Positions 1 through 55,242 of a stretch of 55,242 bases of DNA are shown piece by piece. Below the pieces are notes generated by a model. It ran no database searches, was not told where the DNA came from, and saw only the letters and a program-made list of their open reading frames with translations. Numbering within the stretch: position 1 is the first letter of the stretch; each line of letters opens with the position of its first letter. The stretch comes from Gemmatimonadota bacterium (GTDB lineage: Bacteria; Gemmatimonadota; Gemmatimonadetes; Longimicrobiales; Gaopeijiaceae): contig JAQBXY010000022.1 in assembly GCA_027623325.1 (NCBI GenBank), forward strand, positions 1-55,242. Direction: 5' to 3'. Both the position numbers and the translations under genes were made by a program.

Positions 1-1
1 G

Positions 2-250
2 CCCAGCGCCGCGGCGCGGCCCACACCCCAGCGCGCCCCCGTACGAGCGGTGCCGAGCCCCGGAGCGCGTCGCTCGGCGCCTCCCGCTGCGCGACCCCCG
101 TCTCAAACACGGACAGGCGCGAGGAGCGCGCCCTCGGCACGGCCCGCTGTCCGTTCCGCGCCCCGGCCGGCGGTTCGTCCCTCCACCCAGCGACCGACGG
201 GCCGAGGGAGTGTTCGACCTGTCCGGAGACCCGGGGGCCGGGGAGGCTGA
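2..250 (+). CDS. C-terminal fragment of an unknown Pro/Ala/Arg-rich protein
   Basis: The reading frame is open from the left edge and stops at TGA 248-250, so this looks like the 3' end of a gene that begins outside the window. The translated tail is almost entirely Pro, Ala, Arg and Ser, with repeated ARP/RSAP-like units and no hydrophobic segment, so it would be a disordered, strongly basic C-terminus. An internal ATG at position 50 is unlikely to be the true start, because the same composition continues upstream of it. No family can be assigned. The low-complexity, very high GC sequence could also be read in other frames, so the call is tentative. Confidence 0.4.
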   Translation, partial: PSAAARPTPQRAPVRAVPSPGARRSAPPAARPPSQTRTGARSAPSARPAVRSAPRPAVRPSTQRPTGRGSVRPVRRPGGRGG

Positions 251-361
251 AGGTCGATCCGACACGGGTCCAGGAATCGGGGAGTATCGGGCCTACGAGA
301 GCCTACGGCGGCCCGTTAACTTAGGCGCTGCCCACCCTCGATTCTCCAGCTCGTATCTCCC

Positions 362-2164
362 TTGCAGACCGATTTCATACGCAATTTTTGTATCGTGGCG
401 CACATCGACCACGGGAAGTCGACGCTTGCGGATCGCCTTCTCGAGGGTACGCAGACCCTCGACGCCCGCCAGATGCGGGAACAGGTCCTCGACGACAACG
501 AGTTGGAGCGCGAGCGGGGGATCACGATCAAGCTCCATGCCGTCCGCATGGGCTATACCGCCGAGGACGGCGTCGAGTACGAGCTGAACCTCATCGACAC
601 CCCGGGGCACGTCGACTTCACCTACGAGGTGTCGCGGTCTCTGGCCGCGTGTGAAGGCGCGATCCTCGTCGTCGACGCGACCCAGGGCGTACAAGCCCAG
701 ACGCTGTCGAACCTCTTTCTCGCGCTCGAAGCCGACCTCGAGATCATTCCCGTCATCAACAAGATCGACTTGCCGGGAGCGGAGCCCGAGAAGCGCAGGG
801 ACGAGTTGGCGGACCTGCTCGGAGTCGATCCGGATACCATCTTGCTCGCGAGTGCGAAGGCAGGAATCGGGATCATCGAGATTCTCGAGGCTGTTGTGAG
901 TCGCGTGCCTCCGCCGGTGGGCTCGGCTACCGCGCCGCTGCGCGCCCTCATCTTCGATTCGTACTACGACAAATACCTCGGGGCGGTGCCCTCCGTACGG
1001 GTGGTGGACGGCGTGCTCAAGCCCGGCATGCGGATCACGTTCGGAAACGTCGCAGTGCGCTACGAGGTTACCGAGGTGGGTTGCCTGAGGCTCGGAAGGA
1101 TCCCGCAGCCGCAGCTTGGACCCGGTGAGGTGGGCTACCTCGTCGCGGCGATCAAAGGGGTCGCGGACACGAAGGTCGGCGATACGATCCTCGACGCCGA
1201 TCGGCCGGCAGCCGAACTCCTGGATGGATACAAGGAAGTCCGGCCGATGGTCTTTGCCGGCCTCTATCCGACCGATTCCGACGACTACGAGCCTCTTCGG
1301 GACGCGCTGGAGCGACTCCGGCTGAACGATGCGTCTCTGCAATACGAAGCCGAGACCTCGGTCGCACTCGGCTTCGGATTCCGCTGCGGTTTCCTGGGCC
1401 TGCTCCACATGGAGATCATACAGGAGCGCCTGGAGCGCGAGTTCGATGTCGATCTGATTACGACCGTCCCGAATGTGAAGTACCAGGTGGTGCTCACGGA
1501 TGGAACGAACCTTTCCGTCGAGAGTCCATCGGCTCTGCCGGATCCGGGTCGGATCGAGACGATTTCCGAGCCGATCGTCCGCGCGCACATCCTCTGTCCG
1601 GCCGAATACATCGGCAACGTCCAGAAGCTGTGCCACGAACGGCGGGGAACGTTCCGGGGGATGAACTATCTGGATACGCAGCGTGTCGAGCTGGACTTCG
1701 AGCTACCTTTGTCCGAGATCGTGCTCGACTTCTACGACCGCCTGAAGAGCGGGACCCGTGGATATGCTGCGCTGGACTACGAGTTCATCGAGTACCGCCC
1801 CGGCGACCTGATCCGCCTCGATATCCTCGTGAATAGTGAACCCGTCGACGCGTTCAGTGTGATCATCCACGAGAGTAAGGCCTTCTTGTACGGGCGGGAT
1901 CTGGTACGGAAGCTCAAGGAGCTGATCCCAAGGCAGCAGTTCGCGGTCGCCCTGCAGGCGGCGATCGGCAACAACGTCGTCGCGCGCACCAACGTTCAAG
2001 CGTTGCGCAAGAACGTGACGGCGAAGTGCTACGGGGGCGACATCTCGCGGAAGCGGAAGCTCCTGGAGAAGCAGAAGGCGGGAAAGCGGCGCATGAAGCA
2101 GGTGGGAACCGTCGAGATTCCTCAGGAGGCGTTCCTCGCCGTCCTGAACCTGAGCGACGATTGA
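362..2164 (+). CDS. lepA: Elongation factor 4 (LepA), ribosome back-translocating GTPase
   Basis: LepA is a translational GTPase that acts on stalled or mis-translocated ribosomes. The 600-residue product has the full family length. The G1 loop AHIDHGKST lies at residues 13-21, the G2 region with ERGITIK near 51-57, the G3 motif DTPGH at 79-83 and the NKID specificity motif near 134. The C-terminal half has the LepA-specific domain, with [16 protein letters not shown]-like basic residues near the end. The start is TTG at 362: the frame is closed upstream by TAA at 317-319 and no ATG or GTG lies between. The start aligns with the short N-terminus of other LepA proteins. It is followed after 16 bases by the ROK kinase gene. 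Confidence 0.96.
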
Positions 2165-2180
2165 GCCTCGAGGTCTCCGC

Positions 2181-3170
2181 GTGAGTGGGCGTTGGGTCCT
2201 CGGTGTCGACATCGGGGGCACGAACCTCGTGGTGGCCTCCGTCCCGCTCGCTCCGGGTCATCCGGCCGCCGTCCGCTCGCGTGACACGATTCCCGCACGG
2301 GGCCCCGATGCAGCCGTGCGCGACATCGGAGCCATGGCAGAGGAGGTCATCGACGCCACGATCGCCGAGTTCGGCGGGGCCCGAGAGGACTTCGTGGGAG
2401 TCGGAATCGGTTGTCCCGGGCCGCTCGATCTCACGACGGGAGTCGTGATCTCGACGCCGAACCTCGGCTGGGACGGATACCCCATCCGTGCACGCATCTC
2501 CGAGGTGGTCGGCCTGCCCGCCACGTTGGACAACGACGGGAACTGTGCGACCTACGGGGAGTGGTGGCGAGGAGCAGGGCAGGGAGCCTCATCGATTGCC
2601 GGTGTCACGGTCGGCACGGGCATCGGGGGCGGGCTCGTGGTCGATGGGCAGGTGCTGCGCGGGGTGAGCGGGAGCGCGGGGGAAATCGGTCACATGACGA
2701 TCGACTTCTCCGGGCGTCGCTGTGCGTGCGGAAACGTCGGTTGCCTCGAGGCCTATACGTCCGGCCCGAACATCGCCGCGCGCGCCAGAGAGGGACTCGC
2801 GGGGCGTATCGACTCGATACTCGCGAGCCTCGTGGACGGCCAACTGGACCGGATCACCGCACGGACGGTCTACGACGGCGTGGTTCGCGGCGATGCCTAC
2901 GCCGCGGACGTCATGAAGGAGACGGCGAAGATCCTCGGCGTCGGCGTTGCGAACATCGTGAACGTGTTCAATCCCGAGGTCGTCGTCATCGTCGGTGGCG
3001 TGACCCGCGCCGGCGAATACCTCTTCGGCCCTCTACGCGAAGAGGTTGGGCGCCGGGCGTTTCCGAGCGCGGTATCGGCGTGTTCGATCGTGCCGGGGGC
3101 TTTGCCCGAAACGGCAGGGGTGATCGGGGCGGCGGGCATCTTCGTCGCGGAACACGAGCGGATCGGGTGA
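2181..3170 (+). CDS. ROK-family sugar kinase, probable glucokinase
   Basis: The 329-residue product is a ROK (repressor, ORF, kinase) protein that would phosphorylate a hexose such as glucose with ATP. The N-terminal phosphate loop DIGGTN lies at residues 10-15, the sugar-binding segment LDNDGN at 117-122 and GEIGH at 167-171. The zinc site CACGNVGCLE at 181-190 supplies three Cys, with His171 as the fourth ligand. There is no N-terminal DNA-binding domain, so this is a kinase rather than a NagC/XylR-type repressor. The start is GTG. Its last bases overlap the GTG start of the PfkB-type kinase by four bases (GTGA), so the two sugar kinases are probably co-translated. The exact sugar cannot be read from the sequence. 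Confidence 0.88.
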   Translation: MSGRWVLGVDIGGTNLVVASVPLAPGHPAAVRSRDTIPARGPDAAVRDIGAMAEEVIDATIAEFGGAREDFVGVGIGCPGPLDLTTGVVISTPNLGWDGYPIRARISEVVGLPATLDNDGNCATYGEWWRGAGQGASSIAGVTVGTGIGGGLVVDGQVLRGVSGSAGEIGHMTIDFSGRRCACGNVGCLEAYTSGPNIAARAREGLAGRIDSILASLVDGQLDRITARTVYDGVVRGDAYAADVMKETAKILGVGVANIVNVFNPEVVVIVGGVTRAGEYLFGPLREEVGRRAFPSAVSACSIVPGALPETAGVIGAAGIFVAEHERIG

Positions 3171-4126
3171 CCGCGGCGCGAACGGTGGGAGTCATCGGGA
3201 CGCTGGTCTGGGATCGGATCATGGGGGTAGAGACGGGCCGCCCTCCCGTCGATGCCTGGGGTGGAGTCGGCTATTCGCTCGCGGCGTTGTCGGCGTCGTT
3301 GCCGGCCGCGTGGTCGGTGCGCCCCATTATGAAGCTCGGGTCGGACCTGGCCGACGAGGGTCGGAGCTTTCTGGGCTCGATTCCTCGGGTGGATGCCGAG
3401 GCGGCGCTCATCGTTCCTGAAGAGAACAACCGGGTGGAGCTCAGCTACGACTCGGGCTCCGAGAGAGTCGAGCGGCTGCGAGGTGGGGTGCCGCCGTGGA
3501 CATCGGCCGAGCTAGCCCCCCGACTGGAGGGATGTGATGCCCTTTATGTCAACTTCATCTCCGGATTCGAGATGGATCTCGCCACAGCGGGAACGATTCG
3601 CGCTCTGCACCAGGGGCAAACCTATGCCGACCTCCACTCGCTCTTCTTGGGAGTGGACGCGGATGGCCGTCGCATCCCTCGCACACTCGACGCGTGGGAG
3701 GCGTGGTTCGGTTGTTTCGACGCCGTTCAGATGAACGAACATGAGTTCGCTCGACTCGGGGCGGACGGCGAAGGGAGCGCGTCCGCTGCGCGGTTGCTGG
3801 GCCCGGATCTTCACCTCATCGCCGTGACGCACGGCGACCGGGGAGCCACCTGCCATACGTTCGAACCGGCCTCTGGGCGGGTCGCGGATGGAAGCGTTAC
3901 ACTCACGGCTGAGCGGAAGTCGGGTGACCCGACTGGGTGTGGGGATGTGTGGGGCGGTGCGATGTTCGGTCGGCTGCTGGCGGGTGACGACGTCCCCCGC
4001 GCGATGTCGGAGGCGAACCGGCTCGCGGGGCTGAAGCTGGGGTACAGCGGAGCCCAAGGACTCTTTTCACACTTCCAGGAGCGCGCCGCCGGCGCGGAGG
4101 AGCACCGTAGCGAGGTGACGAACTGA
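3167..4126 (+). CDS. PfkB-family carbohydrate kinase
   Basis: This 319-residue protein belongs to the ribokinase/PfkB family. The N-terminal sheet begins with VGVIGTLVWDRI (residues 7-18), and the substrate-side glycines WGGVGYSLAA lie at 31-40. The catalytic anion-hole motif is DPTGCGDVWGG at 254-264, with the catalytic base Asp260; the family usually has DTTGAGDxF. The start GTG at 3167 overlaps the stop of the upstream ROK kinase (GTGA). A longer open frame extends upstream to 2411, but that part lies inside the ROK gene in another frame and is not a protein. The substrate is unknown; the family includes adenosine, ribose, fructose and sugar-acid kinases. It directly precedes the STAS/ATPase pair. 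Confidence 0.82.
   Translation: MTAARTVGVIGTLVWDRIMGVETGRPPVDAWGGVGYSLAALSASLPAAWSVRPIMKLGSDLADEGRSFLGSIPRVDAEAALIVPEENNRVELSYDSGSERVERLRGGVPPWTSAELAPRLEGCDALYVNFISGFEMDLATAGTIRALHQGQTYADLHSLFLGVDADGRRIPRTLDAWEAWFGCFDAVQMNEHEFARLGADGEGSASAARLLGPDLHLIAVTHGDRGATCHTFEPASGRVADGSVTLTAERKSGDPTGCGDVWGGAMFGRLLAGDDVPRAMSEANRLAGLKLGYSGAQGLFSHFQERAAGAEEHRSEVTN
4112..4117 (+). promoter_or_regulatory. Ribosome binding site supporting a CTG start
   Basis: GAGGTG lies five bases before the CTG at 4123. It is one of the best Shine-Dalgarno matches in this part of the window. No similar site lies before the GTG at 4189. It is the main evidence for choosing the CTG start of the STAS-ATPase gene. Confidence 0.5.
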
Positions 4127-5010
4127 ACGTTCTCGCGGTTCCCAGCTCCCTCGATCATCGGACGATCGACGCATTTCTGGATGAGGTCGTGGCGCTCGGC
4201 GCCGAAAAGACCTTGTTCGATGCGCGCCACCTCCGGTGGGTCGACCCCAACGGCATGGTGGCGCTACTGGTCGCGGGTTCCGTCGCGGCGAAGGCTCAGG
4301 GGGGGCGCCCTCGGCTCGGACTTCCTGAGAGTGCGGATGTGATCGGCTACCTCGGCCGTATGGCGTTCTTCGAAGCGGCGCGTGAGGTCTTCGACTTCGA
4401 GGCTCCGGGGCGTAGAAGCGCAGGATCCTCGTCCGACGTCCTTCTTGAAATCACGCGCGTAGCGGCCAACGCCGACGTGCATGAGGTCGTCGATCGCGTG
4501 CAGGGCAAAGCGGGGGCAATTCTGGCGTCCAAGCTGGGATATCCGACCACGGCCGTGGTGCAGTTCTCGGTGATCCTGTCGGAGGTCTGCCAGAACATCA
4601 TCGAACACGCGGAGGCACCGGGATGGGTGGCGGCCCAGGCGTACAATTGGGCGCGCCGACTCGGCCGCTTCGTAGTGGTCATCTCGGTCATGGATGTCGG
4701 TCGGGGCTTCCGCGGCTCGCTCATGGACCAGCACTCTGCGCGGTACGCCGATCGCTGGGGTGATACGACGGCGCTCGAGGCAGCCTTCCTCCACGGCCTC
4801 ACCCGCTTTCCTGACTCGGGGCGAGGGCAGGGCATTCAGCAGATTCGGCGCCAGGTGCGACGATGGGATGGTGCGATCACGATCCGGAGCGGGACGGCCC
4901 GCATTGGGCAGGTTCCGGAGTGGGACGACACGCCCCCTCTGGTCGATGGCCTCGCTCCGCTCCCGGGTTCTCAAATCAGCATCATTCTGCCTGCGCGGGT
5001 GACGCCATGA
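4123..5010 (+). CDS. STAS domain plus HATPase (anti-sigma/histidine kinase-like ATPase) regulatory protein
   Basis: The 295-residue product appears to join two regulatory domains. Residues 1-95 look like a STAS fold, with alternating strands and helices and the core LFDARHLRWVDPNGMVALL. Residues 105-290 look like a GHKL/HATPase_c domain: an N-box SEVCQNIIEHAEA (153-165, Asn158), a G1 box MDVGRG (190-195) and a G2 box GRGQGI (233-238). Such ATPases act as serine kinases or anti-sigma factors in partner-switching systems. The start is taken as CTG at 4123: it overlaps the upstream stop (CTGA) and sits five bases after GAGGTG (4112-4117), and the next conventional start, GTG 4189, would cut off the first STAS strand and helix. 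It shares ATGA with the downstream STAS gene. Confidence 0.75.
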   Translation: MNVLAVPSSLDHRTIDAFLDEVVALGAEKTLFDARHLRWVDPNGMVALLVAGSVAAKAQGGRPRLGLPESADVIGYLGRMAFFEAAREVFDFEAPGRRSAGSSSDVLLEITRVAANADVHEVVDRVQGKAGAILASKLGYPTTAVVQFSVILSEVCQNIIEHAEAPGWVAAQAYNWARRLGRFVVVISVMDVGRGFRGSLMDQHSARYADRWGDTTALEAAFLHGLTRFPDSGRGQGIQQIRRQVRRWDGAITIRSGTARIGQVPEWDDTPPLVDGLAPLPGSQISIILPARVTP

Positions 5011-5588
5011 CGGACCTACCCATCGATCCGATCGCGATCGATGTCGGGAAACTTCTCAACAAGACCGTGACCTCGCTGTACTCCCACTTGGTGACTCGGC
5101 CCACGGGGCGGGCGGTGAGGATGGCGATCGCGACCCAATTGCAGAGCGCGGGTGAGCAGTCGCTCTCCCTCATCGACCTTTCCGAGGTCGTGATCATTGA
5201 CTTCTCTTGCGCCGACGAGGTGGTCGCGAAGCTCCTTCAGGAGTACCAGGACAACGAGGTGCACGATGCCTTCTTCGTCTTCCGGGGTGTGCACGAGCCG
5301 CACCGGGATCAGATCGAAGTCGTGCTCGTGAGGCAGGGACTCGCTGCGGTCGTCGAGACCGACCCCGGCAACTTCCAGCTCCTCGGCGTACACTCGGATC
5401 GAGAAGATCGAGTGTGGGGGGTGTTGGAGGCACGCGGAATGTTAGCGATCGACGAAATCGATAGCGTCTTCGACGATCTCGAGGACCGGAAGACACTCGA
5501 GTCCCTCGTGCATCGCGGACTCGCCTTCCGTAGTCTGATTTCCGGTCGGATCCACTCGCTGAGTCGGTTGGTTGAACACCTGATGTAG
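5007..5588 (+). CDS. STAS-like (DUF4325-type) protein with a helical C-terminal domain
   Basis: The 193-residue product begins at ATG 5007, overlapping the stop of the STAS-ATPase gene (ATGA), so the two are almost certainly made together. Residues 25-95 carry a STAS/DUF4325-like core with LIDLSEVVIIDFSCADEVV at 55-73, the position where classical anti-anti-sigma factors carry a regulatory Ser near the DxSG turn. The C-terminal part (about 130-193) is helical, and its pattern of an EI pair followed by TLESLVHRGL resembles a winged-helix segment. That resemblance is only suggestive. A simple reading is that it binds and regulates, or is regulated by, the adjacent ATPase. No sigma factor or phosphatase lies beside the pair. 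Confidence 0.6.
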   Translation: MTDLPIDPIAIDVGKLLNKTVTSLYSHLVTRPTGRAVRMAIATQLQSAGEQSLSLIDLSEVVIIDFSCADEVVAKLLQEYQDNEVHDAFFVFRGVHEPHRDQIEVVLVRQGLAAVVETDPGNFQLLGVHSDREDRVWGVLEARGMLAIDEIDSVFDDLEDRKTLESLVHRGLAFRSLISGRIHSLSRLVEHLM

Positions 5589-5633
5589 GCCCCCGGGCCT
5601 GAGCCCATCACACACAACGGTTCTCGGAGAACT

Positions 5634-6794
5634 ATGTCGAAATCGCCGACACGTCCGCATGGGCCCGCCACCCTTGGCGTCCACGGCGGCGCTGGGGACC
5701 GGACGCCAGGAAGTCCGGTCGTCCCGCACATCACCCAAAGCGCGACCTTCCACTGGGCGACCCCTGAAGATGGCGAGCTCCTCTACAGCCGGTACGGCAA
5801 CAATCCGAACCAGGTCCAGGTCGGTCTCAAGGCGGCCGCACTGGAGGGGACGGAAGCCGCGATAGCCCTCGGAAGCGGAATGGGCGCGACGTCCATGGCG
5901 CTGCTCGCGCTCACCTCATCGGGCGACCATATCGTGGCCTCGTCTCGCCTGTACGGTGCGACACAAACACTTCTGGCGCAGGAGCTTCCGAGGCGGGGGG
6001 TCGAGACCACCTTCGTCGATCCGGATGAAGGTGGCTGGGCCGCCGCGATGCGACCGCAGACGAAAGTCGTCTTCATCGAGATCCCTACGAATCCGACGCT
6101 CCGAATTCTCGACCCGAGGCCGATCGTCGCGTTGGCGCACGGGAGAGGGGTCAAGGTCGTGTGCGATGCGACATTCGCATCGCCCGTGAACTTCCGCGCC
6201 GCGTCCGTTGGGATCGACGTCGTCATCCAGAGTGCCACGAAATATCTCGGCGGACATTCGGACATCATCGCAGGCATCGCCTCGGGCTCAGCCGAGATCG
6301 TCGCGGAAATCACGCGCATGTCCCGACTGTACGGGCCCGCCCTGGACCCGCACACCGCGTGGCTTCTCGATCGGGGCATGCGCACCCTCGATGTCCGCGT
6401 CCGCCGCCACAACGAGAACGCGATGGCCGTGGCCATGTGGTTCGAATCGCGATCGGAGGTGGCCACGGTGATCTATCCGGGACTGGCGTCTCACCCCGAC
6501 CACGAACTCGCATCCGAATTGATGGACGGATTTGGCGGCATGGTGAGCGTAGTACTCGCAGGCGGAGGGGAAGCCGCCGATCGATTCATGCGTCGCCTGT
6601 CCGTCGGGATGGCAGCGCCCAGTCTCGGGGGCGTCGAGACGCTCGTGTCGCAGCCCCGCTTCACGTCGCACGCCAGCCTCTCCCGCGAGGTGCGAGAGGC
6701 TCAGGGCATTCCGGACGGATTCCTCCGGTTGAGCATCGGCATCGAGAACGCCGAGGACCTTATTGCCGACTTTGAACAGGCGCTCGGAGGGTAG
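5634..6794 (+). CDS. Cys/Met metabolism PLP-dependent enzyme (trans-sulfuration family)
   Basis: The 386-residue product has the full length of the cystathionine gamma-synthase/gamma-lyase/methionine gamma-lyase family. The PLP phosphate-binding segment SGMGAT follows the YSRYG segment, the cofactor-stacking tyrosine lies in SRLYGATQTL, and the PLP lysine lies in SATKYLGGHSD. The usual RxGNPT motif is altered to YGNNPN here, so substrate choice may differ. A Shine-Dalgarno GGAG precedes the ATG by a short spacer. The gene follows the STAS pair after 45 bases and may share its transcript. A second member of this family lies at 21824-22984. The sequence alone does not distinguish a lyase from a synthase. 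Confidence 0.85.
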   Translation: MSKSPTRPHGPATLGVHGGAGDRTPGSPVVPHITQSATFHWATPEDGELLYSRYGNNPNQVQVGLKAAALEGTEAAIALGSGMGATSMALLALTSSGDHIVASSRLYGATQTLLAQELPRRGVETTFVDPDEGGWAAAMRPQTKVVFIEIPTNPTLRILDPRPIVALAHGRGVKVVCDATFASPVNFRAASVGIDVVIQSATKYLGGHSDIIAGIASGSAEIVAEITRMSRLYGPALDPHTAWLLDRGMRTLDVRVRRHNENAMAVAMWFESRSEVATVIYPGLASHPDHELASELMDGFGGMVSVVLAGGGEAADRFMRRLSVGMAAPSLGGVETLVSQPRFTSHASLSREVREAQGIPDGFLRLSIGIENAEDLIADFEQALGG

Positions 6795-6986
6795 AGGGGT
6801 GACCCAACGAAAGCGACCAGCTCAGGGAAGCGACTCTTCGCCGAGGCAGCCGTAGTAGGTCTTCATAGACCGGGCCCTGAAGGCACGTGACGATGACGAC
6901 CCGGCAGGGTTTCATCGGCCATATGGCGGCAGCGCCTGACCGAATGGCGTTCGCGAGCGGATCCGCTAGTTGCTCACGCGCAGCCT

Positions 6987-8615
6987 CTACGCCTCGTCCA
7001 TGAACGGATACCGAATGTCCGTCGGTGACACGAAGGTCTCCTTGATCGAACGTGCGCTGACCCAGCGGAGCAGATTGAGCATGGAGCCGGCCTTGTCGTT
7101 GGTGCCGGAGGCCCTCGCTCCGCCGAAGGGCTGCTGGCCCACCACCGCGCCAGTGGGCTTGCTGTTCACGTAGAAGTTGCCGGCCGCGTTGTTCAATACA
7201 TCGGTCGCTTCCCGGATGGCGGCGCGATCGCGGGCGAAGACCGCTCCGGTGAGCGCATAGGGCGAGGTCGAGTCGACGATCTTGAGCGTCTCCGACCATT
7301 TCGCATCGGGGTACACGTAGATGGTCATCACCGGCCCGAAGATCTCGTCGCACATGGTCACGTAGTGGGGTGACTTCGCGACGATGATCGTTGGACGGAT
7401 GAACCAGCCTTTCGAGTCGTCGCACTCGCCACCTACGATGATGTCGGCGTCGTCGGAGGCCCGCGCTGCGTCTATGTAGCTCTTGATCTTGTCGAACGCC
7501 TTCTGGTCGATGACCGCGTTCACGAAGTTCGAGAAGTCCCGCGGGTCACCCATCGTCAGCGAGGCCGTGTCCTCCACGAGGGGGCCCTTGAGGCTCGCCC
7601 ACATGCTCTCCGGGATGTACGCCCTCGACGCGGCGCTGCACTTCTGGCCCTGATACTCGAACGCACCACGCACGATTCCAGTCTTGACCGCTGCGGGGTC
7701 CGCCGAGGGGTGCACCACGATGAAGTCTTTCCCACCCGTCTCACCCACGATCCGTGGATAGCCTCGGTAGGTCGACATGTTTTCACCGATCGTCTTCCAG
7801 AAGCTGTTGAAGACCTCGGTCGAGCCGGTGAAGTGGACGCCGGCGAGCGTCGGCTGTGAGAGCACGTGCGCCGTAATCGCGACCGGATCTCCGGTGAGAA
7901 AGTTTATGACACCGGCGGGGAGCCCGGCTTCCTCGAGCAACTTCATGACGTAGTAGTTTGCGAGCACACCGGAATGGGCGGGCTTCCACACGACGGTGTT
8001 GCCCATCATGGCCGGAGTTCCGGCCAGATTCGCGCCGATCGCGGTGAAGTTGAACGGGCTCACGGCGTAGACGAAGCCTTCGAGGGCCCGATACTCGGAC
8101 CGGTTCCAGATCCCCGGATCCGACATCGGCTGCATGGCATAGATGCGCTCGGCGAAGTTCGCACCGATGCGGTAGAAGTCGACGATCTCACACGCGGCGT
8201 CGATTTCGGCCTGGAAGGCGTTCTTGCTCTGACCGAGCATTGTCGCGGCGTTCAGCTTCGCGCGCCACGGACCGGCAAGGAGGTCGGCGGCCTTGAGGAA
8301 GACGGCAACGCGGTCCTCCCACGGCATCATCGACCAGTCGCGCTGGGCGGCGTCGGCTGCCTTCACGGACGCCTCGATCTCCATCGGACCTGCCCGGTGA
8401 GCCCTGGCGATGACGTGTCCATGATCGTGTGGCATCACGACATCGAATGTGTCGCCGGTTCTCACTTCCTTGCCGCCGATGATGAGCGGAACGTCCACAA
8501 TCTGGGAGGCTTGGGCGGCCAATTCGGCCTTCAGTTCGGCCCGTTCCGCACTCCCGGGGGCGTAGGTCAGGACGGGTTCGTTGACCGGCGGGGGCACTCT
8601 CGTGATACCGTTCAT
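6987..8615 (-). CDS. pruA: L-glutamate gamma-semialdehyde (1-pyrroline-5-carboxylate) dehydrogenase
   Basis: This 542-residue aldehyde dehydrogenase oxidises glutamate semialdehyde to glutamate with NAD+, the second step of proline catabolism. Its long N-terminus with VPPPVNEPVLTYAPGS matches the stand-alone P5C dehydrogenase type also found in eukaryotes (ALDH4). The catalytic glutamate Glu292 is in GETGGKDF and the nucleophile Cys326 in YQGQKCSAASR; VSPFNFTAIG (185-194) is the family signature. The ATG at 8615 gives the typical length, and an upstream open extension lacks similarity to the family. No proline dehydrogenase gene lies in this window. It is read divergently from mrp. Confidence 0.93.
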   Translation of the reverse strand: MNGITRVPPPVNEPVLTYAPGSAERAELKAELAAQASQIVDVPLIIGGKEVRTGDTFDVVMPHDHGHVIARAHRAGPMEIEASVKAADAAQRDWSMMPWEDRVAVFLKAADLLAGPWRAKLNAATMLGQSKNAFQAEIDAACEIVDFYRIGANFAERIYAMQPMSDPGIWNRSEYRALEGFVYAVSPFNFTAIGANLAGTPAMMGNTVVWKPAHSGVLANYYVMKLLEEAGLPAGVINFLTGDPVAITAHVLSQPTLAGVHFTGSTEVFNSFWKTIGENMSTYRGYPRIVGETGGKDFIVVHPSADPAAVKTGIVRGAFEYQGQKCSAASRAYIPESMWASLKGPLVEDTASLTMGDPRDFSNFVNAVIDQKAFDKIKSYIDAARASDDADIIVGGECDDSKGWFIRPTIIVAKSPHYVTMCDEIFGPVMTIYVYPDAKWSETLKIVDSTSPYALTGAVFARDRAAIREATDVLNNAAGNFYVNSKPTGAVVGQQPFGGARASGTNDKAGSMLNLLRWVSARSIKETFVSPTDIRYPFMDEA

Positions 8616-8767
8616 GGATGCTACGGCGGGGTTGGCGGGGGTCCAGCTTCGACCGCGCGGCGGCGCGACCTTAGGTGGAATCTCGACGTGACATAGGGGG
8701 CGCGCAACCGGGGTTTCCGGGGACCGCGACAGTCGCAGATAGGCCGTTTTGGCCCTCCGACATCGCG

Positions 8768-8797
8768 TTGACTCGTGCTTGACGTCACGGGTAACTT
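8768..8797 (+). promoter_or_regulatory. Candidate promoter of mrp
   Basis: TTGACT (8768-8773) and TAACTT (8792-8797) are separated by 18 bases and would start transcription near 8804, leaving a leader of about 43 bases before the mrp ATG. The -35 is close to consensus, the -10 weaker. This is a prediction from base matches only. Confidence 0.35.
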
Positions 8798-8817
8798 CTC
8801 GCTCCTCACGCCTTCCA

Positions 8818-8835
8818 AGAGGGTTTCGACCCTCT
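8818..8835 (+). promoter_or_regulatory. Leader hairpin with TTCG tetraloop before mrp
   Basis: AGAGGGT (8818-8824), TTCG (8825-8828) and ACCCTCT (8829-8835) form a perfect seven-pair stem closed by a UUCG tetraloop, an unusually stable RNA loop. It ends 11 bases before the mrp ATG at 8847, where the ribosome would bind. No run of T follows, so it is more likely a translational or mRNA-stability element than a terminator. Confidence 0.5.
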
Positions 8836-8846
8836 CTGAGTTGTTT

Positions 8847-9950
8847 ATGAATCCCGAAGATCTTCGCCGTTCCGTCATGGCCGTATTGGCCCGGATCCCG
8901 CATCCCGAGACGAGCACGGATCTGATCACCGGCGGCCACGTACAGAATCTGGAAGTCGATCCGGACGGTGCGACCCGCTTTCAGTTTCTGCTCCGCCCGG
9001 GCGATCCGGGTGACCTGGTGAAGGCGGCGCGCACGGCGGTCGAAGCCCTCGAGGGGGTGGCGAGCCTCAAGATCAACGTGCAGCTACCCCAGATGACTCC
9101 AGGGGGTGGTGGTGGCCGGAAGGGTGCGCTGAAGCCCGGGTCCGTGCCTGCACCCACGCCGAAGCCCGGGGTGCTGTCCGGCGTCGGCAGCGTGATCGCG
9201 GTCAGTTCGGGAAAGGGCGGAGTCGGTAAGTCGATGGTCGCGGCGAATTTGGCCGCCGCGTTCGCCCGCCGGGGCAAGAGGGTTGGTCTCATCGACGCGG
9301 ACATCTACGGCCCGAATATTCCGCTCATGTTCGGAGTGAGTCGGCGTCCGAGCGTGACCGGTGAGAAGGGTAAGGAGCTGATCGAGCCCCTGGAGGCCCA
9401 CGGCGTGCGCCTCATGAGTCTCGGCTTCCTTCTGGATGAAGATCAACCCGCGATCATGCGTGGCCCGCTGATCTCCGGAATTCTGAAGCAGTTCCTGGAG
9501 CAGGTCGATTGGGGTCCGCTCGATATCATGGTCGTCGACATGCCCCCCGGGACCGGCGATGCGCAGCTTTCGCTGGTGCAGTCCATCGATGTCGACGGCG
9601 CCGTGATGGTGACGACCCCGCAGAAGGTCGCCACAGGCGACGTACGGCGGGGGATCAAGATGTTCGAACGGGTGAACACCCGCGTGCTCGGCATCGTCGA
9701 GAACATGAGCGGCCTCGCGTGTCCCCATTGCAACAAGCTTGTCGATGTTTTCGGGACGGGCGGTGGACAGGCCCTCGCCAAGGAGATGAGCATTCCCTTC
9801 CTCGGCAAGATTCCGCTCGATCCGGCCGTGGTCGCCGCGGGCGATCACGGAGCGCCGACCGTCCTTTCGGCGCCGGAATCGGCGGCCGCGCGAGCGCTCG
9901 AAGAAGTAGTCGATACTCTGGAGAAGAGTCTCGCGGCGCTCGCCGGCTAG
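8847..9950 (+). CDS. mrp: Mrp/NBP35-type P-loop ATPase, iron-sulfur cluster carrier (ApbC)
   Basis: The 367-residue protein would bind and transfer Fe-S clusters to target enzymes in the cytoplasm. Residues 1-85 form a MIP18/DUF59 domain. A Gly/Pro-rich linker (84-110) leads to a MinD-like ATPase domain with the deviant Walker A motif SGKGGVGKS at 121-129 and the Walker B-like VVDMPPGTGD near 229-238. The cluster-binding CPHC is at 292-295. The ATG at 8847 starts the DUF59 domain exactly; a longer open frame from 8775 covers only the leader hairpin and promoter. A strong inverted repeat follows the stop. Confidence 0.93.
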   Translation: MNPEDLRRSVMAVLARIPHPETSTDLITGGHVQNLEVDPDGATRFQFLLRPGDPGDLVKAARTAVEALEGVASLKINVQLPQMTPGGGGGRKGALKPGSVPAPTPKPGVLSGVGSVIAVSSGKGGVGKSMVAANLAAAFARRGKRVGLIDADIYGPNIPLMFGVSRRPSVTGEKGKELIEPLEAHGVRLMSLGFLLDEDQPAIMRGPLISGILKQFLEQVDWGPLDIMVVDMPPGTGDAQLSLVQSIDVDGAVMVTTPQKVATGDVRRGIKMFERVNTRVLGIVENMSGLACPHCNKLVDVFGTGGGQALAKEMSIPFLGKIPLDPAVVAAGDHGAPTVLSAPESAAARALEEVVDTLEKSLAALAG

Positions 9951-9959
9951 TGCGGTGGC

Positions 9960-9992
9960 GCTAGCCCCGGGCGCTGGGCGCCCGGGGCTAGC
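9960..9992. terminator. Bidirectional hairpin terminator between convergent genes
   Basis: GCTAGCCCCGGGCGC (9960-9974) and its exact complement (9978-9992) form a 15-pair stem with a three-base loop TGG. It lies nine bases after the mrp stop and four bases before the stop of the convergent small membrane protein gene, so it can serve both directions. There is no T tract on either side. Confidence 0.7.
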
Positions 9993-9996
9993 TGGC

Positions 9997-10233
9997 TTAC
10001 TCGCCTTCGAGCCACCTGCGGTCGGAGTCCGACAGCGAGTCGGACCCGCGGCTCTTCTCGAGCACCTTCACGACGATCCAACCCACCAGGAGAATCGGGG
10101 CGACCTTGAACAGCAGGAAGGTTGCCAGGCCGAAGGTGAGGGAGAATACGACCCCCACGACCCCGAGTACCACGCCCGCGACCAACAGCGTGACGAGCCC
10201 TACCGCGAAGAATGTGAGAAGAGAGCCGAGCAT
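9997..10233 (-). CDS. Small integral membrane protein of unknown function
   Basis: The 78-residue product is mostly hydrophobic, with two or three predicted membrane segments (about residues 4-28, 30-45 and 46-60) and a short acidic and basic C-terminus ending in SDRRWLEGE. GGAG lies nine bases before the ATG at 10233. It is the last gene of the minus-strand operon that begins with the ECF sigma factor, ten bases after the toast-rack protein gene. Small membrane proteins are common in phage-shock and envelope-stress operons, which fits the context, but no family can be named. Confidence 0.6.
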   Translation of the reverse strand: MLGSLLTFFAVGLVTLLVAGVVLGVVGVVFSLTFGLATFLLFKVAPILLVGWIVVKVLEKSRGSDSLSDSDRRWLEGE

Positions 10234-10243
10234 GGTTGTTCTC

Positions 10244-11074
10244 CTACCGGATCCAGACGACCGCGACGCTACCGAAGGCCGCGTCTAGGTCGATCATGAC
10301 CTTGTAATCTGCATCTTCGAAGTCCAGGGACTCATACACGTCACCGCGTTTGATGAGGCCCTGGGAATCGAGCGAGGTGAGGAAACTATCCTTCTGTAGC
10401 CGAATGCCGAGGCCCTCGGGGACGCGCAGCACGAGAGACCCGACACCCATGTCGATCGAGAGTCGCGCGTCGCGTTGCCACCGTCCGTCGAGCCCGAGCG
10501 TCAGCGATCCGACACCGGCTTCGACCTCGATGCGCTCGGCGTTCAGGTTGCCGAGGTTCTGAATACGAAACTCGGCGGCCCCCACGGCGAATGTGGCCGA
10601 CCTCATCTCTTCCGAGTTGGGCTCCGAAATGTCGATTGTCGATTCCGAGGCGCCCGTCTTCAACTCGAGGTCTGTGAGCGCGAGACCACCGAGATCGATC
10701 TCCGCTTGGACCGCTCCGAACTGGAGATCGAGACGCATGGGGACACCGCGGGCCAGTTCCAGATCCATCTCACCGGACTGGCGACCTTTCAACCGGTTTC
10801 GACCGAGAGACTCGATGCCGAGGGTCAAGTGATCGCCCGAGAAGTCGGCCACGGGTTCGAAGCGGTCCTCGTCGTATCGGAGATTCATTCGATACATCAG
10901 CCCTTCGTCGACGGATCGGATCTTGAGCTGCCCCGCTCCGTACTCGACCTCCACCCGCATTTCGTCGTTGTTCTGCAGCTGACGGGACATCGTCACCGTC
11001 CGCCAGTTCTGGCCCTCGGCCAGAGCAGGCGTGAACGCCGCGGCCACCACCACGATCATGAGAAACTTACGCAT
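10244..11074 (-). CDS. Secreted toast-rack/DUF4097-like beta-rich protein
   Basis: The 276-residue product starts with a signal peptide (MRKFLMIVVVAAAFTPALAEG) and continues as repeated short beta strands with regular Gly/Ser and Leu spacing. An example is LDLQFGAVQAEIDLGGLALT followed by similar blocks near GVGSLTLGLDG and GVGSLVLRVPEG. This is the pattern of DUF4097/toast-rack adhesin-like domains found in Lia/Psp-type envelope-stress proteins. The ATG at 11074 overlaps the stop of the upstream bactofilin-like gene by eight bases. It would be periplasmic or lipid-facing. Its place in the ECF operon suggests a sensor or envelope-associated structural role; this part is inference. Confidence 0.65.
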   Translation of the reverse strand: MRKFLMIVVVAAAFTPALAEGQNWRTVTMSRQLQNNDEMRVEVEYGAGQLKIRSVDEGLMYRMNLRYDEDRFEPVADFSGDHLTLGIESLGRNRLKGRQSGEMDLELARGVPMRLDLQFGAVQAEIDLGGLALTDLELKTGASESTIDISEPNSEEMRSATFAVGAAEFRIQNLGNLNAERIEVEAGVGSLTLGLDGRWQRDARLSIDMGVGSLVLRVPEGLGIRLQKDSFLTSLDSQGLIKRGDVYESLDFEDADYKVMIDLDAAFGSVAVVWIR

Positions 11075-12656
11075 CGTCCTCCACCCCCCCGTTGCTGGCT
11101 GATTCACTGGTGTCGATGTCCTCATCGACGTCCACGTTCATTGCGGCCTCCCAGGCCGCATCCGGGTCGTACCTGCGGTATTCCGGCTTCCGGCCCGCTC
11201 GCGTGAGAAGCACCGCGCCGAAGCCGATCTGCATGGCGACGAAGGTCACGATGACTCCGACGACGACCAGAAGGCCGCTCAATACGCCGAGGAACGGCGC
11301 GATCGAAATCACGTTAGCCGCGATGAAGGCCAGCGACAGACCGAGTAGACCGCCGAAGAGCGTGAAGACCGGATTCGACTTCCGGATCCATCCGGTCCAC
11401 GGGAAGCTGCTGTCGGCCAACCACTCACCCGTGTTCCGCGCTACGGCCACATAACCGAGCACGCTGGCCAGGATCGCAGCCAGCGGGAAGAGCGGGATCC
11501 AGGCGATCGCCACCGGGATGCCGATGATCGATACCACGAGCGCCACGGCTCCGAGAATCCACACGGGGATGAGCAGGAACGTTCCTGCGAAGCCGACGGC
11601 TGCCGCACGTCCGGGAGCGCGCCGCGCCGTTTCGGAGATCGCATCGACATTGTCACCGGCGAACACGAGGAAGCCTGCCCCGATGAGGCCGAGTACGAAG
11701 ATGGCGAGCAACTTCTCGAGTACGCCGCCCACTCCCCGGATGACCGGGCGGAACGGCGACATGATCGAGAAGGAGTCATCGATGCGGGTGACGTTCCAGA
11801 TCTCATTGCGCAGGTCGCGACGCACCTCGTCACGAACCTCGTCACGGACGCGATCACGCACCTCACGCTCGAAGTCCCTGTCGTTTTCGAGCAGATCGAC
11901 CACACCTCCGCCGACTTCACCGCTGTTTCGAACGACGCGCGAATCTGCGATGCGCGCCTCCCCGGTGATCACCCCGCCTTCGCGGATGTCGAGTGAGCCG
12001 CCCACGACCACGACGTCGCCTTCGACACGCCCCTCGATTCGGAGCGAACCCTCCACCACCACGAGGGTCCCCTCGAAGACGGATCCCTCTGCGATTACGA
12101 CGTCCTCATCGACGTGCACTCGGAAATCGTCGCCGAGGCCCGCGAGCGCATCCTGGAGAAAGCCGAGGCGACTCAAGGACCTGAGGACAAGACGAGCGAC
12201 CGTGCTCTCATCTCCGATCGAAAGGGAGACGGAGCCATCGTCGACACTGAATTCGATCTCGATGTCGTCGAGCGCCGCTTCGAGCGCACGATCGATTTCC
12301 TGAGCCGCATCTGCGAGTTCGGCGGCCAGGGCCGCCGGTACCGTCCAGTCCGCCAGCATCTCGGCCAGCGCACCGTTCTCGAGCATCATGGCGTCGCTCA
12401 GGATGGCACGCCACGCGACATCCAGGTCGTCCCCGACCATGTACGATCCGACGAGGTCGCCGTCGACATAGACGGAGCCACGATCGAACTGAATCTCGAG
12501 CCGCTCCTGGTCTGCGAACTCCAGGACCAACGTGCCCCCGGAGGAGCTGGCCGAGACGTTCTTGGTGATGATCTCCCGCAACTGGGCCTGAGCCCCGATG
12601 GGCAGGAGAAGGGCGGCGAAGCCCAGGATCGAGACGACTCTACGAAGCTGTGACAT
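11067..12656 (-). CDS. Bactofilin-like (polymer-forming) protein with C-terminal membrane domain
   Basis: The product has 529 residues from the ATG at 12656; an alternative ATG lies at 12671. Residues 1-24 form a signal peptide. The central region has a short beta-helix of the bactofilin kind, around EGTLVVVEGSLRIEGRVEGD and the following repeats. A charged segment rich in Arg, Asp and Glu follows, then four or five hydrophobic segments in the last 210 residues, and an acidic tail. Both starts lie inside the end of the anti-sigma gene, so the two are translationally coupled. Proteins of this build are thought to link beta-helical scaffolds to the membrane. No specific function is known for this one. 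Confidence 0.6.
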   Translation of the reverse strand: MSQLRRVVSILGFAALLLPIGAQAQLREIITKNVSASSSGGTLVLEFADQERLEIQFDRGSVYVDGDLVGSYMVGDDLDVAWRAILSDAMMLENGALAEMLADWTVPAALAAELADAAQEIDRALEAALDDIEIEFSVDDGSVSLSIGDESTVARLVLRSLSRLGFLQDALAGLGDDFRVHVDEDVVIAEGSVFEGTLVVVEGSLRIEGRVEGDVVVVGGSLDIREGGVITGEARIADSRVVRNSGEVGGGVVDLLENDRDFEREVRDRVRDEVRDEVRRDLRNEIWNVTRIDDSFSIMSPFRPVIRGVGGVLEKLLAIFVLGLIGAGFLVFAGDNVDAISETARRAPGRAAAVGFAGTFLLIPVWILGAVALVVSIIGIPVAIAWIPLFPLAAILASVLGYVAVARNTGEWLADSSFPWTGWIRKSNPVFTLFGGLLGLSLAFIAANVISIAPFLGVLSGLLVVVGVIVTFVAMQIGFGAVLLTRAGRKPEYRRYDPDAAWEAAMNVDVDEDIDTSESASNGGVEDDA

Positions 12657-13809
12657 GAGTATAGCGACCATTCAGGGGTCGATTGGCGAGGAGATTGCGG
12701 TAGAGCACTCGCAACGCGAGCCCACATACCATCGAATAAGCGAAGACGCCGCCGGCAACCATGAGCGGAGCGGAGGCAAGCGTCTCGACGAGCGAGTAAA
12801 GACCGAACACCTCTCCGCTCTGCAGTGCCGTCGCTGCGAAGCGGGCGGCGAACGCAGACGCGAGATCGGTCACCTGCCACCACGCGAACGAGGCCAGCGA
12901 GCCGAGCGTCAGCGTCGGGTGTGAGAAGACGGCGTAGAACAGAAGTCCGAAAATCGCCGCAGGCGTCACCGCGACACCGGACAAGGCAGCCCAGGCTTGG
13001 CGGGTCTGCGGTACGAGCCGAAGCGCCGCCGCAGCCGCGCGAGCCCAAACAGGGGCGGGGCGGACTGCGGGAGCGAGCTGATGCAGGCGCACGCGCTCCA
13101 TGACCTGGTCGGCGAAGTCGGGCTGGGGCGCGAAACGCTCAACAGACTCGATTCGGGCCACCACGGTGCGCCAATCCGCAACATCGGACGCACACGCACC
13201 ACACGAATCGATGTGAGTCTGAACCCTGGCCACGGCCCGGGCCGGGAGCGCGCCGTCCACGAAATCCTGTAACAGCGAAGCGGGGACGTGCGCGGCGTCC
13301 GAGACGCCGAGCAGCCCGGCGACACGAGCTCGCAGACGCGCGGCGAGCGGTACAGCCGCCGGCAGCTCGATGCCCGCGAGCACCCGATCTGCGAAGGTGG
13401 CGGCGGGAGAGAACACTTCCAGGCTCTTCAGCTGGTGCAAAACGCCAAGCCACGCGTCGGCTTCGCCCGTGCAGGTGCTGCAGGCCTCGAGGTGCCGCTC
13501 GACACGCGTCGCCTGGCGTGCTGCGAGCGTTCCTTCGAGGAAATCCTGGATGACTTCCGCCGAGACGTGCACGAGGCTCTCGGTCGGGCCGACGGCGACC
13601 TGCGCCATGACACGATCCGCGAACCCCTCGTGCGGGCCGGGCGACGCGAGTTCGCCGAGCCCCTCGAAGAGTACCCGCCACCCGTCCATCTCCGCTGAGC
13701 AGCGGGCACAACCGGCCAGGTGCTCCTCGATCGAGGCAGCGTCCCGGGAGGGAAGCTCGCCTTCGAGAAGCGCCTGCATCCGTTCGGCGCTCAGGTGTGC
13801 GTTGGACAT
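12640..13809 (-). CDS. Anti-sigma factor with three zf-HC2 zinc-finger modules
   Basis: The 389-residue product contains the HxxxCxxC zinc motif of ZAS/zf-HC2 anti-sigma factors three times: His30/Cys34/Cys37, His106/Cys110/Cys113 and His199/Cys203/Cys206. Each is preceded by an LLQDFxxGxLPAR-like helix and followed by a FADRVMxxV-like segment, so the whole unit of 75-95 residues is repeated. The C-terminal 110 residues hold two or three membrane segments (about 280-297, 300-320 and 345-370). The ATG at 13809 has GGAG upstream; a GTG at 13821 is the alternative. It follows the ECF sigma gene by 107 bases and very likely binds that sigma factor. Most relatives have only one zinc finger. Confidence 0.85.
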   Translation of the reverse strand: MSNAHLSAERMQALLEGELPSRDAASIEEHLAGCARCSAEMDGWRVLFEGLGELASPGPHEGFADRVMAQVAVGPTESLVHVSAEVIQDFLEGTLAARQATRVERHLEACSTCTGEADAWLGVLHQLKSLEVFSPAATFADRVLAGIELPAAVPLAARLRARVAGLLGVSDAAHVPASLLQDFVDGALPARAVARVQTHIDSCGACASDVADWRTVVARIESVERFAPQPDFADQVMERVRLHQLAPAVRPAPVWARAAAAALRLVPQTRQAWAALSGVAVTPAAIFGLLFYAVFSHPTLTLGSLASFAWWQVTDLASAFAARFAATALQSGEVFGLYSLVETLASAPLMVAGGVFAYSMVCGLALRVLYRNLLANRPLNGRYTHVTAS

Positions 13810-13916
13810 GGGGTTGTTCACTCCGATTCTCCTGCTTGCTGCATACATCCGATCCTACGGCCTCCGAAGAGGCCGAGTTTCAAGTAGGAACGTGTGGTTT
13901 CGAGTGGCATCATCGT

Positions 13917-14591
13917 TCAAGTCGCCAGGTGCGCGAGGGACTCACGAAGCTCACCTCGGGCCCGGTGCAGATAGGTCTTCACGGTGCCGAGGGGGAGGTC
14001 CATGATTTCGGCAATTTCATCGTAGGCATACCCCTCGACGTGGCGTAGCACGATGACCGTCTTGTATTCGTCACGAAGCTCCGCGATCGCACATTCGATC
14101 TGGCTTCCGAGCTCGCGGTTCTCGACGTACTCCGCGGGACTCTCGCCCCGGGACTCGATCACGACGGCGCTCTGGCTTACTTCGTCGGCCGTAGTCGCGT
14201 GGGGTGATCCGTCGATGGATACCGTGTCGAGTTTCCGCTTCCGCAGGTAATCGATCGTGTGGTTGTTCGCGATCTTGAGAATCCAGTTACTGAACTTGTA
14301 GCTGGTCTGGTAGGAACCGATCGCATTGAAGGCCCGGATGAACGCCTCCTGCGATAGGTCTTCCGCAAGCGTCCGATCGCGCACCATGCGGTAGATGAGC
14401 GAGAAGACCGGCCGTTCGTACCGCGTCAGCAGCTCGCGGAATGCCGGCTCGCGACCGCGTGCGGCGAGCGTCGCCAGTTCGCGGTCGTCGAGGGTCGCGT
14501 AGTCCGGAGCGGCCAGAGGTCTCTTGTCCTGCCGTGGGTTGGCGAACCACCCGGAGGTGGCACGAGGCAGGGAAGCGATGTGGGTGGTCAT
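13917..14591 (-). CDS. ECF-family RNA polymerase sigma factor
   Basis: The 224-residue product has sigma region 2 at about residues 52-120, including AEDLSQEAFIRAFNAI and the -10 recognition helix SNWILKIANNHTIDYLRKRK. Sigma region 4 lies at 163-215, with a helix-turn-helix around YDEIAEIMDLPLGTVKTYLHR. Regions 1 and 3 are absent, as in ECF factors. The N-terminal 40 residues are an extra tail. It directs transcription of a stress regulon when its anti-sigma partner, encoded next, releases it. A sigma-W-like promoter pattern precedes it and would allow autoregulation. Confidence 0.92.
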   Translation of the reverse strand: MTTHIASLPRATSGWFANPRQDKRPLAAPDYATLDDRELATLAARGREPAFRELLTRYERPVFSLIYRMVRDRTLAEDLSQEAFIRAFNAIGSYQTSYKFSNWILKIANNHTIDYLRKRKLDTVSIDGSPHATTADEVSQSAVVIESRGESPAEYVENRELGSQIECAIAELRDEYKTVIVLRHVEGYAYDEIAEIMDLPLGTVKTYLHRARGELRESLAHLAT

Positions 14592-14601
14592 CCCGCGACC
14601 C

Positions 14602-14627
14602 TACGCGCCCACCTGGGTCGCGGTTTC
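14602..14627 (-). promoter_or_regulatory. Candidate ECF-type autoregulated promoter of the sigma gene
   Basis: Reading the minus strand, GAAACC (14627-14622) is followed after exactly 16 bases by CGTA (14605-14602). GAAAC with CGTA is the known arrangement of sigma-W-type ECF promoters. Transcription would start about four or five bases before the ATG at 14591, giving a nearly leaderless message. This is a pattern match only. Confidence 0.35.
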
Positions 14628-14736
14628 GTCGCAGGCGTTGAGCCCCCTCTTCGGTTCGCGTAGCTTCTTGGCCCTCCCTGCCTCGATCGGCAGTCTCCAG
14701 GGCCCTCGAAAGCTACGCAGCCAACCGATCTCTGTC

Positions 14737-15465
14737 ATGCAACCCGTACCTGATGCCGTCCCGAAGGCCGGGGCCGCCCGTGAGCAGCAGGTACAGCAGC
14801 TCTTCTCCGAGATCGCTCCCCGCTACGATCTGCTCAACCACGTCCTGAGCCTGAACATCGATCGTTCCTGGCGGAGGAAGGCCGTCGATCTCCTGCGCTG
14901 GGAAGACGCCCGTGACGGGACGTTCCTCGATGCCTGCGCGGGCACGTTCGATCTCTCACTCGAGATCGCTCGTCGCGCCGGGTTCGCGGGCAGGGTGGTC
15001 GCTTCTGATTTTGCCCATCCCATGCTCGTGCAGGGAACGCCGAAGATCGCGAAGTCGCCGATCCTATCGGTCTGTGGGGACTCGCTGGAGCTTCCATTCT
15101 CGGACGGCACCTTCGATGGTGTCACCGTCGGGTTCGGCGTGCGAAATCTTGCCGACCTGCGAGGAGGGCTCGGGGAGTTCCGGCGGGTGCTCAAGCCCGG
15201 CAGGCGTTTGGTGGTTCTCGAGTTTACGGTGCCACCCAACCCCATCATGCGCGCGGGTTACCTGTTCTACTTCCACAACGTTCTACCGCTCGTGGGCCGG
15301 CTCGTCTCCGGGCACCCGTGGGCCTACACCTACCTCCCTGAGTCGGTGAAGGGGTTCCCCGGCCCGGGCGAACTGGGAGCTCTGTTCAATACAGTCGGTT
15401 TCACCGACACGGGTTGGAAGTTGGTCTCGGGTGGAATCGCCGCAATCCACTGGGGATCGGCGTAG
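14737..15465 (+). CDS. menG: Demethylmenaquinone/ubiquinone C-methyltransferase (UbiE/MenG)
   Basis: The 242-residue product is a SAM-dependent class I methyltransferase that completes menaquinone by methylating demethylmenaquinone. FSEIAPRYDLLNHVLSLNID (23-42) is the UbiE N-terminal signature. The SAM motif I is LDACAGTFDLSLEI at 64-77; Cys and Ala replace the usual glycines of DxGxGTGD. The post-motif GFGVRNL is at 132-138. The ATG at 14737 gives the normal length; the open frame upstream to 14524 overlaps the divergent sigma gene and is not supported. A role in menaquinone synthesis is likelier than ubiquinone for this type of organism, but this is inferred. Confidence 0.88.
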   Translation: MQPVPDAVPKAGAAREQQVQQLFSEIAPRYDLLNHVLSLNIDRSWRRKAVDLLRWEDARDGTFLDACAGTFDLSLEIARRAGFAGRVVASDFAHPMLVQGTPKIAKSPILSVCGDSLELPFSDGTFDGVTVGFGVRNLADLRGGLGEFRRVLKPGRRLVVLEFTVPPNPIMRAGYLFYFHNVLPLVGRLVSGHPWAYTYLPESVKGFPGPGELGALFNTVGFTDTGWKLVSGGIAAIHWGSA

Positions 15466-15474
15466 GGATCGAAG

Positions 15475-16962
15475 TCAGCGCCCGGGCAGTACCGTCACGG
15501 GCCCGAGTGACTCGATCGCCGACCATCCGATTCGGATCGGATCTCCCACGATGAGAATCGTCATCGCTTCCGGCCGGAGATGTTCGCCGAAGACGCGCTG
15601 AACGCTCTCGGGCGTAACCTCCTGAACCCCTCGCCAGTACCGCTCGAGCCAGTCGTCGGGAAGCTCCTGAGCCAGAAAGAAGACGCTTCGGGACACGATC
15701 TGGCCCGGTGAGTCGAAGTTGAAGACGAAGCCGTTCACGATCTGATCCACCGTCGTCGCAACTTCCTCATCCGTAGGTGCCTCGTCGCGCAATTCGGCCA
15801 TCGTCTGGAGTATGGCCTCGATGGCGGGCACGGTGTTCTCGGGTCGGGTCCGGGTGATGGCCCCCAGGATTCCCTCGTGTTCGCGGGGCGTGGTCCAGAC
15901 GGAGGAGGCGGAATAGGCGAAGCCCTCCTCGGTACGAATGCGTCCCACGAGTCGACTCGAGAATCCTCCCGACCCTAGGATCGCGTTGCCGATCGTGGCC
16001 GAAAAGTAGTCGACGTCGTCGGACTGCCTCACATCGGTCGGATGAGCCATGACGATGACGGACTGCTCGAGATCCTTTTCGATGACGAAGACGCCGGGTG
16101 CGCGACGAATGTCGGGTATCGGCGACTCAGGCAGCTCCGAGGCACACGCGGGAATACGCTCGACCAGGCGCTCGAGCAGCCGTTCGGCATCGCTCCAGCC
16201 GACGTCTCCCGTCACGCCCAGGACGAGGTTGTCCCGGCAGACGATCGCCTCGTGCATGGCCCGGAATCGGGCAGGGGTCACCCGCTCCTCCGCCAGATCG
16301 GAGATGTCCATTTCCCAACCGATGGGATGGTCTCCGTAGAGCAGACGGTTGAACTCCGAGAAGGCCAGGCGAGACGGGTCGTCCGGCCTTCGTGTGACTC
16401 CCTCGAGTTGGCGTCCCCTCCACGCCGCAATTTCGGCAGAATCGAAGCCGGGATTAGCGAGCATGTCACCCCAGACGTCGATCGCGGTTTCGAGGTGCTC
16501 GGTCAGCGTATTCATGGTCGACGTGACGCTCCCGCCTGCGCTTCCGAACGATGTTTGCACCGCGAGGAACTCCAGGAGGTCGTCGACCGAATCGGGGGAG
16601 AGCGTCGTGGAGCCGCCATAGCGGAGCATCGCCGGAAGCCCCATGGACGCTGCGTAGGAGCCTCGGTCGAACAGACCGTACCCGCCTCGGAAGTGGGCGA
16701 AGATACTCACGAGCGGCAGTTCGTGGCTTCCCATGAAGACGACGTCTACGCCGCGAACGTCGTATCGGCTCGCCTCCGGTTGTTCGAAGTCGAGCGCGGG
16801 AACCGAAAGAGTGGTGATTCGATCGCGTGTGCTCGTGGACTGTGCCTCGGTAGTGGAAGGGACCAATACGGAGGCGGCGCACGAGATCGCGGCCCAGAGA
16901 GTGGCCGCCCTCAGGGCAGGGGCGACCGGCCCGAGCGGCGTCGGGGGGAGACGTTCGGTCAT
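15475..16962 (-). CDS. M16 peptidase-like protein, non-catalytic subunit
   Basis: The 495-residue product starts with a long signal peptide or membrane anchor (residues 1-41, ending near TEAQS) and has the two-domain M16 (pitrilysin/processing peptidase) fold. The zinc motif HxxEH is absent: the corresponding helix reads GSYAASMGLPAMLRYGG. The glycine-rich loop LGSGGFSSRLVGRIRTEEGFAY that cups the substrate in the partner subunit is intact. This split into active and inactive chains matches bacterial heterodimeric M16B proteases. Its ATG overlaps the stop of the catalytic subunit (ATGA), consistent with equal synthesis. It would act in the periplasm. Confidence 0.85.
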   Translation of the reverse strand: MTERLPPTPLGPVAPALRAATLWAAISCAASVLVPSTTEAQSTSTRDRITTLSVPALDFEQPEASRYDVRGVDVVFMGSHELPLVSIFAHFRGGYGLFDRGSYAASMGLPAMLRYGGSTTLSPDSVDDLLEFLAVQTSFGSAGGSVTSTMNTLTEHLETAIDVWGDMLANPGFDSAEIAAWRGRQLEGVTRRPDDPSRLAFSEFNRLLYGDHPIGWEMDISDLAEERVTPARFRAMHEAIVCRDNLVLGVTGDVGWSDAERLLERLVERIPACASELPESPIPDIRRAPGVFVIEKDLEQSVIVMAHPTDVRQSDDVDYFSATIGNAILGSGGFSSRLVGRIRTEEGFAYSASSVWTTPREHEGILGAITRTRPENTVPAIEAILQTMAELRDEAPTDEEVATTVDQIVNGFVFNFDSPGQIVSRSVFFLAQELPDDWLERYWRGVQEVTPESVQRVFGEHLRPEAMTILIVGDPIRIGWSAIESLGPVTVLPGR

Positions 16963-18479
16963 GGCGACCTCGGACGAACGAGGGTCGCTACCGTTCGGTT
17001 CTCCCCGCGCAGGTACTGGGCCGCGACACGACGAACGTCGTCCGCGGTGACCGCGTTGAGTCGTTCCGCGGAACGGAACGTCTCTCGCCAGTCGCCGAAA
17101 AGCGCCTCCGAATCCGCGATCTGGAACGCGAGGCCCAGATTGGACTGGATCCGGCGCACGGTACCGGCCGTGATCTGGTTTCGCACACGCTCGACCTCGC
17201 GATCGGTCGGGCCGAGGCGGGCTAGCGACGCGATCTCTTCGTAGACGACCCTCTCCAGGTCGCGCGGCGAGGCTGGATAGATCGGCGTCGCCTCCACCTG
17301 AAACAGCTGCGGAAAGAGGCTGCCCGGTCCCATCGACGTGTAGACGGAGACGGCGAGCCGGTCCTCGGTAATCAGCTTCCGGTGAAGACGTGCGGTCCGG
17401 CCGCCCGTCAGGATCGACGCGAGAATCACGAGGGCTGGTGCGTCTTCATGGTCAGCCGGCGGGACGCGCCAACCGATCCGTAGCTGGGGCTCGGCGTCCC
17501 ACTCGACCTCGACGCGACGCTCACCACGCTGCTCGGGCTCGACGGCGAGAACCGGGGGAGGAGGTTCGCCTCGGGGAATGGGCTCCAGGTAGTGCCGAGC
17601 CCACCCCTCGATCTCATCGGGGTCGAATCGCCCTACCACGGCGAGGACCGCATTGTCGGGCCCGTAATAGCGCCGATAGTACGCGTCCACGTCCCGTCGG
17701 CTCAGCGTCTCGAGGTCCGACATATAGCCCACCACCGGCACCCCGTACGGATGCATGGTGAAGGCGGCCGCCAAATGGGCCTCATACAGCAAGCCGCCCG
17801 GGCTCGTCTCGATGCGCATACGGCGCTCTTCGGTGACCACGTCTCGTTCCGAATAGAACTCTCGGAACACCGGGTTCGTCATCCGGTCGGACTCGAGCGC
17901 GAAAAACAGCTCGGCACGATTCGCTGGAAGCTCGACGAAGTAGATCGTCGACTCGTTCGTCGTCGTCGCATTAAGCCCCTGCGCTCCCGCTCGTGTCAGA
18001 ATCCGATCGAATTCGTTTGCCTCGACGTACTCCCGTGCCTGGTCCTCGAGCGAATCGATCGTGCTGGCGAGCTCCTCCACGGTCCTCAGGTCGCCCGCGG
18101 CCCGGGCACGGATCAGCAGGTCGTGGGCGTCGTCCATCAGAGGAAAGAGCGCCCGTTCCGCATCGACGTTGGTTGTGCCGATCGTCTCCGTACCCTTGAA
18201 GAGCATGTGCTCCAAGAGGTGCGCGATGCCGGTTGTGCCCAGGCGTTCGTGAACACCGCCGACCGCGAATTGCATCACGAAGGAGATTGTCGGAGCCCCT
18301 TCCCGGGGCAACAGGAGAAGCCGAAGGCCGTTGTCCAGCACGACTTCACGGACCGGGAGTCTCTCGCCCAAGGCGCTTTGAGCGGAAGCCGAGGCGTGGC
18401 CCAACAGAGTCAGGATCAACAGCGGAGCGATGACGACCGAAGTACGCTGTCTCCAACAGAGATTGGACATGGGCCTCAT
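16959..18479 (-). CDS. M16 zinc metallopeptidase, catalytic subunit
   Basis: The 506-residue product has a signal peptide (residues 1-34, ending ASASAQ) and the inverted zinc motif HLLEH at 87-91 in GIAHLLEHMLFKGT, with the downstream conserved TEERRMRIE segment supplying the third ligand region. Two M16 halves follow. It would degrade or process peptides in the periplasm together with the non-catalytic partner encoded next. The ATG at 18479 overlaps the mutM stop (ATGA); an open extension up to 18554 lies inside mutM and is not used. Confidence 0.88.
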   Translation of the reverse strand: MRPMSNLCWRQRTSVVIAPLLILTLLGHASASAQSALGERLPVREVVLDNGLRLLLLPREGAPTISFVMQFAVGGVHERLGTTGIAHLLEHMLFKGTETIGTTNVDAERALFPLMDDAHDLLIRARAAGDLRTVEELASTIDSLEDQAREYVEANEFDRILTRAGAQGLNATTTNESTIYFVELPANRAELFFALESDRMTNPVFREFYSERDVVTEERRMRIETSPGGLLYEAHLAAAFTMHPYGVPVVGYMSDLETLSRRDVDAYYRRYYGPDNAVLAVVGRFDPDEIEGWARHYLEPIPRGEPPPPVLAVEPEQRGERRVEVEWDAEPQLRIGWRVPPADHEDAPALVILASILTGGRTARLHRKLITEDRLAVSVYTSMGPGSLFPQLFQVEATPIYPASPRDLERVVYEEIASLARLGPTDREVERVRNQITAGTVRRIQSNLGLAFQIADSEALFGDWRETFRSAERLNAVTADDVRRVAAQYLRGENRTVATLVRPRSP

Positions 18480-19306
18480 GGGGCGGGCTGGCATCGAGGA
18501 CAGTAGAAGGCGGATCGATTCCCGAACACGACCTTCTCGATGAGCGACTGGCACCGAGTGCAGGTCTCTCCTTCACGGCCATATACGTTCAACTGCTGGC
18601 TGTATTGCCCTTCATCACCCTCGGCGTTGCGGTAGTCCCGGATCGTGGTCCCCCCGGCATGGATCGCTTCGCGGAGGACGCTCCGGATGGCACCATGCAG
18701 CGCGGTCGCCTCAACGCCACCGATATCCCGAGCGGGAGTCGTGGGGTGGACGCCGGCCAGGAAGAGCGCCTCAGCTGCGTAGATGTTTCCCACACCGGCC
18801 ACGCGCCGTTGATCGAGTAGCCAGGAGCGGATGGGACTCCGTGACCGTGCGAGAGCGGCGTGCAGGTGATCCGCCGTGTAACCGTCCTCGAGTGGTTCAG
18901 GCCCCATCCGGTCCGAGCGACTCTGCCATGCCTCGGTCGTGAGGCACTCGACCGTGCCGAAGCGACGCGTGTCGTCGAAGACGAGCACACCGCCCGACAC
19001 GAAGCGGAAGCGGACCGCGGGGTGCGTGGGTCGAGCGGCCCCACGAGGTGGGCGAGGGAAGGGGAGGAGGCCACCCGTCATTCCGAGATTCACGGCGATC
19101 AGTCGGTCTCCGTCGAGCCGGATGAGGACGTTCTTCGCTCGGCGCTCGACGGCGACGATGGTCCGGCCCGGGAGCTTGCGGGTGAAAGCGTGCTTCGGTT
19201 CGCGGAGGATGTCGGCCTTGAGGACTTCGGCGCGTACGATCGTTTCACCTACGATCCTCGAGCGTAACCCCCGGACGATCGTTTCGGCCTCGGGCAGCTC
19301 AGGCAA
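18476..19306 (-). CDS. mutM: Formamidopyrimidine-DNA glycosylase (Fpg/MutM)
   Basis: The 276-residue enzyme removes 8-oxoguanine and formamidopyrimidines and nicks the abasic site. It starts with PELPE after the initiator, giving the catalytic Pro (after Met removal) and Glu. The H2TH region holds VAGVGNIYAAEALFLAGVHP, and the C-terminal zinc finger has Cys pairs CTRC and CPRC separated by about 16 residues. The start codon is TTG at 19306, fixed by the need for the N-terminal Pro. It lies six bases after purD and overlaps the M16 gene that follows. Confidence 0.95.
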   Translation of the reverse strand: MPELPEAETIVRGLRSRIVGETIVRAEVLKADILREPKHAFTRKLPGRTIVAVERRAKNVLIRLDGDRLIAVNLGMTGGLLPFPRPPRGAARPTHPAVRFRFVSGGVLVFDDTRRFGTVECLTTEAWQSRSDRMGPEPLEDGYTADHLHAALARSRSPIRSWLLDQRRVAGVGNIYAAEALFLAGVHPTTPARDIGGVEATALHGAIRSVLREAIHAGGTTIRDYRNAEGDEGQYSQQLNVYGREGETCTRCQSLIEKVVFGNRSAFYCPRCQPAP

Positions 19307-19312
19307 AGCGGC

Positions 19313-20605
19313 TCATGACTCTCGGCGCTCGGTCCGGCCGCGTTCTCTCCATCCGATATCGCTCCGATAGAACGCACCCTCGAAGTCGATCCGGGCCGCA
19401 GCAGCCCGACTCGCATCGGCTGCGGAAGCGAAGGTGGGGCCGATCGCGGTGACCGCACAGACTCTCCCGCCCGTGGTCACCAGCGTGCCGTCGTTCTGGA
19501 CTCGGGTCCCGGCGTGGAAAACGAGGAGGTCCTCACCTTCGAGGCCGTCCGGTACGTGGATCGTATGCCCTTTGTCATACGCCCCGGGATACCCGCCGGA
19601 GGCTACGACGGTGGTCACGGCGGCCCCCGGGCGGGTCGTCGCGGTCCGACCCGCAAGCGAGCGACCCTCTGCGACGGTGATCATCAGGTCGAGGAGAGAC
19701 GACTGCATGAGCGGGAGAATGACTTGTGTCTCCGGGTCGCCGAAACGGCAGTTGAACTCGACGACCTTCAGCCCTTCGGCCGTGTTCATGAGCCCGGCGT
19801 AGAGGAGCCCTTTGAACGGAGCGCCCTCCGCCGCGAGCGCGGCCAATGTGGGGGTGATCACCGTACGGCTCGCCTCGGCGAGAACGGCCGCGCTGGCGAT
19901 GGAGACGGGCGAATAGGCGCCCATCCCGCCGGTGTTGGGGCCTGTGTCCCCTTCGCCTACCCGCTTGTGGTCTTGCGCCGGTTCGAGGAGAACGAAGTCA
20001 CGTCCATCGCACACAGCGAAGACGGAGAGTTCTTCACCCTCCATGAATTCCTCGATCACGATCTCTCGGCCCGCCTCACCGAAGTCCAGGTCGCCCAACA
20101 TCGAGTCGATCGCGGCGACGGCCTCCTCCTCGGTCGTGCACACGACGGCCCCTTTCCCGGCCGCGAGGCCCGAGGCTTTCACCACGATGGGTGCGCCACA
20201 CTCGCGGACCCATTCCACCGCCCCAGCCTGGTTCGAAAACGTCTTGTGATCTGCGGTAGGGACATGGGCGCCCCGCAGGAGCTCCTTCGCGAAGGCCTTG
20301 CTCGATTCGATCCGGGCTGCGGCGCGGGACGGACCGAAAACGGCGAGTCCCTTTGCCTCAAAGCGGTCCACGATTCCGGCGGCGAGCGGGCCTTCGGGGC
20401 CGACCACGGTCAGGTCGATTCTGTGCGCAGCCGCCCAGCCGGAGAGAGCCTCTACGTCACCGGGGTCGATCTCTACCGCCTCGCACAACGGGGCCATGCC
20501 CCCGTTGGGTTTCGTGGCAAAGAACGTGGCGTGCGGAGCATCGCGCCGCAGCTTCCAGAGAAGAGCGTGCTCTCGCCCACCGTTTCCTACCATCAGGATG
20601 CGCAT
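19313..20605 (-). CDS. purD: Phosphoribosylamine-glycine ligase (GAR synthetase)
   Basis: The 430-residue ATP-grasp enzyme joins glycine to phosphoribosylamine in the second step of purine synthesis. It starts with MRILMVGNGGREHALLWKL, the family N-terminus, and contains VVGPEGPLAAGI, the ATP-grasp lid with VVKASGLAAGKGA, and NCRFGDPETQ, which binds metal. Length and order are typical. It is the first gene of a minus-strand group purD-mutM-M16-M16 and is not near other pur genes in this window. Confidence 0.96.
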   Translation of the reverse strand: MRILMVGNGGREHALLWKLRRDAPHATFFATKPNGGMAPLCEAVEIDPGDVEALSGWAAAHRIDLTVVGPEGPLAAGIVDRFEAKGLAVFGPSRAAARIESSKAFAKELLRGAHVPTADHKTFSNQAGAVEWVRECGAPIVVKASGLAAGKGAVVCTTEEEAVAAIDSMLGDLDFGEAGREIVIEEFMEGEELSVFAVCDGRDFVLLEPAQDHKRVGEGDTGPNTGGMGAYSPVSIASAAVLAEASRTVITPTLAALAAEGAPFKGLLYAGLMNTAEGLKVVEFNCRFGDPETQVILPLMQSSLLDLMITVAEGRSLAGRTATTRPGAAVTTVVASGGYPGAYDKGHTIHVPDGLEGEDLLVFHAGTRVQNDGTLVTTGGRVCAVTAIGPTFASAADASRAAAARIDFEGAFYRSDIGWRERGRTERRES

Positions 20606-20631
20606 GGGCAGAGTCTACTCGGCTGGGAGTG

Positions 20632-20671
20632 AAAAAAAAGGGGGCGGTCGGGCCGAAGCCCTACCGCCCCC
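20632..20671 (-). terminator. Intrinsic terminator of the M48 peptidase gene
   Basis: GGGGGCGGT (20640-20648) pairs perfectly with ACCGCCCCC (20663-20671), and an inner GGGC/GCCC stem continues the hairpin around a CGAA tetraloop. On the minus strand it is followed by eight T (A tract at 20632-20639). It lies 29 bases after the stop of the M48 gene. Confidence 0.9.
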
Positions 20672-20700
20672 ATGGCCACTCGGCCGGATCGACCCGATCG

Positions 20701-21723
20701 CTACCGCTTGAACCCGCTGAGGAAGTCCGACCCCGCACGCTTGGCCGCATCGGCCATGGTGTCGAGGAATTCCTTGGCGCCGTCGGCGTAGGCCGTGGCC
20801 GCCTCCTTCAGATCTTCTTGGTAGGCCGGATCGGCCTCGCCCCGCCGTGCGTATTCGCCCCGCACGATTCGATCGTAGTCACCCGTCTCGATCCAGGCGC
20901 GCAGCTCGCTGACGCGAAGGACGTAGAAGGGGTGCGTCTGGAACATGAGATTCAGGACCTTGAACACCTGGTCCGCAACGTCGCCTCCCTCCTGGTATTC
21001 CTCGGCCTGGATGATGAATTCCTGGAGGCTGGTCTCTTCGTTGCTTCCACCGCCGGCCATCTTGAGCATGGTGCGCATGACGACCTCGGGGTCTTGGACG
21101 CCCAGCAGGCCCGCGCGGTCACTCGAGAGTTCCGACTTCCGCGACCACTCCAGCAGTCCGACGAGGACCGCTCGGGCGGCCAGTCCGACGATCGGGAAGC
21201 CCATGTTCGCGAGGTTGATCAAGAGGACCGTCATCGTCTTATAGAGGACGTGGTCGCTCATGATGTGTCCGATCTCGTGACTGATGACGTACGAAAGTTC
21301 GTCGTCCTCGAGAAGTCGGACCGTACCGGAATTCAGAATGATGAACGGCTGATCCATCCCGTAGGCGCCCGCGTTGACCATCGGCGTCTGGGACATGAAC
21401 AGCGGGTACTCCTCGGGTGCGTCGAGCGTCTTGAGGCACTCCTTGTACATGCTGTAGATGTGCCCGAACTGATTCGGGCTGACCCGGACCGCATTCGCCT
21501 GGAAGGCGAGGCGGATCGGCTTCTCACCGAAGAAGCCGAAGATCTTCTTGAGGATGTCATCGAAGACCGGAATTCGACGAAGCGCCTGCAAGGCGGCTTT
21601 GTCGGCCGGGTGTTCCCACGAGTGGGGAGCGATATCCGTGAGTATGCGCTTCGCGCGGCCTCGGCCGCCTGACTTGTTGTCGCCGCCGTCCGGTTCGTCG
21701 GTGCGAGCCTTTTCGTCCGCCAT
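20701..21723 (-). CDS. M48-family zinc metallopeptidase
   Basis: The 340-residue product has the M48 motif HEIGH at 149-153 in SYVISHEIGHIMSDH, with Glu198 in SELSSDRAG as the probable third zinc ligand. A hydrophobic stretch at about 163-192 could be one or two membrane segments just after the active site, as in HtpX/Ste24 relatives. There is no signal peptide, and the first 30 residues are charged. It would be a membrane-associated or cytoplasmic protease, possibly in protein quality control. A good ribosome site (GAGGA) precedes the ATG. Confidence 0.85.
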   Translation of the reverse strand: MADEKARTDEPDGGDNKSGGRGRAKRILTDIAPHSWEHPADKAALQALRRIPVFDDILKKIFGFFGEKPIRLAFQANAVRVSPNQFGHIYSMYKECLKTLDAPEEYPLFMSQTPMVNAGAYGMDQPFIILNSGTVRLLEDDELSYVISHEIGHIMSDHVLYKTMTVLLINLANMGFPIVGLAARAVLVGLLEWSRKSELSSDRAGLLGVQDPEVVMRTMLKMAGGGSNEETSLQEFIIQAEEYQEGGDVADQVFKVLNLMFQTHPFYVLRVSELRAWIETGDYDRIVRGEYARRGEADPAYQEDLKEAATAYADGAKEFLDTMADAAKRAGSDFLSGFKR

Positions 21724-21749
21724 ATCCTAGTTCCTCTTGCGTGTGTTTT

Positions 21750-21773
21750 CCCTCATCGCCGCCGGCGTGAGGG
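21750..21773 (-). terminator. Hairpin between the M48 and PLP-enzyme genes
   Basis: CCCTCA (21750-21755) pairs with TGAGGG (21768-21773) and encloses CGCC/GGCG around a three-base loop, with one bulged T. It lies about 50 bases after the stop of the minus-strand PLP enzyme gene. No T tract follows on the minus strand, so termination activity is uncertain. Confidence 0.4.
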
Positions 21774-21823
21774 ATGCCGACGCTGGTGCCCCTTACGGTG
21801 GCCCGTCACGCCCGGTTTCACGA

Positions 21824-22984
21824 TCACAGCACCCGGTCCAGATCCGCGATGATGTCCTCGATATCCTCGATTCCGACCGACAGACGGACGAGCCCCGGGG
21901 AGATCCCCATCGCGGTCCGACGATCTTCGGGTACCGACGCGTGCGTCATGAGCGCCGGTACGTTCGAGAGCGACTCGACGCCACCCAGACTCTCGGCGAG
22001 CGCGAAGATCTCAAGGTGCTCGGTCAACGCCTTCGCGCGGGCGAGCGTACCGACGTCCACCGACACCATACCCGTGAAGCCGGACATCTGGCGTTTCGCC
22101 AGATCGTGTTGTTCATGCGAGGGGAGTCCCGGGAAGAACACCTGATCGACCTTTGGATGGCCTTCGAGGAACTCGGCCACGGCTAGTCCGTTCGCATTGT
22201 GTTGGCGCATGCGCACGGCCAGCGTCTTGATGCCGCGCAGCGTGAGCCAGCAGTCCATGGGGCCGGGCACGGCGCCGGTCGACTTCCGGATGAAGAAGAG
22301 CTCGTCCGCCAACTGGTCGTCTCGAACCGCCACGAGCCCGCCGATGAGGTCCGAGTGGCCGTTCACGTACTTGGTCGAGGAGTGGAGCGTGAAGTCGGCT
22401 CCGATCTCCAGCGGCCGCTGGTTGTACGGGGAGGCGAACGTATTGTCGACCGAGAGCAAGGCGCCCGCGGAGTGCGCGACATCGGCGATGGCCGCGATGT
22501 CGCAGAGGCGCATCATCGGATTCGTAGGCGTCTCTACGTGGACCAACTTGGTGTTGGGTCGCATCGCGGCTGCAACCGACTCCGTGTCTCGCGCATCGAC
22601 GTAGGAGAACGTGATGCCCATGCGGCTCAAGACGCGATTGAACATGCGGGTCGTACCGCCGTACGTGTTCTCCTCACTGACCACATGATCTCCCGCCGAG
22701 AGCCGCTTTACGACGGCTTCGATCGCCGCGAGTCCCGAGGCGAACGCGATGCCGCGACTTCCGCTCTCGAGCGAAGCGATACTCGCTTCGAGCGCTTCCC
22801 GCGTGGGGTTCGCGGTCCGGCCGTAGTCGTAGGTCCCGTTGAGAGGTTCACCGACGGCGGGCTGCACGTACGTGGAGGTCTGGAAGATCGGGGTCATGAT
22901 GGCCCCGGTGATCGGCTCCGGGCTGACCCCGGCATGAATCGCACGTGTACCGAACGAGTAGTGTTTCGTACCCTCATCGCCCAT
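21824..22984 (-). CDS. Cystathionine gamma-synthase/lyase-type PLP enzyme
   Basis: The 386-residue product is a second Cys/Met metabolism enzyme. It has the canonical substrate and cofactor motifs: YDYGRTANPTREALE, the stacking tyrosine in ENTYGGTTRMF and the PLP lysine in SSTKYVNGHSDLIGG. It therefore looks like a standard cystathionine gamma-lyase or gamma-synthase of trans-sulfuration. A strong ribosome site (GAGAGGAAG) precedes the ATG at 22984. It is read divergently from the glmM-like gene across about 200 bases. Confidence 0.9.
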   Translation of the reverse strand: MGDEGTKHYSFGTRAIHAGVSPEPITGAIMTPIFQTSTYVQPAVGEPLNGTYDYGRTANPTREALEASIASLESGSRGIAFASGLAAIEAVVKRLSAGDHVVSEENTYGGTTRMFNRVLSRMGITFSYVDARDTESVAAAMRPNTKLVHVETPTNPMMRLCDIAAIADVAHSAGALLSVDNTFASPYNQRPLEIGADFTLHSSTKYVNGHSDLIGGLVAVRDDQLADELFFIRKSTGAVPGPMDCWLTLRGIKTLAVRMRQHNANGLAVAEFLEGHPKVDQVFFPGLPSHEQHDLAKRQMSGFTGMVSVDVGTLARAKALTEHLEIFALAESLGGVESLSNVPALMTHASVPEDRRTAMGISPGLVRLSVGIEDIEDIIADLDRVL

Positions 22985-23139
22985 GGCGGGACTTCCTCTC
23001 GAATGTTCAGGGATGACCCACCACGCCGTGGGCTCACAAATCTAGACCGCGCCGCGGTGCCCCCGCCACCGACGGGGCGCAGATCGCGTTGACGCGCACC
23101 ACCCGGCAAGGCGAAACTTCGCGAGGCGGGTACGCAGCG

Positions 23140-23168
23140 TCGTAAAGATCGCATGAATCCTTAATAAT
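23140..23168 (+). promoter_or_regulatory. Candidate promoter of glmM-glmS
   Basis: TCGTAA (23140-23145) and AATAAT (23163-23168) are spaced by 17 bases. The second is a five-of-six match to the -10 consensus in an otherwise GC-rich region. Transcription would begin near 23175, shortly before the ribosome site at about 23178-23183. This is a prediction only. Confidence 0.35.
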
Positions 23169-23187
23169 CGAACCCTTAGAGGGGCCT

Positions 23188-24573
23188 GTGCCGATTCGTA
23201 TACCGGAAGGCCTGATGGTCAGTGTTTCGGGTGTCCGGGGCCGTGTGGGCGACCCGCTGACGCCGGAGTTGATGGCGGGAATCGCGGCAGCTCTCGGAGC
23301 GCACCTGAGGGAGATCGAGGGCGGGCGCACCGTGTGTCTCGGCCGGGATTCCCGCGTTTCGGGACCGATGTTCGCCCGGGCCGTCACCGCTGGTCTCCAG
23401 TCGGTGGGCTGCGACGTCGTCGACCTCGGCGTCGTCCCGACACCGACCTTGCTCATGGCGGTTCGCGACTGTGGCGCCATCGGCGGGATTGGCGTGACGG
23501 CGAGCCATAATCCCGCGGAATGGAATGCCCTCAAGCTCGTTTCGAGCGAGGGGATCTTCCTGGACGCCGACCGCTCCGCGCGGTTCAGGGCGTACCTCAC
23601 CGAAACCGACCCGCCCCGCGCCTCATGGGACACGCTGGGGACGGTCACGTACGACGACGGGGCATGGAGCCGGCATCTCGAGCGAATTCTGGCTCTGCCG
23701 CATCTCGATGCTGACATGATTCGCGCTGCCGGTCTGAAGGTTGCGATCGATTGTGTCCACGGGGCCGGAGGGCCGGTCATGATCGACCTTCTGGAGCGGC
23801 TCGGCTGCGAGATCGTCGGCATGGGGATGGAGCCGGACGGCCTCTTCCCGAGGGATCCGGAGCCGACGGCGGCGAACCTGGCCGGCCTCGGGGAACTCGT
23901 GAAGCGAAGTGGAGCCGACGTGGGGCTGGCGATCGATCCGGATGTGGACCGGCTGTCGCTGGTGGATGAGACGGGCCGAGCGATGGGTGAGGACCTGACC
24001 CTAGCGCTCGCCGCGGCCGCCGTCCTGCAGCGCTATCCCGGCCCGGTGGTTACCAACCTCTCGACCAGCCAAGTGGTCGAGGACGTAGCGCGGGCGTTCG
24101 ACTCACCGCTCATCCGCTCGCCGGTCGGAGAGGTCAATGTGGCCCGCCGCATGCAGCAGGAGGGGGCCGTGGTCGGTGGCGAAGGAAACGGAGGAGTGAT
24201 TCTTCCGGCCCTTCACCACACCCGCGATGCGCCGCTGGCTTCCGCCCTCGTTCTCCAACACCTTGCAGAACAGGGCCTCAAGCCCTCGGAGGCGGCGGCA
24301 CGGTGGCCGTCCTACCATATCGTGAAGGAGAAGGTGTCCTTTCCGATCGAAGCGCTTCAGGCGGGGTACGCCGCGCTGGAGGCGGATCTCGGAGCGGAGA
24401 GCAAAGACGAGTCGGACGGGCTGCGACTGGCGTGGCCGGGGAAGAAGGCTTGGCTGCACGTTCGCCCTTCGGGCACCGAGCCGGTGGTCCGCTTGATCGC
24501 GGAGGCTGGGGACGCGGCGGCAGCCCGGGCCCTGGTTGCTCGTGCCGAAGCCGTGCTGACGGGTATCGCGTAG
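23188..24573 (+). CDS. glmM: Phosphoglucosamine mutase-like phosphohexomutase
   Basis: The 461-residue alpha-D-phosphohexomutase would interconvert glucosamine 6- and 1-phosphate for peptidoglycan and LPS precursors. The active-site serine is Ser106 in TASHNP, the magnesium loop DPDVDR is at 250-255, the sugar loop GEGNGG follows near 335 and the phosphate-binding RPSGTEP is close to the C-terminus. The start is GTG at 23188 with GAGGGG upstream. The N-terminal SVSGVRGRVG differs from the classical GTDGxRG of E. coli GlmM, so phosphomannomutase or phosphoglucomutase activity is possible. Its position 34 bases before glmS is the best argument for GlmM. Confidence 0.8.
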   Translation: MPIRIPEGLMVSVSGVRGRVGDPLTPELMAGIAAALGAHLREIEGGRTVCLGRDSRVSGPMFARAVTAGLQSVGCDVVDLGVVPTPTLLMAVRDCGAIGGIGVTASHNPAEWNALKLVSSEGIFLDADRSARFRAYLTETDPPRASWDTLGTVTYDDGAWSRHLERILALPHLDADMIRAAGLKVAIDCVHGAGGPVMIDLLERLGCEIVGMGMEPDGLFPRDPEPTAANLAGLGELVKRSGADVGLAIDPDVDRLSLVDETGRAMGEDLTLALAAAAVLQRYPGPVVTNLSTSQVVEDVARAFDSPLIRSPVGEVNVARRMQQEGAVVGGEGNGGVILPALHHTRDAPLASALVLQHLAEQGLKPSEAAARWPSYHIVKEKVSFPIEALQAGYAALEADLGAESKDESDGLRLAWPGKKAWLHVRPSGTEPVVRLIAEAGDAAAARALVARAEAVLTGIA

Positions 24574-24607
24574 CGCCTTGAACGCCAAGAACGGAGGTTA
24601 GACCCCG

Positions 24608-26443
24608 ATGTGTGGCATCGTCGGATACGTAGGTTCGCAGCAGGCAACGCCGATCTTGATGGCCGGGCTGAAGCGTCTCGAATACCGAGGCTATGACTCG
24701 GCTGGGCTCGCGCTCCTCAATGGTGAGGGCCTCAAAGTCGTGAAGCGGCCCGGGAAGATCCGCGAACTCGAGGCCGCCATCGAAAAGGCGCCCATAAAGG
24801 CAACCTGCGGGATCGCGCACACGCGCTGGGCCACGCACGGGGCGCCGACTCAGCCGAACGCCCATCCGCATACGTCGAGCGCGGGCGACATCGCGTTGGT
24901 CCACAATGGGATCATCGAGAATTCCGATGTGATCAAGGCGCGCTTGGTGAGGGAGGGGTACGTCTTCGTATCCGAAACCGACACCGAGGTCGTCGTGCAC
25001 CTCATCGACTACCTGTGGGAGGAGGGGGAGCCGCTCGAGGAGGCCGTCGCGGCCGCGCTCCGCCAAGTCGAGGGTGCCTATGGCATCGCGGTCGTTTCGT
25101 CGAGGGATCCCAACAAGATCGTCGTGGCCCGCCGCGGGAGCCCCTTGCTCATCGGCGTGGGAAAGAACGGCGAGATGCTGGCCGGCTCCGATGCGGCAGC
25201 GGTGATCGCCGTGACGCGTGACGTGGTCTATCTCGACGACGGCGACTACGCCGTTCTCACCCCGGAAGGGTACCGGACGTATCAACTGGAAGGGCAGGAG
25301 GTCGACCGAGGCGTTCACGAGGTGACCTGGGACCTCGCCGCCATCGAGAAGGGCGGCCATGAGCACTTCATGCTCAAGGAGATCTTCGAGCAGCCCGCGA
25401 GTCTAGCCGACGTGATGCGCGGTCGGCTCATTCTCGAGGAAGGAGATGCGCGCCTCGGAGGGATCGCCGATCACCAGTTCGACCTCGGAACGATCCAGCG
25501 AATCGTGATCACCGCGTGCGGAACGAGCTGGCATGCCGGGCTCGTCGGCGAATACATGCTCGAGGAGCTGGCGCGGATTCCGGTCAACGTCGAGTACGCG
25601 TCGGAGTTCCGCTATCGGAACCCCGTTCTGGAGGACCGAACGCTCGCGCTTGCGGTGAGTCAGTCCGGCGAGACAGCGGATACACTCGCGGCCCTCAAGG
25701 AAGCAGAGCGCCGAGGAATCCCGACGATGGGAATCGTCAACGCCGTGGGATCGACGATCGCGCGGCAGACGAAGTTCGGAATCTACCTGCACGCCGGACC
25801 CGAGATCGGGGTTGCGTCCACGAAGGCGTTCACGAGCCAACTGGTCGCGCTCTCGCTCTTCACGCTCTTCATGGCGCGGCGGCGCCACATGTCCGTCGTC
25901 CAGGGCCGCGAGATCGTTCAGAGCCTCCAGCAGCTCCCGAGTCAGGTCGAAGAAGTATTGAAGCTGAATGACGAGATTCGTGACCTCGCGAAGCACTACG
26001 TCGACTCGAAGAACTTCCTGTATCTCGGCAGAGGCTATCAATTCCCGGTTGCGCTCGAGGGCGCGCTGAAGCTCAAGGAAGTGAGTTACATCCACGCCGA
26101 AGGATACCCTGCGGCCGAGATGAAACACGGGCCGATCGCGCTGATCGATGATGACATGCCGGTCGTGGTTCTGGCCCCGCGCGACCCGATCTATTCGAAG
26201 GTCGTGTCGAACATCGAGGAGGTTAAGGCGCGGCATGGGCGCATCATCGCCATCGTGAGTGACGATGCGCCTGAGCTACAGGGCAAAGTCGACTACATGA
26301 TCAAAGTGCCGCAGACCCTGCCGCATCTGCTCCCGGTGCTTACCACCATTCCTCTGCAGCTCCTGGCCTATCACATCGCTGTCCTGCGTGGCGCCGACGT
26401 CGATCAGCCGCGCAACCTCGCCAAGTCCGTTACGGTCGAGTAG
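24608..26443 (+). CDS. glmS: Glutamine-fructose-6-phosphate aminotransferase (isomerizing)
   Basis: The 611-residue enzyme makes glucosamine 6-phosphate from fructose 6-phosphate and glutamine, the first step to UDP-GlcNAc. The N-terminal glutaminase domain begins with the nucleophile Cys2 (MCGIVGYVG) and has the HTRWATHG segment near residues 75-82. Two SIS isomerase domains follow, with ITACGTSWHAGLVGEYMLEE and the C-terminal KSVTVE tail. A ribosome site GGAGG lies ten or so bases before the ATG. It follows the phosphoglucosamine mutase gene, forming a short amino-sugar operon. Confidence 0.97.
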   Translation: MCGIVGYVGSQQATPILMAGLKRLEYRGYDSAGLALLNGEGLKVVKRPGKIRELEAAIEKAPIKATCGIAHTRWATHGAPTQPNAHPHTSSAGDIALVHNGIIENSDVIKARLVREGYVFVSETDTEVVVHLIDYLWEEGEPLEEAVAAALRQVEGAYGIAVVSSRDPNKIVVARRGSPLLIGVGKNGEMLAGSDAAAVIAVTRDVVYLDDGDYAVLTPEGYRTYQLEGQEVDRGVHEVTWDLAAIEKGGHEHFMLKEIFEQPASLADVMRGRLILEEGDARLGGIADHQFDLGTIQRIVITACGTSWHAGLVGEYMLEELARIPVNVEYASEFRYRNPVLEDRTLALAVSQSGETADTLAALKEAERRGIPTMGIVNAVGSTIARQTKFGIYLHAGPEIGVASTKAFTSQLVALSLFTLFMARRRHMSVVQGREIVQSLQQLPSQVEEVLKLNDEIRDLAKHYVDSKNFLYLGRGYQFPVALEGALKLKEVSYIHAEGYPAAEMKHGPIALIDDDMPVVVLAPRDPIYSKVVSNIEEVKARHGRIIAIVSDDAPELQGKVDYMIKVPQTLPHLLPVLTTIPLQLLAYHIAVLRGADVDQPRNLAKSVTVE

Positions 26444-26464
26444 GCACCTCCTGACCAACGTCCG

Positions 26465-26908
26465 GTGAAGGTCGTACTTCAGCGCGTGACCCGGGCGGAG
26501 GTCCGAGTCGGCGGAGTGGTCGTCGGACGCATCGGCCCTGGATACACACTTCTCGTTGGATTCGGGACGGGAGATGACCGAGAGCAGATCGACTGGATGG
26601 CGAACAAGATCGTCGAACTGCGCATTTTTCCCGATGAAGACGGAAAGATGAACCGATCGCTCGAGGACATCGAAGGAGACCTGCTGGTGGTCAGTCAGTT
26701 CACCCTCTACGGCGACACGGCGAAAGGCCGGCGACCGAGCTTCGTTGCTGCCGCAGCACCCGAACGCGCGGCGGAACTCTACCAGACGTTCGTCGAGCAA
26801 CTCCAGGCGCGTTCGGGAGGCATCGTCGAAACCGGAGCGTTCGGCGCGGCCATGGAGGTCGATCTGGTCAACGACGGCCCGGTCACGCTCGTCTTGGAGC
26901 GTCCGTGA
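26465..26908 (+). CDS. dtd: D-aminoacyl-tRNA deacylase
   Basis: The 147-residue protein hydrolyses D-amino acids from mischarged tRNA. The characteristic motifs are present: MKVVLQRVTRAEV at the N-terminus, SQFTLYGD in the middle and the NDGPVT motif near the C-terminus (the family's Gly-cis-Pro element is NxGPVT). Length is typical. The start is GTG at 26465. Its end overlaps the start of maf as GTGA. Confidence 0.95.
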   Translation: MKVVLQRVTRAEVRVGGVVVGRIGPGYTLLVGFGTGDDREQIDWMANKIVELRIFPDEDGKMNRSLEDIEGDLLVVSQFTLYGDTAKGRRPSFVAAAAPERAAELYQTFVEQLQARSGGIVETGAFGAAMEVDLVNDGPVTLVLERP

Positions 26909-27504
26909 TTCCCGAACTCATTCTGGCCTCTGCGTCGCCCCGCCGGGTAGACGTCCTCCGGCAGTTGGGCTTCGATCCCACCGTGCAGGCGGCGGACGTC
27001 GATGAGTCGTACCTGGAGGGTGAATCGGCATCGGAGCACGTGGAGCGACTGGCTCGCCGCAAGGCCGAGACCGTCTACACAGGCGGTGACGTCTTGGTCA
27101 TCGGAGGAGACACCGTGGTGGTCGACGGGACTCGTATCGTCTCGAAGCCGAAGAGCGCCTCCGATGCGGTCGCGATGCTCCTCTCGCTCGCGGGACGATC
27201 TCACGACGTGCTGAGCGGGCTGGCGATCGCGGGTCCGCACGGAGTCGTCAGTTCGGTCACTCGGACGTCCGTGTACATGAGGGACTTCGACGCGGCGACG
27301 GCCACAGCGTACGTCGCGACCGGGGAGCCGCTCGACAAGGCAGGGGGGTACGGGATTCAGGGGCTCGGAGCCGCGTTGGTCGAGCGGATCGAGGGGGACT
27401 ACTATTCGGTCGTGGGCTTTCCGGTCGGCGCCTTTCTCGACCTTCTCGAACGCGCGGGGTGGCAGGGCGCGTTCGGTACGCTGACGCGCGGCCAGGTCGA
27501 CTAA
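26905..27504 (+). CDS. maf: Maf-family nucleotide pyrophosphatase
   Basis: The 199-residue protein hydrolyses non-canonical or pyrimidine nucleoside triphosphates (dTTP, UTP and modified forms) to monophosphates. The family signature LASASPRRVDVLRQLG is at residues 7-22, VDESYLEGES follows, GGDTVVV contains the catalytic Asp, and DKAGGYGIQG closes the active site. It starts with GTG overlapping the dtd stop. The family was first named for inhibition of septum formation. Confidence 0.94.
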   Translation: MIPELILASASPRRVDVLRQLGFDPTVQAADVDESYLEGESASEHVERLARRKAETVYTGGDVLVIGGDTVVVDGTRIVSKPKSASDAVAMLLSLAGRSHDVLSGLAIAGPHGVVSSVTRTSVYMRDFDAATATAYVATGEPLDKAGGYGIQGLGAALVERIEGDYYSVVGFPVGAFLDLLERAGWQGAFGTLTRGQVD

Positions 27505-27544
27505 GGCCGAATCCAGGCTTCCAGCAAGCAGACGAGGCAGGGCG

Positions 27545-29044
<1,500 letters not shown>

Positions 29045-29125
29045 TCGGTCGGCGTACACGCCCGTAAGGGATTTCCCGGACTTTTCGTTGCGGGGAGGCT
29101 CCGGCTAGATTGGGCGCAGCACTTC

Positions 29126-29137
29126 GTGGATATCCAC
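29126..29137. promoter_or_regulatory. Perfect 12-base palindrome before ccmE, possible operator
   Basis: GTGGATATCCAC is a perfect dyad that ends 12 bases before the ccmE ATG. A possible -10 box TAGATT lies at 29106-29111, so the palindrome would sit just after the transcription start, where a repressor could block initiation. No protein that might bind it can be named. Confidence 0.35.
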
Positions 29138-29148
29138 TGGAGCGAGTG

Positions 29149-29580
29149 ATGAAGAAGAACGGACGATTCATGGTGGGCCTCGTCGGCGTCGCGACCGTCG
29201 TGACCTATCTGATCTGGACCGGCGTCAGCGAGACGATGGTCTACTACATGACGCCCAGCGAGCTGCTGTCGAAGGTCGAGGTCGACGCGTCCTTCCACGA
29301 AGTTGGTGTCAAGGTCGGCGCTCAGGCGATTCCGGGCACGTATTCAAGAGTGGAAGGTGAACTCCTGCATGTATTTACGGTCCGTGACCTCGTGGATGAG
29401 TCGAAGACATTCGTCGTGGAGTATCGTGACGCACTTCCCGACACGTTCACCGATGGAATCGAAGTCGTGATCGAAGGACATCTGCGCGCCGACGGTGTCT
29501 TCGAGGCCACGACGTTGCTGACCAAGTGCGGCAGTCGGTACGAGGCTTCTCCGGAAGATCTGGCGGGTAGCGCCGGGTGA
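29149..29580 (+). CDS. ccmE: CcmE heme chaperone, CxxxY variant
   Basis: CcmE receives heme from CcmABCD and passes it to CcmF for attachment to apocytochromes c, on the outer side of the inner membrane. The 143-residue product has an N-terminal anchor (8-24) and an OB-fold domain with VEVDASFHEVGVKVG and VIEGHLRADGVFEA. The usual heme-binding HxxxY is CGSRY here (Cys127, Tyr131). The ATG at 29149 follows GGAGCGAG; an upstream TTG at 29110 is less likely. The CxxxY form is known from Desulfovibrio and some archaea, whose Ccm systems lack CcmH. The stop overlaps ccmF (GTGA). Confidence 0.88.
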   Translation: MKKNGRFMVGLVGVATVVTYLIWTGVSETMVYYMTPSELLSKVEVDASFHEVGVKVGAQAIPGTYSRVEGELLHVFTVRDLVDESKTFVVEYRDALPDTFTDGIEVVIEGHLRADGVFEATTLLTKCGSRYEASPEDLAGSAG

Positions 29581-31643
29581 CAATTCTCGGGGAAGTCGCC
29601 CTCTGGATTTCCCTGCCGATCGCCCTCTGGGGCATGGTCGTAGGATACTGGGGGGGGCGTAGCCAGCGAGGGGATCTCGTGCTGAGCGCGGAACGGAGCA
29701 TCTATGCGACGTTCGGATTGCTCATCGTCGCGTCGCTCGGGGTCGTGGCTTCCTTCCTGGGAGACCGCTTCGAGTATTGGTATGTGGCCAGCTACTCGAA
29801 CGCTGAACTTGAGCTCTTCTACAAGATCACCGGGCTCTGGGCCGGCCAGCGTGGCTCGTTGCTCTTCTGGGCGCTCCTTCTGGCCCTCTTCGCGACCATC
29901 GCCGTCTTCACGAACCGGAAGAAGAACCGCGAGTTCATGCCGTACGTCGCCGGCGTGCTCCAAACCATCCTGGCCTTCTTCATCATCGTCCTCCTCTTCG
30001 CCGACGTGAATCCGTTCGAGCGACTCGACTTCACGCCGGCGAACGGTCAGGGGCTGAACCCCCAGCTCCAGAACTATTGGATGACGATCCACCCGCCGAC
30101 GCTGTATCTCGGCTTTACGGCCTTCTCGATTCCGTTCGCCTTTGCGGTGGCCTCTCTGCTCAGCGGCCGGCTCGATGCTCGCTGGATTCAACTGACGCGG
30201 CGGTGGATTCTGACGAGTTGGTTGTTCCTATCGGTCGGTATCGTCTTCGGCATGAGATGGGCCTACGAGGAATTGGGGTGGGGTGGCTACTGGTTCTGGG
30301 ATCCCGTCGAGAACGCTTCGTTGCTCCCCTGGCTGACGGCGACCGCGTTCTTGCACTCCATCCAGATTCAGGAAAACCGCGGCATGTTGAAGGTTTGGAA
30401 CATGTCGCTGGTGGTGATGACCTTCCTGCTGACGATCTTTGCGACCTTCCTGACTCGTTCGGGTCTCATCGAGTCGGTGCATTCCTTCGCGCAGGAAATC
30501 AAGATCGCGCTCATCTTCCTCGGCTTCATGGGGACGGTGATGGCGCTGTGTACCGTGTTGATCATATACCGACTCCCTCAGCTCCGGAGCGAGAACCAGA
30601 TCGAGTCGTTCTTCTCGCGCGAGTCTGCGTTTCTGTTCAACAATCTCATGCTGATCGGCGTGGCCTTCACGGTCATGTGGGGCACCATGTTCCCGTTGAT
30701 CTCGGAAGGGGTGACGGGACAGAAGATCAGCGTCGGGCCTCCGTTCTTCGAGATGGTCAATTTCCCGCTTGGCCTCATTCTGCTGGCGCTCGTCGGGATC
30801 GGACCGGTCATCGCGTGGCGTAGGGCCACCCGGAAGAACCTGCAGAAGAATTTTGCCACTCCGGTCGTTGTGGGGCTCGTCGCCGGCATCCTGCTCTGGA
30901 TTTCGGGGGCGCGGCATGAATTGTCGCTCGTCACCTTCAGCATTTCGGCCTTCGTCCTGACGGTTATCGGTACGGAGTTCTGGAAGGGGACGAGGACTCG
31001 GGCGCGGATCGAAGGCGAGGGCTACCCGCTGGCGTTCTATCACCTGATTACGCGAAATCGTCGCCGGTGGGGCGGCTACACCGTCCATGTTGGCTTCGTC
31101 ACGATGTGCATCGGATTCGCCGGCGCGGGCTACAATTCCGACGAGCGTTACAACGTGCAGCCCGGAGACCAGGTCGAGATCACGTCTCCGTTTGGACACA
31201 CGTACTCGCTGACCTACGAGGGACTGTCGGTCTCGCTCGGAAAGGGGCAGCGCAACCTCCTTTGGCAGGCGATCGCCACGGTGTCCGTCTCTCAGGACGG
31301 CGTGCCCAAGGGTGTACTCACGACGGAAAAGCGGCAGTACACGAACCGAGACAGTCAGCCGATGACCGAGGTGGGCATTCGCTCGATCGTCCGTGAAGAC
31401 CTCTATCTCATCCTTTCGGCGCTCAACGACATCAATGGCGCCGTGAATGCGGAGTCCGATGCACAGGGCATCGACCTTCAGGTGTTGATCAAGCCGTTGG
31501 TGGGCTTCATCTGGTTCGGCTGCTTCATCCTGGCGATCGGCACGGTGATCGCGCTGTGGCCCAGTGTGGATCGGAAGCGTATGGCCGCAGCGCCGCACAC
31601 GGGGGAACAACAGGAGCCCGCGCTCGCGGGGGCCGCCGACTGA
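29577..31643 (+). CDS. ccmF: CcmF heme lyase subunit of cytochrome c maturation
   Basis: The 688-residue polytopic membrane protein attaches heme to the CxxCH sites of apocytochromes. The heme-handling WWD domain is clear: GWGGYWFWDPVENASLLPWL at 234-252, flanked by conserved histidines in IHPP (172) and FLHS (260). About 14 hydrophobic segments and a large periplasmic part near the C-terminus (around residues 530-640) fit CcmF. The start is GTG overlapping the ccmE stop. The C-terminal tail after the last helix is short. Confidence 0.95.
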   Translation: MTILGEVALWISLPIALWGMVVGYWGGRSQRGDLVLSAERSIYATFGLLIVASLGVVASFLGDRFEYWYVASYSNAELELFYKITGLWAGQRGSLLFWALLLALFATIAVFTNRKKNREFMPYVAGVLQTILAFFIIVLLFADVNPFERLDFTPANGQGLNPQLQNYWMTIHPPTLYLGFTAFSIPFAFAVASLLSGRLDARWIQLTRRWILTSWLFLSVGIVFGMRWAYEELGWGGYWFWDPVENASLLPWLTATAFLHSIQIQENRGMLKVWNMSLVVMTFLLTIFATFLTRSGLIESVHSFAQEIKIALIFLGFMGTVMALCTVLIIYRLPQLRSENQIESFFSRESAFLFNNLMLIGVAFTVMWGTMFPLISEGVTGQKISVGPPFFEMVNFPLGLILLALVGIGPVIAWRRATRKNLQKNFATPVVVGLVAGILLWISGARHELSLVTFSISAFVLTVIGTEFWKGTRTRARIEGEGYPLAFYHLITRNRRRWGGYTVHVGFVTMCIGFAGAGYNSDERYNVQPGDQVEITSPFGHTYSLTYEGLSVSLGKGQRNLLWQAIATVSVSQDGVPKGVLTTEKRQYTNRDSQPMTEVGIRSIVREDLYLILSALNDINGAVNAESDAQGIDLQVLIKPLVGFIWFGCFILAIGTVIALWPSVDRKRMAAAPHTGEQQEPALAGAAD

Positions 31644-31659
31644 GGGGAGTGAATTCGTG

Positions 31660-32094
31660 ATGCTCATCCTCGGCGTGGTGCTGGTGGCCGGTGCCGTGGT
31701 CCTCTTCATCTTGCAGCCGTTGATCAAGGGGATTCACGCGTCACTCGAACGCGAGGATGACGAACTCACCGAGACCGAAGCACGGAAGCGGGTCGCGCTC
31801 CTCGCGCTCCGAGACGTCGAGTATGACTTCCTTGCCGGTAAGCTCGACGAGGAAGACTACCGGTCGATGAAGAGCCGGTTGACGGCGGAAGCGCTCGCTG
31901 CGCTCGAGGCCGACGAAGTCGCACGCGCCGGTGGCGGCGTGGTTGCCGCCGATGACATCGAAGCTGAGATCGCCAACCTGAGATATGGCCTACGATCGGG
32001 TTTCTCGTGCCCAGCGTGCGCGTTCACGAACGGGGAAGGGAGCCGCTTCTGCTCGGCGTGCGGGCTGTCGTTGGGCGAGCGCGTGGCGACTTGA
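31660..32094 (+). CDS. Membrane-anchored zinc-ribbon protein in the ccm cluster
   Basis: The 144-residue product has one N-terminal membrane helix (2-22). A charged helical segment follows (30-90), with ALRDVEYDFLAGKLDEEDYR, which resembles the N-terminal cytoplasmic-side motif of CcmI/CycH (short RD...GKLSEEEY pattern). The C-terminal zinc ribbon has Cys117/Cys120 and Cys131/Cys134. It sits exactly between ccmF and ccmA, where other organisms encode CcmG/CcmH/CcmI functions. GGGGAG lies ten bases before the ATG; a GTG one codon earlier is possible. The function is unknown: it may hold the Ccm complex together or deliver apocytochrome. The four Cys are spaced as a metal site, not as a thioredoxin CxxC. 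Confidence 0.7.
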   Translation: MLILGVVLVAGAVVLFILQPLIKGIHASLEREDDELTETEARKRVALLALRDVEYDFLAGKLDEEDYRSMKSRLTAEALAALEADEVARAGGGVVAADDIEAEIANLRYGLRSGFSCPACAFTNGEGSRFCSACGLSLGERVAT

Positions 32095-32807
32095 CCCGTC
32101 TCGTGCTCGAGGCAAAAGGACTCGCTCGCGAATACGGACCCGTGGTCGCGGTGGATGACGTGAATCTCTCGCTCGGGGAGGGGGAGTTTCTCACGGTCTT
32201 CGGTCCGAATGGCGCGGGCAAATCGTCGCTCCTCGGGATGCTCGGCGGCGCGATGCGTCCCACGAGGGGTCACGTGCTGATCCGAGGACAGCGGCTCGCC
32301 TATTCGGATGTGGAGTGGCGTCACCAGGTGGGGATCCTCTCGCATCGCGGCTTCTTATACGGCCAGCTCACGGTGGAGGAGAACCTCCGCTTCTACGGCC
32401 GCCTCTTCGGTCTCACAGATCTGGATCAGCGCATCCCGGAGAGGCTCGAACGTGTCGGTCTGGCAGACCGAATCCGCTTCCAGGTCCGGCAGCTGTCGCA
32501 TGGCATGCGTCAGCGACTCTCGTTGGCCCGAGCGCTCCTGCACGATCCGGACGTCATCCTCCTCGACGAACCGTACACCGGCCTCGATCCGTCGGCGGCG
32601 GGGGTGTTGCGCGGCGTGCTCGCCGGGTTGCGAGACGGGCGCCGTACGGTCGTGATGGTGACACACAACCTCAAGGAAGGCCTCGAGTTGGCGACGCGCG
32701 TGGCGATCCAGGTATCGGGTCGATTCGCGTGGGAGGGCACGCAGGCGGATGTGGGGGGCGAAGCCTTCGAACGCCACTACCATCGCGTCGTCGAGGGCCG
32801 GTCGTGA
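32091..32807 (+). CDS. ccmA: CcmA, ATP-binding subunit of the heme exporter complex
   Basis: The 238-residue ABC ATPase works with CcmB, CcmC and CcmD to release holo-CcmE. The Walker A FGPNGAGKSS is at about 41-50, the signature LSHGMRQR follows near 139 and the Walker B VILLDEP near 160. The start is taken as TTG at 32091, overlapping the upstream stop (TTGA); GTG at 32103 is the alternative. The stop overlaps the ccmB start (GTGA). Length matches the family. Confidence 0.9.
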   Translation: MTRLVLEAKGLAREYGPVVAVDDVNLSLGEGEFLTVFGPNGAGKSSLLGMLGGAMRPTRGHVLIRGQRLAYSDVEWRHQVGILSHRGFLYGQLTVEENLRFYGRLFGLTDLDQRIPERLERVGLADRIRFQVRQLSHGMRQRLSLARALLHDPDVILLDEPYTGLDPSAAGVLRGVLAGLRDGRRTVVMVTHNLKEGLELATRVAIQVSGRFAWEGTQADVGGEAFERHYHRVVEGRS

Positions 32808-33484
32808 GGACCTACATCGATCAGATCCGGGCCATCATCTGGAAGGATCTGGTCCTCGAATTGCGAACGCGAGAGCGTATCGCCGCGATGGGTGCGTTCG
32901 CGGTGCTGGCCGCGATCCTTTTCAACTTTTCGATCGACACGACCTCTACCCGACCCGAGGACGTGGCTGCGGGACTGATCTGGATGACGCTCGTGTTCGG
33001 TGGGCTGCTCGGTGTCGGGCGGACATTCTACCTGGAGTCGCAGGACAACGCGCTCCTCGGTTTGCTCACCTCTCCGGTCCCCAAAGACGCGATCTATCTC
33101 GCGAAGACGCTCGCGAACTTCGCGCTGTTGTTCATAGTTTCCGTGCTCGTACTCGGGGTGTTTGCGCTCTTCTTCGGGTTGGACCTGGGTGCGAATGTGG
33201 GGGGAATCATTCTCGTGCTCGGGCTCGGGTCGCTCGGCTTCGTCGCGCTCGGGACGCTCTTCGCGGCGATCTCCACGGGCACCACGATGGGAGAGACGTT
33301 GCTCCCGATTCTTGTCTTCCCTCTACTGGTACCGATGGTCATCTATGGAGTGACTTCGACGGGGCGCCTGATCGCGGGACGTCCGTTCGATGAAGTCGAA
33401 GGAAATGTCCGAATGCTCGGAGCGTTCGCCGTCGCCGCGCTCGCGGCGGGTGCTATGCTCTTCCGTTACGTCGTGGAGGACTGA
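32804..33484 (+). CDS. ccmB: CcmB, membrane subunit of the heme exporter complex
   Basis: The 226-residue product has six hydrophobic segments and the CcmB features WKDLVLELRTRERI near the N-terminus, SPVPKDAIYLAK in the middle and a LLPILVFPLLVPMVIYGV helix in the C-terminal half. It starts with GTG inside the ccmA stop and ends one base into the ccmC start (TGATG). It forms the channel-like part of the CcmAB transporter. Confidence 0.92.
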   Translation: MRTYIDQIRAIIWKDLVLELRTRERIAAMGAFAVLAAILFNFSIDTTSTRPEDVAAGLIWMTLVFGGLLGVGRTFYLESQDNALLGLLTSPVPKDAIYLAKTLANFALLFIVSVLVLGVFALFFGLDLGANVGGIILVLGLGSLGFVALGTLFAAISTGTTMGETLLPILVFPLLVPMVIYGVTSTGRLIAGRPFDEVEGNVRMLGAFAVAALAAGAMLFRYVVED

Positions 33485-34176
33485 TGGCGACCGCTGGAAT
33501 GAGGCGCGGAGGAACAGCGCTGACGCTCGTGGGGCTCGCGGGCCTGGTTTTCGTTTACTGGATGTCGTTCTTCTGGGTCTCGACCGAGATCAACCAGGGG
33601 GTCGTCCAGAGGATCTTCTACGTACACGTGCCCGCAGCATGGACATCGTTCATGGCCTTCGGATTCTCGGCTCTTGCGAGCGCGATGTACCTCTGGTTGC
33701 GCGACGATCGTTTGGATCGAGCGGCGTTGTGTGCTGCGGAGGGAGGGCTGGTGTTCGGGACCATCGTTCTGACCACAGGGCCGCTCTGGGGCAAGATCGC
33801 GTGGGGCACGTATTGGACGTGGGAGCCGCGGCTGACGCTTACTTTGCTCCTGTGGTTCATCTTCGTCGGCTATTTCATGGTCCGGAATTCGACGGAGGAC
33901 CCGGAGAAGGGTAAGCGGTTCGCGGCGGTCGTGGCCATCATCGGCGCGCTCGACATCCCGTTTATCCATATGAGTGTCATCTGGTTTCGTTCCCTCCATC
34001 CGGAGCCTGTGGTCGCGAAGCCCGACGGGCCGTCCCTTCCCGCCGACATGTTGACGACGCTGCTCACGAGTCTCGCTGTCTTCACGGTGATCTTCCTTGG
34101 ACTCTTCCTGTATCGGTACGCGCTCGAAGGACTCCGCGCCGAAGCCGACCTTCGTTCCCGTAGCACTGCAACGTGA
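33484..34176 (+). CDS. ccmC: CcmC, heme-handling protein that loads CcmE
   Basis: The 230-residue protein has six membrane helices, the conserved histidines His48 (IFYVHVPAAW) and His162 (DIPFIHMSVIWFR), and a WWD domain between them (WGKIAWGTYWTWEPRLT, 102-118). The usual WDARLT is WEPRLT here, a conservative change in the heme-binding loop. CcmC attaches heme to CcmE. The start ATG shares one base with the ccmB stop. Confidence 0.93.
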   Translation: MATAGMRRGGTALTLVGLAGLVFVYWMSFFWVSTEINQGVVQRIFYVHVPAAWTSFMAFGFSALASAMYLWLRDDRLDRAALCAAEGGLVFGTIVLTTGPLWGKIAWGTYWTWEPRLTLTLLLWFIFVGYFMVRNSTEDPEKGKRFAAVVAIIGALDIPFIHMSVIWFRSLHPEPVVAKPDGPSLPADMLTTLLTSLAVFTVIFLGLFLYRYALEGLRAEADLRSRSTAT

Positions 34177-34183
34177 TCCTGCC

Positions 34184-34432
34184 ATGATCCTCTTCAGAAA
34201 CCGCGTTTGGGTCGCCCGAACCGTACTGGCGTGTGCACTCTTTCTGCTCGCCACCGCCGCCGTAGGGGCTCAGGAGATCCAGGGGCTTCCTCGACCGACC
34301 GCGCTGGCTTCGCAGAGTCTCCGACCCTATTGGCACGTCTTCGCGGCCTATGCCATCGTGATCACGTTGATCGGGGGTTGGGCGATTTCGATCGGTCGTC
34401 GGCTTCGCGATCTCGAAGACCGACTTCGTTGA
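34184..34432 (+). CDS. CcmD-like small membrane protein
   Basis: The 82-residue product follows ccmC by seven bases. It has a signal-like hydrophobic start (11-29, ending VGAQ), a short loop, then a second membrane helix with a RPYWHVFAAYAIVITLIGGW pattern and a basic tail IGRRLRDLEDRLR. The tyrosine-aromatic helix followed by a basic helix is the CcmD pattern; CcmD is needed to release heme-loaded CcmE from CcmABC. Ordinary CcmD proteins lack the N-terminal signal segment, so this is an extended variant. The ATG at 34184 is chosen over the open frame from 34097, which overlaps ccmC. Confidence 0.65.
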   Translation: MILFRNRVWVARTVLACALFLLATAAVGAQEIQGLPRPTALASQSLRPYWHVFAAYAIVITLIGGWAISIGRRLRDLEDRLR

Positions 34433-34457
34433 TTCGCGAGGTTCACGGGGCCTGTCG

Positions 34458-35906
34458 GTGACGAAAGGGGGCGCTCGCAGGGGTGCCGTCGTTCTCGCGA
34501 TCGGTTCGTTGGGCCTGGTGGGAGACGCCGCCGGACAGACCCCGACGATGCCGAGCACACTCCGCTACGGGTCGGGGCTGATCGACATCCCCGTGTCGAG
34601 CGTTCTGCCGCATATGAAGCTGACGGGGACGCTGTCGGGCTTCTTCTCCAATATCGGCCGTAGGGTCGAAGTCGACGATACCGGCCTTCCGGTCGGGTTC
34701 GGCCCGGCGCGAGAGGAGTTCTACTCAGACGGATCGATCGCCATTGGGCTCTTCGACCGCGCGGAGGGGGGAGTTTCGGTACAGGCCATCGGGAACGGAC
34801 GGGCGGGCGGCAACCTCTGGGGGCTGTTCGGACGAGTACGGCTGTGGGAGCCGGTGGACCAAGGCGTCGGACTGGCCGTCGGTGGCCGATATCTGACGAG
34901 CCCAACCTTCGCCGACGGCGGCCGGTATGCGCCGGGTCGGCTCGGCTTCCCCGATGAGCGTCTGAGGAAGGACTACACGGCCACGAGCGGTCTGGGATCG
35001 AATCTGAGTCTGTACGGAGTGGCCACGGCCTACTTGAAAGGGTATGACGGTGGCCCGATGCCGGAGAACGACATGTCGTTTTCCTTCGGATATGGTACGG
35101 GGATGTTTCGCGAGGGTGGTGAGCTGGACTTCTACTCCTCGGGTCACGCGAACGGATGGTTCATGGGGACCGCGTTGCACATGGACATGGGGACGAGCAA
35201 ACAGCTCACTCTTATGGCCGAGCACAACGGCTTCGACGTCAACGTGGGAGCACACTTCGACTGGGACGGAGTGAGGGTAGGGGCACAGTACCTCGCCTCG
35301 AACCATGCGCGGCCGACCGACGGGCATTCGTCCGAGTATCAGAAGCCGAAGTTCGGTTTTCTCGCTTCGGTAGCGGTGTGTCCGAACGAGCCAAGATGGC
35401 GCTGTCGACCGCGGATGATGGCCCGGATCGAACCGGATACCATCTTCATCCCGCCGCCCCCACCGGACACGATCGTCGTTCGGATCGCGGGAGGCACAGC
35501 AGCGGCCCCGCCCGAGGGAGTGCCGTCGAGCATCTGTTTGTCGACCGGGCAGAACACTCCCATCCTTCTGACCGCGGCCGGCGACACCCTGGTCGGTCCT
35601 GGTGCGCAACCCATTCGGTTGCTCCGGCCCGCACTCGATTTCGCGGGGTCGTACGCCGCCGGTGCGTTTTGGTATCAGGATCGCCAGGTGATCATCTTCG
35701 AGGGGGGTGATTTCGGCCCTTCGGACGACGTATTTCCTGTCGATTGTGAGCAGATCCTGCGGGTCGGCGTGTATTCGGGCGTCCCGGTCTTCTCCGTCGT
35801 GAGCGCCCTGAGGCCGCTGGAGATGATCTTTGTTCCGGTGCGGCCGGGTCTGTGGCAGCGATACGAACGCGGCCGCCGAACCCCGTCGCCCGCCGACCCG
35901 TCGTGA
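34458..35906 (+). CDS. Putative outer-membrane beta-barrel protein with extra C-terminal domain
   Basis: The 482-residue product starts with GTG and a signal-like segment (residues 1-26, ending DAAGQ). Residues 30-320 contain alternating amphipathic strands with Gly/aromatic patterning (for example SIAIGLFDRAEGGVSVQAIG and VNVGAHFDWDGVRVGAQYL), as in outer-membrane barrels. A short Pro-rich linker (IPPPPPD) separates this from a 140-residue C-terminal domain with two Cys and unknown fold. It follows the ccm cluster by 25 bases and may be co-transcribed. No substrate can be proposed. Its stop overlaps the GNAT gene (GTGA). Confidence 0.55.
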   Translation: MTKGGARRGAVVLAIGSLGLVGDAAGQTPTMPSTLRYGSGLIDIPVSSVLPHMKLTGTLSGFFSNIGRRVEVDDTGLPVGFGPAREEFYSDGSIAIGLFDRAEGGVSVQAIGNGRAGGNLWGLFGRVRLWEPVDQGVGLAVGGRYLTSPTFADGGRYAPGRLGFPDERLRKDYTATSGLGSNLSLYGVATAYLKGYDGGPMPENDMSFSFGYGTGMFREGGELDFYSSGHANGWFMGTALHMDMGTSKQLTLMAEHNGFDVNVGAHFDWDGVRVGAQYLASNHARPTDGHSSEYQKPKFGFLASVAVCPNEPRWRCRPRMMARIEPDTIFIPPPPPDTIVVRIAGGTAAAPPEGVPSSICLSTGQNTPILLTAAGDTLVGPGAQPIRLLRPALDFAGSYAAGAFWYQDRQVIIFEGGDFGPSDDVFPVDCEQILRVGVYSGVPVFSVVSALRPLEMIFVPVRPGLWQRYERGRRTPSPADPS

Positions 35907-36499
35907 CCGAAACGGCTCCGCCAGATCGCCTCTGGACGGAGCGTTTGCTGATTCGGGTCTGGAACGCCGCCGACGCACCCAGTTTGCGTCACGCGATCGA
36001 CGTGAGCTTGCCCGAACTACTCCCGTGGATCCCGTTCGCGAAAGACGAGCCAACGACCATGGATCAGCTTCGCGAGCGGCTGGACGGGTATGCTGCTGAT
36101 TTCGTTCAGGGGAAGGACTTCTTGTACGCGCTGGTCGATCCGGACGACACCGAGATCCGCGGGGGAGTCGGCTTGTACCAAAGGGTCGGACCCGGTGCGC
36201 TCGAGATCGGCTACTGGTTGCGCAGTGACCTTGCCGGCCGGGGCCTCATGACGGAAGCCGTCGCGGCCCTGACGGGGGTCGGTCTCGAACTCCCTGGGCT
36301 CGACCGGCTCGAAATCCACATCGATCCCGCGAATGGTGCGAGCGCAGCAATACCACTGAAACTGGGATATAGGCACCGTGAGACGCTTCCCAACCGGAGC
36401 GCCGGTCGAGAAACGATGATCTGGGAGATCGACCGCGCCGGCCTCAGCGCGCTACCCGCTGCTCCATCACCCGGTTACTCGCGTTCAAGACCGCTTTGA
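35903..36499 (+). CDS. GNAT-family N-acetyltransferase (RimJ/RimL-like)
   Basis: The 198-residue product has the GNAT fold of ribosomal-protein acetyltransferases: TERLLIRVWNAADAP at the N-terminus, GGVGLYQRV as the central strand, and EIGYWLRSDLAGRGLMTEAV carrying the acetyl-CoA pyrophosphate loop (R/Q-x-x-G-x-G/A form: LAGRGLM). It starts with GTG overlapping the upstream stop. The last 56 bases overlap, in the opposite strand, the end of the unknown gene at 36444. The substrate is unknown. Confidence 0.85.
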   Translation: MTETAPPDRLWTERLLIRVWNAADAPSLRHAIDVSLPELLPWIPFAKDEPTTMDQLRERLDGYAADFVQGKDFLYALVDPDDTEIRGGVGLYQRVGPGALEIGYWLRSDLAGRGLMTEAVAALTGVGLELPGLDRLEIHIDPANGASAAIPLKLGYRHRETLPNRSAGRETMIWEIDRAGLSALPAAPSPGYSRSRPL

Positions 36500-36875
36500 C
36501 GGCGGCTCCCGGGAGATCCTCTTCTCCCTCGCAGGGTGCCGCGCCGAGCAGCCTGTAGCTGTCCGCGCCGGCTCGACCGTTGACCCGGGTCACCACCACC
36601 CATCCGTCGAACGCCCGAACCGCTTTGACGCCGACGACCTCGAGATCGATGCTGTTCGTCGAGACCTTCTGCGTGGAGGCGAGGGTCGCCGACAGCGCCG
36701 CTTGGGACGCTGCCTTGATGATACCCTGTTGGGTTTGGAGGCAGGGGACCGTCCCCTCGTAGAACGCTCCGCCCCACTCCAGCCGCACCGACACTCTCCC
36801 CGATCCATCCGGGGCGGTCACATGTTCCAGGCTGTCGAACCGCAGGCGAGACCGAACCTTGTTCGCTGTCTTCAT
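36444..36875 (-). CDS. Hypothetical protein, possible small alpha/beta domain
   Basis: The 143-residue product (ATG 36875; ATG 36908 and TTG 36914 are alternatives) has no recognisable family. It alternates strands and one helix in two similar halves: RVSVRLEWGGAFYEGTVP, a helix with IIKAASQAALSATL, then VVGVKAVRAFDGWVVVTRV and a C-terminal helix AVKAVLNASNR. This is a plausible compact alpha/beta fold. It is the last of the minus-strand group after the glycosyltransferase, and its 3' end overlaps the convergent GNAT gene by 56 bases. Codon use looks normal and the frame is intact, so it is probably real. Confidence 0.6.
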   Translation of the reverse strand: MKTANKVRSRLRFDSLEHVTAPDGSGRVSVRLEWGGAFYEGTVPCLQTQQGIIKAASQAALSATLASTQKVSTNSIDLEVVGVKAVRAFDGWVVVTRVNGRAGADSYRLLGAAPCEGEEDLPGAAVKAVLNASNRVMEQRVAR

Positions 36876-36970
36876 TCGTTCTCGAACGTTGGGCCTGGGG
36901 GGGGACATCTCCAACCTGCACAGGCGGCTGGAGTCCTCGCAAGTGTTCTATGCAAGTCGCGTGCCCTCCC

Positions 36971-38305
36971 TCAGCGCGCGCGCAGCTCCTCGGGCACGTC
37001 ACGGGCGGTATCCACGTCGGTCTTCTGGTCCAAGAGGGCGACGCTCAGCCCCGAGTCCGCAGCTCGGGTCCGCGTAACCTCGAGCACGGAGGGGGTGCTC
37101 CACGCCACACCCTCGAACAGTGTGGGGTGGATTTCGCGCAGAGCGATGAGGTAGTACCCACCGTCGGTGGTGGGGCCGAGCACGACATCCCGGTTTCGGA
37201 GCGCTCGGAACGCCTCGCGAGTCGTCTCCCCGTCGATACCCGGGATGTCCGTTCCGATCACGCACACCTCGGACGAGTCCTCGAGGCAGGCCTCGAACGC
37301 GCGGAGCATGCGACGTCCCAGGTCGCCGTCGCTCTGCGGTCGATACTCCACGCCCTCGGACCCGAGCCACTCTCGTGTGGCCTCAAGGGCGTCGGGCCCA
37401 GGCGGGTCGAAATAGACGATCAGGCGATGCGGCCCGCCGCGCAGAGCGTCGAGCGTCGCCCGACCGATCGCTCGATAGATCCTCACGGCTTCGACGTCCC
37501 CGATCCCCGCAGCGAGGCGAGTCTTCACACGTCCCGGCGTCGGTGCCTTCGCGAACAGGACGATGGTGGGGGCAGTCACTTCCTCGGAGGAAGGAGGCGC
37601 CGGGGTTGGTGAAGCGCTTTGGGGAGCGTAGTGACGTGCCAGCTTCTCGGGCGACGCACCGGCGTGAAAGAGTGTCATGAGGACGACATTCCTCATCCAC
37701 GCCAGTGCCCATCCCTCTGTGTCGTACCGGCGGGCACTGGTTCGAAGCGGGGCCGGCAGCGTGGTGCGCCGCCCTTCTCGAGATAAGCGGCGCACGATGT
37801 CGACGTCTTCCATGATCGGCCACGCGCGATACCCACCGATCCGAACGAAGAGCTCATGGGAAACGAGGAGACCTTGATCGCCATAGGGGAGCCGGAACAG
37901 GCGCTCCCGGACCCTCTGACCGAATTCGATGATCCGGTGCCTCAGGCGTCTGCCGTCCAGTTGGAAGCGATAGTGTGCGAAATCCAGGGGGGAGGCGCCC
38001 GAGAGGAAATCCTGGAGCGCCTGGAGCGATCCGGGGGCCAGCCGAGAGTCGGCGTGCAGGAAGAGGAGCCACTTCGTATCGGCCACCGCTGCGCCCGCGT
38101 TCAACTGAGTGCCTCTCCCGGGATTCGAGTCGAGAACACGCGCGCCGTGCTCCCGGGCAATCTGGACCGTGGCATCGCGTGAACCGCCGTCGACGACGAC
38201 AACTCGAGCGCCCGTGCCTCGGAGGTCCGAGAGAAGCCCTCCTAGGCACCGCTCTTCGTCCAACGCAGGGATGATGACGGTCAGCGCCGCAGGCGAAGCG
38301 TTCAA
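36971..38305 (-). CDS. Fused glycosyltransferase: family 2 domain plus DUF2064 (TIGR04283-TIGR04282 type)
   Basis: The 444-residue product joins two enzymes. Residues 1-225 are a GT2 glycosyltransferase with VIIPALDEE, VVVDGGSRD and HADS (84-87) as nucleotide and metal sites, of the TIGR04283 type. Residues 246-444 are a DUF2064/TIGR04282-type transferase with IVLFAKAPTPGRVKTRLA, VIGTDIPG and GPTTDGGYYL. A Pro/Ser-rich linker joins them. In other genomes the two are separate neighbouring genes. The start is TTG at 38305, overlapping the TVP38 stop (TTGA); the longer open frame to 38518 lies inside the TVP38 gene. Targets are unknown; relatives occur near membrane-lipid and cofactor genes. Confidence 0.8.
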   Translation of the reverse strand: MNASPAALTVIIPALDEERCLGGLLSDLRGTGARVVVVDGGSRDATVQIAREHGARVLDSNPGRGTQLNAGAAVADTKWLLFLHADSRLAPGSLQALQDFLSGASPLDFAHYRFQLDGRRLRHRIIEFGQRVRERLFRLPYGDQGLLVSHELFVRIGGYRAWPIMEDVDIVRRLSREGRRTTLPAPLRTSARRYDTEGWALAWMRNVVLMTLFHAGASPEKLARHYAPQSASPTPAPPSSEEVTAPTIVLFAKAPTPGRVKTRLAAGIGDVEAVRIYRAIGRATLDALRGGPHRLIVYFDPPGPDALEATREWLGSEGVEYRPQSDGDLGRRMLRAFEACLEDSSEVCVIGTDIPGIDGETTREAFRALRNRDVVLGPTTDGGYYLIALREIHPTLFEGVAWSTPSVLEVTRTRAADSGLSVALLDQKTDVDTARDVPEELRAR

Positions 38306-39006
38306 TTCCTCGGCGCGCGGGCGCCACGACTCTTCAGGCGGCGGAGGAAGACGGGAACGAAGCTGAGTGCGACCAACAAGGCTCCGGAAGCCAGAACGCG
38401 CAGGAAGGCTGCTCTCGAGGCGTCCTGTGATCCCGCGAGAAGGGCGTCGGCGAACATCGTGTATACGACGGTACCCGGGAAGATCCCGATCGCTGTCGCA
38501 GTCGCATAGGTCGCCCACGGAATCACGGTCAGTCCGGCCCCGAAGTTGAGCGCATTGAACGGAACCGCCGGAACGAGACGGAGCGTGAGAAGTCCGCGGA
38601 AGCCATGGGTCTCCGTCGCGCGATCGAGCGCTTTCAGGCGCGGCCCCGCGAGGCGTTCAATGCCCCCCCGACCGAGGTAGCGGGCGACCGCGAAGGCGGC
38701 GTTGGCTCCCAGGTTGGCTGCGAGGGTCGTGTAGAGCGTCCCCCAGAACAGGCCGAACATTGCCCCCCCTGCGAGCGTCAGGATCGAGCCCGGGATCGCC
38801 AACGCCGTAGCTGCCGCGTAGATGAGAATGTACAGGGCAGGTGCGGAGTTCGAGGCGCGGAGCCACGTGATGGCGTCGCCCACTCCTTCGCGACTCAGGT
38901 AGTCGCCGAGCGGGGTGTACGCCGCAGCGAGCACCCCCCCCGTCAGGAGTAGAAGAAGGAAAAGGAGCCGCCCAATGGAACCTCGGTTCGAACCTACTTC
39001 ATCCAC
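38302..39006 (-). CDS. TVP38/TMEM64-family (DedA-like) membrane protein
   Basis: The 234-residue product has about five membrane segments and the VTT-domain features: the re-entrant GSILTLAGGAMFGLFWGTLY segment, then an Arg-containing helix and the RLVPAVPFNALNFGAGL segment that resembles the DedA xxRxxPxxP motif. Members are linked to lipid scrambling or transport. The start is GTG at 39006, inside the end of the flavoprotein gene. It is coupled both to the flavoprotein before it and to the glycosyltransferase after it. Confidence 0.82.
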   Translation of the reverse strand: MDEVGSNRGSIGRLLFLLLLLTGGVLAAAYTPLGDYLSREGVGDAITWLRASNSAPALYILIYAAATALAIPGSILTLAGGAMFGLFWGTLYTTLAANLGANAAFAVARYLGRGGIERLAGPRLKALDRATETHGFRGLLTLRLVPAVPFNALNFGAGLTVIPWATYATATAIGIFPGTVVYTMFADALLAGSQDASRAAFLRVLASGALLVALSFVPVFLRRLKSRGARAPRN

Positions 39007-40406
39007 GAAATCACCTTCCTCAGGACGCGACCTCCTGTCCCTTCGAGCCGACTCTTCTGGTAGGCGTCGGAGGTGCGCTTTATCCCCTCGGAGAGCGTGG
39101 GGTAGGGGAAGATCGTCGACGAGATGTCGGACAGCGTCAGTCCGTGCTGCATCGCCATGACGAGAGGCAGGATGAGTTCGCCGGCGTGTACGCCGAGGAG
39201 CGACGCGCCCAGGACACGACCCTTTCGGTCCGCCGAGATCTTTACGAAGCCCTGAGCGACTCCATCGACGATGGCGCGGTCCAGGTCGGCGAGTTCGTAG
39301 GAGTACGTGCGCCCCCCGCGCAGCGCCGCTTCCTCCTCCGTCAGGCCTACCCGGGCGAGCTCCGGATCCGTGTAGGTCACGCGCGGGACGTGGCTGTAGT
39401 TCACCCGCACGGAGCCCGGGACCAGGGCGTTACGGAGCACCGTCTTCGCCATGTATTCAGCGACATGCGTGAACTGGAGTCCACCGGTCACGTCCCCTGC
39501 GGCCCAGATCCGGGGGTTGGACGTTCGGAGTCTCAGGTCCACCTCGACGGCCGATCCCCGCGTTCGCACGCCGGCGCGCTCGAGGTCGAGGCCTCCCGTT
39601 TCCGGTCGACGCCCCGTCGCTACGAAGATCTCGTCCGTGACGACGCGTCCGCCTCCATGCAGCATCAGATGCTTTTGGTGCCCGACCACTTCTACCCGCT
39701 CGACCCTCTGTTCGAGTCGGATATCGATCCCCTCTCCCCTCAGGATCGTGAGAAGGCGCACCGCGGCCTCTTCATCCTCACCCGACAGTATTCGGTCCTG
39801 CATCTCGAGCACCGTGGTGGTAGCGCCCAGACGGGCAAACACCTGGGCCATTTCCAGACCGATCGGGCCAGCGCCCAATACCACGATGCGTTTCGGAAGC
39901 TCCTGGGCCTCGAAGACGGTGTGGTGGTTCAAGTACCCGGCTTCCGCGAGGCCGACGATCGGGGGTGCGGTCGGCGTAGCCCCCGTCGCGATCACGAAGC
40001 GTCGCGACCGGATCGTGCCGACGCCATCGACGTCGATCGCCGTCGCCGACAGGAACCGAGCGGCTCCGAATTGCACGTCCACACCCATGGCACGAAAGCG
40101 TTCCGGGTCGTCGTGGTGTTCGACCACACCCCGGGCGGCGCGCATTCGCTCCACTACGGAGGCGAACGCGTGCTGCGGGTCGGCGGCGGCGAGTCCCAGC
40201 TCGTCCGCGTTTCGCATGCCATGGGCGAGACGGGCTGATGCGATCAGAGCCTTCGAGGGGACACATCCGGTCCAGAGACAGTCTCCACCCAAGGCATCTC
40301 GCTCGATGATCGCCGATCGAAGTCCGAGGTAGGCTGCACCTGCGGCTGAGACCAACCCCGCGGTGCCTCCGCCGATCGCGACCAGATCGTACTCTTTGTC
40401 CTTCAT
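38994..40406 (-). CDS. FAD-dependent pyridine nucleotide-disulfide oxidoreductase
   Basis: The 470-residue class I flavoprotein has the FAD motif IGGGTAGLVSA at 11-21, the redox disulfide Cys43/Cys48 in GGDCLWTGCVPSK, the NAD(P) motif VLGAGPIGLEMAQ and a C-terminal dimer domain with YPTLSEG. It resembles mercuric reductase and dihydrolipoamide dehydrogenase. It lacks the C-terminal cysteine pair and the N-terminal heavy-metal domain of MerA, so mercury reduction is not supported. It is coupled to the TVP38 protein, a pairing seen in other bacteria as neighbours or fusions. Substrate unknown. The ATG at 40406 starts directly before the FAD motif. Confidence 0.85.
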   Translation of the reverse strand: MKDKEYDLVAIGGGTAGLVSAAGAAYLGLRSAIIERDALGGDCLWTGCVPSKALIASARLAHGMRNADELGLAAADPQHAFASVVERMRAARGVVEHHDDPERFRAMGVDVQFGAARFLSATAIDVDGVGTIRSRRFVIATGATPTAPPIVGLAEAGYLNHHTVFEAQELPKRIVVLGAGPIGLEMAQVFARLGATTTVLEMQDRILSGEDEEAAVRLLTILRGEGIDIRLEQRVERVEVVGHQKHLMLHGGGRVVTDEIFVATGRRPETGGLDLERAGVRTRGSAVEVDLRLRTSNPRIWAAGDVTGGLQFTHVAEYMAKTVLRNALVPGSVRVNYSHVPRVTYTDPELARVGLTEEEAALRGGRTYSYELADLDRAIVDGVAQGFVKISADRKGRVLGASLLGVHAGELILPLVMAMQHGLTLSDISSTIFPYPTLSEGIKRTSDAYQKSRLEGTGGRVLRKVISWMK

Positions 40407-40646
40407 CGATGCGTGCCCTGGGAGGATGCGGCGCTCGGGCACGCAACGCGCCTGGGCGGCGCGAGGTTCCCTCGTCGTTCATATAGAGGGCGGGACGACG
40501 TCCCACCAGGGCATTCCGAAGTCCCGGCGCGCCGAGTAGCTTGGCTTCTCACGAGGGAGGCGACGAGGGACTTTCGCTTTATCTTCGGGTTTTGTACTTT
40601 GGGTGCCGGGTCCCGAAATACGGGCACATCAGGCAACGGAGGCTGA

Positions 40647-41726
40647 ATGGCGACCGCTCAAATGACCGACCAAAAAACGACCGAACAGAAGAACAAGGCG
40701 CTCGACACCGCGCTGACACAGATCGAGCGCTCGTTTGGCAAGGGATCGATCATGCGCATGGGCGCGGACAGCTTCCGCTCGCACATCGAAGCGATACCGA
40801 CCGGTGCCATCAATCTCGATGCTGCAATCGGGATCGGTGGAATTCCCCGGGGTCGCATCAGTGAGATCTATGGGCCGGAGTCGTCAGGCAAGACGACGAT
40901 CTGTCTGCAGGTCATCGCGAACGCACAAAAGATGGGCGGAATCGCCGCGTTCATCGACGCCGAGCATGCGCTCGACGTGAACTATGCCCGGAAGCTTGGG
41001 GTCGATGTCGACAACCTCCTGGTCTCGCAGCCCGACACGGGCGAGCAGGCCCTCGAGATCGCGGAGGTGCTCATTCGCAGCAACGCGGTGGACGTCGTCG
41101 TCATCGATTCAGTCGCCGCCCTGGTGCCGCGTGCGGAGATCGAAGGTGAGATGGGCGACAGTCACGTCGGCCTCCAGGCGCGCCTCATGAGTCAGGCGCT
41201 GCGGAAGCTCACCGGCGCGGTGAACCGGTCGCAGACCTCGGTCATCTTCACCAACCAGATCCGCGAAAAGATCGGCGTCATGTTCGGGAGTCCGGAGACC
41301 ACTTCGGGAGGGCGGGCCTTGAAGTTCTATGCCTCACTCCGCCTCGACATCCGGCGTATCGGCGCGATCAAGGACGGGCAGGACATCATCGGGAACCGGA
41401 CGCGGGTCAAGGTCGTGAAGAACAAGTGCGCCGCCCCCTTCCGGCAGGCCGAGTTCGACATCCAGTACAACGAGGGCGTAAGTCATGCCGGCTTGCTCGT
41501 CGATCTGGGTGTTGAGCACAACATCATCGACAAGGCGGGCTCGTGGTTCTCGTACGGCGACCTTCGTTTGGGGCAGGGGAAGGAGAACTCGAAGGCCTTC
41601 CTTCTCGACAACGAGGACATTGCGAACGAGATCGAGGAAAAGGTCCGAACCGCGCTCGGACTCTCGGGAGGAACGCGCGCGTCCGGAGAGGACTCCGACG
41701 ATTCCGGGGATGACGTGGACGATTGA
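40647..41726 (+). CDS. recA: Recombinase RecA
   Basis: The 359-residue DNA strand-exchange and SOS co-protease protein is typical. The Walker [10 protein letters not shown] is near 76-84, [10 protein letters not shown] near 149 is Walker B, loop L1 region [20 protein letters not shown] and loop L2 region [19 protein letters not shown] follow, and the tail is acidic ([10 protein letters not shown]). A ribosome site GGAGG precedes the ATG. The 240 bases upstream include a possible small hairpin but no operator I can name. recX does not follow; a strong terminator does. Confidence 0.98.
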
Positions 41727-41751
41727 TTCCGGTCGTAACGCGGGGGCATCG

Positions 41752-41791
41752 GGGCCTCGGACGACAGATTCGTCCGAGGCCCTTATCTTTT
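41752..41791 (+). terminator. Intrinsic terminator of recA
   Basis: GGGCCTCGGACGA (41752-41764) and its exact complement (41770-41782) form a 13-pair stem with a five-base loop, followed by TTATCTTTT. It begins 26 bases after the recA stop and ends about 78 bases before alaS. Confidence 0.92.
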
Positions 41792-41868
41792 GGCCCTACC
41801 CGGAGCCCTCTCTCGCCGGTTCTGGACACACCCAGCTAGACGACCAGCGGCGTGCCGCCGATACGACG

Positions 41869-44510
<2,642 letters not shown>

Positions 44511-44514
<4 letters not shown>

Positions 44515-44798
44515 GTGACGCTGAACGCTGGTTGGATGCTCGCCGACCCGTGCCGCCACAGGCGCTGGACGCTGCGCTCCGCTCGGCCGTTGGTCCCGTG
44601 GAGACACCCGAGGCGCTCCTCGCGGCAGCGGTTGCGCGACTCGACGCGGCGCTCTCGCGGCCCGGTCGGGTCCGGGAAAGCGCGTTCGATCTTCTGGTCG
44701 CTGACGCGGTGACGACGTATGCCTGTGAGGCGGCCCTGGAATCGTCCGACCCGGAGACCGCGCTGAAGAGGCTCCTCGAGGTAGGCGACGCCCGGTGA
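44511..44798 (+). CDS. Hypothetical helical protein after alaS
   Basis: The 95-residue product starts with GTG inside the alaS stop and ends inside the GTG start of the next gene, so it is firmly embedded in the operon. It is Ala/Leu/Glu/Arg-rich and predicted to be a bundle of three or four helices, with no Cys pair, membrane segment or known motif. It is not RecX, which often lies between recA and alaS. Because both ends use the same overlap style as its neighbours it is likely a real gene. The function is unknown. Confidence 0.6.
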
Positions 44799-45622
44799 TC
44801 TTGAGCGACTCGACGTCGTTGGTGGATATCCACAGTCACCTCGTGCCCGGCGTAGATGACGGAGCCAAGACCGTCCAGGCTGTGCTCAACGCGGTGGAGC
44901 GATTCACGCGGCTGGGTGTCCGACGCATCGTGACCACGCCTCACATTCAGGGGAGCACGACGCTCCAGACACACCGCCTCGAAGAGCGCCTGGAGGCGGT
45001 CACGGTGGCCTTCGATCGGGCGGCCGTGGCGATCAGGGCAGAGTTCCCCGAGGTCGACTTTCGTCGTGGGCACGAGGTGCTCATCGATGTTCCGGAGGCT
45101 GACCTCTCCGATCGTCGACTTCGCCTGGACGGCACGTCCTTCGTGTTGATCGAGTGGCCCAGGCTTCAGGTGCCTCCGGGCACGCCACGTGTCGTGCGTT
45201 GGATTCGAGACCAAGGCTATCGACCCATCATCGCCCACCCGGAACGATACGGCGGGATGGTGAACGCGGTGGACGTGGCGAGCCGCTGGCGAGCTGCCGG
45301 AGCCTATCGGCAGGTGAATTTCGGCTCGCTGGTCGGCAGATACGGTAGCGAGGCCGAGTCGATCGCGTTCCGCTTGCTCGAGGCCGGGCTCGTCGACTAC
45401 CTGGCGTCGGACTTTCACGGGCATGCTACGCTCAAGATCTACCAGTCCGAAGCGTGCGCCGCGCTCGAGGCGAGAGACGCCAGTGAAGCGCTCGACCTGC
45501 TGTGCCGCGTCAATCCCGCCCGGGTGCTCGACGACCAGGAACCGATACCGGTTCCAGCCCTATCCCCCGGGCGCAACCTCATGACCCGCATTCGAGGCAT
45601 GATCAAACGGGAGATGGCGTGA
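44795..45622 (+). CDS. CpsB/CapC-family PHP-type tyrosine phosphatase
   Basis: The 275-residue protein has the metal-binding PHP signature VDIHSHLVPGVDDGA (residues 10-24), TTPHIQG, RGHEV, IAHPERY and the C-terminal SDFHGH, which together hold the manganese cluster of CpsB/YwqE phosphatases. These dephosphorylate BY-kinases or related proteins that control capsule and exopolysaccharide export. No BY-kinase or capsule export gene is nearby; the next gene is gmhA. Both ends overlap neighbours (GTGA). Confidence 0.85.
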   Translation: MILSDSTSLVDIHSHLVPGVDDGAKTVQAVLNAVERFTRLGVRRIVTTPHIQGSTTLQTHRLEERLEAVTVAFDRAAVAIRAEFPEVDFRRGHEVLIDVPEADLSDRRLRLDGTSFVLIEWPRLQVPPGTPRVVRWIRDQGYRPIIAHPERYGGMVNAVDVASRWRAAGAYRQVNFGSLVGRYGSEAESIAFRLLEAGLVDYLASDFHGHATLKIYQSEACAALEARDASEALDLLCRVNPARVLDDQEPIPVPALSPGRNLMTRIRGMIKREMA

Positions 45623-46215
45623 CTACACGAGCCAGTGTCCTGAGGCATTTCGCCGAGCACGCCGCGGTCGTCGAACGTGTGAGCACCGAATTGCTCGATC
45701 CGATCAGTGAGTTGTCCGAGCTCGTTCTCAACACCGTGCGCGCGGGCGGTACTCTACTGTTTTGCGGCAATGGGGGCTCGGCTGCCGATGCCCAACACCT
45801 CGCGGCCGAATACGTGGTCCGGTTCGCACGCGAGCGGCGGCCGATCGCGGCGATCGCCCTCACGACGGACACATCTCTGCTCACGGCTGCGGCCAATGAC
45901 CATGGCTACGACACGATCTTCGAGCGTCAGATTATGGCGCTGGGACGAGCCGGGGATCTGCTCGTCCTACATTCGACGAGTGGAGAATCGGAGAACCTCA
46001 TGCGGGCGGCGATATCCGCGCGGGCGAAGGGAATCGCTACGGTAGCCCTGCTCGCGAAGGGCGGGGGCCGCCTTCGAGCGGAGGTGGACTTGGCGCTGGT
46101 GATACCGACCGATTCCACGGCTCGGGCTCAAGAGGTGCACCTCACGATCGGTCATATCGTATGCGATCTCGTCGAGGCGGCGATCGTCGGCTCGAATCCC
46201 GAAACCACTACATGA
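45619..46215 (+). CDS. gmhA: Sedoheptulose 7-phosphate isomerase (SIS domain)
   Basis: The 198-residue SIS-domain protein would convert sedoheptulose 7-phosphate to D-glycero-D-manno-heptose 7-phosphate for LPS core or other heptosylated surface sugars. The phosphosugar site is FCGNGGSAADAQHLAAE near residues 48-64; LHSTSGESENL follows, and EVHLTIGHIVCDLVE is the C-terminal signature with the metal-binding His and Glu. DiaA-like regulators share the fold but usually lack this full set. It starts with GTG in the upstream stop. Confidence 0.87.
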   Translation: MTTRASVLRHFAEHAAVVERVSTELLDPISELSELVLNTVRAGGTLLFCGNGGSAADAQHLAAEYVVRFARERRPIAAIALTTDTSLLTAAANDHGYDTIFERQIMALGRAGDLLVLHSTSGESENLMRAAISARAKGIATVALLAKGGGRLRAEVDLALVIPTDSTARAQEVHLTIGHIVCDLVEAAIVGSNPETTT

Positions 46216-46222
46216 ACACCCC

Positions 46223-46987
46223 ATGCAATCATTGATCGACCTCACCGGCAAGAACGCGGTCGTAACCGGCGGGTCTCGCGGAGTCGGCCGTGCCACTGCC
46301 CTCATGTTGGCTCAGGCCGGCGCCGCCGTGGGGATCGGCTACAGGAGCCGAGCGGACGAAGCCGCCGAAGCGGTAGCCGCGTGTCGGGCGTACGGCGTGC
46401 ACGCGTGGGCTCAGGCGGGAGACCTCTCGAGCGCCGACGACGTCGAAGCTCTCTTTTCGCGAGCCGACAAGGAGTTCGACGGACTCGATATCTTCGTGGG
46501 GAACCACGGGATCTGGCCTCCGGTCGACGCCGCGCTCGCGGACATGACGGACAGCCAGTGGCACACCACGATGGGTGCCAACCTGCACTCCATATTCTAC
46601 ACCTGCCGGGCGGCGGCGCGTCGCCTGCGCGACCAAGGGCGCATTGTCCTGGTGAGCAGCACCGCGGGGCAGCGCGGAGAGGCGTATCACGGCGACTACG
46701 CGTCGACGAAGGGCGCGATGATCTCGTTGGTCAAAGGCTTGTGCATTGAACTCGGCGCTCGGGGCATCACCGTGAATTCGGTGGCTCCCGGTTGGATCGA
46801 TACGGAAATGTCGGAGAGTGCCTTCGTCGGCGAGGCTCGCGATCGGGTCGCATCTGCCATTCCCATTCGACGGATCGCTACGTCCGAGGACGTGGCGGGC
46901 CCGATCGTATTCCTCTGTTCCGAATTGGGTCGTCACGTCACGGGAGAGATCCTCAACGTGAACGGCGGCGCGGTGCTCGTGGGGTGA
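46223..46987 (+). CDS. Short-chain dehydrogenase/reductase (FabG-like)
   Basis: The 254-residue SDR has the cofactor motif TGGSRGVG near residues 15-22, GNHG at the family NxxG position, the catalytic Ser in VSSTAG and the Tyr/Lys pair in YASTKGA. The C-terminal NVNGGAVLVG matches FabG-type oxidoreductases. The substrate cannot be read; the position after gmhA might suggest sugar chemistry, but this is weak. Its end overlaps the cca gene start (GTGA). Confidence 0.85.
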   Translation: MQSLIDLTGKNAVVTGGSRGVGRATALMLAQAGAAVGIGYRSRADEAAEAVAACRAYGVHAWAQAGDLSSADDVEALFSRADKEFDGLDIFVGNHGIWPPVDAALADMTDSQWHTTMGANLHSIFYTCRAAARRLRDQGRIVLVSSTAGQRGEAYHGDYASTKGAMISLVKGLCIELGARGITVNSVAPGWIDTEMSESAFVGEARDRVASAIPIRRIATSEDVAGPIVFLCSELGRHVTGEILNVNGGAVLVG

Positions 46988-48297
46988 CTTCCCTGCGCCC
47001 CGTGGCTCCCGCGGCGGTCGCCTGGATCAGCCGAACGCTCGAGGACGCGGGCTACGAGACCTGGGCCGTCGGTGGTGCGATTCGCGACGCCCTGCTCGGA
47101 CGTGCGTCGTCCGAGTGGGATCTGGCGACCCGTGCGACCCCCCCGCAGATGCGCCACCTGTTCCGTCGGACGGTGCCGCTCGGAATCGAGCATGGCACGG
47201 TAGGAGTGCTCACCCGCGAAGGGGTGATGTACGAGGTGACGACCTTCCGGAAGGACGTCGAGACCGACGGCCGCCACGCCGTCGTGGAATTCGCGGATTC
47301 GATCTCCGATGACCTGGCCCGGCGTGACTTTACGGTCAATGCGATCGCCTGGCATGTCGCGCGCCAGGAGTTTCACGATCCCTTTGGGGGCGCGCGGGAC
47401 CTTCAAGCCGGCGTGTTGCGAACGGTCGGTCTGCCGGAGGAGCGCTTCCGAGAGGATTACCTCCGCATTCTGCGTGGACTGCGATTCGCGGGTCGTCTGG
47501 GGCTAGAAATCGACGGCGCCACGTGGACGGCGATGCGCACTCTGGCGAGCCACCTGCCGACGCTCTCGCCGGAACGCATTCGAGAAGAACTCTTGAAGGT
47601 GCTGGCTAGCGCGAAACCCTCCCAAGCGCTTGAGCTGTACGCTACCTCGGGTGCCCTCGGGGTCCTGTACCCGGAGCTGGAAGCGCTCCGCGTGACGGAC
47701 GGGGACGCGGGGCTCAGGGCCGAACAGACCGAGCGCCGGGGTTGGGATCACGCACTGCGAGTCGTCGATCGACTCCCGTCTCGGCTTCCACACCTCCGTC
47801 TGGCGGCTCTGCTGCGGCCATTGGAGCGGCAGGACATTGCAGCGATCCTCACGCGGTTGCGGCTCTCGAACGCCCTGATCGAGGAGGTCGCCAGATGGGC
47901 GGGGGCGGACTGCATTCCGCCCTCAACGGCCTCGGAGGAGGACGTGCGCAGATGGCTCAGTACGCACGGGTCCACGAGGCTCACGGCGGTGGCCCGTCTC
48001 GACCTCGCCGCCGCGCGCAGCGGCCTCGGCAGGGACGCTCGCGACCTCGCCAAGGCGGTCGTGGCGGCTTGGCGCCGTGCCAGGACGGTGCGCCGATCGA
48101 GGCCGCCCCTCGCCGTGGGTGATCTGCTCGTCGATGGTCGGGACCTCATCGGAATGGGGCTTCGCCCCGGTCCTGAATTCGGCGAGATCCTCGAGGAACT
48201 TCTGGACTGGGTTCTCGTGGATCCTGCCCGTAACGAGGGCCGGGTTCTAACTGCGCGGGCTCGTGAGATCGCGGCGAGGAGAGCAGGCGGTGTCTGA
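46984..48297 (+). CDS. cca: CCA tRNA nucleotidyltransferase / poly(A) polymerase family
   Basis: The 437-residue class II nucleotidyltransferase has the head motif VGGAIRDALLG at 29-39 followed by EWDLATRA, where the usual DxD catalytic pair would lie (only one Asp is seen). RRDFTVNAIAW and the template motif region EDYLRILRGLRFAGRLG (EDxxR type) follow, then a helical neck and tail. The region where an HD phosphohydrolase domain would lie has WDHALRVVD but AALLRPLER replaces the usual AxLLHDxGK, so the HD site looks lost. It would add or repair the tRNA CCA end; poly(A) polymerase is the alternative. Confidence 0.82.
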   Translation: MTSLRPVAPAAVAWISRTLEDAGYETWAVGGAIRDALLGRASSEWDLATRATPPQMRHLFRRTVPLGIEHGTVGVLTREGVMYEVTTFRKDVETDGRHAVVEFADSISDDLARRDFTVNAIAWHVARQEFHDPFGGARDLQAGVLRTVGLPEERFREDYLRILRGLRFAGRLGLEIDGATWTAMRTLASHLPTLSPERIREELLKVLASAKPSQALELYATSGALGVLYPELEALRVTDGDAGLRAEQTERRGWDHALRVVDRLPSRLPHLRLAALLRPLERQDIAAILTRLRLSNALIEEVARWAGADCIPPSTASEEDVRRWLSTHGSTRLTAVARLDLAAARSGLGRDARDLAKAVVAAWRRARTVRRSRPPLAVGDLLVDGRDLIGMGLRPGPEFGEILEELLDWVLVDPARNEGRVLTARAREIAARRAGGV

Positions 48298-49663
48298 GCT
48301 CGACCTGTTCTTATCAGACGGAGGCGGCGAGTCCGCACCGACGCTCGAGACGAACGCTCCGCTGGCGGCACGAATGCGCCCGAGGACACTCGCTGAGTTC
48401 CGAGGGCAGGAGCATCTCCTCGGAGCCGGCAAAGCCGTCCGAGCCATGCTGGATTCGGGCAGCCCCGGGAGCATGATCCTCTGGGGTCCGCCGGGGAGCG
48501 GCAAGACGACGTTGGCCCGACTCTTCGCCGCTGAGGCAGACGTTACGTTCGTTGCGTTCAGCGCGGTGACGGAGGGTGTCGCTCGTGTGCGCCAGATCAT
48601 CGCCGAAGCGGACCAGCGACGACGCTCGACCGGGAAACGGACGATCCTGTTCTGTGATGAGATCCACCGCTTCAACAAGGCGCAACAGGACGCCTTCTTG
48701 CCGCACGTCGAGTCGGGCACGGTCATCCTCATCGGGGCGACCACAGAGAACCCGTCCTTCGAGGTCGTGCGACCCCTCTTGTCCCGAGCCCCGGTCTATG
48801 TCCTGGAGCCCCTTTCGGCGGCGGAGCTCGAGTCGATTCTGAGAGACGCGCTGAATGATCCGCGCGGGCTCGCCGAGCAGACATTGATCGCGATGGATGA
48901 TGCCATCGAATTCATGGCGGAGGCGAGTGACGGTGACGCCCGCCGCGCATTAGGTGTTCTGGAGGCTGCTGCTGCCCTAGCCGGACGAGGCGGGACCCTC
49001 GACCTGACGTCGGCCAAAGAGGCGCTCCAGCATCGATTCGCGATCTACGACAAGGGTGGCGAGGAGCACTACAACCTGATTTCGGCGTTGCACAAGTCGG
49101 TTCGGGGGAGTGACCCGGACGGAGCCCTATACTGGCTCGCGAGGATGATCGACGGTGGCGAGGATCCACTCTACATAGCCCGGCGACTGGTTCGCATGGC
49201 GATTGAAGACATCGGACTTGCCGATCCGGCAGCCCTCGGAACCACCGTGGCGGCGCGTGATGCGTACCACTTTCTCGGATCGCCCGAAGGTGATCTCGCG
49301 CTCGCGCAGGCGACGGTCTATCTCGCCACGGCTCCCAAATCGAACAGCGCGTATTCTGGGTGGAAGGCAGCGCTCGGAAGGGCGCGAGAGACGCCCTCTG
49401 CGCCGGTTCCTCTCCACCTCAGGAATGCACCGACCGGGCTCATGAAGGAACTAGGGTACGGAGACGGTTACCGCTACGACCCGAGCGAATCCGACGGCGT
49501 CTCCGATCAGCGCTATCTCCCCGAATCGCTTCATGGTGAGCGGTTTTATCATCCTGGCCGCTTCGGCTTCGAGAAGACGATTGCGGAACGTCTAAAATGG
49601 TGGGAGTCTCGCCGAAAGGGGTCGAGCGCCCCTTCAGCAGCCGACGACACCAGCCCTACATGA
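48290..49663 (+). CDS. rarA: Replication-associated recombination protein A (RarA/MgsA)
   Basis: The 457-residue AAA+ ATPase acts at stalled replication forks. It has PLAARMRPRTLAEFRGQEHL, the Walker A WGPPGSGKTT near residues 65-74, FCDEIHRFNKAQQDAFLPHVE as Walker B, an ATTENPSFEV sensor 1, and the RarA-specific C-terminal tetramer domain with DKGGEEHYNLISALHKSVRGSD. The start is GTG at 48290, overlapping cca by eight bases. The C-terminal tail is Ser/Ala-rich. Confidence 0.95.
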   Translation: MSELDLFLSDGGGESAPTLETNAPLAARMRPRTLAEFRGQEHLLGAGKAVRAMLDSGSPGSMILWGPPGSGKTTLARLFAAEADVTFVAFSAVTEGVARVRQIIAEADQRRRSTGKRTILFCDEIHRFNKAQQDAFLPHVESGTVILIGATTENPSFEVVRPLLSRAPVYVLEPLSAAELESILRDALNDPRGLAEQTLIAMDDAIEFMAEASDGDARRALGVLEAAAALAGRGGTLDLTSAKEALQHRFAIYDKGGEEHYNLISALHKSVRGSDPDGALYWLARMIDGGEDPLYIARRLVRMAIEDIGLADPAALGTTVAARDAYHFLGSPEGDLALAQATVYLATAPKSNSAYSGWKAALGRARETPSAPVPLHLRNAPTGLMKELGYGDGYRYDPSESDGVSDQRYLPESLHGERFYHPGRFGFEKTIAERLKWWESRRKGSSAPSAADDTSPT

Positions 49664-49726
49664 GTGTGGCCGACTTCGGTATTCTTCTCCTGCACCCTCT
49701 ACCCGGGAATCGGCCCGCCGAGGGCC

Positions 49727-49732
49727 GGAGGT
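49727..49732 (+). promoter_or_regulatory. Ribosome binding site before an apparent ATC start of hflX
   Basis: GGAGGT is a perfect Shine-Dalgarno core, and six bases later ATC (49739-49741) is in frame with HflX. No ATG, GTG or TTG lies in this frame between 49667 and the first conserved residues. It decides the start proposed for hflX. Confidence 0.5.
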
Positions 49733-49738
49733 AGAAGG

Positions 49739-51040
49739 ATCCCGACTCAACTCATTGACGTTCGAACACCGGTCGATCGCGTAGTCCTCGTCGGCGCGCC
49801 GGCGCGCTCACTCGCTCGGGACCTCGCGGACGAGCACCTTCTGGAACTCGGGCGGCTGACCGATACGGCAGGGGGCCATGTCGTGGGGTCCGTCGTCCAG
49901 CGCATCGATACTCCGCATGCTCGCTTCTATCTCGGGGAGGGCAAGGCGCGAGAGCTTGCTACGGTCGTCGAGGAAACCGAGGCCGACCTCGTTGTCTTCG
50001 ACGAGGAATTGAGCCCGGCCCAGGGCCGCAATCTCGAGGAGCTCCTCGGGGTGCGTGTCGTCGACCGGTCCGAGCTCATTCTGGACATTTTTGCGACGCG
50101 AGCGCGCTCGAAAGAGGCTCGCATGCAGGTCGAACTCGCCCAGCTTCAGTACCTCCTGCCGCGACTCCGTCGGATGTGGACCCACCTGTCGCGGATTCGT
50201 GGCGGTATTGGATTACGGGGTCCCGGTGAGACACAGATCGAGACCGACCGTCGCCTGATCTCGAAGAGGATCGGGGACCTTCGGAGGAAGATGAAAGAAG
50301 TCGCGAAGGCGAGGGCCGCTCAGCGCCGCGGCCGCGAGGGGAACTTCCGAGCCGCGCTGGTCGGATACACCAACGCCGGCAAGTCATCCCTACTCCGGGG
50401 GCTGTCCGGCTCGGACCTTTTCGTGGAGGATCGCCTCTTCGCGACTCTCGATTCTGCGACGCGCGTCGTCGAGCTCGGATCTGGCCACGAGGCGCTCATT
50501 ACCGATACCGTCGGCTTCATTCGCAAACTCCCTCACCACCTCGTGGCTTCGTTTCGTTCGACACTCGAGGAGGCGGGAGAGGCCGACGTCCTCTTGCATG
50601 TGATCGACGGATCTCATCGCGATTGGGAAGAACACTACGAGGTCGTGCTCGAGGTGCTCGCCGAGTTGGGCATGGAGGAGCGAGACTGCGTCCTGGTGTT
50701 CAACAAGGTCGACCGACTGTCGGACGAGCAAGAGGAAGCGCTCCGCACTAGGGTGCGGGCATTTGATCCCACACCGGCGGTCTTCGTGTCGGCGCACAAC
50801 CCGGTCACGCTCGACGCGCTCCGCGATACCCTGCGGGCGCGGCTCCAGAGGAGGCTCGCGCGTGTGGTCGTGCATGTACCGGCCTCGGATGGGCAGACCA
50901 TCTCGACGCTGTATCGAGAAGCGGAAGTGACGGGTCGGGTCGACGACAGCATGCGCGTGTCGCTCACGGCGAGGGTCCCGACGGAACTGCTGGGACGACT
51001 GTCGAGCCGGGACGGGGTCGTGATCGAGGAGATGGCTTGA
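49739..51040 (+). CDS. hflX: GTPase HflX, ribosome-associated
   Basis: HflX is a ribosome-splitting GTPase used in stress. The product has about 433 residues from ATC 49739. The N-terminal HflX domain has FYLGEGKARELA and LSPAQGRNLEELLGVRVVDR, followed by the Gly-rich GGIGLRGPGETQIETDRR. The G domain has GYTNAGKSSLL, DTVGF and NKVD. Conserved sequence starts about residue 10. The only conventional start is GTG 49664, which adds 25 unconserved residues with no ribosome site; ATC has an ideal one. A sequencing error changing an ATG is the other explanation. The gene is separated from rarA by 75 bases if ATC is used. Confidence 0.9.
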   Translation: MPTQLIDVRTPVDRVVLVGAPARSLARDLADEHLLELGRLTDTAGGHVVGSVVQRIDTPHARFYLGEGKARELATVVEETEADLVVFDEELSPAQGRNLEELLGVRVVDRSELILDIFATRARSKEARMQVELAQLQYLLPRLRRMWTHLSRIRGGIGLRGPGETQIETDRRLISKRIGDLRRKMKEVAKARAAQRRGREGNFRAALVGYTNAGKSSLLRGLSGSDLFVEDRLFATLDSATRVVELGSGHEALITDTVGFIRKLPHHLVASFRSTLEEAGEADVLLHVIDGSHRDWEEHYEVVLEVLAELGMEERDCVLVFNKVDRLSDEQEEALRTRVRAFDPTPAVFVSAHNPVTLDALRDTLRARLQRRLARVVVHVPASDGQTISTLYREAEVTGRVDDSMRVSLTARVPTELLGRLSSRDGVVIEEMA

Positions 51041-51933
51041 TGGCCGGCCAGGTCACGATCGTCGGGCCCGGCCGGATGGGTCTTGCGCTCGGTGTGTCGC
51101 TGCTGCGCGCCCAAGCGGTCGGGGGTGTCACCTTTTTCGGGAGGAGGCCGGAACCCCCGTCTCACCCGATCTTTGCGGATGCCCGGGTCTGGTACGTGTA
51201 TGGCGCGGAAGCGCTGGGAGGGCACACGGTTGCACTCTTCCTGGCCGTTCCCGACGAGATGGTTCCGGAGTTAGCCGTAGTGATCGCGGCTCAGGGCGCT
51301 GCCCCCCCCGGGTGCGCGGCCTTCCACCTCTCGGGATACCTGTCGACCGATGTGATGGCTCCGCTTCATCGCGAAGGATACGCGGTGGGGTCGTTTCACC
51401 CGCTCCAGATCATCTCCGCTACTGTGGCGGCCGCCGAGCGGATTCCGGGGTCCTATATCACCGTGACCGGTTCTCCCGCGGCGGTGAGCGTGGCGCGAAT
51501 GCTCGCTCGTGAGATCGATTGTCACGTCCTTACCGTACCCGACGGGCGCCGGCCGCTCTATCACGCCGCGACCGTCCTGGCGACCGCGTACCTGGCTCCG
51601 CTCCTCGACCTGTCCGCACGCCTCATGGAACGTGCGGGAGTCCCGAGTGAGGATGTTTTGCCCGCTCTGCTTCCGCTGATCCGGGGCACGGTGACGGGGC
51701 TGCAAGAAGAGGGCGTCGCCGGTGCGTTGGTCGGGCCGATCGCGCGGGGCGATATCGAGACCGTGGGGCTCCACCTGCGTGCTCTCGATCCGGAGGCACA
51801 GAGATTGTATGCGGTATTCGGTGCGGAGGTACTTCGGTTGATGGGTCCGGAGATCGATGATCGGACCCGAGCCGCGTTGGGCGAACTGTTGGAACGACAT
51901 TCGGGGATGGCGACAACGGGGACAGGGATTTGA
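51040..51933 (+). CDS. Rossmann-like and DUF2520 domain-containing protein
   Basis: The 297-residue product has an N-terminal NAD(P)-binding fold with [14 protein letters not shown] (residues 5-18), then [16 protein letters not shown] and [10 protein letters not shown] in the middle, and an all-helical DUF2520 C-terminal domain with [19 protein letters not shown]. The layout is that of 6-phosphogluconate-dehydrogenase-like oxidoreductases. Such genes often sit beside panB/panC, but here it is between hflX and pdxJ. The ATG at 51040 shares one base with the hflX stop. The substrate is unknown. Confidence 0.82.
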
Positions 51934-51935
51934 AC

Positions 51936-52664
51936 ATGCGGCTCTACATCAACATCGATCACGTCGCGACCGTCCGGCAGGCGCGTCTCGCGAACGAACC
52001 CGATCCCGTGCGCGCGGCCGTCGTGGCCGAACTGGGTGGCGCGGACGGTATTACCGTGCACCTACGGGAGGATCGGCGGCACATCCAGGATCGCGACGTC
52101 CGACTCCTCCTGGAAACGGCGCGGACCGGGGTCAATCTCGAGCTCGCGGCAACGTCCGAGATCCTCGACCTCGCCTGTGAGCTCCGCCCCATGCAAGCCA
52201 CACTCGTGCCCGAAAAGCGAGAGGAAGTGACCACCGAGGGCGGGCTGTCGCTGGCAGACCCCGCTCAGGTGGAGGTGGTCCGGGCAGCCTTGGCGCGCCT
52301 CTCGGCGGCGGGCATCCGCACAGCCCTTTTCATCGATCCGAACGAAGCCGCGATCCGGACCTCGCGCGAGCTCGGTGTCGATGCGGTCGAGCTACACACC
52401 GGTGAGTACGCCAACGCGACCGGAGCAGCGAGGGCCGAACAGTTGACCCGAATCGCTGGGGCGGCGGCTTTGGCTCGAAGCCTGGGTCTCGCCGTTCACG
52501 CGGGTCACGGGCTCACCTACGAGAACGTGGCTCCGGTCGCGGCGATTCAGGAGATCGAAGAGCTCAACATCGGCCACAGTGTCGTCTCGCGCGCGGTCTT
52601 CACGGGGCTCGAAGTCGCGGTTCGCGACATGGCCGATATCATTCGCCGCGCTCGCTTGGTATGA
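51936..52664 (+). CDS. pdxJ: Pyridoxine 5'-phosphate synthase
   Basis: The 242-residue TIM-barrel enzyme condenses 1-deoxyxylulose 5-phosphate with 3-amino-2-oxopropyl phosphate to make pyridoxine phosphate, in the DXP-dependent vitamin B6 route. [13 protein letters not shown] at the N-terminus, [41 protein letters not shown] and [12 protein letters not shown] are all family motifs. ATG at 51936 is preferred; a TTG at 51930 overlaps the upstream stop. Its end overlaps the next start (ATGA). PLP is the cofactor of the two Cys/Met enzymes in this window. Confidence 0.96.
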
Positions 52665-53695
52665 AGCATTGGGGTAAGGCGCTACTCGGCATCGTCATCA
52701 CGGTCGTACTGCTCTGGTGGGTCCTGGCCGACGTGCCGTTCGGCGATGTCGTTGCGAACATTCGACGCGGCAACTTCCTGCTCCTCGCCGCCTCCGTTTT
52801 CGTCGCGACGTTCGGCTTCTTGATCCGGGCCCTCCGGTGGAAGGTCCTGCTGACCCCGATTCTCCCGAACACCCGCCTTCGGTCCCGTTTCGCGGCGGTG
52901 TCGATCGGTTTCATGGCCAACAACGTGTTGCCCGCGCGCGTGGGCGAATTCGCTCGAGCGTATTCCTTCAGTCGCCTCGAGCCCGTCAGCGCAACAGCGG
53001 CCTTTGGGACCCTCGTCGTCGAGCGGTTCATGGACGGCGTCATCCTGCTCCTCTTCTTGGTCGTCCCGGTTCTTTTGCCCGGCTTTCCCGCCTCTGAGGC
53101 GCTCAGCGGAGGAAGTGGCCTGGCTCTCTTCCGCTTCGCCATCGGCGCCGTCCTGATGGTCCTGATGGTGTTGGTCGTCATGGCCGTCATGCCTCAGATC
53201 TTCGTGTCGATCGCGAAGCGAGTGTCGGGAGTCCTGCCCGCAAGCGTGGGCGATCGCTTCGTGCAGGGTCTCCAGGGATTCCTGGATTCGGTCGCGATCA
53301 TGAGAGACCCGAAGCTGCTGGCCGTCGGCTTCGCCTGGTCACTCTTCTTTTGGACGTGGCACGGACTCTCGTTCTGGCTCGGAATGCTCGCCTTCGGAAT
53401 CGACACGGGGTTCGTGTCGGCCATCTTCACCGAAGCCGTTGTCGGCTTCGGCGTGGCGGTTCCGTCGGCGCCTGGCTTCTTCGGGACCTTTCATTTTGCC
53501 GCCAACTTCGCCCTGACGACCGTGTACGGTGTGCCGGAGGCTCAATCCCTGGCGTTCGCCTTCGCGTACCACTTTGGTGGATGGATCCCAATCACGGTCA
53601 TTGGGCTCGGATACGCCTGGGCGCTGGGACTCTCTCTAGGTGAGGTGGGACACGCCGACGAGCGTCTCGATGCGGATGAGCCGCCGGCCCCCTGA
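52661..53695 (+). CDS. YbhN/UPF0104-type membrane protein (LPG synthase-like flippase fold)
   Basis: The 344-residue product has eight to nine membrane helices and the family motifs RALRWKVLL near 56-64, [18 protein letters not shown] near 86-103, and [14 protein letters not shown] late in the protein. It corresponds to the membrane (flippase-like) part of lysylphosphatidylglycerol synthase without the synthetase domain. It may move a lipid or polyprenol precursor. ATG overlaps the pdxJ stop (ATGA) and its stop shares one base with ispE. Confidence 0.85.
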
Positions 53696-54588
53696 TGAGT
53701 CGTGTGGTTGTGGTCGACGCCCCGGCGAAGGTCAACCTCTTCCTGCGGGTGCTCCATCGTCGGGAGGATGGCTATCGGGAGCTGGAAACGCTGTTTCAAG
53801 CGGTTTCCCTGGCCGACGAGATCCGCCTCTCGCTCTCGTCTCCCGACGGCCGGCCGGCCCGAGGAGGGGGGACGGTCACGCTCGAGGTGGATGGACCGGA
53901 CCTCGGCCCGGTGGAGTCGAACCTCGCATTCCGGGCGGCCGCTCTGTTCCAGCAGACGACCGGACTCGACGCGGATGTTCACATTCATCTGACCAAGCGG
54001 ATTCCGGCCGGCGCTGGTCTGGGCGGTGGCTCGTCTGATGCGGCCGCGGTTCTGCGCGGCCTCGCCAGTCTGGTGGACTTCGTGGATCACGAGTCTCTGG
54101 CCACAATGGGCACCCACCTCGGGTCGGACGTGCCTTTCTTCCTGGGGAGCGCTTCCCTCGCGCTCGGGCGGGGTAGGGGGGACGTGCTCGCACCGCTGCC
54201 TCCGCTCCCCGAACTCTCGGTGGTGTTGGCTCTCCCACCGGTCCACGTATCGACTGCCGAAGCCTACGGTGCCGTGACCGGATCTCGCGCCCGTTCGGGG
54301 ACGCCCGATGGGGAGGTGCGACCGAATGCCCTCTTCGAGGATCTCGACTGGGAGCGGGTCCAAGCGCTGGTGGAAAACGACTTCGATGCCGTCGTCAGCG
54401 ACCAACATCCGGAGATCGGGGCTTCCCTCGAGGGACTCCGCGCGGAAGGCGCTCGGTGTGCCGTACTGTCCGGCAGTGGCTCCGCGTCCTTCGGCCTGTT
54501 CGCCGGACCGGCGCAGGCCGAACGGGCCGCGAATGTGCTCACATCCCGCCTCGGATGGCGCTTCCTCCACGTGACGACGAGGATCTGA
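53695..54588 (+). CDS. ispE: 4-diphosphocytidyl-2-C-methyl-D-erythritol kinase
   Basis: The 297-residue GHMP kinase phosphorylates CDP-methylerythritol in the MEP route to isoprenoids. APAKVNLFLRVLHRREDGYRE at the N-terminus holds the catalytic Lys; the ATP loop is PAGAGLGGGSSDAAA; the third GHMP motif is LSGSGSASFGLFA near the C-terminus. The start ATG shares one base with the upstream stop (TGATG). It ends the long plus-strand run and is followed by a hairpin. Confidence 0.96.
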   Translation: MSRVVVVDAPAKVNLFLRVLHRREDGYRELETLFQAVSLADEIRLSLSSPDGRPARGGGTVTLEVDGPDLGPVESNLAFRAAALFQQTTGLDADVHIHLTKRIPAGAGLGGGSSDAAAVLRGLASLVDFVDHESLATMGTHLGSDVPFFLGSASLALGRGRGDVLAPLPPLPELSVVLALPPVHVSTAEAYGAVTGSRARSGTPDGEVRPNALFEDLDWERVQALVENDFDAVVSDQHPEIGASLEGLRAEGARCAVLSGSGSASFGLFAGPAQAERAANVLTSRLGWRFLHVTTRI

Positions 54589-54589
54589 G

Positions 54590-54619
54590 CCCTAATCCGC
54601 AGGGCTGTTGCGGCTAGGG
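54590..54619 (+). terminator. Hairpin after ispE
   Basis: CCCTA (54590-54594) pairs with TAGGG (54615-54619) and CCGCA (54597-54601) with TGCGG (54609-54613), with a small asymmetric interior loop and a seven-base loop. It begins two bases after the ispE stop. There is no T tract, so it may be Rho-aided or only an mRNA end. Confidence 0.5.
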
Positions 54620-54659
54620 TAAGGGCTTCCCCTGGCGCTCAGCACTTTCGCGCGACCTA

Positions 54660-54688
54660 TTGCACGCGCAGTATATGAGGAGTAGCTC
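54660..54688 (+). promoter_or_regulatory. Weak candidate promoter before the small secreted protein
   Basis: TTGCAC (54660-54665) is followed after 17 bases by TAGCTC (54683-54688). The -10 is a poor match. It would give a leader of about 24 bases before the ATG at 54719. Confidence 0.25.
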
Positions 54689-54718
54689 TGACCACACTAC
54701 CAAGAATGGGGAGGTCCC

Positions 54719-55123
54719 ATGCGTCGCACTCTGTTCCTTTTCCTCGCGTTCGCGGTCTCTGCGGTTAGCCTGGAGGCTCAAGCCGATCGGCAGACCGGGT
54801 TCATGGTTCATCAGTTGAGCGTGTGCCCAGGCCCCAACATGGCCCGGATCAATGAACTCAGCGCCGTCGGTGCGCCCATCCTCAACGCGCTGAAAGAAGA
54901 AGGCATGATTCGCGATTGGTATGATCTGCGCCACGGCTGGGGTGACGAGTGGAACGTCGGGATGGTGACCATCGCCGCGAGCCACCGTGCTTGGCTCGAT
55001 TTCTGGGCTGAGTACCTCCGCAGATTGGGTGCGGCCCAGCCGGGAGTCCTCGCCGAGTACGGCTCGCTGTGCACGCTCCACAAGGACAACATGTACAGCG
55101 TCCGAAACAGCGGGTCTCTGTAG
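54719..55123 (+). CDS. Small secreted protein of unknown function
   Basis: The 134-residue product has a clear signal peptide (MRRTLFLFLAFAVSAVSLEAQA, cleaved near residue 22). The mature part has two Cys, several Trp/Tyr and a helix-strand pattern resembling a small alpha/beta barrel-type domain (VHQLSVCPGPNMARINELSA, IRDWYDLRHGWGDEWNVGMV). No family is recognised. A strong ribosome site GGGGAGG lies four bases before the ATG. It stands alone between two hairpins, so it is probably a single-gene unit exported across the inner membrane. Confidence 0.7.
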   Translation: MRRTLFLFLAFAVSAVSLEAQADRQTGFMVHQLSVCPGPNMARINELSAVGAPILNALKEEGMIRDWYDLRHGWGDEWNVGMVTIAASHRAWLDFWAEYLRRLGAAQPGVLAEYGSLCTLHKDNMYSVRNSGSL

Positions 55124-55145
55124 GCAGTTGCCCGACAGTAAGCAC

Positions 55146-55172
55146 GGCCGGTCCCGAACGATGGGGCCGGTC
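55146..55172 (+). terminator. Hairpin after the small secreted protein gene
   Basis: GGCCGGTCCC (55146-55155) pairs with GGGGCCGGTC (55163-55172), with two G-U pairs and a seven-base loop. It begins 22 bases after the stop. No T tract follows. Confidence 0.5.
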
Positions 55173-55199
55173 GCCGCAACGCGGGGGAGTAGAACCTGC

Positions 55200-55242
55200 G
55201 GTCCATCCAACGCTGCGAACTCCGCTGGTGTCAGGTAGCCCA
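55200..55242 (-). mobile_element. Possible C-terminal end of an IS3-family transposase
   Basis: Read on the minus strand from the window edge, the frame gives GYLTPAEFAALDG. GYxTPxEFA is the conserved C-terminus of the IS3-type (rve) integrase domain. After about 13 residues the frame continues without a stop into the small secreted gene's antisense strand, so the normal transposase end seems to be missing or altered. Only 43 bases are visible, so this is tentative. Confidence 0.45.

Follow-up and report, generated by a model that had tools for sequence, protein, structure and literature searches.

A small gene between ccmF and ccmA in a Gemmatimonadota genome encodes a membrane-anchored zinc-ribbon protein that is best read as a truncated CcmI. 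It keeps the membrane anchor and the helical hairpin of CcmI, and where CcmI has its second membrane helix and its TPR domain, it has the ribbon instead, which is probably cytoplasmic. We consider it fairly probable that this protein is the reduced CcmI of System I*, most likely a structural component of the heme-ligation complex, with the ribbon plausibly docking to CcmA/CcmB. The window, by which we mean the whole stretch of 55,242 nucleotides that was analyzed, has the gene order ccmE, ccmF, zinc-ribbon gene, ccmA, ccmB, ccmC, and a ccmD-like gene, and the gaps around the ribbon gene are short. The features of the cluster are as follows.

29110 to 29580 (start probably 29146), + strand: ccmE of the Cys type (CGSRY); PF03100, E = 2.8e-21, and motif.
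29577 to 31643, + strand: ccmF; PF16327, E = 2.3e-56, and PF01578, E = 2.5e-39.
31657 to 32094, + strand: CcmI-like zinc-ribbon protein; 145 aa from GTG 31657 or 144 aa from ATG 31660.
31663 to 31728, + strand: single N-terminal membrane helix of that protein, residues 2 to 23; AlphaFold2, pLDDT of 95 to 97 across residues 1 to 20.
31771 to 31995, + strand: CcmI-type helical hairpin, residues 38 to 112, with the turn GKLDEEDY; TIGR03142, profile match, and AlphaFold2.
31999 to 32073, + strand: predicted zinc ribbon CxxC-x10-CxxC, residues 114 to 138; DZR, E = 0.0014 (under the cut-off), and structural matches.
32091 to 32807, + strand: ccmA; PF00005, E = 1.8e-31, and TIGR01189, E = 8.6e-38.
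32804 to 33484, + strand: ccmB; PF03379, E = 1e-33.
33484 to 34176, + strand: ccmC; PF01578, E = 6.8e-28, and TIGR01191, E = 8.4e-45.
34184 to 34432, + strand: ccmD-like small membrane protein; TIGR04391 (CcmD_alt_fam), E = 5.4e-7, over the cut-off.

The ccmA gene starts at either TTG 32091, which overlaps the stop of the zinc-ribbon gene, or GTG 32103. Neither ccmG nor ccmH was found in the ccm cluster of the window. The genome holds several redoxin-family genes.

The open reading frame from 31660 to 32094 on the + strand translates into 144 residues. Homologs start one residue earlier, and GTG 31657 is therefore the probable start. Measured against close relatives, the gene has a dN/dS of about 0.17 to 0.21, which indicates purifying selection. 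We searched a sample of 200 Gemmatimonadota genomes at a homolog threshold of E ≤ 0.001. CcmF was found in 192 of them and CcmH in 187. A homolog of the zinc-ribbon protein was found in 162, although the weakest of these matches may be ribbon-only, as two scored matches of family f2 cover just the ribbon end. Given the homologs in this many genomes and the dN/dS value, the frame from 31657 to 32094 is not a chance one. The zinc-ribbon gene is real and conserved. The initial annotation, made from the sequence alone, had described an anchored 144-residue protein between ccmF and ccmA, and the reading frame, the N-terminal membrane helix, and the gene order all confirm that description. Close homologs that share the gene order of the window come from Gemmatimonadota MAGs. 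In a scan of genome contigs, the matches listed from outside the phylum were zinc-ribbon fragments only, and plasmids and viral contigs gave no homolog of the protein.

We modeled the protein with AlphaFold2 from an alignment of 40 sequences (mean pLDDT, 86). The model has a membrane helix at residues 2 to 23, two helices (residues 38 to 58 and 64 to 112) that form a hairpin, and a ribbon at residues 114 to 138. The C-terminal CxxC-x10-CxxC metal site that had been annotated is present with exact spacing (C117-x2-C120-x10-C131-x2-C134), and its ligand cysteines are kept in 38 to 40 of the 40 homologs: positions 131 and 134 are Cys in all 40, and positions 117 and 120 are Cys in 38, with a His at 120 in two. 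A second zinc ribbon is present in 11 of the 40 homologs. In a structure search, the ribbon superposed on solved NZF-type zinc fingers at 0.5 to 0.8 Å over about 24 residues. Pfam zinc-ribbon matches were under their cut-offs for the window protein and over the cut-off for the homolog L055. The predicted ribbon probably binds zinc. It shares with the zinc-ribbon and DZR domains (PF12773, PF13240, and PF13248) the CxxC-x10-CxxC knuckle pair and its occurrence as a single or double ribbon; unlike them, it is joined to a membrane module of CcmI. When the PDB was searched by sequence and by fold, the window protein gave matches to the zinc ribbon or to unrelated helices only.

The helical zinc-ribbon model, together with the lack of any thioredoxin-family match, agrees with the earlier statement that a thioredoxin fold is absent, and it rules out a thioredoxin-like or CcmG role. 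A redox CxxC pair is unlikely because of the Cys-to-His changes at a ligand position in the homologs. The window protein has no match to PF03918 (CcmH), and the CcmH of this genome is a different gene.

CcmI, also called CycH, is equivalent to the C-terminal part of Escherichia coli CcmH. Its binding partners are apocytochrome c and the CcmF/CcmH complex, and it is the TPR domain that takes the apocytochrome. The CcmI model TIGR03142 matched all 40 aligned homologs of the zinc-ribbon protein (best E = 5.1e-8). A profile of the homologs also matched a profile of three CcmI proteins over residues 37 to 79 (hhalign; E = 1.3e-9), and the negative control, the same profile against a CcmH profile, gave an E of 0.15. 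These matches support the CcmI-like charged helix that had been noted from the sequence. Against the window protein alone, TIGR03142 gave an E of 0.0034, which is under the curated cut-off and counts against the reading as a reduced CcmI. The hairpin presumably also resembles generic SHOCT-type hairpins, and this resemblance and the missing TPR domain likewise count against that reading. A search of plasmids for CcmI sequences with which to enlarge the profile found none.

Beyond this module, true CcmI has a further membrane helix and then TPR repeats, whereas neither a second membrane helix nor a periplasmic TPR domain was seen in the 40 homologs or in the AlphaFold2 model. The window genome has no TPR CcmI over the cut-off. 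Therefore, the zinc-ribbon protein carries the N-terminal module of CcmI, for which the homology is established, as is the prediction of a single membrane helix, and it has a different C terminus. In Rhodobacter capsulatus and Pseudomonas aeruginosa, CcmI has two membrane helices connected by a cytoplasmic linker, and then the periplasmic TPR domain (PMC3884852). The Gemmatimonadota protein resembles CcmI/CycH in its N-terminal membrane helix, its charged helical hairpin, and, in some families, its place directly after ccmH. It differs in having no second membrane helix, no periplasmic TPR or Ig-like domain, and a zinc-ribbon end. The charge distribution bears on its orientation: Lys or Arg occurs in or before the membrane helix in none of the 40 homologs and within the next 15 residues in 39 of them. 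From the positive-inside rule and the precedent of CcmI, we predict that the hairpin and the ribbon lie on the cytoplasmic side.

We then scored the position of the gene among the matches listed, leaving unscored those genomes for which no CcmF or CcmH was listed. The ccmF gene adjoins the zinc-ribbon gene on the same strand in 91 of the 105 scorable matches listed. In the window's family, the ribbon gene is directly downstream of ccmF in all 38 scorable members among the matches listed. In other families it is usually directly downstream of ccmH (at least 62 genomes; median gap, 94 bp). Two genomes of family f9 (L085 and L087), which are not among the matches to the zinc-ribbon protein, have a full TPR CcmI directly after ccmH. 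Therefore, the place after ccmH is the ccmI position. In families f4 to f6 the gene that follows is not ccmA, and the protein is still kept.

The initial annotation had put the protein in the place of CcmG/H/I, in a system with no CcmH. The window genome does have one PF03918 protein (E = 2.4e-11), encoded on a separate contig next to a gamma-glutamyltransferase-like gene, and sister families carry ccmH directly upstream of the ribbon gene. These two observations rule out an absence of CcmH, and they mean that the ribbon protein does not stand in for CcmG, CcmH, and CcmI together; we read it as a reduced CcmI at the place of CcmI. The unlinked CcmH (L049:8516-9070, − strand) has the motif CSCGCGLDVHSC. 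Its predicted structure had a pLDDT of 57 and was left out. Five invariant cysteines are common to the unlinked CcmH and to the in-cluster variant CcmH of the sister families. Wherever CcmH of the window's family could be scored among the matches listed, its gene lies apart from the ccm genes. In most sampled members of this family (L068, L099, L100 to L104, and L106 to L108), the unlinked CcmH-like protein has instead the pattern SP[FY]CPGxMLExCP, which differs in its cysteines from the five-cysteine CcmH of the window genome.

The CcmE of the window has the sequence CGSRY, in agreement with the CxxxY type first assigned to the system. We compared CcmE in two sets of loci, one chosen for the ribbon protein and the other for canonical CcmH. 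CcmE was of the Cys type at all 32 ribbon-bearing loci where it could be read (31 CxxxY and one CxxxF) and HxxxY at all 12 readable canonical-CcmH loci, but the counts are not independent, since the 36 ribbon-associated CcmFs form a single clade (support, 0.999) in a CcmF tree, and the association may thus rest on one or a few events. The CcmFs of the HxxxY type form another clade (support, 1.0). The canonical-CcmH loci have no adjacent ribbon protein, and ccmG is present. One genome (G010) holds both kinds of locus, each with its own type of CcmE. The ribbon protein is a conserved feature of the CxxxY-CcmE system across Gemmatimonadota. Co-occurrence with a Cys-type CcmE had been anticipated together with the absence of ccmH; the former was found and the latter was not, as ccmH is either unlinked or directly upstream.

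The CxxxY-CcmE variant is System I* (Allen 2006 and Goddard 2010, as reviewed in PMC3601427). Many bacteria with System I* lack CcmH, though not all do, and CcmI is helpful there but not essential (PMC3601427). The System I* operon of Desulfovibrio has been expressed in an E. coli K-12 Δccm strain (PMC3601427). The Gemmatimonadota system shares with it a Cys-type CcmE, CcmABC, CcmF, a CcmD-like protein, and a cluster without ccmG. It differs in having CGSRY or CASRY and not the commoner CPSKY, and in adding a variant CcmH with five invariant cysteines and the zinc-ribbon mini-CcmI. The archaeal CcmABCEF machinery of Methanosarcina acetivorans also has a CxxxY CcmE, and it is reported to be without CcmD, CcmH, and CcmI (PMC9084895). 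In contrast, Gemmatimonadota keep a CcmD-like protein, the variant CcmH, and a reduced CcmI.

We suggest the following arrangement for a reduced CcmI of System I*. The protein retains the N-terminal module of CcmI, its membrane helix and a helical hairpin that would lie in the cytoplasm. It has lost both the TPR domain of the periplasm and the second membrane helix, and it ends in a zinc ribbon that would face the cytoplasm too. The membrane helix would pack on CcmF and on the unlinked variant CcmH; we infer that the protein belongs to the CcmF/H complex. The hairpin and the ribbon may act as a cytoplasmic docking or stabilizing element, plausibly for CcmA/CcmB, because the ccmA and ccmB genes directly follow in the window's family. 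Docking to CcmAB is a possible part of this arrangement and its weakest step, because ccmA is not the neighboring gene in families f4 to f6. The ribbon protein could possibly link CcmF to CcmABC, as the sequence had first suggested. A related alternative, which we regard as rather unlikely, is that, in Gemmatimonadota with System I*, the zinc-ribbon CcmI is a cytoplasm-facing adaptor that physically joins the heme lyase CcmF/H to the exporter CcmAB, and that apocytochrome capture has been dropped or belongs to the five-cysteine CcmH. To our knowledge, coupling of the heme lyase to the heme exporter is not a known role of CcmI.

The protein might instead be a general membrane-anchored zinc-ribbon protein with its own job that is carried along in the ccm cluster. 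Zinc ribbons of this type are very common, and orphan homologs occur in family f7 and in genome G199. These orphans show that the gene can be kept where no CcmF adjoins it, and they weaken a strict link to CcmF. Yet ccmF adjoins on the same strand in 91 of the 105 scorable matches listed, the anchor and hairpin match the CcmI model in 40 of 40 homologs, and the gene tracks the CxxxY CcmE even inside the two-system genome G010. We therefore find such a passenger doubtful. There is little to recommend the original proposal of a new component that recruits apocytochrome in a system without CcmH, when taken to mean a periplasm-facing protein that acts through its zinc ribbon. It fits the conserved place beside ccmF, and some apocytochrome handling could be missing in a genome with no TPR CcmI over the cut-off. 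However, the genome does encode a CcmH, sister families have ccmH immediately upstream of the ribbon gene, the TPR domain is missing, and the charge bias and the topology of CcmI (PMC3884852) predict a cytoplasmic ribbon, which makes apocytochrome recruitment unlikely. A cytoplasmic sensor or regulator, whose ribbon would read the zinc or redox state and tune heme export by CcmA/CcmB, is also quite improbable: the ribbon is predicted to be cytoplasmic and ccmA directly follows in the window's family, but the protein is kept in families f4 to f6, where ccmA is not next, and the Cys-to-His changes at a ligand position speak against a redox switch.

For the reduced CcmI that we prefer, the membrane and cytoplasmic module of CcmI would be kept without its TPR domain, and a zinc ribbon added, in most of Gemmatimonadota. 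Since the module is kept apart from the TPR domain, its function becomes directly testable. System I* is commonly described as a pared-down machinery, and here it has an apparently undescribed part added. We found no paper that brings CcmI and a zinc ribbon together; the search was confined to open-access literature, which makes this negative result weak evidence.

The orphan ribbon homologs of family f7 (L090, L091, and L093:6303-6674) adjoin recA or occupy a dtd-glpK site. In the f7 genomes sampled, an HxxxY ccm system is encoded at another place, away from these homologs. In G199 (L062:6973-7527) the ribbon protein is kept and no CcmF_C match was found; upstream of the ribbon gene is a permease-like open reading frame that appears to run into a C-terminal fragment of CcmH. 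Genomes G010, G016, G062, and G076 have two ccmF loci each, apparently one per type. In G146, a proteobacterial-like ccmF-ccmH-ccmI cluster lies on a short contig (L069; G146:C15), and a CcmF with CcmH and the ribbon protein is found elsewhere in the same genome; the cluster on the short contig probably reflects contamination or transfer. The L092 cluster (family f8), from a sister CxxxY lineage, has a CPSKY CcmE, ccmG, and a canonical-type ccmH. Its ccmF is followed by a CcmI-like module (L092:8515-8859) that lacks the zinc ribbon and has a Lys-rich tail at its end, and this tail suggests that the C terminus is cytoplasmic, in line with the topology predicted for the ribbon protein.
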